Below are positions 1-37,519 of a DNA stretch of 37,519 nt, one piece after another. The notes beneath the pieces are model-generated. The model saw nothing but the letters and a program-made list of their open reading frames with translations, searched no databases and was not told where the DNA came from. The number at the start of each line of letters is the position of its first letter. Within the stretch, counting starts at the first letter, position 1. Location of the stretch: NCBI GenBank assembly GCA_035317825.1, contig DATHGB010000017.1:1-37519 (forward strand), read 5' to 3'. This DNA comes from Candidatus Saccharimonadales bacterium (GTDB lineage Bacteria > Patescibacteriota > Saccharimonadia > Saccharimonadales > Saccharimonadaceae). Both the position numbers and the translations under genes were made by a program.

Positions 1-14
1 AAAACTAGTGATTA

Positions 15-698
15 TTATTGTACTGGTGACGTTTCAAATCCTGGACACCATGCGGTGATCATTGGACTTGCGATGCTTAGGTAGCCAGTATCATTTGGCG
101 GGTAAACACGAAGTTTGGTTGCGCCTGTTTTACATGTTCCTGGTTCGAAGTTACCTTGTTCAGAGTAAACGACTGTCGCCTTGGCTGTTTCTGCTGGTTT
201 CAGCGTTAAAGTCTTTTCAGTGTAATTTTTGCTACGGTCGGCAGGAGAGCCGATTTGATTACCGTTATCATTTACTAGCGATACGCCCGGGAATCCAACT
301 AACGTACAGGTTCGTTTGCCCGAGTTAGTCAGGACAAGTACTTGGTTAAGTGTACCCGCTCCACCACCATCACCGTTTGTCAGTGATAATGTTAGCTCGT
401 CTGCGTTACAGGTTGTTTCGGTTGCTACTTTCGGCGGGGTTAATTCCTGCGCTGGACGGGTTTCTTTGGCTGGAGTTTTTTCTGCCTGTGCCGCAGCTAG
501 TTTAGAATCGAAATCCGCTTTTTGGTCGTTTAACTCGTTCTGCTGCCACATATAGACGCCTGCGGCTGTCCCTGCCATAAGGACAAGGATCAAAAGAATT
601 ATTCCAAGTACCTTTCCGGCTTTTTTGCCCTTTTTAGGTGCTGGCTGAGATGGCGGTGGTGTATATTGCGTTGTCGTGTCTTCTTCATTCATATCCAT
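15..698 (-). CDS. Membrane-anchored DUF4232 protein
   Basis: A 227-aa protein of unknown function. Residues 1-25 are cytoplasmic, with a basic KKGKKAGK stretch before one membrane segment at about 30-50. A coiled or charged linker rich in Lys, Ala and Glu follows at about 53-85. The outer domain from about 95 to the end has the DUF4232 pattern: Cys near its start (ETTCNADEL), the phrase LTNSGKRTCTLVGFPGVSL, and two later Cys (GTCKTG, AWCPGF), probably two disulfides. DUF4232 domains are common in exported actinobacterial proteins and their role is unknown. The start is the first ATG, about 9 nt after an AGAAGGAAG Shine-Dalgarno run. The gene opens with ATG GAT ATG, a start repeated in three other genes here. 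It diverges from purF and has its own promoter at 725-753. Confidence 0.8.
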   Translation of the reverse strand: MDMNEEDTTTQYTPPPSQPAPKKGKKAGKVLGIILLILVLMAGTAAGVYMWQQNELNDQKADFDSKLAAAQAEKTPAKETRPAQELTPPKVATETTCNADELTLSLTNGDGGGAGTLNQVLVLTNSGKRTCTLVGFPGVSLVNDNGNQIGSPADRSKNYTEKTLTLKPAETAKATVVYSEQGNFEPGTCKTGATKLRVYPPNDTGYLSIASPMITAWCPGFETSPVQ

Positions 699-724
699 AT
701 TTATTTTCTTCCTTCTTGCTATCC

Positions 725-753
725 ATCATAACCGAAAGTATTATGGACAACAA
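725..753 (-). promoter_or_regulatory. Promoter of the DUF4232 gene
   Basis: On the minus strand a -35 box TTGTTG (748-753) and a -10 box TATGAT (725-730) are separated by exactly 17 nt. The expected start of transcription lies about 20 nt before the ATG at 698, leaving room for the Shine-Dalgarno sequence. Seen in sequence; activity inferred. Confidence 0.6.
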
Positions 754-795
754 TATTTTTTACATAAGTATTTTGGTGTTTCGTACAGTTTCGTG

Positions 796-804
796 TGTTA
801 CTAT
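796..804 (+). promoter_or_regulatory. Probable extended -10 promoter of purF
   Basis: TGTTACTAT at 796-804 fits an extended -10 element (TGn plus TACTAT). It would give a 5' UTR of about 57 nt before the TTG start of purF. No good -35 box is present. An alternative weaker AT-rich -10 lies nearer to the gene, so this is a moderate call. Confidence 0.4.
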
Positions 805-867
805 GAAGGTAAAGAACCATAAGCGCGGGATTTGTTGGTCTATATGCGCATTAGGGAATAATTTATT

Positions 868-2343
868 TTGTCACAAGATTCTGTCCACGAGAAATGCGCG
901 GTGTTTGGCACATTTGGCACTGGCGAAGAGGCTTCACGAACAACATTTTACGGACTATGGGCGCTCCAGCATAGGGGTCAGGAAAGCTCGGGTATTGTCA
1001 GCACTGACGGTGCCCTTTTTCATAAGCACTCGGCGTCCGGACTGGTAGCAAGCGTGTACCGCGAAGAAGACCTAGAACAGTTAGACGGGACAATCACCGT
1101 TGGCCACAACCGCTATTCAACATCAGGTTCGGCCGACGGCGCGCACAGCCAACCGGTATTACACAAACAAGCCGCCCTTGCCTTTGCGCACAATGGCAAC
1201 TTGCCTAGTACTGAAAAGCTAGAAGAATTCCTGGACACCCGCGGCATTGCCCACGACAAGCTGAATGATTCCGAAATGATGGGTGAATCAATTGCCTGCC
1301 GCATGCTAGACAACGGACAAAGCCTAGAGGACGCAATAATTTCAAACTACCCCCTATTCACGGGGGCTTTTGCTTGCATCGCGATGACAACCGACAAGCT
1401 TGTGGCCTTTCGCGACGCATACGGCGTACGTCCACTAACGATTGGCAAGCTGGGCGATGGTTACGTCGTTTCGTCCGAAACCTGTGCGCTTGATACCGTT
1501 GGCGCCACGTTCGTCCGCGACGTTAAACCCGGCGAAGTCATCGTGATCGACGCCGATGGGTTACATTCATACCAAGCAGCACCTGGTACATTAAAACTAG
1601 ATATTTTTGAGTTCGTTTACTTTGCGCGCCCCGACAGTATTATCGAAGGACGCAGCGTCAATAAAGTGCGCGAAAACATGGGCAAAGAACTTGCCATCGA
1701 ATGTAAGATTGATGCTGATATTGTTGTCCCCGTCCCCGATTCTGCCATTCCGGCGGCACTAGGCTATTCACAAATAAGCGGTATTCCATTTGAAATGGCG
1801 CTCATTAAAAACCGCTACATTCACCGAACCTTTATTCGCCCGACAGCTAAACTACGCGAACAAGATTTGAAAATGAAATTAAACCCTATGCCCCATATTT
1901 TGCGTGGTAAGCGTGTTATTCTGATTGACGATTCGATTGTCCGCGGAACAACAACCCGCAAGATTGCTGGTATGCTGTACGAGGCTGGCGCCAAGGAAGT
2001 TCACATTTTAATTAGCTCACCTCCAGTTAAATACCCTGATTTTTATGGTATTGATTTGCCCGCCCAAGAAGATCTGATTGCCCACAACATGACGCCCGAC
2101 CAAATCGGCGAACACCTCGGCGTTGATTCGCTTAATTACCTGTCGTACAACGGTATGATCCGTGCAACCGGCATGCCGTCGAGTGATTTTTCTACTGCCT
2201 GCTTTAACGGTATTTACCCGATTGATATCGGCAAACGCAAAGACGGCATCCAACGTGCCGCCTTTGAAATTCAGATTCCTGTCGAAGCTGCTGTTCCTAG
2301 CGAGCTGTCTGTCGACGGAAAAGCCACGATGCAACTGGCATAG
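868..2343 (+). CDS. purF: Amidophosphoribosyltransferase (PurF)
   Basis: This is the first enzyme of de novo purine synthesis: it makes 5-phosphoribosylamine from PRPP and glutamine in the cytoplasm. The 491-aa length is normal. The N-terminal Ntn glutaminase domain covers about residues 10-240; Cys10 in HEKCAVFG is the expected nucleophile, so a 9-residue propeptide would be cleaved. The phosphoribosyltransferase half carries the PRPP loop VILIDDSIVRGTT near 350-363. Cysteines that ligate the Fe-S cluster in the Bacillus type appear absent (YPDFYGID and SSDFSTACF at the equivalent places), so it should be cluster-free like the E. coli enzyme. The start is TTG, with AGGGA 10 nt upstream. Its 3' end overlaps the convergent ABC permease by 47 nt. 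No other purine gene is nearby. Confidence 0.95.
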   Translation: MSQDSVHEKCAVFGTFGTGEEASRTTFYGLWALQHRGQESSGIVSTDGALFHKHSASGLVASVYREEDLEQLDGTITVGHNRYSTSGSADGAHSQPVLHKQAALAFAHNGNLPSTEKLEEFLDTRGIAHDKLNDSEMMGESIACRMLDNGQSLEDAIISNYPLFTGAFACIAMTTDKLVAFRDAYGVRPLTIGKLGDGYVVSSETCALDTVGATFVRDVKPGEVIVIDADGLHSYQAAPGTLKLDIFEFVYFARPDSIIEGRSVNKVRENMGKELAIECKIDADIVVPVPDSAIPAALGYSQISGIPFEMALIKNRYIHRTFIRPTAKLREQDLKMKLNPMPHILRGKRVILIDDSIVRGTTTRKIAGMLYEAGAKEVHILISSPPVKYPDFYGIDLPAQEDLIAHNMTPDQIGEHLGVDSLNYLSYNGMIRATGMPSSDFSTACFNGIYPIDIGKRKDGIQRAAFEIQIPVEAAVPSELSVDGKATMQLA

Positions 2344-3106
2344 CAACAACGAGTATGCCGATGCTCCATACAATTGATAGCCAGATGTGATTACCGGCTG
2401 GTAGTCCTAATAGTAATGCGCGCACTGCTTCGACGATATGAGTAATCGGCTGATTTTCAGCGAATGCTTTTAGAACCGGCGTCATGCTGTCGGCAGGAAC
2501 AAACGCGCTACTGGCAAAGGTAAGAGGGAAGACAAGAACAAACGTTAACCACTGTACGCCTTCGACGCTTTTTGCCACCACGCCAACGATCGCAGCCAAC
2601 CAAGAAAAGGCAAGTGTGAATAGGAGTAGAATTCCAGCAATCAGCAACCATTCGGAAAAGCTTGCACTTGATCGAAATCCGATGACAAGTCCCGCAAGTA
2701 GCATCACGACCGTTGAGATACTGTTACGGAAAAGGTCAGAAATAACATGGCCGTTTAGTACGGCTAGGTTTGACATTGGTAATGACCTAAACCGGTCAAC
2801 AATTCCCTTTTGTAAATCGTTACAGACCGCAATCGCTGTGGTTGTCGAGCCAAAGGCTACCGTTTGTACGATAATACCCGCCATTAGGAAATTCAGATAC
2901 GAAACCCCCGGTGGCAGCGCTGATGAAATTGCCCCGCCAAATACTGCGGCAAATAACACCAAAAACATAATTGGCTGAAAGAACGTTCCAAGCAACTGGT
3001 CGGTATTACGAATAATATGCGTGCTACTACGCTTGATCATAATGAGCGAGTCTATAAAGCCAAGAACAATTTTAGGCTTTTGTTGGAATTCTAATTTAAC
3101 AGCCAT
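2297..3106 (-). CDS. ABC-2 type transporter permease (DrrB-like)
   Basis: A 269-aa integral membrane subunit of an ABC exporter. About six hydrophobic segments are visible, beginning near LLGTFFQPIMFLVLFAAVFGG at 40-60, with the conserved ABC-2 stretch containing FASSAFVPADSMTP near 200-215 and a final helix before the basic tail. The family (DrrB, NodJ and related) exports drugs, lipids or glycans as a dimer with its ATPase. The start codon overlaps the ATPase stop by one base (TAATG), showing translational coupling and one operon. The last 47 nt overlap the end of purF on the other strand. The substrate cannot be read from the sequence; no glycan or lipid gene is adjacent. Confidence 0.88.
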   Translation of the reverse strand: MAVKLEFQQKPKIVLGFIDSLIMIKRSSTHIIRNTDQLLGTFFQPIMFLVLFAAVFGGAISSALPPGVSYLNFLMAGIIVQTVAFGSTTTAIAVCNDLQKGIVDRFRSLPMSNLAVLNGHVISDLFRNSISTVVMLLAGLVIGFRSSASFSEWLLIAGILLLFTLAFSWLAAIVGVVAKSVEGVQWLTFVLVFPLTFASSAFVPADSMTPVLKAFAENQPITHIVEAVRALLLGLPAGNHIWLSIVWSIGILVVAMPVASWLFRRQTAR

Positions 3107-4068
3107 TACTTCTTACCTTCCTTTTTCGTCTGTGTTTGCTTACCTGTCAGCGACAAGAATACATCGTCTAGTGTTGGTTTATGCACCGCCATAGATTCAA
3201 GCTTGATCTTTTTATCCGCTAGGATATCAAGCATCTTTCGAACGTCGGCGTTTGTATCCGCAATAACCGTTGTAAGCGAGTAATCTTTTTCGTTTGTATC
3301 AACGACCGCTTTCCCTAGCGCTTTTTTAGCTTCATCAAGTGTTTCAGTGTCCTTGAACATAAGTTCCAGACGGTCCTGCCCAACCTTGCTTTTCAGCTGA
3401 GCCGCTGTTCCCTCTGCGATTACCTTACCGCCGTCGATCACGATAATATTATCAGCCAGCTGATCAGCTTCATCAAGGTACTGTGTTGTCAGTAGGATAG
3501 TTGTTCCGTTCGCCATCAGCTTTTTGATAATCGCCCACATAGCCAGGCGTGAACGCGGGTCAAGCCCAGTTGTTGGTTCATCCAAGAAGATCACTGGGGG
3601 AGTGGCAATCAGGCTAACCGCTAGGTCAAGCCGGCGGCGCATACCACCGGAATATGTTTTCGCTGGGCGATCAGCTGCCTTAACTAAATCAAATTCTTCT
3701 AGCAATTCATCAGCCCTAGCTTTGGCACTTTCTTTGGTTAATCGGTACAACTTGCCCATCATAACCAAGTTTTCGCGGCCAGTTAGTAGTTCGTCGATTG
3801 CTGCGGATTGACCAGTCAGGCCGATCACGCTTCGCACTTTGTCGGCATCACGTGTCACGTCAAATCCTTCGACCGCAACCGATCCGCCGTCATATTTTAA
3901 AAGCGTGCTTAAAATACGAACCGTTGTCGTTTTGCCCGCACCGTTTGGACCAAGTAGCGCCAGCATCGTGCCGCGTTCGACTTTTAGGTCAATTCCCTTT
4001 AGTACATCGTTCGATCCATAAGATTTGGTCAATCCTTCTGCGACGATGACGTAATCTTTTTGTGTCAT
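3106..4068 (-). CDS. ABC transporter ATP-binding protein (DrrA-like)
   Basis: A 320-aa ATPase that powers the DrrB-like permease encoded next. Walker A is GPNGAGKTT at residues 40-48, the ABC signature YSGGMRRRLDLA at about 139-150, and Walker B VIFLDEPTTGLD at 159-170, followed by the switch region TTQYLDEADQLAD (Gln in the usual His position, as often seen in DrrA proteins). The C-terminal part after about 225 is the extra domain typical of the DrrA/daunorubicin family. It is the first gene of a two-gene operon and is expressed from a promoter with an extended -10 just upstream (4104-4112). Export of a drug or an envelope component is likely, but the substrate is unknown. Confidence 0.92.
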   Translation of the reverse strand: MTQKDYVIVAEGLTKSYGSNDVLKGIDLKVERGTMLALLGPNGAGKTTTVRILSTLLKYDGGSVAVEGFDVTRDADKVRSVIGLTGQSAAIDELLTGRENLVMMGKLYRLTKESAKARADELLEEFDLVKAADRPAKTYSGGMRRRLDLAVSLIATPPVIFLDEPTTGLDPRSRLAMWAIIKKLMANGTTILLTTQYLDEADQLADNIIVIDGGKVIAEGTAAQLKSKVGQDRLELMFKDTETLDEAKKALGKAVVDTNEKDYSLTTVIADTNADVRKMLDILADKKIKLESMAVHKPTLDDVFLSLTGKQTQTKKEGKK

Positions 4069-4103
4069 TCATTTCCCCAAAATTAGTAATAACGTGTGCT
4101 GCT

Positions 4104-4137
4104 ATTTTAGCATATGCACCCCTATGGATGGTAAAAT
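4104..4137. promoter_or_regulatory. Divergent extended -10 promoters
   Basis: Two extended -10 elements lie back to back between the ABC operon and the 135-aa gene. On the minus strand TGCTAAAAT occupies 4104-4112. On the plus strand TGGTAAAAT occupies 4129-4137. Neither has a good -35 box, as expected for extended -10 promoters. They are seen in the sequence; their activity is inferred. Confidence 0.5.
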
Positions 4138-4163
4138 AAAGATAAGGAGAAGTAAAATTTATT

Positions 4164-4571
4164 ATGACTCACCCTACTAATGACGAATTTACAGGTGTAT
4201 GGCGTAGCCGCTATTGGCATCCTAGTAACGACCATGATGGCAAAGACATAAGCGAGTACCAGATGGACGCTCATCTCAAAGGCAACCGGCTGACAATGAC
4301 GAGCCTTCCTACGAAAGACGGCTCATACATGAGCCTTAAGCTGACCATCGATGACGGCCTTGCAACTGGCGCATGGCAAGAATCAACCGCGCCTTTAGGT
4401 GAATTTAAAGGCATGGTGTATTCGGGCGCAATGCAACTGATCATCTCGGATGATGGCAAGCAAATGGACGGTAAGTGGGTAGGCGTAGGCCGTGAAAAGC
4501 TGGATGATGGCACTTACGAAGCCCGGATCTACACCGGAAAATGGCATCTGGAACGAGCTCCACGGGTTTAG
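4164..4571 (+). CDS. Small soluble protein, predicted beta-rich
   Basis: A 135-aa protein that I do not recognise. It has no signal peptide or membrane segment and is rich in Trp, Tyr, Gly and charged residues. Alternating short strands (FTGVWRSRYWH, LKGNRLTMTSLP, MSLKLTIDDGLATGAWQE, GAMQLIISDDGKQMDGKWVGVGRE, ARIYTGKWHLE) suggest a small beta-barrel, loosely like lipocalin or avidin folds, where GxW motifs open the first strand. A GATAAGGAG run lies about 13 nt before the ATG and an extended -10 lies at 4129-4137, so it is probably transcribed alone. Its stop and that of the convergent membrane gene are one base apart, with no terminator between them. Function unknown. Confidence 0.65.
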   Translation: MTHPTNDEFTGVWRSRYWHPSNDHDGKDISEYQMDAHLKGNRLTMTSLPTKDGSYMSLKLTIDDGLATGAWQESTAPLGEFKGMVYSGAMQLIISDDGKQMDGKWVGVGREKLDDGTYEARIYTGKWHLERAPRV

Positions 4572-4572
4572 G

Positions 4573-4977
4573 CTATTTGCCTGGAAAAAGGTTCTTGACT
4601 GCGATAATTAACATCGCGGCAATCTGACTGAGTGTTCCAGCAATAACAAGCCGGAAACTCCATTCTTCCAGATGAAATCCCCATGCGGAAAAACCCTGGA
4701 AAAACGCTAGGCAAAAAATAACAGCCGTTTCAGCAGTTAAGAAATAAAACAGAATCCGAAGTGTTGTTTCTTTTAACTTCTGATCCTTTTCAATATTGTC
4801 GTTTTCGATCTGCTGCTTGCGAATCTTCTGGTCAAGCGTTTTGAGCGGCAAGGCAGGGGAGGGAGGTGAGGTAAATTGTTCGTCACCGGCTAGGTCTGCC
4901 CTGGCCTGATTAATCGTTTGCTGTAGTTCCTTGACAGCACGCTTTGTTTCCTGTTCCCTTTGCTGGTACGTTGCCAT
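4573..4977 (-). CDS. Coiled-coil protein with two membrane segments, partner of ImmA
   Basis: A 134-aa protein with no family that I can name. Residues 1-30 (REQETKRAVKELQQTINQARADL) and 48-72 (DQKIRKQQIENDNIEKDQKLKE) are charged and heptad-like, suggesting cytoplasmic coiled coil. Two hydrophobic stretches follow, at about 75-95 (ILFYFLTAETAVIFCLAFF) and 108-128 (LVIAGTLSQIAAMLIIAVKN), so the protein is likely a hairpin in the membrane with both ends inside. Its ATG overlaps the stop of the ImmA/IrrE gene by one base (TAATG), so the two are translationally coupled. It may anchor, sense for, or be cut by the peptidase; this is inference. Confidence 0.7.
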   Translation of the reverse strand: MATYQQREQETKRAVKELQQTINQARADLAGDEQFTSPPSPALPLKTLDQKIRKQQIENDNIEKDQKLKETTLRILFYFLTAETAVIFCLAFFQGFSAWGFHLEEWSFRLVIAGTLSQIAAMLIIAVKNLFPGK

Positions 4978-5516
4978 TACACAAGCCCTAATTTCTCTAG
5001 CCTGATTGCCATCGCCACAATCGATACCTCAAACGCATCAGCACATTTATTAACATCGTGCGTTAGTTCCCAAAATTGGCGAACCTTATCTTCTGGCATC
5101 AAAAGAACAGCCGCAAAGTTATTCGCTTCACGTTCCTTTTGAATACTGTCCGCTTCTTTTGGCGCTTCGTCAGGCCGAAGCAACATCCCTTCGCTATCTA
5201 AAACATTTGAATAATCCACGAGGCCAGTCTGCGCGTTATCGACGAGCCACTTCCGGTGCAAAAAATAATGTCCGAATTCATGGGCTGCGGTAAAATTCTG
5301 CCGAACCACGGGCTTGTTTTTATTTATAGCAATTGAAAATTCACCGTCTTGAAAAAAGATTGCACCCGATACTTCGTCAGGCATATTATCCAGATAAAAT
5401 ATGCTTAGTTCGTCGATTTTGTTTACAGTGGCCAGAAAAGGGAAAGGGACTATACCCGAAGGGTTATACTCGGCAGCGACGAGGATTGCTTTTTCTTGTG
5501 CGTCCCTAATACTCAT
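4977..5516 (-). CDS. ImmA/IrrE family metallopeptidase
   Basis: A 179-aa zinc peptidase of the ImmA/IrrE family (formerly DUF955). The zinc site is HEFGH with His79, Glu80 and His83, and the third ligand is probably Glu130 in KEREANNFAAVLLMP, the family's second signature. Known members (ImmA of ICEBs1, IrrE/PprI of Deinococcus) cleave a helix-turn-helix repressor in response to stress or DNA damage. Here there is no HTH domain in the protein and no XRE repressor gene beside it; instead a two-TM coiled-coil gene is coupled downstream. A TATACT box lies 9 nt before the ATG, so the mRNA would have almost no leader. The target is unknown; either a distant repressor or the membrane partner is possible. 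Confidence 0.88.
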   Translation of the reverse strand: MSIRDAQEKAILVAAEYNPSGIVPFPFLATVNKIDELSIFYLDNMPDEVSGAIFFQDGEFSIAINKNKPVVRQNFTAAHEFGHYFLHRKWLVDNAQTGLVDYSNVLDSEGMLLRPDEAPKEADSIQKEREANNFAAVLLMPEDKVRQFWELTHDVNKCADAFEVSIVAMAIRLEKLGLV

Positions 5517-5569
5517 ATCCCCTCTAGTATATCTACTGAGGAGGATTTTATCTAGATCAGTTACCTATC

Positions 5570-5971
5570 TTAAGCGTCCGCCCGGTTACTGGTGAGCGTA
5601 AATAATCTACCCAGTCCCCAGGCGACAAGTCCGTAAATGACAATCGCTACCAGGCTGCTGATTTCAAATACGGACTGGCCGTAACTTGGTTCGTAACTGA
5701 AAATCCCGTAAAAGGGCCAGGCAAAAAAACCGCCGACGTTGTAAATAAAGTCGACGAAAGGTGACCCCTGGTTGGCGGCAAGCAACAGAAAGACCATCCG
5801 AAGTGCCAAAAAGGCAATAATAATTCCAGCAATATAATAGATTATGCGTCGCACAATAACTTTGCCGTCAACGCCACGGGCTGTTTCTACGGTTTGACGC
5901 CGTATGTTCGTGTCCCCTTGCACTTCGTTTGTTTCACGAACTTCAGTAGTTTGTTGGTCTCGATCATCCAT
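5570..5971 (-). CDS. Small membrane protein with three helices
   Basis: A 133-aa protein of unknown function. The first 45 residues are hydrophilic and acidic/polar (many Gln, Thr, Glu), then three hydrophobic segments follow: about 45-65 (IIYYIAGIIIAFLALRMVFLLL), 78-92 (NVGGFFAWPFYGIF) and 105-127 (ISSLVAIVIYGLVAWGLGRLF). The pattern resembles the YggT-like or YGGT families, with which it may be related, but I cannot confirm that. I chose the start at 5971 rather than an ATG 15 nt upstream because GGAGGGG lies 6 nt before it and that upstream ATG sits inside the Shine-Dalgarno sequence. It is probably transcribed separately from the ImmA unit downstream. Confidence 0.7.
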   Translation of the reverse strand: MDDRDQQTTEVRETNEVQGDTNIRRQTVETARGVDGKVIVRRIIYYIAGIIIAFLALRMVFLLLAANQGSPFVDFIYNVGGFFAWPFYGIFSYEPSYGQSVFEISSLVAIVIYGLVAWGLGRLFTLTSNRADA

Positions 5972-6047
5972 GTCAATCCCCTCCATTACTTATACTTCTA
6001 GCGTAGCACAAATTGGTAATGTTAAAGATTTAGTAGAATAGCATGAT

Positions 6048-6197
6048 TTATTCAATTTCGGTGTCGTCAGGAAGATTTGCGTGGTGGCTATTGATGAAAG
6101 CTCGGAGTTCTTCGGTTGTTCGTGGGCGATTCCACGTTGCCAAATCCAAGATATCACTAACGGTTACCGCTTCGACATCGGCTGCTTGCATATCCAT
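6048..6197 (-). CDS. Acidic 49-aa protein
   Basis: A short gene on the minus strand. It starts ATG GAT ATG, has AAGGA about 10 nt upstream, and runs 49 codons to TAA. The product is acidic and soluble: MDMQAADVEAVTVSDILDL at the start, a middle TWNRPRTTEELRAFI, and an end LPDDTEIE. The WNRPRTTEELRAFI part should be an amphipathic helix with a capped turn. No family is recognised. The codon pattern looks coding, and the ribosome site together with the shared MDM start supports it, whereas the overlapping plus-strand frame has no ribosome site and an odd composition. Confidence 0.6.
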   Translation of the reverse strand: MDMQAADVEAVTVSDILDLATWNRPRTTEELRAFINSHHANLPDDTEIE

Positions 6198-6305
6198 TTT
6201 CTTTGCGTCCTTTTTGTTTTTAGTTTCTTATAGTCTTATTTAAGCATAAACTGTTTAAAAAAGCAATACCTTACAGGAAGATTTTTGACCATTATAGGAC
6301 GCTTA

Positions 6306-6314
6306 TGTTATAAA
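6306..6314 (+). promoter_or_regulatory. Extended -10 promoter of the flavoprotein operon
   Basis: TGTTATAAA at 6306-6314 is an extended -10 element ahead of the three-gene operon that begins at 6343. The transcript would start near 6321, leaving a leader of about 20 nt that contains a short AGAGG. Confidence 0.5.
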
Positions 6315-6342
6315 TAGGGACAGAGGTAAACAAAAAATAAAC

Positions 6343-7065
6343 ATGGACATCATAAGTTCTCTCGCTATTGTCGCCTTTGCCGCCCTTATTCACGCTAGTT
6401 TTCAACTGAGCGTTAGCGTACTCACGCTGATGAGCGGGCACGCGATTGGCGCCAAAACCGCGCACACTAAACTCCTTCGGTTAACGAACGGGTTTTTACT
6501 TGGCGTGCTTCTGATGACAATGCTTCTGGTAGCATTTATTTGCTTTGTCCTGCAAAGCAGCTTTGGCAGCCACGTTCCTTATGTTGTCTGGGCAGTCGCT
6601 TGCGGACTTCTTCTGGGGCTTGGTGTCGCCGTTTGGGCATTTTACTACCGGAAAGAGAAGGGGACTAGTCTATGGCTTCCCCGCGGTCTTGCCCGTTATT
6701 TAGGCGAGAGAGCAAAAGCAACTAAACAAAGTGGAGAGGCGTTTGGTTTAGGGCTTAGTAGCGTCATTGCGGAATTCATCTTTATCCTTGCCCCAATGGT
6801 GGTTGCCAGCCTGGTACTTATCCAACTTGAACCTATGTGGCAATTACTGGGAATTGGCCTGTATACAATCATTTCCCTGCTTTCCCTGCTAGTCGTTAAC
6901 GCCCTGATCGGAAGCGGTCACCGCCTAAGCGGAATCCAACGATGGCGCGAAGACAACAAAAGGTTTTTGCAATTCGCGAGTGGAAGCGGCCTATTGATCC
7001 TTGGATTTTACGTGTACGTTGACCAAATTGTCACTGCTACCGTTACTGCCCACGGAGGTTTTTAA
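6343..7065 (+). CDS. Polytopic membrane protein
   Basis: A 240-aa integral membrane protein with about six hydrophobic segments: near 5-30, 50-72, 80-102, 132-160, 168-192 and 208-228. A cytoplasmic basic loop (YRKEKGTSLWLPRGLARYLGERAKATKQSG) sits between segments 3 and 4. The overall layout is reminiscent of LysE/DsbD-type transporters or cytochrome c biogenesis membrane proteins, but there are no paired cysteines in the helices, so an electron-transfer role like DsbD is not supported. Its stop overlaps the ATG of the ATP-cone gene by one base (TAATG), and the flavoprotein gene follows 14 nt later, so the three form an operon. Its function is unknown; transport linked to the flavoprotein is a guess. 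Confidence 0.7.
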   Translation: MDIISSLAIVAFAALIHASFQLSVSVLTLMSGHAIGAKTAHTKLLRLTNGFLLGVLLMTMLLVAFICFVLQSSFGSHVPYVVWAVACGLLLGLGVAVWAFYYRKEKGTSLWLPRGLARYLGERAKATKQSGEAFGLGLSSVIAEFIFILAPMVVASLVLIQLEPMWQLLGIGLYTIISLLSLLVVNALIGSGHRLSGIQRWREDNKRFLQFASGSGLLILGFYVYVDQIVTATVTAHGGF

Positions 7066-7349
7066 TGACAAACCCTCCTTCCATCATCAAACGCGAAGGC
7101 AAACGCCCCAGCGAGCAGTTTGAGCGCAGCAAGCTTCACAGCAGCGTTAGGGCAGCATGCCTGAGCGTTCGTAGCCCAGAGGGTGAAGCCGAAACAATTG
7201 CTAAGAATGTCAGTGAAGCCGTTATTGCCTGGTTAGAGACAAAGCCCGAAGTGACAAGCGCCGATCTTCGCCGCAAAGCCACTGCCGTCCTGACATCATT
7301 CCATCCAGAAGCTGCATATTTATATAAACATCATCGCTTGATCATATAA
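7065..7349 (+). CDS. Stand-alone ATP-cone domain protein
   Basis: A 94-aa protein that is almost entirely one ATP-cone domain (PF03477 type). It begins IIKREGKRPSEQFERSKLHSSVRAAC and ends TSFHPEAAYLYKHHRLI, both typical of the module that binds ATP or dATP at the N-terminus of ribonucleotide reductase and in NrdR. No zinc ribbon (absent CxxC pairs) or reductase domain is attached, so it is neither NrdR nor NrdA. It is translationally coupled to the membrane protein upstream (TAATG) and lies 14 nt before the flavoprotein gene. A nucleotide-sensing subunit for this operon is inferred. Confidence 0.82.
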   Translation: MTNPPSIIKREGKRPSEQFERSKLHSSVRAACLSVRSPEGEAETIAKNVSEAVIAWLETKPEVTSADLRRKATAVLTSFHPEAAYLYKHHRLII

Positions 7350-7363
7350 GGAGACCTACGGGT

Positions 7364-8737
7364 ATGGCTAAAAAAGTAACATTCGACTTTGATCTCATTG
7401 TCATCGGCAGCGGTGCAGGGGGAAGTGCCGCAGCAACTATTGCGGCGCGCGAAGGCAAAAAAGTAGCAATTATCGAAGCTGATACCTTTGGCGGCGACTC
7501 GCCTAACTGGAGTGACGTCCCAACCAAAGCCCTGCTTCACGTCGCGCAGCTTTACGACGAAGCTCGTCACGGCGCACGTTTCGGCCTGCGTTCGGCCACG
7601 CTTGGCTACAACTACCCTTCTTTACGTGCCTGGAAAGATCTAGCCGTCAAACGAACTGGTGCTGGTGGCAACCGTAAATATTACGAAAACGAAAATATCA
7701 CAACCCTACAAGGAACAGCTCACTTTTTATCTCCTCATGAAATAAGCGTTAATCGGCATCACCTTTCTGCCGAGAAGTTTTTGGTCGCGACTGGATCACA
7801 TTGGGTCGCACCTAATATTCAGGGCCTAAAAGACGTCCCCCACCTTACTCCACGAACTATTCTAGAGGCCATGCGCCCACCTAAAAGCCTGTACGTGATT
7901 GGTGGCGGCACGATCGGCGTTGAAATTGCACAGCTAATGGCTATTTTCGGCACAAAAGTATATATTGCCGAGATTGCCTCTCGCCTATTACCCCGTGAAG
8001 ATGAAGAAGTCGGCATACTCATGGAACGCCTATTAAAAGAACAAAAGGGCGTGACAACTCTTACCCAGACCCGAACCCTTGCTGTTGTCAAAGACGGTAT
8101 TGGCAAACGTGTCACCTACACCCGTGGAGGCGTCGAGAAATCAGTTCGCGTCGACGAAGTGCTTATTGCCACCGGCCGTGTACCTACCGTCGACCTGGGG
8201 CTTGAAAACGCCAGTGTGACATATACGCCGAAAGGTATTGAAGTTGACGCAAATCTACAAACCAGTGCCAGGCATATCTTTGCCGCTGGCGACGTACTCG
8301 GTCATAACTCACACACACATACCGCGCTACTCGAAAGCCGCGTGGCTGCTAACAACATCTTGCACAAGACAAAGATTGCTCCAAATTATACTGCAACGAC
8401 ACGTGTTACCTTTACCCACCCAGGGATTGCATCTGTTGGCCTATCCGAAGACGACTGTCTAAAGCGAGACCTGGCTATCAACAAAGCCGTTGCGCCGCTT
8501 AACATCGTGGCCCGTAGCAACACGTCAGATTTTCGTGACGGGTTTGTAAAACTTATCACAAACAAGCATGGTGTCATACTTGGAGGCACAGTTGTAGCGC
8601 CTCACGCAGCCGAGATTATTCACGAAATTGCTTTAGCGGTTAAGCACGAGCTAACCGCAGCGGACCTTGCAGATACGCCACATGCGTTCCTCAGCTGGAG
8701 TGAAGCAGTGCGAGTAGCAGCTGCCAAGCTTAGTTAG
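7364..8737 (+). CDS. Cysteine-less flavoprotein of the disulfide reductase fold
   Basis: A 457-aa FAD/NAD(P)H oxidoreductase with the fold of dihydrolipoamide dehydrogenase and mercuric reductase. The FAD motif GSGAGGSAAA lies at about 14-23, the nucleotide motif VIGGGTIGVEIAQ at about 177-190, ATGRVPTVDLGLEN near 270, and the second FAD motif IFAAGDV near 310, then the dimerization domain. The redox motif usually written GGTCxNxGCxPSK reads GGDSPNWSDVPTK here: both cysteines are gone (Ser and Asp). The C-terminal HPTxSE motif reads FLSWSEA, so the catalytic His is also missing. It cannot be a disulfide reductase; it may be an NAD(P)H oxidase or quinone/dye reductase. AAGGAG lies 10 nt before the ATG. 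Its 3' end overlaps the convergent Nudix gene by 4 nt. Confidence 0.9.
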   Translation: MAKKVTFDFDLIVIGSGAGGSAAATIAAREGKKVAIIEADTFGGDSPNWSDVPTKALLHVAQLYDEARHGARFGLRSATLGYNYPSLRAWKDLAVKRTGAGGNRKYYENENITTLQGTAHFLSPHEISVNRHHLSAEKFLVATGSHWVAPNIQGLKDVPHLTPRTILEAMRPPKSLYVIGGGTIGVEIAQLMAIFGTKVYIAEIASRLLPREDEEVGILMERLLKEQKGVTTLTQTRTLAVVKDGIGKRVTYTRGGVEKSVRVDEVLIATGRVPTVDLGLENASVTYTPKGIEVDANLQTSARHIFAAGDVLGHNSHTHTALLESRVAANNILHKTKIAPNYTATTRVTFTHPGIASVGLSEDDCLKRDLAINKAVAPLNIVARSNTSDFRDGFVKLITNKHGVILGGTVVAPHAAEIIHEIALAVKHELTAADLADTPHAFLSWSEAVRVAAAKLS

Positions 8738-9153
8738 TTGATTTCCGTGCCCATATCAACACAGAATTTATAGATCAAGCGTTCACTAAGCTTGTCGCTG
8801 TCTTTAAATATATGCGGATTAGTAAATGCTATTTCGCTTGCATCGGGGCCTATGCCAAAGTCGTCTGTTTCAGTTCGGACATTGTACACAACCCATAATC
8901 CCCATGTTTCATATTTCGGAATAAAAAATGTTTGTACGCCAATTAACGAGGCGCTAAAATTACCTTCATATGCAATCTCTTCGACAAGTTCGCGACGCAG
9001 GCCTTCTGTGTCTGATTCTCCATGATCAACTCCGCCACCAGGCAGGTCCCAGTTATCGCTTTTTTCTTTGACGACAAGTACTTCGCCTTTTTCATTGCGA
9101 ATAACAGCCTTTAAAGACACTCTGTAGATAGGGGTGGGGTATTTTCCGGACAT
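8734..9153 (-). CDS. Nudix hydrolase
   Basis: A 139-aa Nudix protein. The Nudix box is at about 40-62: GGVDHGESDTEGLRRELVEEI fits GX5EX7REUXEEXGU with the final Gly replaced by Ala. Before it the typical WDLPGGG stretch is present. Such enzymes cleave nucleoside diphosphates linked to another moiety, using Mg2+ held by the REXXEE glutamates. The C-terminal half (TFFIPKYETWGLWVVYNVRTE) continues the standard beta-sandwich. The substrate cannot be predicted. The gene begins 7 nt after an extended -10 box, so its mRNA is expected to have no 5' UTR and no Shine-Dalgarno sequence. Confidence 0.88.
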   Translation of the reverse strand: MSGKYPTPIYRVSLKAVIRNEKGEVLVVKEKSDNWDLPGGGVDHGESDTEGLRRELVEEIAYEGNFSASLIGVQTFFIPKYETWGLWVVYNVRTETDDFGIGPDASEIAFTNPHIFKDSDKLSERLIYKFCVDMGTEIN

Positions 9154-9160
9154 GAGAGAT

Positions 9161-9169
9161 ATTATAACA
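9161..9169 (-). promoter_or_regulatory. Extended -10 promoter for a leaderless Nudix mRNA
   Basis: On the minus strand TGTTATAAT occupies 9161-9169, a perfect TATAAT with its TGn extension. The ATG begins 7 nt after the box, where transcription itself should start. No Shine-Dalgarno sequence fits between them. Confidence 0.65.
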
Positions 9170-9222
9170 TATTTATTGAGGTAGAATGGCGACTAGGGCG
9201 TTAGATTCGGAATCTGCGCGAT

Positions 9223-9266
9223 AACCAAGAAAAATAGCTATCTTGCGATAGCTATTTTTCTTGGTT
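9223..9266 (-). terminator. Perfect 20-bp hairpin at the tRNA-fMet 3' end
   Basis: The arms at 9223-9242 and 9247-9266 are perfectly complementary over 20 bp with a four-base loop; read on the minus strand the loop is GCAA, a GNRA tetraloop. The stem contains AAAAA opposite TTTTT, so it serves as terminator of the minus-strand tRNA unit. The encoded ACCA 3' end of the tRNA (9262-9265) lies inside the upstream arm, so hairpin and tRNA overlap. The same hairpin could stop plus-strand readthrough. Confidence 0.75.
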
Positions 9267-9339
9267 GCGGGGGTAGGATTCGAACCTACGACCTTGTGGT
9301 TATGAGCCACACGAGCTGACCAGACTGCTCCACCCCGCG
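9262..9339 (-). tRNA. Initiator tRNA-fMet (CAU)
   Basis: A 78-nt tRNA with encoded CCA. The acceptor begins CGCGGGG and ends CCCCGCA plus ACCA, giving the C1:A72 mismatch that marks bacterial initiator tRNA. The D-stem GAGC/GCTC carries the A11:U24 pair seen in initiators. The anticodon loop is CTCATAA (CAU), and the stem is TGTGG/CCACA, so pairs 30:40 and 31:39 are G:C but 29:41 is U:A, where the usual initiator has three G:C pairs. It is the last gene of a minus-strand unit and is followed by a hairpin overlapping its 3' end. Confidence 0.92.
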
Positions 9340-9367
9340 GCACTTGGTTAATGATAACAGATGTGGG

Positions 9368-9814
9368 TTAGTTTCGCAAGCCCTTATGGTTGCCTCCAAA
9401 AAGGAAATTGGTCCACTGCTCTATGTTGCTTGGCGGCTGTTGTTTTTTGGCGGTTGTCTTGGGCGTAGCGGCAGTAACACTTTTTGCTGCAGCTGTGTTA
9501 GGAGGCAAAATCAGCACTTTCTCGCCTGGTGAGACTAGCCCTAGATATTTCCTGGCGGAAATTTCTTTAAACTCGCTGCTTTGGTAGTATTTTTGTTCGT
9601 AAGTAAGAGCCTGTGTTTCTAGTTCGGCCAGTTTTTCCTGACGGGTTTTAGCATCTAATTCTTTTTGCAGACCGTAATTACGCTGCATCATACCAATTGA
9701 TCCCCACGCCCAGCTAGCGCCAATAATCAGGGCAACAGCTATTACAACATTATTCATCGTTAGATAACGATGACGCAGATGATAGTAAAATTTCCGGATG
9801 TTTATTTTTTTCAT
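9368..9814 (-). CDS. FtsB/DivIC-like septum formation protein
   Basis: A 148-aa bitopic membrane protein. A basic N-terminus (MKKINIRKFYYHLRHRYL) precedes one membrane helix at about 21-39, then SIGMMQR and a coiled coil from about 47-78 (LQKELDAKTRQEKLAELETQALTYEQKYY). The part SSEFKEISARKYLGLVSPGEKVLIL near 79-103 matches the FtsB/DivIC pattern, in which the coiled coil ends in a short beta segment that contacts the divisome. The C-terminus is low-complexity, rich in Ala, Thr and Pro. Family members form a complex with FtsL and FtsQ/DivIB at the division site. GAGGAA lies 5 nt before the ATG, 10 nt after the tRNA upstream, so the tRNA and this mRNA are processed from one transcript. Confidence 0.8.
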   Translation of the reverse strand: MKKINIRKFYYHLRHRYLTMNNVVIAVALIIGASWAWGSIGMMQRNYGLQKELDAKTRQEKLAELETQALTYEQKYYQSSEFKEISARKYLGLVSPGEKVLILPPNTAAAKSVTAATPKTTAKKQQPPSNIEQWTNFLFGGNHKGLRN

Positions 9815-9824
9815 AATTTCCTCG

Positions 9825-9900
9825 TGGTGGGGGCGGATGGAATCGAACCATCTACCAAGTGGTTATGAGCCGCCTGCTCTAACCGATGAGCTACGCCCCC
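9825..9900 (-). tRNA. tRNA with CAU anticodon, probably tRNA-Ile2
   Basis: A 76-nt tRNA with encoded CCA. The acceptor stem is fully paired (GGGGGCG with CGCCCCC), so it is not the initiator. The loop is CTCATAA. The D-arm to anticodon-arm sequence TTAGAGCAGGCGGCTCATAACC, and the variable loop, closely resemble tRNA-Ile(CAU) of E. coli and B. subtilis, whose C34 is changed to lysidine by TilS. An elongator tRNA-Met cannot be ruled out from this gene alone. The anticodon stem GGCGG/CCACT has a C29:A41 mismatch and a G27:U43 wobble, which is unusual. The ftsB-like gene follows 10 nt after its 3' end. Confidence 0.85.
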
Positions 9901-9909
9901 GTCTGTGGT

Positions 9910-9915
9910 ATTATA
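9910..9915 (-). promoter_or_regulatory. -10 box of the tRNA-ftsB-tRNA unit
   Basis: A perfect TATAAT on the minus strand lies 9 nt before the mature 5' end of the CAU tRNA. No convincing -35 box was found 16-18 nt further upstream. It would drive the tRNA, the ftsB-like gene and tRNA-fMet together. Confidence 0.5.
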
Positions 9916-9940
9916 TCGCAAAACCACCCCTATGGGAATC

Positions 9941-9979
9941 AAAAAAGCCCCTAGGACGATTTGCGCGTCTTTTGGGGCT
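9941..9979 (-). terminator. Terminator of the 72-aa protein gene
   Basis: On the minus strand AGCCCC (9974-9979) pairs with GGGGCT (9946-9951), with an inner GACG/CGTC stem, followed by TTTTTT at 9941-9946. This is a standard intrinsic terminator for the gene ending at 10038, and it separates that gene from the tRNA promoter. Confidence 0.75.
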
Positions 9980-10037
9980 AGTTTGGCACCTGTTTGTTTG
10001 ATACTACTGTATCATCAAACGTGCTTGTGTTTCAAGA

Positions 10038-10256
10038 TTATTTTTGGTCAGTCTTGATCTTGCTAATTGTAAGGAAACCGTTACGTGGGTTTTCTTTAAC
10101 TTCGCGATCTTCTGGAAGATCGGTTGGTTCACCCTTAGCGTTTTTCTCTACTTTAGCGAAAAAGTAAATTGTTTGTGGCTTACCACCGCGCAGTGTGACA
10201 TCAGTCTTGTGCAAGTAGTAAGTAATACCCTTCGAGTTAGTGTGCTTGTAAGCCAT
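10038..10256 (-). CDS. Conserved small protein (MAYKHTNSKG type)
   Basis: A 72-aa soluble basic protein. The start MAYKHTNSKGITYYLHKT followed by TLRGGKPQTIYFFAK is a pattern I recall from short uncharacterised proteins in Patescibacteria genomes; that recollection is unverified. No signal peptide or membrane segment is present. It likely folds as a small beta-sheet protein, and Lys/Arg residues could bind nucleic acid, which is inference. AGGAGG lies 11 nt before the ATG. A TTGACA promoter (10293-10321) and a terminator (9941-9979) show that it is transcribed alone and probably at a high level. Confidence 0.8.
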   Translation of the reverse strand: MAYKHTNSKGITYYLHKTDVTLRGGKPQTIYFFAKVEKNAKGEPTDLPEDREVKENPRNGFLTISKIKTDQK

Positions 10257-10292
10257 AAGTTCTTATACCTCCTATTAGCGTCTTACTTTGCT

Positions 10293-10321
10293 AGAGTACC
10301 GTCTCGGACGCACGGTGTCAA
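10293..10321 (-). promoter_or_regulatory. Promoter of the 72-aa protein gene
   Basis: On the minus strand a perfect -35 box TTGACA (10316-10321) is followed after 17 nt by TACTCT (10293-10298). The spacer holds an ACCGT/ACGGT inverted repeat that could be an operator. The promoter begins just before the stop codon of the 209-aa gene upstream. Confidence 0.65.
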
Positions 10322-10325
10322 CTAT

Positions 10326-10955
10326 TTAAATACCCCTGTAGTGCTGTTTTAATAGCAATCTGAGGACACCGAGGCTAATCAGGCGAACGGCAATAACGAT
10401 GATAATGGCCACGCAGACCAAAACAGACCAGCCTGCAAAATCAGGTGACCAAAGGGGCGAAGCGAAGTTTTGACGGTACAGGTCGGTACTTGGTAGCGTC
10501 ACGTTCTGCACAGGGTCAGGAGAAGGGGGAAATTTGGCTAACTCATCTGCAAAACACTGTACGTATGCCGGTGACCACGCAGTATATTGAGGCTTACACA
10601 CGGCGTCAGCTTTGACGTTCACGTTACCGTTTGGATTGCCGACATTCTTAGCAGCATCAACAACTTTTTGCACGTCACGCCGGTATTGCTGCTCCAGGTA
10701 AAAGACGCCTGTGTCCGCATTCATATGGCTAATCGTATATTGTTGTAAATCATACAATCGATTAGTCATATCGGACGTATTGCCGTACTTGTCAGCAGTA
10801 ATCACCGCCTCTTTTCGCTGCATCATCCCGATGTTATTAAGCCTTAAGAATGTTGCCGCAATGAAGCCCACAAGAAGAAGCACGACAAGTAACTGCCACG
10901 TTTTGATACGCTGCAGTCGTCTAATGCTCTTTTTTACTTGTCTTTTGTCTGCCAC
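10326..10955 (-). CDS. Membrane protein with extracytoplasmic loop
   Basis: A 209-aa protein I do not recognise. A basic N-terminus (QVKKSIRRLQRIKTW) precedes a first membrane helix at about 21-38, then LNNIGMMQRKEAVI. A large polar domain of about 120 residues follows (about 45-165) with two Cys (AVCKPQY and VQCFADEL), which may form a disulfide outside the cell. A second helix is at about 175-198, then a short basic tail. The juxtamembrane motif IGMMQR is shared exactly with the FtsB-like protein encoded downstream, suggesting common ancestry or a common partner. The start is GTG, with AGAGGTGG about 14 nt upstream. An extended -10 lies at 10989-10997. Confidence 0.7.
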   Translation of the reverse strand: MADKRQVKKSIRRLQRIKTWQLLVVLLLVGFIAATFLRLNNIGMMQRKEAVITADKYGNTSDMTNRLYDLQQYTISHMNADTGVFYLEQQYRRDVQKVVDAAKNVGNPNGNVNVKADAVCKPQYTAWSPAYVQCFADELAKFPPSPDPVQNVTLPSTDLYRQNFASPLWSPDFAGWSVLVCVAIIIVIAVRLISLGVLRLLLKQHYRGI

Positions 10956-10988
10956 GTAAGAAATATCCCACCTCTTGCTACTCTTTTT

Positions 10989-11028
10989 ATTGTAGCATGA
11001 GCGTTACTCCTTGGCACGATGATATACT
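10989..11028. promoter_or_regulatory. Divergent extended -10 promoters of the 209-aa gene and murC-like gene
   Basis: On the minus strand TGCTACAAT occupies 10989-10997. On the plus strand TGATATACT occupies 11020-11028, with only 6 nt between the box and the ATG of the Mur ligase gene. The plus-strand mRNA should therefore be leaderless, while the minus-strand mRNA has a short leader. Confidence 0.6.
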
Positions 11029-11034
11029 AACAAT

Positions 11035-12288
11035 ATGAACATCTATTTCTCGGGAATTGGGGGCGTAGGCATAGGACCACTTGCAGAGATAGCATATGAT
11101 GCCGGATATCAGGTGCAAGGATCAGATGCCACCGGAGGGCTTGTCACGCATAAGCTACAGGAACGAGGTATTGCCGTTTCTTTTAACCAAGACGGCACGT
11201 TCCTTCGTACATGTCATAGTGATCGTCCCATAGATTGGTTCGTTCACACTGCCGCCCTCCCTTTTGATCACCCGGAATTGATCTTGGCGCGAGAATTAGG
11301 CATTAAAACGACAAAGCGTGACGAGTTACTTGCACGCATAATCAGCGAGAAGCAGTTAAAACTTATCGCTGTCGCTGGTACGCATGGTAAAACAACGACC
11401 ACAGGCATGCTTGTTTGGATCATGAAAGAGCTTGGAATCCCCGTTAGTTATTCCGTTGGCACAACACTCAGTTTTGGCCCAAGCGGCAAGTTTGATCCCA
11501 ACAGTGAATATTTCATCTATGAGTGTGATGAGTTTGACCGCAATTTATTACACTTCTCGCCTTTCTTGTCACTTATCACCTCGCTAGACTATGACCACCC
11601 AGATACGTACAAAACAGAATCTGACTATATGGATGCTTTTCGTCAGTTCATCAACCAGTCGGATATGGCAATTATGTGGCAGCAAGACGGCACAAAAATT
11701 CAGGCAACGGTAGACGACGGATGGATATTACGCGCTGATGAAGTTATGGACTTAAAACTTCCAGGTGCGCACTATCGTCGTAATGGTACGCTTGTCATAA
11801 AATCCCTGGAATACCTAAGAATCAGTGACGTTAAATCGGTCACGGATATTTTGAATAGTTTCCCAGGAACTGATCGTAGGTTTGAACGCCTAGCCGACAA
11901 TCTATACACTGACTACGGCCACCATCCGGCCGAGATCGCTGCCAACCTGCAGCTCGCCCGTGAGGTGTCTGACCATATTGTCCTCGTATATCAGCCTCAT
12001 CAGAACGTACGCCAGCACGAAGTCAGAAATGACTACACAGACTGTTTTACGCTAGCCGACGAGATATACTGGGTTCCTACCTATCTTTCCCGCGAAGATC
12101 CTACCCTACCTATTCTGACACCTGAAGAGTTAACGCAAAATATCGCAAATAAAGATGCGGTTCATATTGCCGAACTTGACGACGAGTTATGGGATACAAT
12201 CAATGCCGCCCGCAGGTCAGGCAAGCTAGTACTGGCGATGGGTGCCGGTAGCATTGATGGATGGCTACGGTCTAAGCTGACCGTTTAG
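11035..12288 (+). CDS. murC: Mur ligase, MurC-like (UDP-N-acetylmuramate-L-alanine ligase)
   Basis: A 417-aa ATP-dependent ligase of peptidoglycan precursor synthesis in the cytoplasm. The N-terminal Rossmann part has FSGIGGVGIGPLAEIA (residues 5-20). The P-loop AVAGTHGKTTTTG is at about 112-124. The central domain has ECDEFDRNLLHF near 163-174 and the C-terminal domain has DYGHHPAEIAA near 294-304, the counterpart of the MurC signature DYAHHPTEI. MurC and Mpl share these motifs, but Mpl recycles tripeptide and is mostly found in Gram-negative bacteria, so MurC is the better call. It is somewhat shorter than typical MurC (about 450-490 aa). The gene is predicted to be leaderless and overlaps the convergent MazG-like gene by 4 nt. 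Confidence 0.85.
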   Translation: MNIYFSGIGGVGIGPLAEIAYDAGYQVQGSDATGGLVTHKLQERGIAVSFNQDGTFLRTCHSDRPIDWFVHTAALPFDHPELILARELGIKTTKRDELLARIISEKQLKLIAVAGTHGKTTTTGMLVWIMKELGIPVSYSVGTTLSFGPSGKFDPNSEYFIYECDEFDRNLLHFSPFLSLITSLDYDHPDTYKTESDYMDAFRQFINQSDMAIMWQQDGTKIQATVDDGWILRADEVMDLKLPGAHYRRNGTLVIKSLEYLRISDVKSVTDILNSFPGTDRRFERLADNLYTDYGHHPAEIAANLQLAREVSDHIVLVYQPHQNVRQHEVRNDYTDCFTLADEIYWVPTYLSREDPTLPILTPEELTQNIANKDAVHIAELDDELWDTINAARRSGKLVLAMGAGSIDGWLRSKLTV

Positions 12289-12614
12289 CGGTTGTCGCCG
12301 CTTCCCCTTAGCACACCGCGTTCTTTACGGCTCGCGAGTTTTGCGATATTTTTTTCAGCAATTTCCTCAAGAGGAATATCAAAGTGGTCCGCGAGAACCG
12401 CTACGTACCACATGACATCACCTAATTCTTTTTTTAGATCTTCAACGTCGATTGCAGCCATAAAATCATCGTTATCTCGGACGACTTTTTTAACCTTTTC
12501 GGCGATCTCACCTGTTTCGCCAACAAGGCCTAAAACGAGGTGAAAAAATTCGTTCTTTTTGTCACGCGGGGCTGCGGTTCGAAGGGCTGCGGTTTGGTAG
12601 TCATTTAAATTCAT
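12285..12614 (-). CDS. MazG-like nucleotide pyrophosphohydrolase
   Basis: A 109-aa all-alpha NTP pyrophosphohydrolase. The motif GLVGETGEIAEKVKKVVRDN and then LKKELGDVMWYVAVLADHF supply the Glu/Asp side chains (EExxE, ExxD) that bind Mg2+ in the MazG superfamily. The typical role is hydrolysis of non-canonical or excess nucleoside triphosphates. I place the start at 12614 (MNLNDYQT) rather than at the ATG 24 nt upstream, because a TACAAT box lies 6 nt before it, the same spacing as other predicted leaderless genes; the upstream codons overlap that box. Four bases at its 3' end overlap the Mur ligase gene on the other strand. Confidence 0.85.
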   Translation of the reverse strand: MNLNDYQTAALRTAAPRDKKNEFFHLVLGLVGETGEIAEKVKKVVRDNDDFMAAIDVEDLKKELGDVMWYVAVLADHFDIPLEEIAEKNIAKLASRKERGVLRGSGDNR

Positions 12615-12646
12615 ACCTTTATTGTACCGACCAAACACGCAATTTA

Positions 12647-13303
12647 CTATTTTCGCGGGGGAGATGCCTTGACGAAATGAATCGGTAGCCCTTCACCTAC
12701 AAAGCGCTTTTCGTAGGTAGTCATTATTTTATAGGTATCATCCAGATCAGAATCATGCAAATCAAAACCGAGTTCTTCAAGTTGCCATCCCTGCCCAACT
12801 AACTGTTCTAAACTCCACTGAAACAGGTTGGTAGCGTCCGTTTTAAAATATAGTTTTCCGGCTGCCTCAAGAAGCTTCTCGTATATTTCTAAAAACCTTG
12901 GGTGAGTTAACCGGTGTTTCGAACTTCGATCTTTCGGAAATGGGTCAGGAAAGGTAATCCATACGGCATCTAATGTATCCGCAGGGAAAAAGTCTTGCAG
13001 TAAATCGGCACGACCGCGCAAAAAACGTACGTTAGATAGATTTTCCTCGTTGGCTAGCTTTGCTCCTGTTTGCAACCGGTCGGCTTTGACATCGCACGCG
13101 ACAATTTGCTTATATGGCATGTCTCTCGCTAGCGCAACACCAAAAAGTCCAGTCCCTGCACCTATTTCAAGGATATTAGCCTGGGGTTCGTCTTGCCACT
13201 GCTCGGCTTCAAAGCAAAGTGACGAATTAGCAAATAGCGCAAATCTATACTTTTTGCGCTTTCTTGTAATAATAAACTCATCGGGATCTACGTTCCCGCT
13301 CAC
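12647..13303 (-). CDS. trmB: tRNA (guanine-N7)-methyltransferase TrmB
   Basis: A 218-aa SAM-dependent enzyme that methylates G46 in the variable loop of tRNAs. The SAM site is LEIGAGTGLFGVALA at about 45-59. The signature ITFPDPFPKDRSSKHRLTHPRFL near 117-139 is the TrmB hallmark (PDPWPK and KKRH equivalents), and TYEKRFVGEGLPIH occurs near the end. The start is GTG and overlaps the Sua5/YrdC stop by four bases (GTGA), so it is translated together with another tRNA-modification gene. The pair therefore forms a small tRNA-modification operon (t6A and m7G). Confidence 0.93.
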   Translation of the reverse strand: MSGNVDPDEFIITRKRKKYRFALFANSSLCFEAEQWQDEPQANILEIGAGTGLFGVALARDMPYKQIVACDVKADRLQTGAKLANEENLSNVRFLRGRADLLQDFFPADTLDAVWITFPDPFPKDRSSKHRLTHPRFLEIYEKLLEAAGKLYFKTDATNLFQWSLEQLVGQGWQLEELGFDLHDSDLDDTYKIMTTYEKRFVGEGLPIHFVKASPPRK

Positions 13304-13851
13304 CGAAGGCGCTCCATAGTAGATCCTGCAAACGTATAAAGGCGCGATGGCGTATCGTCAGTCACCGTACCGCCATCTACATAAAAATCCACGCTATCGC
13401 CAAAGTACCCTTTGGCTTCGTCAATATTCATAGCGGGCGGAAGCCCTTCGGGATTAGCACTTGGTGCAACGAGAGGGCCTGTTTTATCAATAAGATCACG
13501 AAGTCTTTCATCATCAGGCAACCTATACGCCACCGAGCTTTTACCTCGAGTTATCCAATCAGGCGCACGATGGGACGGCAGAATGATACTGTTTTTGCCA
13601 GGCCAAAGACCGACAAGGCGGTCGCTGATGGACGCATCTATACCATCAAATAGTTGGTCTAGGCGACTGATCATTACGATTGGCGACTTATCATAGGTAC
13701 GGTGTTTCACCGCAAAAACTCGCTCAACGGCCACGTCATTATTCGCCACAGCCACCAATCCATACAGCGTGTCCGTTCTTACAACGCCAATACCGCCCTT
13801 CTTTAGAAGAAGGACAATGTTTTCGTCGAAACTATCAGAATACACAGGCAT
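13300..13851 (-). CDS. Sua5/YciO/YrdC family threonylcarbamoyl-AMP synthase
   Basis: A 183-aa protein of the family that makes threonylcarbamoyl-AMP from Thr, bicarbonate and ATP for t6A37 of tRNAs. The start KKGGIGVVRTDTLYGLVAVA (about 17-36) and KHRTYDKSPIVMIS (about 50-63) carry the basic residues that hold the nucleotide. SVAYRLPDDERLRDLIDKTGPLVAPSANPEG matches the conserved 'R-P ... PSAN' core. It lacks the extra C-terminal Sua5 domain and is of TsaC/YrdC length. Its ATG is 7 nt from a TATATC box that overlaps the promoter of the divergent mscS gene. trmB is coupled downstream. Confidence 0.9.
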   Translation of the reverse strand: MPVYSDSFDENIVLLLKKGGIGVVRTDTLYGLVAVANNDVAVERVFAVKHRTYDKSPIVMISRLDQLFDGIDASISDRLVGLWPGKNSIILPSHRAPDWITRGKSSVAYRLPDDERLRDLIDKTGPLVAPSANPEGLPPAMNIDEAKGYFGDSVDFYVDGGTVTDDTPSRLYTFAGSTMERLR

Positions 13852-13858
13852 TGCACAT

Positions 13859-13866
13859 GATATACT
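13859..13866. promoter_or_regulatory. Overlapping divergent -10 boxes of the Sua5/YrdC gene and mscS
   Basis: The start codons of the two divergent genes are only 22 nt apart. The plus strand has TGATATACT (13858-13866) with 7 nt to the mscS ATG. The minus strand has TATATC (13859-13864) with 7 nt to the other ATG. The two -10 boxes share four base pairs, so two polymerases could not be bound at once. The minus-strand box is the weaker match. Confidence 0.55.
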
Positions 13867-13873
13867 ACCACAT

Positions 13874-14719
13874 ATGGATATGGTTCAAAAATGGATTGCT
13901 GATAATGGCGTTGATGCACTTATTATCATCCTTGTTACAACTCTATTCTATATAGCGGGTAACTTTTTAGTAGGACGCGTTGTCAGACGTGCCGTACGCG
14001 TTCAAGGACGAGGTCGTGAATGGCATCGAAAAGACATTGAAAAGCGAGAAAAGACGCTTGTTGGCCCTTTTATGGTCATTTGGCGTGTCGTTATTATCAC
14101 GATTGCCGCATTTGTTTTTATCAAAGCACTTCTGCCATCAACCGACCTGGCACCGTTATTTGCCAGTGCGGGAATTATTGGCGTCGCGCTTGGATTTGGG
14201 GCGCAATCACTCGTTAAAGATTTTTTGTCGGGGATTTTTATTATTTCCGAAAATCAATACCGCGTCGGTGATATTATCGACATCGAAGGAGCTAGCGGTA
14301 CGGTAGAGCGCATCGGCAGCCGTTCGACCGTGCTTCGTGACGCGGATGGAAACGTGCATTATTTTCCTAATGGTATGGTCCAACATGTCATCAACAAAAC
14401 AATGGGATACAGTATGGCCAGGTTTTCTATTACCGTTGCCCCATCGGCTGACCTTGAACATGTTATCGAACTGATTAACCTAGCAGGTGAAAAACTAGCC
14501 AGTGAGGAAAAATGGCAGCCAAAAATCATCGAGGCTCCATCATTTGTATCCGTTGGAGAGTTCACCTCAACTACTGTCAGCTTGCTTATCTCTGGTAAAA
14601 CACAGCCGTCGGATCAATGGTCCGTTGCCGCTGAGATGCGTCGTCGCTTACTCGAGACATTCGAGAAAAAGGGTATTGAACTTGGCACTACCCTTCCCGC
14701 AGCACCACCTAGAAAATAA
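13874..14719 (+). CDS. mscS: MscS-family mechanosensitive channel
   Basis: A 281-aa channel that opens on membrane tension to release solutes after osmotic downshock. Hydrophobic helices are at about 12-33, 60-85 and 92-125; the third holds the pore sequence GIIGVALGFGAQSLVKDFLSG. The beta domain follows with RVGDIIDIEGASGTVERIGSRSTVLRDADGNVHYFPNG, the usual MscS sequence, then the alpha-beta C-terminal domain. An ATG 105 nt upstream is in frame but would overlap the divergent Sua5/YrdC gene and its promoter; the start at 13874 (ATG GAT ATG) has TATACT 7 nt upstream. The stop abuts the convergent gene with no terminator between. Confidence 0.92.
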   Translation: MDMVQKWIADNGVDALIIILVTTLFYIAGNFLVGRVVRRAVRVQGRGREWHRKDIEKREKTLVGPFMVIWRVVIITIAAFVFIKALLPSTDLAPLFASAGIIGVALGFGAQSLVKDFLSGIFIISENQYRVGDIIDIEGASGTVERIGSRSTVLRDADGNVHYFPNGMVQHVINKTMGYSMARFSITVAPSADLEHVIELINLAGEKLASEEKWQPKIIEAPSFVSVGEFTSTTVSLLISGKTQPSDQWSVAAEMRRRLLETFEKKGIELGTTLPAAPPRK

Positions 14720-15097
14720 TTACTGGTTCTCGGCTGTAGGCGTGTCAATTGATAGCGCTTGGTCGTTCATAACATCGCCACTAAATCCATCAACGGCCGT
14801 TACTTGTTTTACTTGTTTATCGTATAACGTTCGGAATTGATTAAGAGCTGATTGATCAAGCGTTCCTGTTGAAGGAAAGCTATTGAAGTCATTTGACTGC
14901 GAAGCTTGTTCGCGCACGGACTGAAAACCAGGCCGGCTCAGATCGAGTTGGGCCGTGCCACTGCTGTTATATAACGCCAGAGATATGCCAACCAAAAATA
15001 AAGCGATAATAATCGTAAAACCAATCAGCAACATGAATCGATGCTGCTGCCAACGGCTAAGAGTCGCGCCTTCGGCTACAAGTTGTTCTTCGCTCAC
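14720..15097 (-). CDS. Small bitopic membrane protein
   Basis: A 125-aa protein of unknown function. A cytoplasmic start of about 20 residues precedes one membrane helix at about 21-44 (FMLLIGFTIIIALFLVGISLALY). The rest is a polar, probably extracytoplasmic tail with many Ser, Gln and Asp. Its ATG overlaps the stop of the exported 180-aa gene by four bases, so the two are translated together. It ends one base after the convergent mscS stop. No Cys is present and no domain is recognised. Confidence 0.65.
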   Translation of the reverse strand: MSEEQLVAEGATLSRWQQHRFMLLIGFTIIIALFLVGISLALYNSSGTAQLDLSRPGFQSVREQASQSNDFNSFPSTGTLDQSALNQFRTLYDKQVKQVTAVDGFSGDVMNDQALSIDTPTAENQ

Positions 15098-15636
15098 TCT
15101 GTAACCCCCTTTGGTATAGTCTTAGCCAAAGCTTCGAATTCCTCTTTGTATCTTTGAATAATATCTTTGAGATTTACGGTATTTTCATGCACTACGAGGC
15201 GCTTTGCCCGTGCATCATTTACATTATCGTAAAATGCGACTGGCTGGTTGGTACAGTTAATCTTTAGCGCCTGAGACATTGCTTCCTCATACGACTTATA
15301 GTTAGCTCTAAATGCCATCAGTTCACGCTCGTAACCCGCTGCTGCGGAACTTAGCTTCGTAACGTCAAAACGATTAAGCGTGGCGCGGCTATTAAACGGC
15401 GTCATCAATTTCGTAGAGATCGATTCGTATAGTTGTCCCCTGTTAACACGCAGGAGCGCATCGCTCGTATGTAACTGGCTAAGTGTCGACTGTGCTTCAA
15501 TACAGTTGCTTCGAATGCGTGCGATGTGTTCTTCTGTCATAAGTCCGTCACTTTGTGCGTATACTGCCGAATGCAAAAACAGCACACCAGATAAAGTGAC
15601 GATTCCGACTGAAATAAAGATGAGGGAACGTTTCAT
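15094..15636 (-). CDS. Exported protein, helical
   Basis: A 180-aa protein with a clear Sec signal peptide (MKRSLIFISVGIVTLSGVLFL then SAVYAQS, cleavage probably after VYA at about 27). The mature part is mostly helical with two Cys (RSNCIEA and KINCTNQ), which could form one disulfide. The C-terminal stretch VNLKDIIQRYKEEFEALAKTIPKG is amphipathic. I do not recognise a family. It begins 8 nt after GATAAT on the minus strand, so it may be nearly leaderless, or it may be read through from the glycosylase gene 26 nt upstream. It is coupled to the membrane protein that follows by an ATGA overlap. Confidence 0.7.
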   Translation of the reverse strand: MKRSLIFISVGIVTLSGVLFLHSAVYAQSDGLMTEEHIARIRSNCIEAQSTLSQLHTSDALLRVNRGQLYESISTKLMTPFNSRATLNRFDVTKLSSAAAGYERELMAFRANYKSYEEAMSQALKINCTNQPVAFYDNVNDARAKRLVVHENTVNLKDIIQRYKEEFEALAKTIPKGVTE

Positions 15637-15662
15637 GCTTCTCTATTATCACCCTTCGGGGT

Positions 15663-16463
15663 CTATTTGGTCAAATGGAACTCATTATTACTTTTTTCAA
15701 TCAACCCATCCCTTGCTAGGCTAGCGAGAGCCGGCTCGAATCTAGGGTCTTTTTTGAACTTCTCACTCAAGATGTTGGCATCCTGTGCATCAGTCGCGAG
15801 CAAACGAATGATCTGTCCACGCATTTCACGGGCACTCCCTTCTAGAGGTGTTTGTTTTTTATAATGTTTACTTCTGGTAATCACGCTTGGATGATTCTTC
15901 TTTAGCCACGTACCATAATCCATCACCGCCCAGTAGAACTCGCGCGGATTAGTCGTATCTACCGTTTTCTTTACAAGCTTCGCCAACTCAACATCGCTTA
16001 TTTTAGCCTCGTCATTAAAGAAATGGTGAAAATAAACAGTGCGGACATTTGTCTCAATAAAAACAACTGGCTTATTAAACGCGTAGGCCATGATCGCGCC
16101 AGCGGTGCTTTGCCCTACACCCGGCAAGGCAAGAATATCTTCATATGCTTCAGGGAAAATACCTTCGTGTTCCGTCACTATCTTTTTCGCCGCTTCGTGC
16201 AAAAACTTAGCACGACGGTTATATCCAAGGCCGTTCCAAAGGCGAAGCACATCACCTAACGATGCACTGGCAAGTGTTTTTTCATCGGGAAATCGTTCAA
16301 TAAACGCATTGAATTTAGGAATAACGCGGTCCACTTGTGTTTGCTGCAACATAAGTTCACTGACCAACACATAAAATGGTCGTGTGTCCTGACGCCATGG
16401 CATATCACGGTAAAGCTTGTGGCTTTTTTGTTTAACTAATTCCTGAAAATCTGCTTCATTCAC
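15663..16463 (-). CDS. MutY-like HhH-GPD DNA glycosylase without Fe-S cluster
   Basis: A 266-aa base-excision repair protein of the MutY/Nth superfamily. Glu36 in LVSELMLQQTQVDR matches the MutY catalytic Glu; the helix-hairpin-helix is at about 109-120 (ALPGVGQSTAGA). At the catalytic Asp position the sequence reads VFIETNVRTV, so a Glu (Glu137) replaces Asp. The four Cys of the Fe-S loop are missing; the region reads VITRSKHYKKQTPLEGSAREMRG. This matches a distinct group often annotated as 'A/G-specific adenine glycosylase' or, misleadingly, 'HesB'. The last 45 residues look like a winged helix, not a MutT-like domain. I chose the GTG at 16463, which is 6 nt from a TATAAT box; in-frame upstream codons overlap the divergent msrA. 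Confidence 0.82.
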   Translation of the reverse strand: MNEADFQELVKQKSHKLYRDMPWRQDTRPFYVLVSELMLQQTQVDRVIPKFNAFIERFPDEKTLASASLGDVLRLWNGLGYNRRAKFLHEAAKKIVTEHEGIFPEAYEDILALPGVGQSTAGAIMAYAFNKPVVFIETNVRTVYFHHFFNDEAKISDVELAKLVKKTVDTTNPREFYWAVMDYGTWLKKNHPSVITRSKHYKKQTPLEGSAREMRGQIIRLLATDAQDANILSEKFKKDPRFEPALASLARDGLIEKSNNEFHLTK

Positions 16464-16469
16464 CTCTTC

Positions 16470-16492
16470 ATTATACCTAACCGGAGTATAAT
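16470..16492. promoter_or_regulatory. Divergent TATAAT boxes of the glycosylase gene and msrA
   Basis: Perfect TATAAT boxes occur on the minus strand at 16470-16475 and on the plus strand at 16487-16492. Each ends exactly 6 nt before its start codon (GTG at 16463 and ATG at 16499). The whole intergenic region is 35 nt, so both promoters overlap and both mRNAs should be leaderless. Confidence 0.65.
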
Positions 16493-16498
16493 AAGAGT

Positions 16499-17029
16499 AT
16501 GACAACATTTGTTTTAGGAGGAGGATGTTTCTGGTGCGTCGACGCGGTGTTCCGACGTCTAAAAGGGGTGACCAAAGTCGAAAGTGGCTACGCGGGCGGT
16601 CATACGGACTCACCAAATTATTACCAAGTTGCGTCAGGACAAACGGGACACGCCGAAGTTGTAAGTGTTACCTTTGATGAATCTGTAATTCCACCTGAAA
16701 CGATCCTTAATATTTTCTTTTCCATTCACGATCCAACCACGCTCAATAGACAAGGTGCCGATGTCGGGACACAGTATCGTTCAATTATGCTTTATCAAGA
16801 TAATGAACAAAAACAACTGTTTGAAAACGCCATCGAAAAGGCAAAAAGTATCTGGACAGGCACTATCGTTACCGAAATCAAACCACTAGAAAAGTTCTTC
16901 GTAGCCGAAGACGAGCACCAAGATTTTTTCAGTAAACAACCCGACGCAGGCTATTGCCAAATAATCATTGCACCGAAAGTTATTAAAGCCCGTGCCACAT
17001 ACACTAAATGGTTCAAGGAGGATGAATAA
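16499..17029 (+). CDS. msrA: Peptide-methionine (S)-S-oxide reductase MsrA
   Basis: A 176-aa enzyme that reduces methionine-S-sulfoxide in proteins and so repairs oxidative damage. The catalytic motif GGGCFWC has Cys10 as nucleophile. Conserved parts follow: GVTKVESGYAGGHTDSPNYYQVASGQTGHAEVVSVTFD, FFSIHDPTTLNRQGADVGTQYRS, and FFVAEDEHQDFFSKQPDAGYCQ near the C-terminus. Cys13 or the Cys in GYCQ may resolve the sulfenic acid. MsrB is not attached. It is the first gene of an operon with a metallo-beta-lactamase-fold gene and an AlkA-like glycosylase gene, and is predicted to be leaderless (TATAAT 6 nt before the ATG). Confidence 0.95.
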   Translation: MTTFVLGGGCFWCVDAVFRRLKGVTKVESGYAGGHTDSPNYYQVASGQTGHAEVVSVTFDESVIPPETILNIFFSIHDPTTLNRQGADVGTQYRSIMLYQDNEQKQLFENAIEKAKSIWTGTIVTEIKPLEKFFVAEDEHQDFFSKQPDAGYCQIIIAPKVIKARATYTKWFKEDE

Positions 17030-17659
17030 ATGAAAATCACAAAATACGAACATGCTTGTTTTACGGTAGAAAAAGACGGCCAGATACTCGTTGTTGATCC
17101 AGGGGCATTTACAACGGATTTTATTGCACCCGAAAACGTTGTCGCCGTTGTTATTACCCATGAGCATCAAGATCATTTTGACCACGAACAACTTGCCGCG
17201 ATTGTCGACAAAAACCCTGATGCGGTGATTATTGGCCATGAATCAGTCACCTCTAAAATCGAAGCATTTGAAACAAAGACCGTTCAGGCAGGCGATAAAA
17301 TTACCGTAGGCGAATTTGATCTAGAATTCTTTGGGGGCGACCATGCGCTTATTCACGACAGCATACCAAGAGCCGCGAACCTGGGCGTCATGATCAACGA
17401 ACTGCTTTATTTCCCCGGGGATTCGTTTACGTTACCTAATAAACCCGTTGACACTCTTGCGATTCCAGCAACAGCCCCGTGGATGAAGATTGGTGAAGCG
17501 ATGGATTTTTTGGTTGCCGTAAATCCTAGATTGGCCTTCCCTACGCATGATGCTATTTTGTCAGATGCAGGAAAAGGCTTGTCCGACAGCTTACTCGGCA
17601 GCATTGCATCCGCTAGCGGCACTGAGTATAAACGCCTAGAGACTCCGCTTGAAATCTGA
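17030..17659 (+). CDS. Metallo-beta-lactamase-fold hydrolase (UlaG/UPF0173-like)
   Basis: A 209-aa hydrolase. The metal site THEHQDHFD (near 43-51) fits HxHxDH, and later His residues in GGDHALIHD and FPTHDAI complete the dinuclear site. The overall form KITKYEHACFTVEKDGQILVVDPG resembles UlaG-like and UPF0173 proteins; substrates of most such proteins are unknown. It starts immediately after the msrA stop (TAAATG) with AAGGAGG 7 nt upstream, the classical internal-gene arrangement in this genome. Its last 11 nt overlap the AlkA-like gene, so all three are one operon. Confidence 0.85.
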   Translation: MKITKYEHACFTVEKDGQILVVDPGAFTTDFIAPENVVAVVITHEHQDHFDHEQLAAIVDKNPDAVIIGHESVTSKIEAFETKTVQAGDKITVGEFDLEFFGGDHALIHDSIPRAANLGVMINELLYFPGDSFTLPNKPVDTLAIPATAPWMKIGEAMDFLVAVNPRLAFPTHDAILSDAGKGLSDSLLGSIASASGTEYKRLETPLEI

Positions 17660-18293
17660 CCATTCCGCCCTGGTTCAACAAGCTGCTGATTACCTCGCCA
17701 AGCATGACCCTGTTTTGGCGTCCGTTATTAAAGCGCATCCATTGCCAACATTCGTGCCACACACCAATTACTATCAAGAACTTGTCGAAAGCATCATTAG
17801 CCAGCAGCTAAGCGTAAAAGCCGCGAGCGCGATCGAGAAGCGATTTATTGGCTTATTTGAAGATCAATTCCCTTCGCCTGAACAAATTTTATCACGCAGC
17901 ATTGAGGAATTCCGCTCTGTTGGCCTATCAAGGCCCAAAGCCGCCTATGTCCAAGATTTGGCGCGCAATGTTTTAGACGGCACGGTTAAATTTGATACGC
18001 TAGACCAACTTTCGAATGATGAAATTATTGCTGAACTGACAAAAGTTAAAGGCATCGGCGAGTGGACCGTTCATATGTTTTTAATGTTCTGTATGGGCCG
18101 GCTAGATGTTTTGCCAATAGGTGATTTAGGAATCAGAAACGGGGTTCAAAAACTATATAGTTTCGATCATGCACTCCTTCCTCAAGAAGTTACCTTGTTA
18201 GCAGAGGCAAACAAATGGACGCCATATCAGTCGGTGGCTAGCTGGTACGTTTGGCAATCACTTGATAATGCACCGAAACTTGAGGCAACATAA
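17649..18293 (+). CDS. AlkA-like DNA-3-methyladenine glycosylase
   Basis: A 214-aa HhH-GPD glycosylase that removes alkylated purines from DNA. The helix-hairpin-helix KVKGIGEWTVHMFLMF is at about 132-147 and the catalytic Asp is Asp159 in LPIGDLGIRNGV. The core begins SIISQQLSVKAASAIEKRF. It lacks the N-terminal E. coli AlkA domain, as in the short AlkA/Mag1-type enzymes. The start is uncertain: TTG at 17649 overlaps the upstream gene by 11 nt and has only a weak Shine-Dalgarno. Its ending runs into a bidirectional terminator at 18292-18317. Confidence 0.87.
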   Translation: MKSDHSALVQQAADYLAKHDPVLASVIKAHPLPTFVPHTNYYQELVESIISQQLSVKAASAIEKRFIGLFEDQFPSPEQILSRSIEEFRSVGLSRPKAAYVQDLARNVLDGTVKFDTLDQLSNDEIIAELTKVKGIGEWTVHMFLMFCMGRLDVLPIGDLGIRNGVQKLYSFDHALLPQEVTLLAEANKWTPYQSVASWYVWQSLDNAPKLEAT

Positions 18294-18317
18294 AACCGCT
18301 CTGTAACGAGCGGTTTT
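18292..18317. terminator. Bidirectional terminator between the glycosylase and YtxH genes
   Basis: AAAACCGCTC (18292-18301) and GAGCGGTTTT (18308-18317) form a perfect 10-bp stem with a 6-nt loop and A- and T-runs on both sides. It terminates the msrA operon on the plus strand and the YtxH operon on the minus strand. Confidence 0.85.
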
Positions 18318-18335
18318 ACTATAAGGTATTAAACT

Positions 18336-18713
18336 TTAACGAAGATTCTTTTCGGCGTCTTTTTGAATTTGGCTCGACGTACGTTTTGCTTCTTCGGCAA
18401 CACGTGCGGCACGAACTTTGGCTTCGTCGCCTAATTTGCCGGCTTCGGTTGCAACAACCGCTGCGGATCCACGAGCGCTTTTGGCGAAACCTTTGGCTTC
18501 GTCACCAACTTCGTGAGCACTTTTCTTTAGTGAGTCGCCAGCATTTGCCGCGACATCCTTTAGCTTGTCAGCTTTTTCAGCTGCTTGCCTTTTAGCTTCA
18601 AGAGCTTTGTTCTTGATATCTTTTCTAGTTTCTTCACCGCTTTTTGGTGCAAGTAAAATTCCTGCGACAAATCCAACGGCTGCTGCTCCGATAACGTGTA
18701 ATGCTTTACCCAT
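18336..18713 (-). CDS. YtxH-like helical protein
   Basis: A 125-aa protein. A short hydrophobic segment at about 5-24 (LHVIGAAAVGFVAGILLAPKSG) carries the GxxxGxxLAPxSG pattern of YtxH (general stress) proteins; it is followed by KSGEETRKDIKNKA. The rest is a long amphipathic helix rich in Ala, Lys, Glu and Asp with repeats of about 11 residues (KADKLKDVAANAGDSLKKSAHEVGDEAKGFAK), like LEA or apolipoprotein helices. It may lie along the membrane or the cell wall, possibly in desiccation or osmotic stress; function is inferred from the family. It follows a small membrane gene by 23 nt and ends at the bidirectional terminator. Confidence 0.8.
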   Translation of the reverse strand: MGKALHVIGAAAVGFVAGILLAPKSGEETRKDIKNKALEAKRQAAEKADKLKDVAANAGDSLKKSAHEVGDEAKGFAKSARGSAAVVATEAGKLGDEAKVRAARVAEEAKRTSSQIQKDAEKNLR

Positions 18714-18736
18714 AATTCTATTCTCCTTTTTGTAAA

Positions 18737-18952
18737 TTATTTACGAAATAGTTTGCTGACGTAACCCATAACTTTGACCGGTGACAACCATTCGGTCGCC
18801 GATGCAAGGTTATCCATTACGGCATTAACATTGTTAATAAGACGCTGAACTTTAACAAGTACAACTGTCATTGCGACGAGCATGGCTATAATAACTAAGG
18901 ACAGTAAAATAACTGCGATAGTTAGTAGCGTGACTACGACGTTCATATCCAT
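18737..18952 (-). CDS. Small membrane protein beside ytxH (DUF948-like)
   Basis: A 71-aa protein with one long hydrophobic stretch at about 5-36, beginning VVVTLLTIAVILLSLVIIAML, followed by a helical tail (VQRLINNVNAVMDNLASATEWLSPVKVMGYVSKLFRK). This resembles the start of DUF948 proteins, which are often encoded beside YtxH; the match is to general form only. It starts ATG GAT ATG with GAAAGGAG about 9 nt upstream. A promoter with an extended -10 (19091-19119) lies about 140 nt upstream and a second TATAAT lies nearer. It is the first gene of the two-gene YtxH operon. Confidence 0.7.
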   Translation of the reverse strand: MDMNVVVTLLTIAVILLSLVIIAMLVAMTVVLVKVQRLINNVNAVMDNLASATEWLSPVKVMGYVSKLFRK

Positions 18953-19090
18953 CGAGGTTTCTCCTTTCGCTGCTTACATGACTATACTTCTATTATATAG
19001 AGTTTGACGCCAAGTAGCAGTGATTTTCTTACACCAAGGGGTGTGATGGTTTGTAGTTTAGTGTTTGTGTTGATTATTCCAACATTTATT

Positions 19091-19119
19091 ACTATAGCAC
19101 TATTTTGACATAAGCGCAA
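19091..19119 (-). promoter_or_regulatory. Promoter of the YtxH operon with a long leader
   Basis: On the minus strand TTGCGC (19114-19119) is followed after 17 nt by TATAGT (19091-19096) with a TGC extension. It is about 140 nt from the first ATG, so the leader or a small RNA would be about 130 nt; it holds an ACACC/GGTGT hairpin. A second TATAAT on the same strand (about 18993-18998) may give a shorter mRNA. Confidence 0.55.
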
Positions 19120-19136
19120 TAGTCATATGGAACGCT

Positions 19137-20903
19137 TTAGTCATTTAGCTCTATTTTTAGAGAAAGATCTTTTAGCTGCGCCTGATCAACTTCGCTAGGC
19201 GAAGACATCATGACATCAATACCGGAGCCGTTCTTTGGAAAAGCGACAACTTCCCGGATGTTGTCTTCACCGGTAAGCACCATGAACATACGGTCAATAC
19301 CGAACGCGCAGCCAGCGTGTGGCGGAGCGCCGTATTTGAATGCGTTAATCATTGCGCCGAAACGTGAATCGACATATGACCGGTCGTAGCCAAGCGATCC
19401 GAAAGCTTCGTACATGACGTCTGGGTTGTGGTTACGAACCGCACCAGAAGAAATTTCGTAGCCGTTCATGACCATATCGTACTGGTCGGCAACAATATCT
19501 AATTTGTCATCAGATTGTAGTGCTTCGACACCGCCTTTTGGCATAGAAAACGGGTTGTGGCCAAAATCGATCTTTTTCGCTTTGTCATCCCATTCGTAAA
19601 ATGGAAAATCTACGATCCAAGCGAGGGCAATCTTGTTTGGGTCTTTCAGTTCGAAGTGATCGGCAAATTCAGAACGAAGCCGTCCAAGCACTTTGTTCAC
19701 GACTTCCCTCTTATCAACACCAAAGAATACGGCGTCTCCGTCTTTGGCTTGCAGCCGCTCTTTAATAGCAGTCAGTTCTTCGCCAGACAAGAATTTGGCA
19801 ATTGGTGATTTTGCCTCGCCGTTTTCGTACATAATGTAGGCAAGTCCGCCTGCACCTTCGCTTTTTGCAATGTCCGTAAATTTATCAATTTGCGAACGGC
19901 TAAGGCTTGCTCCGCCTTCGACGCGGATCGCTTTGACAACGCCCTTGTTCTTAAGCGTGTTTGCGAAAACGCTAAAGCCCGTATCGGTTAGTGCATCAGA
20001 TAAATCAGTCAGTTCCATACCAAAACGTAGGTCGGGTTTGTCAGAACCAAAACGATCCATTGCTTCAAGGTAAGGAATCCGTGGTACTTCATCAGTTACG
20101 AGTGTTTTACCCGCAAAACCAGTGACGAGTTGTTTGATAAGCGGTTCAACCGTTTGACGAACGACTTCACCGTCTTCGACAAATGACATCTCAAGGTCAA
20201 GTTGGTAAAAATCACCATACAAACGGTCAGCACGCGGGTCTTCGTCGCGAAAGCACGTCGCGATTTGGTAGTAACGTGATATGCCGCCTACCATGAGCAG
20301 TTGCTTGAACTGCTGTGGGGCTTGTGGCAATGCGTAGAACTTGCCAGGGTGAACGCGTGAAGGCACTAGGAAATCGCGAGCGCCTTCTGGGCTAGAGTTG
20401 GCTAGAATCGGTGTGGTTACCTCGGTAAATTCATTAGATTCCATATAATCGCGTAGCAATTTGTAATAAGCAGCTCGTTTTTTTAGCATCTCTTGCATCT
20501 TTGACCTACGAAGATCAAGATAACGATATTTCAGACGGTGTTCTTCGTTTGCCTGAGGTGCGTCTTCACGGACAGGAATCGGCAAGGGTTCGGATTTGTT
20601 AAGAAGCCGGATGTTTTCGGTAACAACTTCAATATCCCCCATTGGGATATTAGGATTTTTGAGTGTTTCGTCACGCTCTTTTACGATACCAGTGATTGAA
20701 ATAACGTATTCATCGCGGACTTGCTCTGCAAGTTTAAAAGCTTCGGCGTTTTCAGGTTGAATTACCAGCTGAATAATACCGGTGTGGTCGCGTAGATCAA
20801 TAAAAATCAGTCCACCATGGTCGCGGCGTGTGTGCACCCAACCGCTGACGGTCACTGTTTGGCTCATCTGCGCAGGTAGGTCGCGTACTAATGTTCGTGT
20901 CAT
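19137..20903 (-). CDS. aspS: Aspartyl-tRNA synthetase
   Basis: A 588-aa class II synthetase of the bacterial type that charges tRNA-Asp in the cytoplasm. The N-terminal OB-fold anticodon domain (SGWVHTRRDHGGLIFIDLRDHTG) is followed by motif 1, motif 2 (FRDEDPRADRLYGDFYQLDLEMSF), the GAD insertion domain (about 280-410), and motif 3 with GCAFGIDRMFMVLTG near the end. His29 in RRDHGG lies where discriminating enzymes often have Leu; from memory, His at this place goes with relaxed specificity for tRNA-Asn, so the enzyme may be non-discriminating. AAGGA lies 7 nt before the ATG. The leader upstream has a promoter, a short Asp/Asn-rich ORF and two hairpins. Confidence 0.96.
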   Translation of the reverse strand: MTRTLVRDLPAQMSQTVTVSGWVHTRRDHGGLIFIDLRDHTGIIQLVIQPENAEAFKLAEQVRDEYVISITGIVKERDETLKNPNIPMGDIEVVTENIRLLNKSEPLPIPVREDAPQANEEHRLKYRYLDLRRSKMQEMLKKRAAYYKLLRDYMESNEFTEVTTPILANSSPEGARDFLVPSRVHPGKFYALPQAPQQFKQLLMVGGISRYYQIATCFRDEDPRADRLYGDFYQLDLEMSFVEDGEVVRQTVEPLIKQLVTGFAGKTLVTDEVPRIPYLEAMDRFGSDKPDLRFGMELTDLSDALTDTGFSVFANTLKNKGVVKAIRVEGGASLSRSQIDKFTDIAKSEGAGGLAYIMYENGEAKSPIAKFLSGEELTAIKERLQAKDGDAVFFGVDKREVVNKVLGRLRSEFADHFELKDPNKIALAWIVDFPFYEWDDKAKKIDFGHNPFSMPKGGVEALQSDDKLDIVADQYDMVMNGYEISSGAVRNHNPDVMYEAFGSLGYDRSYVDSRFGAMINAFKYGAPPHAGCAFGIDRMFMVLTGEDNIREVVAFPKNGSGIDVMMSSPSEVDQAQLKDLSLKIELND

Positions 20904-20942
20904 ATAAATTCCTTGTTACGTAGTAATGGTAGAGGCTGGTGA

Positions 20943-20982
20943 GGGTCAATGGCTAAAAGCACGCCGAGCTTTTAGCCGACCC
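20943..20982 (-). promoter_or_regulatory. Large leader hairpin upstream of aspS
   Basis: Perfect 10-bp arms (20951-20960 with 20968-20977, loop of 7) are extended by five more pairs (20943-20947 with 20978-20982) after a 3-nt bulge. The stop codon TAA of the leader ORF is in the arm transcribed first. No U-run follows, so it is not a plain intrinsic terminator. A smaller hairpin (20983-20988 with 20999-21004) abuts it and contains the Asp and Asn codons. Confidence 0.7.
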
Positions 20983-21016
20983 GTTGATTATTGTCTGTAT
21001 CAACTCGCCATGTCAT
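20972..21016 (-). CDS. Putative aspS leader peptide
   Basis: A 14-codon ORF on the minus strand, MTWRVDTDNNQRVG, between the aspS promoter and aspS. It contains two Asp and two Asn codons within five residues (DTDNN). The ATG is 9 nt after an extended -10 box, so the mRNA would be almost leaderless, as for other genes here. The stop codon lies in the first arm of the large hairpin. This arrangement resembles leader peptides that sense charging of the cognate tRNA. It is short and was found by looking for structure after the fact, so coding is unproven. Confidence 0.4.
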   Translation of the reverse strand: MTWRVDTDNNQRVG

Positions 21017-21025
21017 ATTGGTGTT

Positions 21026-21034
21026 ATTTTACCA
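21026..21034 (-). promoter_or_regulatory. Extended -10 promoter of aspS
   Basis: TGGTAAAAT on the minus strand at 21026-21034 is an extended -10 identical to that of the 135-aa gene at 4129-4137. It starts the aspS leader about 115 nt before the aspS ATG. No good -35 box is seen. Confidence 0.55.
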
Positions 21035-21077
21035 CTTTATAGGAGTTTACACTACTGTAGACGTGTTAGTGATTGTT

Positions 21078-22094
21078 TTATACGTCTTCGCGTTTCTCAG
21101 GATGATTATTACCACGCGGGTTATGCGCAGCAACCGCGCGGAGATCATCGTGAGCATCGAATTCATCGACTATCTTGTGGCCAATCAATGCCTCAATCAC
21201 ATCTTCCAGGCTTAACAGTCCGACTGTTTCACGAAATTCATTAACAACGACAAACAAATGATGGCGCGTACGAAGGAACGCAGTAAGGGCGTGCTTAAGC
21301 GTTTGGTCCTCACGAACGTAAAATACCCTAGGTTCCATAGCTTTACCAGCTGTTGTTGAACGCTTCGTATCAAGGGTTAAGAGATCTTGGATATGAAGCA
21401 TACCGACGACATGATCAATATCGCCGTCAACCACAGGAAAGCGACTATGTCCTGTTTTATGAAGGTCATCTAGGACGAGTGGACCAAGTAGTTCTTTGTG
21501 GCTAATACTGTCAATAACGCCCCGGGGAGTCATGATTTCTTTTACGGTACGATCACCAAACGTCAGACTATGCGTAATAAGCAGCTTTTCGTCGCTTGAA
21601 AGAAGCGTGCCTGATGTCTCAACAAGATGATGGAGCTCCTCACGGGAACTTAGCCGTACATTTGTAGTCGTTTCGGGTGCTACGCTTCGCATGAATCGGA
21701 GTATGCCTGCAAATTTTTCAACAAAGCGTAGAATCTGCTGTTCATGTTTTTCGTAAAGTTTTTGAGATTGGCGCTGCCACAAACCAATCCGCGCAATCCG
21801 ACCGTATTCTAAAGCAACAATAACTGACAGAATAATACCTAGCAGCCATCCGAACGTTACCACCGAAAGAACAACAAAAAGTACGAGGAGTAATGCCGAT
21901 AGAACTCTTTGCAAGGAAAAGACATCCGTTAGCAGTGCTTCACGCTTCATCGCAATTGCCGCCATATTATCCCCAATCGATTTGCGGCGTTCTAGTTCGA
22001 ATTTGCTTATTTGGCTGACACGCGGAACGACGCCCGACACAAATATCAACAGACCAAGGACAGCAATTTCAAGAAACAGGAATATAAGCATCAT
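21078..22094 (-). CDS. CBS-domain membrane protein (HlyC/CorC/CNNM-like)
   Basis: A 338-aa membrane protein. N-terminal hydrophobic helices at about 3-25 and 63-100 form a reduced DUF21/CNNM-like part. A cytoplasmic CBS pair follows: LTFGDRTVKEIMTPRGVIDSISHKE near 180-204 is the conserved first CBS start, and VFYVREDQTLKHALTAFLRTRHHLFVVVNEFRETVGLLSLEDVIEALIG near 255-303 is the second. The usual C-terminal transporter-associated (CorC/HlyC) domain is absent, and the tail is a charged, disordered stretch. CBS pairs bind adenine nucleotides, and CNNM relatives export Mg2+; this one is divergent, so ion transport is inferred. A TACAAT box is 9 nt from the ATG. The aspS unit follows on the same strand. 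Confidence 0.82.
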   Translation of the reverse strand: MMLIFLFLEIAVLGLLIFVSGVVPRVSQISKFELERRKSIGDNMAAIAMKREALLTDVFSLQRVLSALLLVLFVVLSVVTFGWLLGIILSVIVALEYGRIARIGLWQRQSQKLYEKHEQQILRFVEKFAGILRFMRSVAPETTTNVRLSSREELHHLVETSGTLLSSDEKLLITHSLTFGDRTVKEIMTPRGVIDSISHKELLGPLVLDDLHKTGHSRFPVVDGDIDHVVGMLHIQDLLTLDTKRSTTAGKAMEPRVFYVREDQTLKHALTAFLRTRHHLFVVVNEFRETVGLLSLEDVIEALIGHKIVDEFDAHDDLRAVAAHNPRGNNHPEKREDV

Positions 22095-22178
22095 ATCTTT
22101 CTTATTGTACCCTATGCAGCCTTGCCCAGCGTCTTCTTTTTAGCTACACTTAATATAGTAATATAAGGAGTCTTGAAG

Positions 22179-22877
22179 TTGAGTAAAAGAACTTGGATAA
22201 TTTTTGCTGCTGTATGTATTGTCATACTAGGCGGCCTAATTTACCTCTCAGGTAAGAACAAAATTGATGTCAGTGGCGTTGACGCGAACAAGGTCCAAAC
22301 TGCAAATGATCAATCAGGTCAGATTGCCGATCATGTTTTCGGTAAGGCAGATAGTAAAGTCGTACTAATTGAATATGGTGATTTTCAATGCCCGGGGTGT
22401 GGCGCAGCATATCCAACGGTAAAAGCACTATCAGAGAAGTACAAAGGTCAAATGGCTTTTGTTTTCCGTAACTTCCCTCTAACGACTATCCATCCAAATG
22501 CGCGAGCTGCCGCAGCAGTCGCTGAAGCCGCAGGGTTGCAAGGCAAATATTGGGAAATGCACGACAAGATTTACGAAACACAGTCTGACTGGCAGAACCT
22601 TCAAGGTAACCAACGAACAGACTTCTTCGCGAGCTATGCGAGTGGCTTCGGACTTAACATTGATACATTCAAAGCTGATCTAGCTGGAACAAGCATTAAT
22701 CAAAAAATTAGCTACGACCAAGCTATCGGTAAAAAAATAAACGTCAACTCAACCCCTACCCTTTACCTGAACGGTAAAGCGGTTGAACAAGATGTTTGGA
22801 ACGATCAGACTAAATTTGATGCAGCTATCGTGACTGAGCTTAAAGCAAACGGCATTACGCTTCCCGAAGCTAATTAG
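22179..22877 (+). CDS. DsbA-like membrane-anchored thioredoxin
   Basis: A 232-aa thiol-disulfide protein. An N-terminal membrane anchor (about 5-24) puts the rest outside. The active site is CPGC (Cys71 and Cys74 in GDFQCPGCGAAYP), and the cis-Pro loop is INVNSTPTLYLNG. The helical insert between them fits DsbA (PF13462, thioredoxin_4), and LIEYGDFQCP is typical. It likely forms disulfides in exported proteins, of which several here carry paired Cys. I prefer the TTG at 22179, 8 nt after AAGGAG, over a TTG 6 nt upstream that would sit almost on the Shine-Dalgarno. A strong terminator follows. Confidence 0.9.
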   Translation: MSKRTWIIFAAVCIVILGGLIYLSGKNKIDVSGVDANKVQTANDQSGQIADHVFGKADSKVVLIEYGDFQCPGCGAAYPTVKALSEKYKGQMAFVFRNFPLTTIHPNARAAAAVAEAAGLQGKYWEMHDKIYETQSDWQNLQGNQRTDFFASYASGFGLNIDTFKADLAGTSINQKISYDQAIGKKINVNSTPTLYLNGKAVEQDVWNDQTKFDAAIVTELKANGITLPEAN

Positions 22878-22895
22878 CATACTTTTAGAAAACGA

Positions 22896-22930
22896 AAAAC
22901 ACCCCGGTGCCTTGGGGTGTTTTCTTTTTT
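22896..22930 (+). terminator. Intrinsic terminator of the dsbA-like gene
   Basis: AAAACACCCC (22896-22905) pairs with GGGGTGTTTT (22914-22923) around an 8-nt loop, followed by CTTTTTT. This is a strong plus-strand terminator. A second hairpin, GATGAAAC/GTTTCATC (22934-22941 with 22953-22960), lies just beyond it. Confidence 0.88.
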
Positions 22931-22977
22931 GGGGATGAAACCTCGGGGTGAAGTTTCATCAGTTGAACGTTACCGTT

Positions 22978-23070
22978 CTAATGTTCGATATACAGTTGCC
23001 ATACGGCAGGCACCACATCCACTGCAATCTTTTTGCGTCTAGTAGACACAAATTCGATAGCTATTGGCAT
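22978..23070 (-). CDS. Possible 30-aa protein in a small transcription unit
   Basis: In the 350-nt gap between the dsbA-like and corA genes, the minus strand has an ATG with AAGGAG 12 nt upstream and a 30-codon ORF ending in TAG. The product starts MPIAIEFVSTRRKKIAVDVV and ends PAVWQLYIEH. It is basic in the middle and has no recognised domain. A GATGAAAC/GTTTCATC hairpin follows its stop but without a U-run. The unit has its own promoter (23163-23191), so it could be this small gene or a small RNA. The evidence is short, so confidence is low. Confidence 0.3.
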   Translation of the reverse strand: MPIAIEFVSTRRKKIAVDVVPAVWQLYIEH

Positions 23071-23162
23071 GTGTTATTTGTACTCCTTGTACTATGTACA
23101 GCCCTGCGCACTTCGACCTTTAAAATCTAATTTTTCGTGTTTTGGCGCCGGGCACATCACTT

Positions 23163-23191
23163 ATAGTACCAATCGTGTGTTGGTACGTCAA
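23163..23191 (-). promoter_or_regulatory. Promoter with palindrome in its spacer, minus strand
   Basis: On the minus strand TTGACG (23186-23191) and TACTAT (23163-23168) are 17 nt apart. The arms GTACCAA (23166-23172) and TTGGTAC (23180-23186) form an inverted repeat that spans the spacer, a typical place for a repressor site. It points into the gap, not to corA. It overlaps a possible 30-codon ORF (23120-23212), so a chance promoter cannot be excluded. Confidence 0.45.
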
Positions 23192-23227
23192 GACACGCAT
23201 GAAATTCATCATGCTCTTGTTTATATA

Positions 23228-24148
23228 TTAGAATATACGAAGCCGCTTGGCAAGCCAATAAACGACAAAAATTAGCATAAACGTAAATAATACAATAACA
23301 CCGTATAGCCACGGTTCATCCTGGAACGGAAGATCAACGTTCATGCCATACATTCCATAAAAAACGTTAGGGAGAGCGATTAATAACGTCAGCATCGTTA
23401 GTGTCTTCATGCGCTGGTTCAAGACATTGTTAGCAATAGTACTATAGGCATTGCGAATGCTCACAATACTTTGGTTATGACTTTCAATCGCCACAAGAAG
23501 CTGACGAATATAGAGCAAAATATCTTCGATTGCTTCCGCATCATCACTATCCTGTAGTATTTCTTCCAGACGCTGCGCAACTACCAGCATGCTGCTAAGA
23601 TTCATGTGATATTCGTTAAGGTTATCTTCGACAGTAACAAACTTAATAAAATCTTCGTTAGTGACTTCGTGATTACGAAGGCGCTTCCCCGTGTCCTTGA
23701 TATGGCGCGCTGTATGCTGCATCAACTGCTCGTACTCGTTAATAACCATTGCAAACGTTCCAAGTAGCAAGCCGGTCGTGTCTGACGTGTGAGCAATCAT
23801 ACTAGGTGTCGCGAGTCCCTGATCGTCAGCAAGTGACGTTGAAAGATTCGCAAGTACTGAATCTTTGAGTACCATCAAAACGGGTGTCGTGTAAATGCGA
23901 CCATGCTTCCCGTGTTGAACAGTACGGACAAATACATATAGCGCATCGTCACGCATTTCAATGCGTGGTAGTTCGTTCTCATCAAGCACATCACGAAGGA
24001 TATTCAGATCCATATGATAATGATCAGCAAGCGTCTCTAAGTCGACCTCGCTTACGCGGTCGCCATGAATCCACACATTATCATTTGGCGGCGTAGTGAC
24101 CTTCTGAAAGTCCTCAACACCGCTCCTCCGAACATAATACCTAAGCAT
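23228..24148 (-). CDS. corA: CorA-type Mg2+/divalent cation transporter
   Basis: A 306-aa inner-membrane channel for Mg2+ and other divalent cations, acting as a pentamer. The long cytoplasmic domain (1-240) includes the helical part DNLNEYHMNLSSMLVVAQRLEEILQ. Two membrane helices at the C-terminus flank the GMN signature (FYGMYGMNVDLPF, near 264-276) that forms the selectivity filter. The last residues WLAKRLRIF are basic, as is usual. TATACT lies 8 nt before the ATG, so the mRNA is likely leaderless. The promoter area also holds the A-run of the MFS terminator, which is on the same strand. Confidence 0.93.
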   Translation of the reverse strand: MLRYYVRRSGVEDFQKVTTPPNDNVWIHGDRVSEVDLETLADHYHMDLNILRDVLDENELPRIEMRDDALYVFVRTVQHGKHGRIYTTPVLMVLKDSVLANLSTSLADDQGLATPSMIAHTSDTTGLLLGTFAMVINEYEQLMQHTARHIKDTGKRLRNHEVTNEDFIKFVTVEDNLNEYHMNLSSMLVVAQRLEEILQDSDDAEAIEDILLYIRQLLVAIESHNQSIVSIRNAYSTIANNVLNQRMKTLTMLTLLIALPNVFYGMYGMNVDLPFQDEPWLYGVIVLFTFMLIFVVYWLAKRLRIF

Positions 24149-24164
24149 ACATAAGCAGTATAAG

Positions 24165-24194
24165 GTAAAAAGAAAGAGCCGTCTAGGCGGCTCT
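24165..24194 (-). terminator. Terminator of the abrB-MFS operon
   Basis: On the minus strand AGAGCCG (24188-24194) pairs with CGGCTCT (24175-24181), with a 6-nt loop, followed by TTCTTTTT. It ends the efflux operon and overlaps the promoter region of corA. Confidence 0.8.
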
Positions 24195-24217
24195 TCTCTA
24201 TTGATTAGATGGTCGGT

Positions 24218-25906
24218 TTATTCAACCACACCTGGCGCGTCATCACCGCCATCACGAAGAGGTTTTTCGCGAATCATCGTTGCACCGATTGTCGCAAGTA
24301 GCATGAGTCCTGCGGACACATAAAAGATAGGACGAAGGCTATCACTAAATGCGTTTACCACCTTCTCTTTATAATCATCCTGCTTTGTTTCAAAATCTTT
24401 TTTGGCAGCGGCTTGCACTGGAGCAGGTAATTTTTCAATTCCCTTTGCAAATCCATCATTAATCTTTTGCTCGGTGTCATGCGTGTTCAAGTTAAGCGCC
24501 GTGTCAGCATCAACGGTTTGCAGTAGCTGTGATGATGCTGGGCTTTGCTTGAGCGTCTGAATGTATGCGTCTTGGTTTAAGTCGCCCAGATGCACAACAA
24601 TACCAGCTGTCAGCATACTTCCAAGAATAGCGACACCCATGGTTGAGCCTAATGACCGGAAAAGCTGGTTTGATGCCGTTGCCGCACCAAGATCACGCTG
24701 AGTGAATTCATTCTGAACAGCAAGGTTAAGGATTGGCATACCCGATCCAAGGCCCGCACCAACGAATACCATCAGGATCGCCTCGATCCAGTAAGGACTG
24801 TCTGGCGTAAGAAACGACAGTGAAAATACACCAACAGTTGCCATAGTGAAACCAATAACAAGAGGTAGTTTATACTTGCCAGTCTTTGTTACTAACTGAC
24901 CAGTAAGAGCTGCCGTTCCTGATAGAGCCAAAATCATTGGAAGTAGCATCAGGCCAGAGGTTGTCGCATCCGCGCCAAATACCTGTTGGTTAAACTGTGT
25001 TAGGTACAAGATTGCACCTAGGAAAGCAGCTCCAAACATCAGAGCAACAATCATCACCGTTGTAAATGTTCGGTTCTTAAAGAAGCTCAGTGGGATAATA
25101 GGTTCGCTTGCACGGCGTTCCGCCCATACAAAGCCAGCTGTCATAAGCGCTGCAAGAAGGAAGAGAGACAACTTAATAGCACCGACGGTAATGTCAGAAT
25201 GGGCGATCAACTCGGCAAAAATCTTTTCCGTGTTATCAACCGCTAGAACAATACTCGATAGCGCAGCGGTTAAAAATCCGGCACCAGCGTAGTCAAGTTT
25301 AGGCTTGTGATCGTGTTTGATCTGTGGCGTATACCTAGCAATGATCAAGAAACTGATAATACCAATTGGTACGTTAATCCAGAATGTCCAACGCCAATCG
25401 GTTACAAAACCAGCAATAGTGTGCGGGTCAGCTAAAAATCCTCCGAGTAGCGGGCCGACTACCGATGCTAACCCAAAGACAGCGCCAAGTAGTCCTTGCC
25501 ACTTTCCGCGCTCACGAGGGTTAAATAAGTCACCAATAATCGTAAAGGCATTCGCCATTAAGATACCACCACCGATACCCTGAAGAGCCCGATACGCAAT
25601 CAGTTGCTCAATATTCTGCGAACTTCCAGATAGAAGTGATGCAAGCGTGAATAACGCTACACCGACCATCAGGACTTGACGTCGTCCAAAGATGTCGGAC
25701 AGCTTACCTGCAAGAGGCACGGTTACCGTACTGGTTAATAGATATGCCGTAACAACCCAACCTAGGCTGCTAAAGCTATTGAATTCTTCGACAATTTTAC
25801 CAAGTGCCGTCGAAATGATTGTTTGGTCCAACGCGACTAAAAATAGTCCCGACATGACCGCGATCATGACAAGAACTTTTTGCCGCATGGGAATATGATG
25901 AAGCAT
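24218..25906 (-). CDS. DHA2-family (EmrB/QacA) MFS efflux transporter
   Basis: A 562-aa, 14-helix proton-driven drug exporter. Typical DHA2 motifs are visible: [14 protein letters not shown] near 26-39, [14 protein letters not shown] in the first cytoplasmic loop, [29 protein letters not shown], and GPLLGGFL (motif C). The region after about 440 ([34 protein letters not shown]) is an extra loop between the last helices, as in QacA-like proteins. It starts with AGGAG 9 nt before the ATG. The AbrB gene is 20 nt upstream on the same strand, so this is the second gene of a regulated efflux operon. Confidence 0.93.
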
Positions 25907-25926
25907 AATGCATCACTCCTTATATA

Positions 25927-26169
25927 TTATTTATTGTTTTCTAGGGCTGAACGTAATCCGTCAACTTGTTTGCCAAGATGCTCTACCATTACTTGTGCCT
26001 GGTCTTCTGTTATGAATACCACAGCGTCTTTACCATGTACACGGAGTACGACAAGCTTGTCGCCTGTTTTGATGGATAAAGATTCACGCACCTCAACAGG
26101 AATAACAACTTGGCCTTTTGGACCAACCGTAGCGGTTCCAACTAAACTAAATTTCTTTCCATGTTCCAT
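25927..26169 (-). CDS. AbrB/SpoVT-like DNA-binding protein
   Basis: An 80-aa transcription factor. Residues 7-55 form the swapped-hairpin AbrB domain: FSLVGTATVGPKGQVVIPVEVRESLSIKTGDKLVVLRVHGKDAVVFI carries the typical 'GQVVIPxxxRxxLxIxxGDKL' core. The tail (EDQAQVMVEHLGKQVDGLRSAL) is a helical extension, probably for dimerization. It is encoded directly before the efflux pump. The promoter region has three copies of GTTATAC or its inverse 9 bp apart (26171-26195), which overlap the -10 box, so it likely represses its own operon. TAACAT lies 8 nt before the ATG, so the mRNA is nearly leaderless. Confidence 0.87.
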   Translation of the reverse strand: MEHGKKFSLVGTATVGPKGQVVIPVEVRESLSIKTGDKLVVLRVHGKDAVVFITEDQAQVMVEHLGKQVDGLRSALENNK

Positions 26170-26170
26170 A

Positions 26171-26206
26171 GTTATACATGTTATACAAGTATAACTTATA
26201 TGTCAA
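26171..26206 (-). promoter_or_regulatory. AbrB operon promoter with three operator half-sites
   Basis: A perfect -35 box TTGACA (26201-26206) is 17 nt from TAACAT (26178-26183). Between this and the ATG are GTTATAC (26171-26177), GTTATAC (26180-26186) and its inverse GTATAAC (26189-26195), each 9 bp apart. The last two form a palindrome with a 2-nt centre. A repressor bound here would cover the -10 and the start site. Confidence 0.65.
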
Positions 26207-26218
26207 GTTTTTCTCTAT

Positions 26219-26247
26219 AAAAAAGAAGCTGCGATGAAGCAGCTCCT
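26219..26247 (-). terminator. Terminator of the small exported peptide gene
   Basis: On the minus strand GAGCTGC pairs with GCAGCTT (26225-26232 with 26239-26246) around a 6-nt loop and is followed by TTTTTT (26219-26224). It terminates the gene ending at 26273 and separates it from the abrB promoter. Confidence 0.78.
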
Positions 26248-26272
26248 TTCGAAAACGATGACCAAATATCAA

Positions 26273-26515
26273 CTACTGGTTGCCGACAAGGTAGTTTACG
26301 ATAATAACGATTGTGTTATTATCTCCTACGATATCTCCAATGTTTATGTTGATGTCGCCGCCGTAGCCGGTGTTGTTACCACTCTGGCCAGGTGTAGCGT
26401 TTGCAACGTTCGCAGTACCAACTAGTACGCTAACTGCCGCAACCATCAAACCCATAACGAGTTTGGTGGACATTGTCCTCTTTTGTGATAACGACTGGGT
26501 CGATGTTTTGCTCAT
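26273..26515 (-). CDS. Small exported Gly/Asn/Ile-rich protein
   Basis: An 80-aa protein. Residues 1-18 are basic and polar (MSKTSTQSLSQKRTMSTK), followed by a signal peptide hydrophobic core (LVMGLMVAAVSVLVGTANVANA) ending in ANA, where signal peptidase should cut at about residue 40. The mature part is only about 40 residues: a Gly-rich start (TPGQSGNNTGYGG) and then DININIGDIVGDNNTIVIIVNYLVGNQ, with repeated GD(I/N) and strong beta-strand character. No cysteine. It may be a small surface or secreted peptide; self-assembly is a guess. The start is placed at 26515 because AAGGGGAAG lies upstream of it and a promoter (26562-26590) lies inside the longer in-frame extension. Confidence 0.6.
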   Translation of the reverse strand: MSKTSTQSLSQKRTMSTKLVMGLMVAAVSVLVGTANVANATPGQSGNNTGYGGDININIGDIVGDNNTIVIIVNYLVGNQ

Positions 26516-26561
26516 ATATTTGTGCTTCCCCTTTCCCCTTACGTTTATGTCACAGTTACTA

Positions 26562-26590
26562 ATGCTATCAGCGTCATGTACGATGGTCAA
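26562..26590 (-). promoter_or_regulatory. Promoter of the exported peptide gene
   Basis: TTGACC (26585-26590) is 17 nt from TAGCAT (26562-26567), which has a TGA extension (TGATAGCAT). The leader is about 40 nt and holds an AAGGGGAAAGGGG run. This promoter argues against the longer reading frame that begins at 26590. Confidence 0.6.
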
Positions 26591-26617
26591 ACGCCGACCC
26601 CTGTTGCGTTGTGCATA

Positions 26618-26965
26618 TTACTTTTTAACTCGGGCTTCTCTCTGTAAGTCGATTATAAGATTGATCATACCAAAAACAAGTAACACGAAACTATACGCTG
26701 CGAAGTTTTGTGCAACCAGCCAATTCGCCAGAACAATCGAAACAGGCACCATCCCAAGCGTTACAATAGCCAGCGTAAACGTCAGACGAGCCGGTATACG
26801 CTTGATTAAGGCAACGACAGCATAACCAGCAATAACAATGTAGCCAACCCACTGGAACTGCGCTAAAAAGCCGAGTAGTGCCATGGCGCACAGGAATGCC
26901 ACGAACGGTCCATTCCGCCGAAGGAACGATTGGCGTTTTTCAGGTATGACCGCAGTTTGCTCCAT
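26618..26965 (-). CDS. Small membrane protein at the end of the glycan operon
   Basis: A 115-aa protein with about four hydrophobic segments: near 20-35, 38-54, 60-84 and 86-106. The ends are charged: MEQTAVIPEKRQSFLRRNG at the start and LQREARVKK at the end. I do not recognise it. Its ATG overlaps the stop of the 554-aa membrane protein by one base (TAATG), so it is the last gene of a long glycan operon, and it may be an accessory subunit or a chaperone of that protein. No terminator was seen just after it; the exported peptide has its own promoter beyond. Confidence 0.65.
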   Translation of the reverse strand: MEQTAVIPEKRQSFLRRNGPFVAFLCAMALLGFLAQFQWVGYIVIAGYAVVALIKRIPARLTFTLAIVTLGMVPVSIVLANWLVAQNFAAYSFVLLVFGMINLIIDLQREARVKK

Positions 26966-28629
26966 TAGCGCTTTATCTCATATAGCTTAAGATCCGCATT
27001 CTCTTTCACTACCGTGAGATCATCCAGCTTATTAAGATAGCCATAATCAATCTTATCTTTTTCTTTTGAAAGCAGAATATAGCGAATATGAAGTGAACGA
27101 AGTGTGTTCGTGAGGGTATCCGTGTCATTTAACGCTTCGGTAATTTGGCGTTTTTCTTCGTCCGGTATCGTAGGAGACACGTTTTTAAACTCTGGATCAT
27201 CGCTAATGATAACTGGCGTTTCGAAATACTTTTCGGCCGGATTAGCAATAATTCGGCCGGCAAAATCAAATGTCGCGTACTGATGCCACGGCAGGAATAG
27301 CGTTCGGTCGTTAGCAGCAACGCTTTTTAATTCCTGATTCATTTCCGACCAACCAGTTGGATATGCACGCGGGGTTAGCTGGCCCGAAAAGCCCCATAGC
27401 ATCGTTGGCGTAATTGCTAAGGGCAAAAATAGGCAGACTGCTATGGCAACTTGGCTACCTAGATCGGCAAATCGTTTTGACGCCCACTCAATAATGTAAC
27501 CTACCCCGAACACGCCTAGGATGCTATACCCAATAACAATCAAGTTAACGAATTTTTGAGGTTCACGATACCCAGCGATGAACGGTATAGAACGGCTAAG
27601 TATCTCGACAAGCGGCGTAGCCGCAAGGATAATGCCGAGGATTATACAGCCGACGGCAATACTCACCAGCATGCGGTTTTTGCGCCACGCCTTAATCACG
27701 CCGATGATAATAACCGCCCATAGCGCAAGGAAGAGAAGCCCCCATATAGGAATCATTGACTGAGGGAGCGAATATAGCCCCCGGTCCTCTACCCAAAAAC
27801 CTTGCAGGCGTATAACTTGGCTAATCGCACCGACTACATTTCCGCCAGTCGTCTCAAAGGCCTTGAAATGTGATTCGTCAAAATGGGTAACCGCCTGGCC
27901 TGTATTGTTTTGCCCAAGGATTGTTGGAATTATCCAAAAACTCGACAAGACAGTGGCAAATACCGCACTGGCAGCTGTCCATCCAAGAAATTTCTTTACG
28001 TGCGTACCGTCTCGCCAATATCGCAGAATAGAAGCAACGATGACTATTAATAACGCGATGATGAGCAACATACCCGCGTGATGCAAAGAAACCGTCGTAA
28101 TCACGAATGCCAAAAGAGCCGTCACTATCGCTTGCCTTCTGGAAGGAAGTGCTAGAAGCCGGATGAAAGCTTGAATAAAAAAGGGAAGAAGCGCATAGCC
28201 TAAAAGCACCATCCACTGCCCTGCCATAAAACGCGAATACGTGAACGGATTAATCATATAGAACAGTCCTCCGAAATATAGCGCCGTCTGCCAGACCTCC
28301 GGGGATATTCCCTCTTTGACTTTTATGGATCTGAGCAGCCGATGCATTCCAACGCCCGACAACATTAGAATTAAGAATAGGATAATCTTTTCGATTACAT
28401 CGCCTGGCAAAATAAAATGCATCAGCCATAGCAACGCTTCAAGCGGATATGTATTTGTCAGCTCGGCCGGCCACACGAAATGAGGCGTAAAAACCAGATC
28501 TAGCGTTAATATATACCCAGGTAAAAGTAGTGGCAGCAGGATGATGAGTGAAAGCGTACTATACTCAAACCAGATTGATCTTTTTTCGTCACGACACCAC
28601 TTCCATACGTTTATGAATATGTTTTTCAT
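26965..28629 (-). CDS. Large membrane glycosyltransferase-like protein (GT-C/YfhO-like)
   Basis: A 554-aa polytopic protein with about ten to twelve membrane helices and a C-terminal outer domain (from about 415), beginning PRAYPTGWSEMNQELKSVAANDRTLFLPWHQYATFDFAG and ending LHIRYILLSKEKDKIDYGYLNKLDDLTVVKENADLKLYEIK. This two-part form resembles YfhO and related GT-C-like proteins that use polyprenyl-phosphate sugars outside the membrane. No Asp-rich GT-C motif is certain; an acidic residue pair may lie in the first outer loop. It begins with a 4-nt overlap with the 870-aa gene (ATGA), and the 115-aa gene overlaps its stop. The role in a surface polysaccharide is inferred. Confidence 0.72.
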   Translation of the reverse strand: MKNIFINVWKWCRDEKRSIWFEYSTLSLIILLPLLLPGYILTLDLVFTPHFVWPAELTNTYPLEALLWLMHFILPGDVIEKIILFLILMLSGVGMHRLLRSIKVKEGISPEVWQTALYFGGLFYMINPFTYSRFMAGQWMVLLGYALLPFFIQAFIRLLALPSRRQAIVTALLAFVITTVSLHHAGMLLIIALLIVIVASILRYWRDGTHVKKFLGWTAASAVFATVLSSFWIIPTILGQNNTGQAVTHFDESHFKAFETTGGNVVGAISQVIRLQGFWVEDRGLYSLPQSMIPIWGLLFLALWAVIIIGVIKAWRKNRMLVSIAVGCIILGIILAATPLVEILSRSIPFIAGYREPQKFVNLIVIGYSILGVFGVGYIIEWASKRFADLGSQVAIAVCLFLPLAITPTMLWGFSGQLTPRAYPTGWSEMNQELKSVAANDRTLFLPWHQYATFDFAGRIIANPAEKYFETPVIISDDPEFKNVSPTIPDEEKRQITEALNDTDTLTNTLRSLHIRYILLSKEKDKIDYGYLNKLDDLTVVKENADLKLYEIKR

Positions 28630-31238
28630 TTGCTTTGCTCCATACGAACATCGTAAATTAATTCTTTATCAGTTGGGGTAATCTGAAGATTTGCAAAGGT
28701 AACCTGGTCGAACGTGCTTGGTATATCATGCACCGGAACTAATGTAATCGAGTCGACAATGACCGCATTTTGATCCACGTTCTTTAGATCTATTATATGC
28801 GTTCCTTTTTCTAATTTCACGTCCTCATAGAAATAGGAAAAGTCTACGTAGTCACCCGTTTTATCTTGATCATCTTTAATTTTTGCTAAGTCTAAAGCGG
28901 TACCTCCCATGGATGCCTGAACCACTTTGCCCTTTGACGCTGCGTGAAGAAGAAGCCGGTAACTTCCAGTTTCGGGAACTTTTAACTTAATCCCCAGGGT
29001 GACATTACCCTTTGTTAAGCCGACAAATGATGGCCGTTGCAGGTTCATAAGGCTTGGGACATTTTCGTGAAGGTAGTTATAGTCATCATCCTTAGCGTAA
29101 AGCGTGCTAAGTGACAACGTATTATTCGTAAAGTTAGAACTAGCCACATATTCCGAGTTGAATGGAAGGGAAATTGGATTTGGTATGAAAGTCCTATCGG
29201 TTGCTTTTGTCATATATAAATCATAGAAACTACGCTCCACACTGTCAGTCATTACTTTCTTGCGAGCATCACTTTGTAAAAATTTAGCTATCTGAAGAGG
29301 GAAGAACGTCGTATCGTTCGGCTTATCTTCACGGTTTAAATATTCTAGAGTGTTTTGCCACTGCATATCGATCAGTGTAGACGTGCCCGTGTCGCGGCTT
29401 TGCTTTAAGCTATATAACGAATAATCTTTGCCGCTATACGTTTTCTCGTATTTACTCGAGGCAAGTAAGCTCTTCTGAATCTTCCCTTCGATTCCAGGTA
29501 GATACGATATTCCTTTTTCTCGTTGGACGGCCTGGACAGGCACAACGATATCGGTGATTCCTAAATTGTTTGCCAAAATATCTTGCCACCATTTCTCGTT
29601 ATAAGCGATGGCACGGTAGGCTAAATAAGAAACAAGTTTATTTTCGGTGTTCGCCCCTGCCCCATAATAGAAAGTCGGCTGATTCAAATAGTAGATAAGA
29701 TACTTATCTAAAAAGCTGTAACGCTTGCCGTCTTGTTTTATCTCGCGGCCGCTTTCAAGCGTTGGCAGAATGAACAGACGGTTATTATTTTCACTAGCAA
29801 GTTTTTGCTTAATATTCTTTAGATCATCAGGGATGCGATACGGGCTGACGAACGTCGCCAAATCACCAGAAGTTAAGGCCGTACGATAATCATTGCTGGC
29901 AATAATCGGAAACAAGGCAATCAAAATAACGAAAGTGGTTGCGACAATTGGACGAAATCGACGCATAAACGTTAGCCGCAACCAATATAGGGCGACCATG
30001 AATAACAAGCCGGCAGCGTAGAAATAAATAAACTGGAATCGGTGCGGAAAACGAAGAATATTAATAAAGGTGCTCATTAAACTAGCGATGGTCGATCCTA
30101 CTACTCCGCCGGTATTCGAAAAGAAGATTGCAATATCACCGAATACTTTATGGAATGAGTATGGACCATTTTCGCTGTAGCCAAGCGTCATCCACATTGC
30201 GAATAACATGACGATAAAAATCGTAACAAGGAAAACACGAACGACAATATGCGTCGTTTTCCAACGCTTGAATAGGAATAATCCGCCGATTAAAAACATC
30301 ACGATCGTACTTCCGAATCTAGGAATTGGAGCAAGATAATTGCCGTAACGAATAAGGTCGAGGTGACCTGCCGTATCTAATGAAAAAATAAATGGCAAAC
30401 TAAGCGACGCATAATAAATCATCCAGTAATTAACTGGGATTTGTGTTGATACACCGGCAATACTCGAGGATGATGTTAGGTAAATATAGATGACGTACGG
30501 CACTAAACTAAGCAAAACAAGTAACGTAAAATACAATAAACTCCGCCGGAAATATTTAAAAAAGAATCGTCTATTCATAACAAGCGTCAGCAAAGAATGG
30601 ACAAACATGATAATCGCCGTGACGACATAAAAAATAACATGATAGTGAATTGCAGGATTAAATAGAGTGAGCGCCGAAACCGCCAGAACGTTCTTTTTCG
30701 TAATGCGAAGTTTAAAAAAGAGCTGCTCACACATAAGCGATAGCGACAATGCAAACATACTAAACCCAATAATCAGCACGTAAAAATGCGCCATCTTGGC
30801 ATACAAAAGGATCGTGTGTATGACAATCGCCGCTAAAAGCGCCGACATTATGCCAAACAATGATCTTTTGTAGATGTATCTCCCTATCCGATGAAACGCA
30901 TAGAATAAAATAAAGGCCGACAGTGTATTTAATAGGATAATCGCAAATGGCAACACCATATTTTGACGCATCCATGCGGTCCAAAAAGAATAGCTGACGC
31001 GGACCTCTTCGGACGAAGTTAGCGCAGATGTTCCCTCACCCCAAAACTGCGAACCAAAATCAAAAAATGGCACTAGTTCTTCACGTACGATTGATGCGTC
31101 GCCCTTTAACACGGATGGGATTGCCGCGATGACATCGCGAAATATAAACATGTGCATCAGTAAAAGTCCGATAGCAACAAATACATACACCCAACGTGGA
31201 TGTTCTCGCAGCCATAAAAAGCGAGGATGCTTTTGCAT
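28626..31238 (-). CDS. Giant membrane protein with C-terminal carbohydrate-binding-like domain
   Basis: An 870-aa protein. The N-terminal half (to about 445) has about twelve membrane helices; the first outer loop is about 60-90 (ELVPFFDFGSQFWGEGTSALTSSEEVRVSY), which matches the GT-C/YfhO plan of its neighbour. The C-terminal half is outside the membrane; its last part (about 690-860) looks like a beta-sandwich of carbohydrate-binding type (LKVPETGSYRLLLHAASKGKVVQ ... YEDVKLEKGTHIIDLKNVDQNAVIVDSITLVP). It probably transfers or modifies surface glycan. The start is doubtful: a 95-nt gap precedes the ATG, unlike every other junction here, and the frame stays open upstream with a Pro-rich sequence but lacks ATG, GTG or TTG. 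Confidence 0.75.
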   Translation of the reverse strand: MQKHPRFLWLREHPRWVYVFVAIGLLLMHMFIFRDVIAAIPSVLKGDASIVREELVPFFDFGSQFWGEGTSALTSSEEVRVSYSFWTAWMRQNMVLPFAIILLNTLSAFILFYAFHRIGRYIYKRSLFGIMSALLAAIVIHTILLYAKMAHFYVLIIGFSMFALSLSLMCEQLFFKLRITKKNVLAVSALTLFNPAIHYHVIFYVVTAIIMFVHSLLTLVMNRRFFFKYFRRSLLYFTLLVLLSLVPYVIYIYLTSSSSIAGVSTQIPVNYWMIYYASLSLPFIFSLDTAGHLDLIRYGNYLAPIPRFGSTIVMFLIGGLFLFKRWKTTHIVVRVFLVTIFIVMLFAMWMTLGYSENGPYSFHKVFGDIAIFFSNTGGVVGSTIASLMSTFINILRFPHRFQFIYFYAAGLLFMVALYWLRLTFMRRFRPIVATTFVILIALFPIIASNDYRTALTSGDLATFVSPYRIPDDLKNIKQKLASENNNRLFILPTLESGREIKQDGKRYSFLDKYLIYYLNQPTFYYGAGANTENKLVSYLAYRAIAYNEKWWQDILANNLGITDIVVPVQAVQREKGISYLPGIEGKIQKSLLASSKYEKTYSGKDYSLYSLKQSRDTGTSTLIDMQWQNTLEYLNREDKPNDTTFFPLQIAKFLQSDARKKVMTDSVERSFYDLYMTKATDRTFIPNPISLPFNSEYVASSNFTNNTLSLSTLYAKDDDYNYLHENVPSLMNLQRPSFVGLTKGNVTLGIKLKVPETGSYRLLLHAASKGKVVQASMGGTALDLAKIKDDQDKTGDYVDFSYFYEDVKLEKGTHIIDLKNVDQNAVIVDSITLVPVHDIPSTFDQVTFANLQITPTDKELIYDVRMEQSK

Positions 31239-31333
31239 CGTCTTTTTTTCAGGACTTGGCTCGGGAATCTTCGGAGGAGGCGAAGCCGCTGACGACGCTT
31301 TTGTTACTGGACCTAAAGGGCGTTTACGCCGGT

Positions 31334-32482
31334 TTACAAACTGAGTGTCCGTATGTCCTCCTCAGCTTCGGCATATGTTTGGTTGGCAATCACGGCAAGT
31401 TGCTTTTTAATCGGACTTTTGGCAATTAAGGCATCGTTACATAAAGTGTCCAGGTCTTTTAATTGTAGATCTTCAAGTCTGATCGCATATTCGTATCGTA
31501 CCTCCTTAATAAATCTCCAGCATTTCGTATCATATGCTATGGCTACAAACGGTACTTGGTTAACCGTTGAAAGTAAAAGTGAGTGAAACCGCATGCCGAT
31601 GAACAAATCACACTGCTGAAGATACGAACTTGCCTGTTCAATTGGAACTTCATCAAGTAACGTGTAATTTTTATAATCTTTTAATATGCCGGCAAATGTT
31701 TCCTCGGTAAATAAAAGATCGTTACGCGGATTAAATCGATGTTGAAAAGGCACGAATACAATGTAGTCGCCTTGGTCTAATCGTTTGGTAACAAATTGCT
31801 GCATGGCTTTTATATAGTGGTCACGATCAACCCAGTCAGGAATGTCGGATAGTACGTTAATACCAATGACATTCCTCCATTTTGTACGATCAATACTGAG
31901 CGTCGCCTTTTCCCATGGCTTTTCCCAAATATGATTCAGGAATAACCCGTCAGTCGATTTTTTGATTTTATCTGGAGCAATATGAAGTTTTTCTTTGGCA
32001 AAATCATACGATTCCTGGTCACGAAAAATTGTTAGAGTCGACGCACCAAGTGCAAGCTTTGAAATAAAACGTCCCGTCCAGGTTTTGAGCGCACCAATGC
32101 CAATATTCAAATGGTAGAGCTTTGTCCCTAAAAGTTTTGCAAGGACGTTAAAACCCATCATACGAATGATGACACTGTATTTTGAACGGCCAGTTGACGA
32201 ATATAGTTCCTTATACAAGGTCCCGCCACCATACACGATACAGTCGACCTTTTTAATAATTTTTATATATTCAATAATCGACGTATTGTAGGTGTCAACA
32301 ATGTGTAGATCGGGATATGCCTTTTTTACAGGCGCTGGAATAAACTCAGTCGTGTTGGCATTAACGTAAATATTCTTGAATCCCCTATCTCGCAGAAGTT
32401 CAAGATAATTCCACATAAGCAAGTCATCGCCAAGATTACTTTGTCCATAACTACCCAGTAGTAATACGCTCTTCGGTTTCAT
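31334..32482 (-). CDS. Polysaccharide pyruvyl transferase family protein
   Basis: A 382-aa enzyme of the CsaB/WcaK/AmsJ family that moves pyruvate from phosphoenolpyruvate to a sugar, giving a ketal. The N-terminus KSVLLLGSYGQSNLGDDLLMWNYLELL (about 4-30) is the family's opening Rossmann motif (GYYGxxNxGDE), and the C-terminal half has DLFIGMRFHSLLLSTVNQVPFVAIAYDTKCWRFIKE, the usual GMRxH pattern. Pyruvyl groups add negative charge and can anchor surface-layer proteins. It overlaps the end of the GT4 gene by 32 nt. Its product is cytoplasmic. Confidence 0.88.
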   Translation of the reverse strand: MKPKSVLLLGSYGQSNLGDDLLMWNYLELLRDRGFKNIYVNANTTEFIPAPVKKAYPDLHIVDTYNTSIIEYIKIIKKVDCIVYGGGTLYKELYSSTGRSKYSVIIRMMGFNVLAKLLGTKLYHLNIGIGALKTWTGRFISKLALGASTLTIFRDQESYDFAKEKLHIAPDKIKKSTDGLFLNHIWEKPWEKATLSIDRTKWRNVIGINVLSDIPDWVDRDHYIKAMQQFVTKRLDQGDYIVFVPFQHRFNPRNDLLFTEETFAGILKDYKNYTLLDEVPIEQASSYLQQCDLFIGMRFHSLLLSTVNQVPFVAIAYDTKCWRFIKEVRYEYAIRLEDLQLKDLDTLCNDALIAKSPIKKQLAVIANQTYAEAEEDIRTLSL

Positions 32483-33680
32483 AAGATTCCTTTAGTTGGT
32501 TAATACTGCCATACACAAGTGCGGTCTGTTCTGCAACGCGACTCCATGATCGTTCCTTTTTTAGTGCTCCGGAGAGTTCTTGGTATTCGTCGGTATGGGC
32601 AAAGAAATAACCAAGCTTTTGAGCTAGCGCCTCAGCGTTACGCTCGAAAAGTAACTCTGGAAATGGTCGAAATATATCCTCAAATGCCGTGCTGACTAAA
32701 AAGGGTTTTTCATATCCAATCGCAAATGACATCGGACCAGAGCTAGCGATCGCTGTCGTATACGGGAAGAGCGAGACGTCACTGGCGCTGTAGTAAGCCG
32801 TAATGTCGGATTCTTTAATAAACCCTTCCCAGGCATACTGGTTTGACGGGATAAGATCCGCTGCTTTTTTTTGCAAACGACTATATTCTAATAAATATTC
32901 TTTATCCTCGTGAAGCTTTGGGTGCTTTCCCGCGCCAATAATAAGATAGGCATTGGGATTCAATCTAGCATAAAGCGAAAAACCTTCGACAAGTAAATCA
33001 AGCCCTTTATATCCTGTTGCGTAGCCCATATATAAAGCGACATTCGTTTCGGGTTGCAAGCGAAGTTTTCGTTTCGCTTCACTCTTATCCGTAACGTTTA
33101 ACATTTCAATACCGTGTGGAATTACGACAACTTTTTTACTGCTAATACCGTAACTGTGCATGACGATATCTTTAAAGAATGACTCGTGCACAATGATTCG
33201 TTTTGACCACACCATGAGTGGTTTGTAGATAATATAGAAAGCTAACTTTACTACCCAGACTGGTAGCTTTGAGTTATTTTCCTTAACGAATTTTTGATCA
33301 ATCCTTTTAGGATCTACGACGCCGTGCAAAGTAATCACTGTTTTTTTGCGCCATAAAAACACAAGCCATTGCAGCAGATATGCGGTAGAAATTCCACCAA
33401 AAAGTGCAAGCTCTTGCTGAATGTGAATAACATCTGGATCAATTCGTTTGAGCTCTTTGTGGATTTTAAAGAAGAAACTGGGTTTTCGCTCAAAGACGCG
33501 GTGAACAGAAACCTTATCCTCGTCATAGATTTCATCTTCTTGATCGGTAATGTTACATATAACCGTCTGTTCATCTACAGGTAAATGCGTAATAAGGTTT
33601 TTGCTATACGATGCGACGCCGCTGCCGCTTACGTGCTTGCTTTTTTTGGGTGGGTAAAGCGTAATATGCGCTATTCTCAC
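32451..33680 (-). CDS. GT4-family glycosyltransferase
   Basis: A 409-aa GT-B glycosyltransferase. The start MRIAHITLYPPKKSKHVSGSGVASYSKNLI and the DVIHIQQELALFGG stretch are typical of the acceptor-side domain. The donor-side domain has NVALYMGYATGYKGLDLLVEGFSLYARLNPNAYLIIGAGKHP, then SDITAYYSASDVSLFPYTTAIASSGPMSFAIGYEKPFLVS with the usual Glu/Ser donor site, here modified (the E-x7-E motif is not clear). It adds one sugar to a lipid-linked glycan in the cytoplasm. The start is GTG and overlaps the GT2 stop by four bases. Confidence 0.9.
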   Translation of the reverse strand: MRIAHITLYPPKKSKHVSGSGVASYSKNLITHLPVDEQTVICNITDQEDEIYDEDKVSVHRVFERKPSFFFKIHKELKRIDPDVIHIQQELALFGGISTAYLLQWLVFLWRKKTVITLHGVVDPKRIDQKFVKENNSKLPVWVVKLAFYIIYKPLMVWSKRIIVHESFFKDIVMHSYGISSKKVVVIPHGIEMLNVTDKSEAKRKLRLQPETNVALYMGYATGYKGLDLLVEGFSLYARLNPNAYLIIGAGKHPKLHEDKEYLLEYSRLQKKAADLIPSNQYAWEGFIKESDITAYYSASDVSLFPYTTAIASSGPMSFAIGYEKPFLVSTAFEDIFRPFPELLFERNAEALAQKLGYFFAHTDEYQELSGALKKERSWSRVAEQTALVYGSINQLKESYETEERITTG

Positions 33681-34630
33681 GAATCGTCTCCGTTTCTTTC
33701 ACGCTTAATAATATAGAGTGGGCGGTTAATAACCTCTTCATGAATTCGGGCGATATACATCGCAACAAAACCTAGGCATATTAAAACGACGCCTACTAGA
33801 AACAACAGCATAATCGCTAAAAGCGCCGTACCTGTAATGTCGAGTTTCATTGGATCACCCAGAATGAACTTTTCAATAACCGTAAATACTCCTAAAGCCA
33901 TTGAGAGAATAAGGATAAACCATCCAAGCCAACTCGCTAGTTTAAGCGGCATCATACTGTGGGCAGTAAAACTATTCATCGCGAGTCCGAATAGTTTTCG
34001 GTAGCTATAGGTAGCCTCACCGTGCAGTCTTGGCGGTGCTTCAAAATAGACATAGCGGCGGTCAAATCCAGTCCAGTCGATCAGTCCGCGAGTAATACGA
34101 TTACGCTCGGTGAACGTTTTAAACGTATCAATCACTTTTCGATTAATTAAACGAAAATCGCTTGCATGAGGAGTAATTTTCGTCGACGAAACGCTGCCGA
34201 GTAATTTGTAGAAGGTACTGGATGAAAACTTCTTAAACCAGCTTTCGTCGTTACCATATTGTTTAACGCCTACGACAATATCAGCCCCATGTTCCCACTT
34301 ATCTAAAAACTCAGGAAGAAGTTCTGGGGGATGCTGTAGATCTGCATCCATAATGATCGCGGCATCACCTTTGGCCGTATGAATACCTGCCGTAACGGCA
34401 ATTTCTTTGCCAAAATTTCTGGCTAGTTCGACAATTTTGGCATTTTTGTCACGCTTCGTAACACGGCGTAGATTCTTAACGGAATCATCGCTGCTGCCAT
34501 CATCGACAAATATAAGTTCAAACTTTTGCGGTAGTTTTTTGATAATAGATTTCACCGTCTCGTATAGCGGAGCCACATTTGAGGCCTCGTTATAAATCGG
34601 GATAACGATTGAGATCATTTTACTCTCCAT
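33677..34630 (-). CDS. GT2 glycosyltransferase (polyprenyl-phosphate type, GtrB/DPM-like)
   Basis: A 317-aa inverting glycosyltransferase. The GT-A core has SIVIPIYNEASN near 7-18, FVDDGSSDDS near 41-50, and IIMDADLQHPPELLPEF near 92-108 (DxD-type metal site). Two C-terminal membrane helices (about 228-256 and 268-295) mark the GtrB/ArnC/DPM1-like group, which makes polyprenyl-phosphate sugars at the inner membrane face. That product is what GT-C enzymes such as the two large membrane proteins use. GAGGAG lies 6 nt before the ATG at 34630, so I prefer it to the ATG 12 nt downstream. It overlaps the flippase stop by 11 nt. Confidence 0.92.
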   Translation of the reverse strand: MESKMISIVIPIYNEASNVAPLYETVKSIIKKLPQKFELIFVDDGSSDDSVKNLRRVTKRDKNAKIVELARNFGKEIAVTAGIHTAKGDAAIIMDADLQHPPELLPEFLDKWEHGADIVVGVKQYGNDESWFKKFSSSTFYKLLGSVSSTKITPHASDFRLINRKVIDTFKTFTERNRITRGLIDWTGFDRRYVYFEAPPRLHGEATYSYRKLFGLAMNSFTAHSMMPLKLASWLGWFILILSMALGVFTVIEKFILGDPMKLDITGTALLAIMLLFLVGVVLICLGFVAMYIARIHEEVINRPLYIIKRERNGDDS

Positions 34631-35918
34631 CTTTAACTCCTCGCCTTAAACTTGTTAACACATACACTAAAATAAGGCCCAGCGTAAAGGCACTTCCCCA
34701 GAACATACTATTTACAATTTCGAATAAATTAGCGTGCCAGATAAGCATTAAACTTACTGTCACGACAATTCCTATTATACCAATAACCGCGACCATTTTC
34801 CGACGAAGCGATAAATAATACATCGTAATTAAGTTAATAACAGAGACGATTAGAATAGTTGCCGCTAAAAGCGGAAGAAGCCCCGCATATACGTCGTACG
34901 AAGAACCCATCAAAAGCTGAATTAACAGATGTGGAATAGCGACACAAATGACTGTTACGCTACCGCCAACAAGCAGCGTCAGGCCTAAAGATTTCATTAA
35001 AAGCTGACGATTTTTTCGTGAGGCTTGTTCGATTTTTACAAGCGGCATAAGTACCTGTGCAATTGGGGTGACAAGGAAAAAAACGATGCGCGCGACGGTC
35101 GCAATTCCGGCGTATAAACCAGCCGTATGAGCGTCAAAGTAATATTTTACAACGATTACGTCAATACTCATTAAAAGCGTCACGGAAAATAAACCGACAA
35201 ACACCGTGCTTGCGTATTTCAGTTCGGGGAGAATCGTCTTGATATCGGGGCGCGTTTTATAGTTCGTGTCATCGGGCCTGGAAAATCCAATTCTAGCCGC
35301 CCACCTGGCTGCATACAGGAATGCAATAAACTGAGCGACGACAATACCGCCGACCGCCCCAGTCACCCCCAACCCGAGAACGACAAACCCAGCAGAAAAT
35401 ATAATCTTAACGCCTGCTCCAATTAACTGTGAGATCGATGCGATCCCAAAGCGTTTTTGCCCGCGTGCATACGCGCTACGAAATGTTAATGGAATACTGA
35501 CTAAAATCGCTAGCGCTAACGCGACAAATGGCGTCATTGACGTAAAGTGAAGTTGCTGACGTAAGAATTCCCCGCCCAAAATACTAAGAAGCAAAATTCC
35601 CGCAGCAATATACGATGCTAGTTTCTCTAATTCAAAAATAACCCGGTGCGCTTTCGCTTTATCACTATAATTTGCCGTGATATTAACCGTGATCATACTA
35701 AGCACATTTAGAAAGATCGTGAACTGTAAAAAGAGAGAGACGAGTACCTGCACTTCACCAAAAGCCGAAGGCTCCATCAAACGGCCAAGAATAGGATAGT
35801 ATGCGTAATTTAAGACACCGACCGCAACTGATCCAAAGAAGAATATCGCGTTGTGCTTGAGGAAGCTACTTTGTTTTATCTTGTCAATAAATCCCAAACT
35901 TATATGTCCTCCAGCCAT
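34620..35918 (-). CDS. Polysaccharide flippase (Wzx/MOP family)
   Basis: A 432-aa membrane protein with about twelve to fourteen helices. The start FLKHNAIFFFGSVAVGVLNYAYYPILGRLMEPSAFGEVQVLVSLFL (about 19-64) is characteristic of Wzx-type MOP flippases, which carry undecaprenyl-linked repeats across the membrane. Two starts are possible: the ATG at 35918, or TTG at 35897, which has GGAGGA 9 nt upstream and may be the actual one. The GT2 gene overlaps its stop. The deacetylase gene ends 85 nt upstream on the same strand. Together these make an assembly-export unit. Confidence 0.9.
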   Translation of the reverse strand: MAGGHISLGFIDKIKQSSFLKHNAIFFFGSVAVGVLNYAYYPILGRLMEPSAFGEVQVLVSLFLQFTIFLNVLSMITVNITANYSDKAKAHRVIFELEKLASYIAAGILLLSILGGEFLRQQLHFTSMTPFVALALAILVSIPLTFRSAYARGQKRFGIASISQLIGAGVKIIFSAGFVVLGLGVTGAVGGIVVAQFIAFLYAARWAARIGFSRPDDTNYKTRPDIKTILPELKYASTVFVGLFSVTLLMSIDVIVVKYYFDAHTAGLYAGIATVARIVFFLVTPIAQVLMPLVKIEQASRKNRQLLMKSLGLTLLVGGSVTVICVAIPHLLIQLLMGSSYDVYAGLLPLLAATILIVSVINLITMYYLSLRRKMVAVIGIIGIVVTVSLMLIWHANLFEIVNSMFWGSAFTLGLILVYVLTSLRRGVKDGE

Positions 35919-36003
35919 CTATTTTCTCATACATTCAAGAAGCATGCTGGATTTTGCACATAGTCTAGGTCTAGTTAAAGCCTATACTAAGAGGTTCTGC
36001 GAG

Positions 36004-37519
36004 CTAGTTCAGATACCATTTAACGTCATCAAAGTACGCGCGAATTCCTGAATTAGCGGTACTAATAACCTGCAGGCTAGCCGAGGATACCGTAGCTGAA
36101 CTTGGCGTGTAATTGAAACTAACCGTATTCACACCGGGAGTAGCAACTCCAGTTTTGTACTGTCCAGATACCCAACCACCTATGGAGTTGTATTCATCTA
36201 TATAAAAGCCGACTTCGTTGTTTGTTCGAGCGGTGATATTTAGATACGAGCTAAGGCTGTAGGTTTTAGCTGGAGTAACCGCAACCTTTGGTGAGAACAG
36301 GTGTTTATTAGCGGCTATGGCGACTAGCGAAACAGAGTTAACGGGATTTGACGGACTACCGTGATTGCCAGAATCTGCTTTTATATTGAGCATGTCATCA
36401 GTCGTCCAACCTGCAGATAGTCCACTGTCAAATGCTCCGTTTGCCATAAGATTAGTTGGCTGCGGGGCAACTGTACCATCTAACGAAAACCATTGTGGGT
36501 TGTCAAAGTATGCAGTTATTCCTGAGTTACCAGTTGCGATAACCTGCAAGCTAGCTTTACCGACTGCTTGAGTACTTGGCTTGTAGGTGAAGTTCATATT
36601 TTCTACGAATGGACTGCGTTCTGCAACTTTATATTGTCCCGAGATCCAATTGCCATTTGCATCATATTCATCAATATAGAAAGCAAATTCACCGCTCGAT
36701 ACGGATACTAGATTGACAAAGTTCTTAAGCATGTAAGTCGTAGACGGGTTAACGGTAACTTTTGGCGAGAACAAGTGAGCATTCGTGGCTCCTGAAACAA
36801 ACTTTATAGAGTTTGTTGGATCTGGGTAGCTACCGTTACCTGCATTGTTGACCGTGACCGCTGTCGGAGCATCGGTCGTCCAGCCACCGGAAATGCCACT
36901 ATTGAATGAACTATTAGGTAATAGATTCGTGTCACTCGTCACAGACCCCTGGTTAACATTCGTCGATTTTAGAAGACCAGCGTCTTGTTTTGCTTTTACG
37001 TACGCTGCGATCTGGCCTAGTTGTGTCGTGCCATATTCGTAGTCGTCAGGATTTGTGCTAGGATTTATTTTAATATCATGAAACGTAAGGACAAGCCAGG
37101 TTTTATTTGCGATTGCCTGATCGATTTTAGCTTGCACCTGAGCGACAGTTACGCCCGCTTGAACCGGAAAGTTATTAAGTAGTAGATCATTGTATGGCCA
37201 TGTATTATTGTTTATATCCGCAAAGCCCCGGTGAGTTGCATAATACTTAGCAATTTGAGCAAGCGTAGCATTATTATAGTCACCATACGGACTTGCAAAG
37301 TCGGTCACGTTAAGCCCATGCGATGTCAAGTCGGCCTTGCTTTGGGTTAATTCCTGTGCCACTTGAGCGGGCGTAAGCACGTTAGGCTGGCCGTCGCTTG
37401 CATCACTCGTGGCAAGATATGGGTGCGTAGCAGTATGTCCCCCAATTTCCCAGCCGTAAGAATTTTGCAGTGCCGTCACTTGCGCCCAGTCCATATATGT
37501 AGCGCTGGTATTCGCATGG
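36004..37519 (-). CDS. Polysaccharide deacetylase with two C-terminal modules (5' part outside window)
   Basis: A partial gene: its start lies beyond the right edge, and the open frame continues to base 37519. The visible 505 codons begin HANTSATYMDWAQ. The NodB-type domain shows IGGHTATHPYL (metal His pair), FASPYGDYN and LVLTFHDI, while the first motif with the catalytic Asp is not in the window. Two similar beta-sandwich modules of about 150 residues follow. Each starts NLxxNxxFxSGxSxGWTTD, contains LFSPKVxVxPxxTYxL and FYIDEYxxxGxWxSGQYK, and ends AYFDxxxW. These resemble carbohydrate-binding domains. The enzyme probably trims acetyl groups from a surface glycan outside the cell. Confidence 0.85.
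   Translation of the reverse strand, partial: HANTSATYMDWAQVTALQNSYGWEIGGHTATHPYLATSDASDGQPNVLTPAQVAQELTQSKADLTSHGLNVTDFASPYGDYNNATLAQIAKYYATHRGFADINNNTWPYNDLLLNNFPVQAGVTVAQVQAKIDQAIANKTWLVLTFHDIKINPSTNPDDYEYGTTQLGQIAAYVKAKQDAGLLKSTNVNQGSVTSDTNLLPNSSFNSGISGGWTTDAPTAVTVNNAGNGSYPDPTNSIKFVSGATNAHLFSPKVTVNPSTTYMLKNFVNLVSVSSGEFAFYIDEYDANGNWISGQYKVAERSPFVENMNFTYKPSTQAVGKASLQVIATGNSGITAYFDNPQWFSLDGTVAPQPTNLMANGAFDSGLSAGWTTDDMLNIKADSGNHGSPSNPVNSVSLVAIAANKHLFSPKVAVTPAKTYSLSSYLNITARTNNEVGFYIDEYNSIGGWVSGQYKTGVATPGVNTVSFNYTPSSATVSSASLQVISTANSGIRAYFDDVKWYLN

Follow-up and report, generated by a model that had tools for sequence, protein, structure and literature searches.

The aspS locus and its leader

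The window analysed here is a stretch of 37,519 nucleotides from a Candidatus Saccharimonadales bacterium (contig DATHGB010000017.1), and our interest lies in the short region that separates its aspartyl-tRNA synthetase gene, aspS, from the gene upstream. The features that we refer to are all on the minus strand.

21078..22094 (-), upstream neighbour, encoding a CBS-domain CorC-like protein; the same neighbour stands at 54 of 58 loci
21026..21034 (-), extended -10 promoter element TGGTAAAAT, read from the sequence, with its hexamer at 21026-21031
20972..21016 (-), leader ORF MTWRVDTDNNQRVG, followed by its stop; the frame is open, with an ATG, in 58 of 58 relatives
21016-21014 (-), ATG of the leader ORF, 9 nt past the -10 hexamer
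21001..21011 (-), 5' strand of helix P0 (ATGG, GAGTTG), from a permutation test of cognate pairing; weak in the source genome itself
20993..20995 (-), sensor codon c-4, GAC (Asp); Asn or Asp in 58 of 58 leaders
20987..20989 (-), sensor codon c-2, AAT (Asn); Asn in 55 and Asp in 3 of 58 leaders
20977..20982 (-), 5' strand of helix P1, GGGTCG; paired in 97.7% of cells, with double changes at 4 of its 6 pairs
20974-20972 (-), stop codon TAA of the leader ORF, within the strong hairpin 20982-20943
20951..20976 (-), P2 hairpin, supported by covariation, with loop TCGGCGT and the ORF stop codon in its 5' arm
20943..20948 (-), 3' strand of P1, TGACCC, partner of the P1 5' strand in the same pairing data
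20926..20938 (-), 3' strand of P0 (CAGC, TC, CCAT), from the same permutation test as its 5' strand
20910..20914 (-), Shine-Dalgarno (SD) sequence of aspS, AAGGA, read from the sequence, in a G-poor, open stretch
19137..20903 (-), aspS, with its ATG at 20903, encoding a bacterial-type AspRS of 588 aa with the motif RRDHGG (NCBIfam PRK00476, 794 bits; TIGR00459, 670 bits)

An earlier note on this DNA had described the promoter, the ORF, the strong hairpin and the stop codon lying within it, and had remarked that no U-tract follows that hairpin; on re-reading, the coordinates and sequences all proved correct, and there is indeed no U-tract after the hairpin. By folding prediction the 126-nt leader of the window reaches -31.5 kcal/mol (z -2.9), a value equalled by 1 of 200 shuffles. 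Elsewhere in the window, at 9262-9339 and 9825-9900 on the minus strand, lie two neighbouring tRNA genes with the anticodon CAT, one of which may encode tRNA-Ile2 or initiator tRNA.

Distribution of the leader

AspRS searches within the family, together with a reading of about 90 upstream regions, yielded a starting set of 13 leaders of like build; in most of the remaining family upstream regions aspS begins directly behind its promoter, with no leader. A first covariance model, built from the 13 leaders, had matches in 31 of 394 family genomes (one of them, in G171, looks like a chance match in coding DNA), and a second model had matches in 41 of the 345 genomes searched across the order, spread over 30 genera and about ten families. 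A third model was run on 380 genomes drawn across the phylum, where the window itself was the sole match and the other sampled Patescibacteria were without the leader, and on 59 leaderless aspS loci, where it gave no match even at E 1. It should be borne in mind that the covariance models take in the codon linker, so that the searches favour leaders with Asn or Asp there. In all we read 58 distinct leaders from about ten families of the Saccharimonadales, every one of them directly before aspS and present in one copy per genome. A DNA pattern search among named genomes found the leader before aspS in records of Saccharibacteria or MAGs only, including the complete genome CP025011; the pattern matches outside the Saccharibacteria look like chance and lie in coding DNA. 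As a leader was detected in only about a tenth of the order's genomes, it is dispensable for aspS.

An alignment of relatives had been set beforehand as the test that could refute the earlier note's proposal of a leader ORF with Asp and Asn codons, and the proposal withstood it: every relative with the structure keeps both the ORF and the Asp/Asn codons. In the many relatives without the leader the whole unit is missing, never the codons alone, and aspS follows directly behind the promoter. One genome (G034, locus L014) lacks the entire leader that is found in two members of its genus (G099, L009; G078, L012) while its promoter is nearly identical to theirs, and its aspS ATG occupies the place of their leader ATG, as if the leader had been cleanly deleted. 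In another genus, two genomes (G067 and G188, loci L043 and L044) have a long and nearly perfect inverted repeat, TAGTACCCTTATA...TATAAGGGTACTA, lying over the promoter region of aspS; it resembles a small mobile element or a different type of leader.

A short ORF with two fixed codon positions

An ATG-started frame that reaches the hairpin in phase with the Asn/Asp codons is found in all 58 leaders, and the other two phases offer such a frame in 0 and 1. A TGn stands ahead of the TAnnnT hexamer in 52 of the 58, and the distance from the -10 box to the leader ATG is 6-20 nt (median 8.5). From the position of the -10 box, and in the absence of mapped 5' ends, we predict that the ORF has either no 5' UTR or only a very short one.

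If codons are numbered backwards from the one just ahead of P1 (CGG), Asn or Asp stands at both c-4 and c-2 in 58 of 58 leaders, and at the neighbouring codons c-1, c-3 and c-5 in only 2, 17 and 18. The ORF and its Asp/Asn codons, inferred in the earlier note from a single genome, are thus real and above chance in the relatives, on the strength of the invariant frame and the two fixed positions. Mapped on trees, c-4 has undergone 11 switches between Asn and Asp and 13 synonymous changes, and no change to any other amino acid; by codon position, in the trees of the two AspRS types, these are 6+5 changes at the first position, 6+7 at the third and none at the second. Each of c-5, c-3 and c-1, by comparison, shows 14-17 amino-acid changes per tree. 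At c-2 the Asn codon is AAT in 53 of 55 leaders, against 190 of 752 (25%) of the Asn codons in aspS, the bias that a slow sensor codon should show.

In most leaders the ORF stops inside P2, in three just before P1, and its length varies in multiples of three while that of the hairpin is constant. The peptide downstream of the sensor codons varies with the changes in P1 (RVG, RAG, RIG, WIG, or a stop), and because the changes in P1 alter the peptide past those codons, a peptide arrest motif is unlikely.

Three covarying helices

The check that the earlier note had proposed, for compensatory stem changes, came out in favour of structure, with three helices (P0, P1 and P2) covarying across relatives. 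P1 pairs in 97.7% of cells and has compensatory changes at 4 of its 6 pairs (GGGTC/GACCC, GGGCT/AGCCC, GGATT/AATCC, GGATC/GATCC and GGTCC/GGACC are examples); the joint covariation score of P1 and P2 exceeds that of all 500 shuffles. P0, an outer helix that embraces the codons, joins the first codons of the ORF to the stretch after P1. In each of two separate sets of 29 leaders its cognate strands pair better than in any of 20000 permutations (p<=5e-5), the linker control giving p=0.54. When ten regions of the leader were scanned all against all, exactly three pairs proved strongly coupled, P0 (z -7), P1 (z -10) and P2 (z -15); no helix that would compete with them appeared. The small hairpin at 20983-21004, in which the earlier note had placed the codons, is not conserved: it occurs in the source genome only, and in relatives the Asn/Asp codons are unpaired between P0 and P1.

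Conserved sequence is found at P1, in the loop GGC of P2 and at a downstream AGCC. A pseudoknot between the last two was considered and rejected for want of an overall signal (p 0.13 and 0.49; z +1.1); matched changes in loop and downstream stretch do occur in three related genomes (GGC/GCC, GGGC/GCCC and GGAC/GUCC).

AspRS as the source of both charged tRNAs

The suggestion that this AspRS is non-discriminating, and the accompanying proposal to look for AsnRS and GatCAB, are supported by several observations. AsnRS passed the cut-off in 0 of 56 genomes, and GatB is present in 56 of 56 (in 55 over the cut-off); the 588-aa AspRS has His in its RRDHGG motif, and a second, shorter type of AspRS scores over the cut-off as an aspartate--tRNA(Asn) ligase. 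On these grounds we take AspRS to feed both Asp- and Asn-tRNA, which would account for the interchange of Asn and Asp at c-4.

Of the 58 genomes with the leader, 30 have the bacterial and 28 the archaeal type of AspRS behind it, both types in one and the same genomic slot, and the CBS-domain gene lies directly upstream at 54 of 58 loci, which include both types. From this arrangement of genes we infer that aspS has been replaced in place at least once with the leader kept. As one leader precedes two types of AspRS, it is the product of the enzyme that matters, and not its make.

A proposed sensor of AspRS output

Comparison demonstrates, at the level of sequence, a translated frame, two Asp/Asn positions, three helices and a tie to aspS. 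We propose that together they form a leader-peptide sensor of AspRS output, in which a stalled ribosome prevents formation of a P0-P1-P2 rod and aspS expression goes up, a reading that we consider highly probable. The transcript would start a few nucleotides before the leader ATG, and a ribosome would translate the short ORF. AspRS would make both Asp-tRNA(Asp) and Asp-tRNA(Asn), the latter being turned into Asn-tRNA(Asn) by GatCAB; because AspRS charges both tRNAs and there is no AsnRS, Asp and Asn codons would report on one enzyme. With ample charged tRNA, the ribosome would reach the stop codon inside P2 and leave, and the RNA would fold into the rod. Were either tRNA short, the ribosome would wait with c-4 or c-2 in its A site. 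Taking the usual size of a ribosome footprint from general knowledge, we infer that, with c-4 occupying the A site, the ribosome would end just before P1 and cover about 80% of the P0 5' strand, and that with c-2 there it would end at the last base of P1, blocking the 5' strand of P1 and some of P0. With the rod blocked by the waiting ribosome, expression of aspS would rise.

The sensor step is strongly supported by the comparative evidence, and very probably the leader senses whether AspRS keeps up, by a readout that is not that of the textbook. That the ribosome stalls, in which direction expression moves and how the signal is read out are inferred, in the absence of expression, ribosome or 5'-end data; for the direction we rely on the logic of supply and demand.

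Alternative explanations and the readout

It is also possible that the logic is the opposite, aspS translation being coupled to ribosomes that finish the leader ORF and then scan or reinitiate. The short gap from stop codon to aspS (about 60-75 nt), the predicted leaderless initiation and the open SD would all suit such a coupling. However, a shortage would then lower AspRS, which makes no regulatory sense, and reinitiation would not require a conserved P0 and P1; we regard this explanation as unlikely.

Slightly less likely still is a structured RNA that binds a protein or ligand, in which RAYnnnAAU, the linker left unpaired, would serve as a nucleotide motif and the ORF would be a by-product. 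The conserved sequence at P1, loop and downstream AGCC fits this idea, as does the location of the linker in an internal loop, a frequent place of binding sites. It does not explain why ATG and frame are kept in 58 of 58 leaders (other frames 0-1), why ORF length, but not hairpin length, varies by multiples of three, why c-4 changes only synonymously or between Asn and Asp, or why the downstream gene is always the single enzyme serving both codons. Even so, comparison by itself does not wholly disentangle a RAY motif acting at the RNA level from the meaning of the codons.

We would rate just as low a classical attenuation of transcription, mediated by the ribosome through a terminator and an antiterminator. 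A leader ORF with cognate codons and a hairpin overlapping its stop codon are what it would predict, but the elements that would execute it were not found. The leaders have no U-tract (their longest T run is 1-4), which, as far as our tests go, excludes an intrinsic terminator as the readout, and no mutually exclusive helices came to light, strong coupling being confined to P0, P1 and P2. The earlier note had left room for control through Rho, an idea that can be dropped: no Rho gene passed the family cut-off in any of 16 genomes of the order, and the weak matches are as long as subunits of ATP synthase.

AspRS might also regulate its own gene by binding a tRNA-like leader, in the manner of ThrRS on thrS. 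This has in its favour the strict tie of the leader to aspS, but is very improbable given that two different AspRS types share one leader, that there is no tRNA or Rfam match, and that the ORF would be left unexplained.

As to how the proposed ribosome-gated sensor is read out, masking of the SD was rejected, since in folding predictions the SD is not paired and its openness is unchanged by ribosome position; the 12 nt before it are nearly free of G in the 58 leaders. A TAAC occurs within 25 nt of the aspS start in 29 of 58 leaders and before 5 of 40 ORFs of the window. No readout has been identified, and we infer that the most likely one is rod-dependent early loss of the transcript or reduced ribosome loading.

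Relation to known leaders

Rfam gave no match in the window or in 18 loci, and no T-box match, and a search of the literature on aspS leader peptides, Saccharibacteria leaders, Asn codons and CPR riboswitches found nothing on the element described here. An unspecified aspS leader was listed in Shewanella in a 2009 prediction. Nothing comparable for AspRS, or for this little-studied phylum, is found in Rfam or the papers searched.

With leader-peptide attenuators in general the aspS leader shares a short ORF, its translation inferred from sequence alone, that is rich in codons for the amino acid served. The trp, his and pheST leaders are ribosome-mediated transcription attenuators, with a short ORF that contains regulatory codons and a stop within a hairpin. 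The leader of ilvB1 in M. tuberculosis is another such attenuator (PMC13236596). The aspS leader has the same short ORF with regulatory codons and the same stop codon inside a hairpin; unlike them, it has no terminator/antiterminator pair and no U-tract, and two amino acids would be sensed interchangeably. T-box leaders control aspS and asnS in Firmicutes, sensing by tRNA binding. They, too, act at the synthetase gene to control the charging of tRNAs with Asp or Asn, whereas the aspS leader has no T-box match and its proposed sensing is by translation. In erm-type translation attenuation, the position of a ribosome on a leader ORF alters RNA folding. The same is proposed here, but folding predictions have the SD sequestered in neither state.

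By analogy, the aspS leader would work like a leader-peptide attenuator, and its closest counterparts are the leaderless polycysteine ORFs of mycobacteria. In these, ribosome speed on a leaderless short ORF controls downstream cysteine genes (Canestrari 2020, via PMC9031893). Both systems have a short ORF, known or predicted to be leaderless, with codons for the relevant amino acid, and they differ in phylum, codons and target: cysteine genes there, and here a synthetase gene, with the codons inside a covarying three-helix RNA.

Implications

A ribosome-gated rod that dispenses with terminator, Rho, competing helix and SD masking, and that reads two amino acids as one signal, is a possibility that we advance only tentatively and are somewhat inclined to doubt. 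If true, it would constitute a new class of translation-sensing leader. With neither a terminator nor Rho nor masking of the SD in evidence, the leader seems to use an output step not yet understood. The interchangeable Asp and Asn codons of the putative sensor would turn the indirect route to Asn-tRNA into a visible regulatory signal, and the presence of one leader before two types of AspRS shows that, in the Saccharimonadales, a presumed regulatory leader has survived replacement of the very enzyme it is taken to control.
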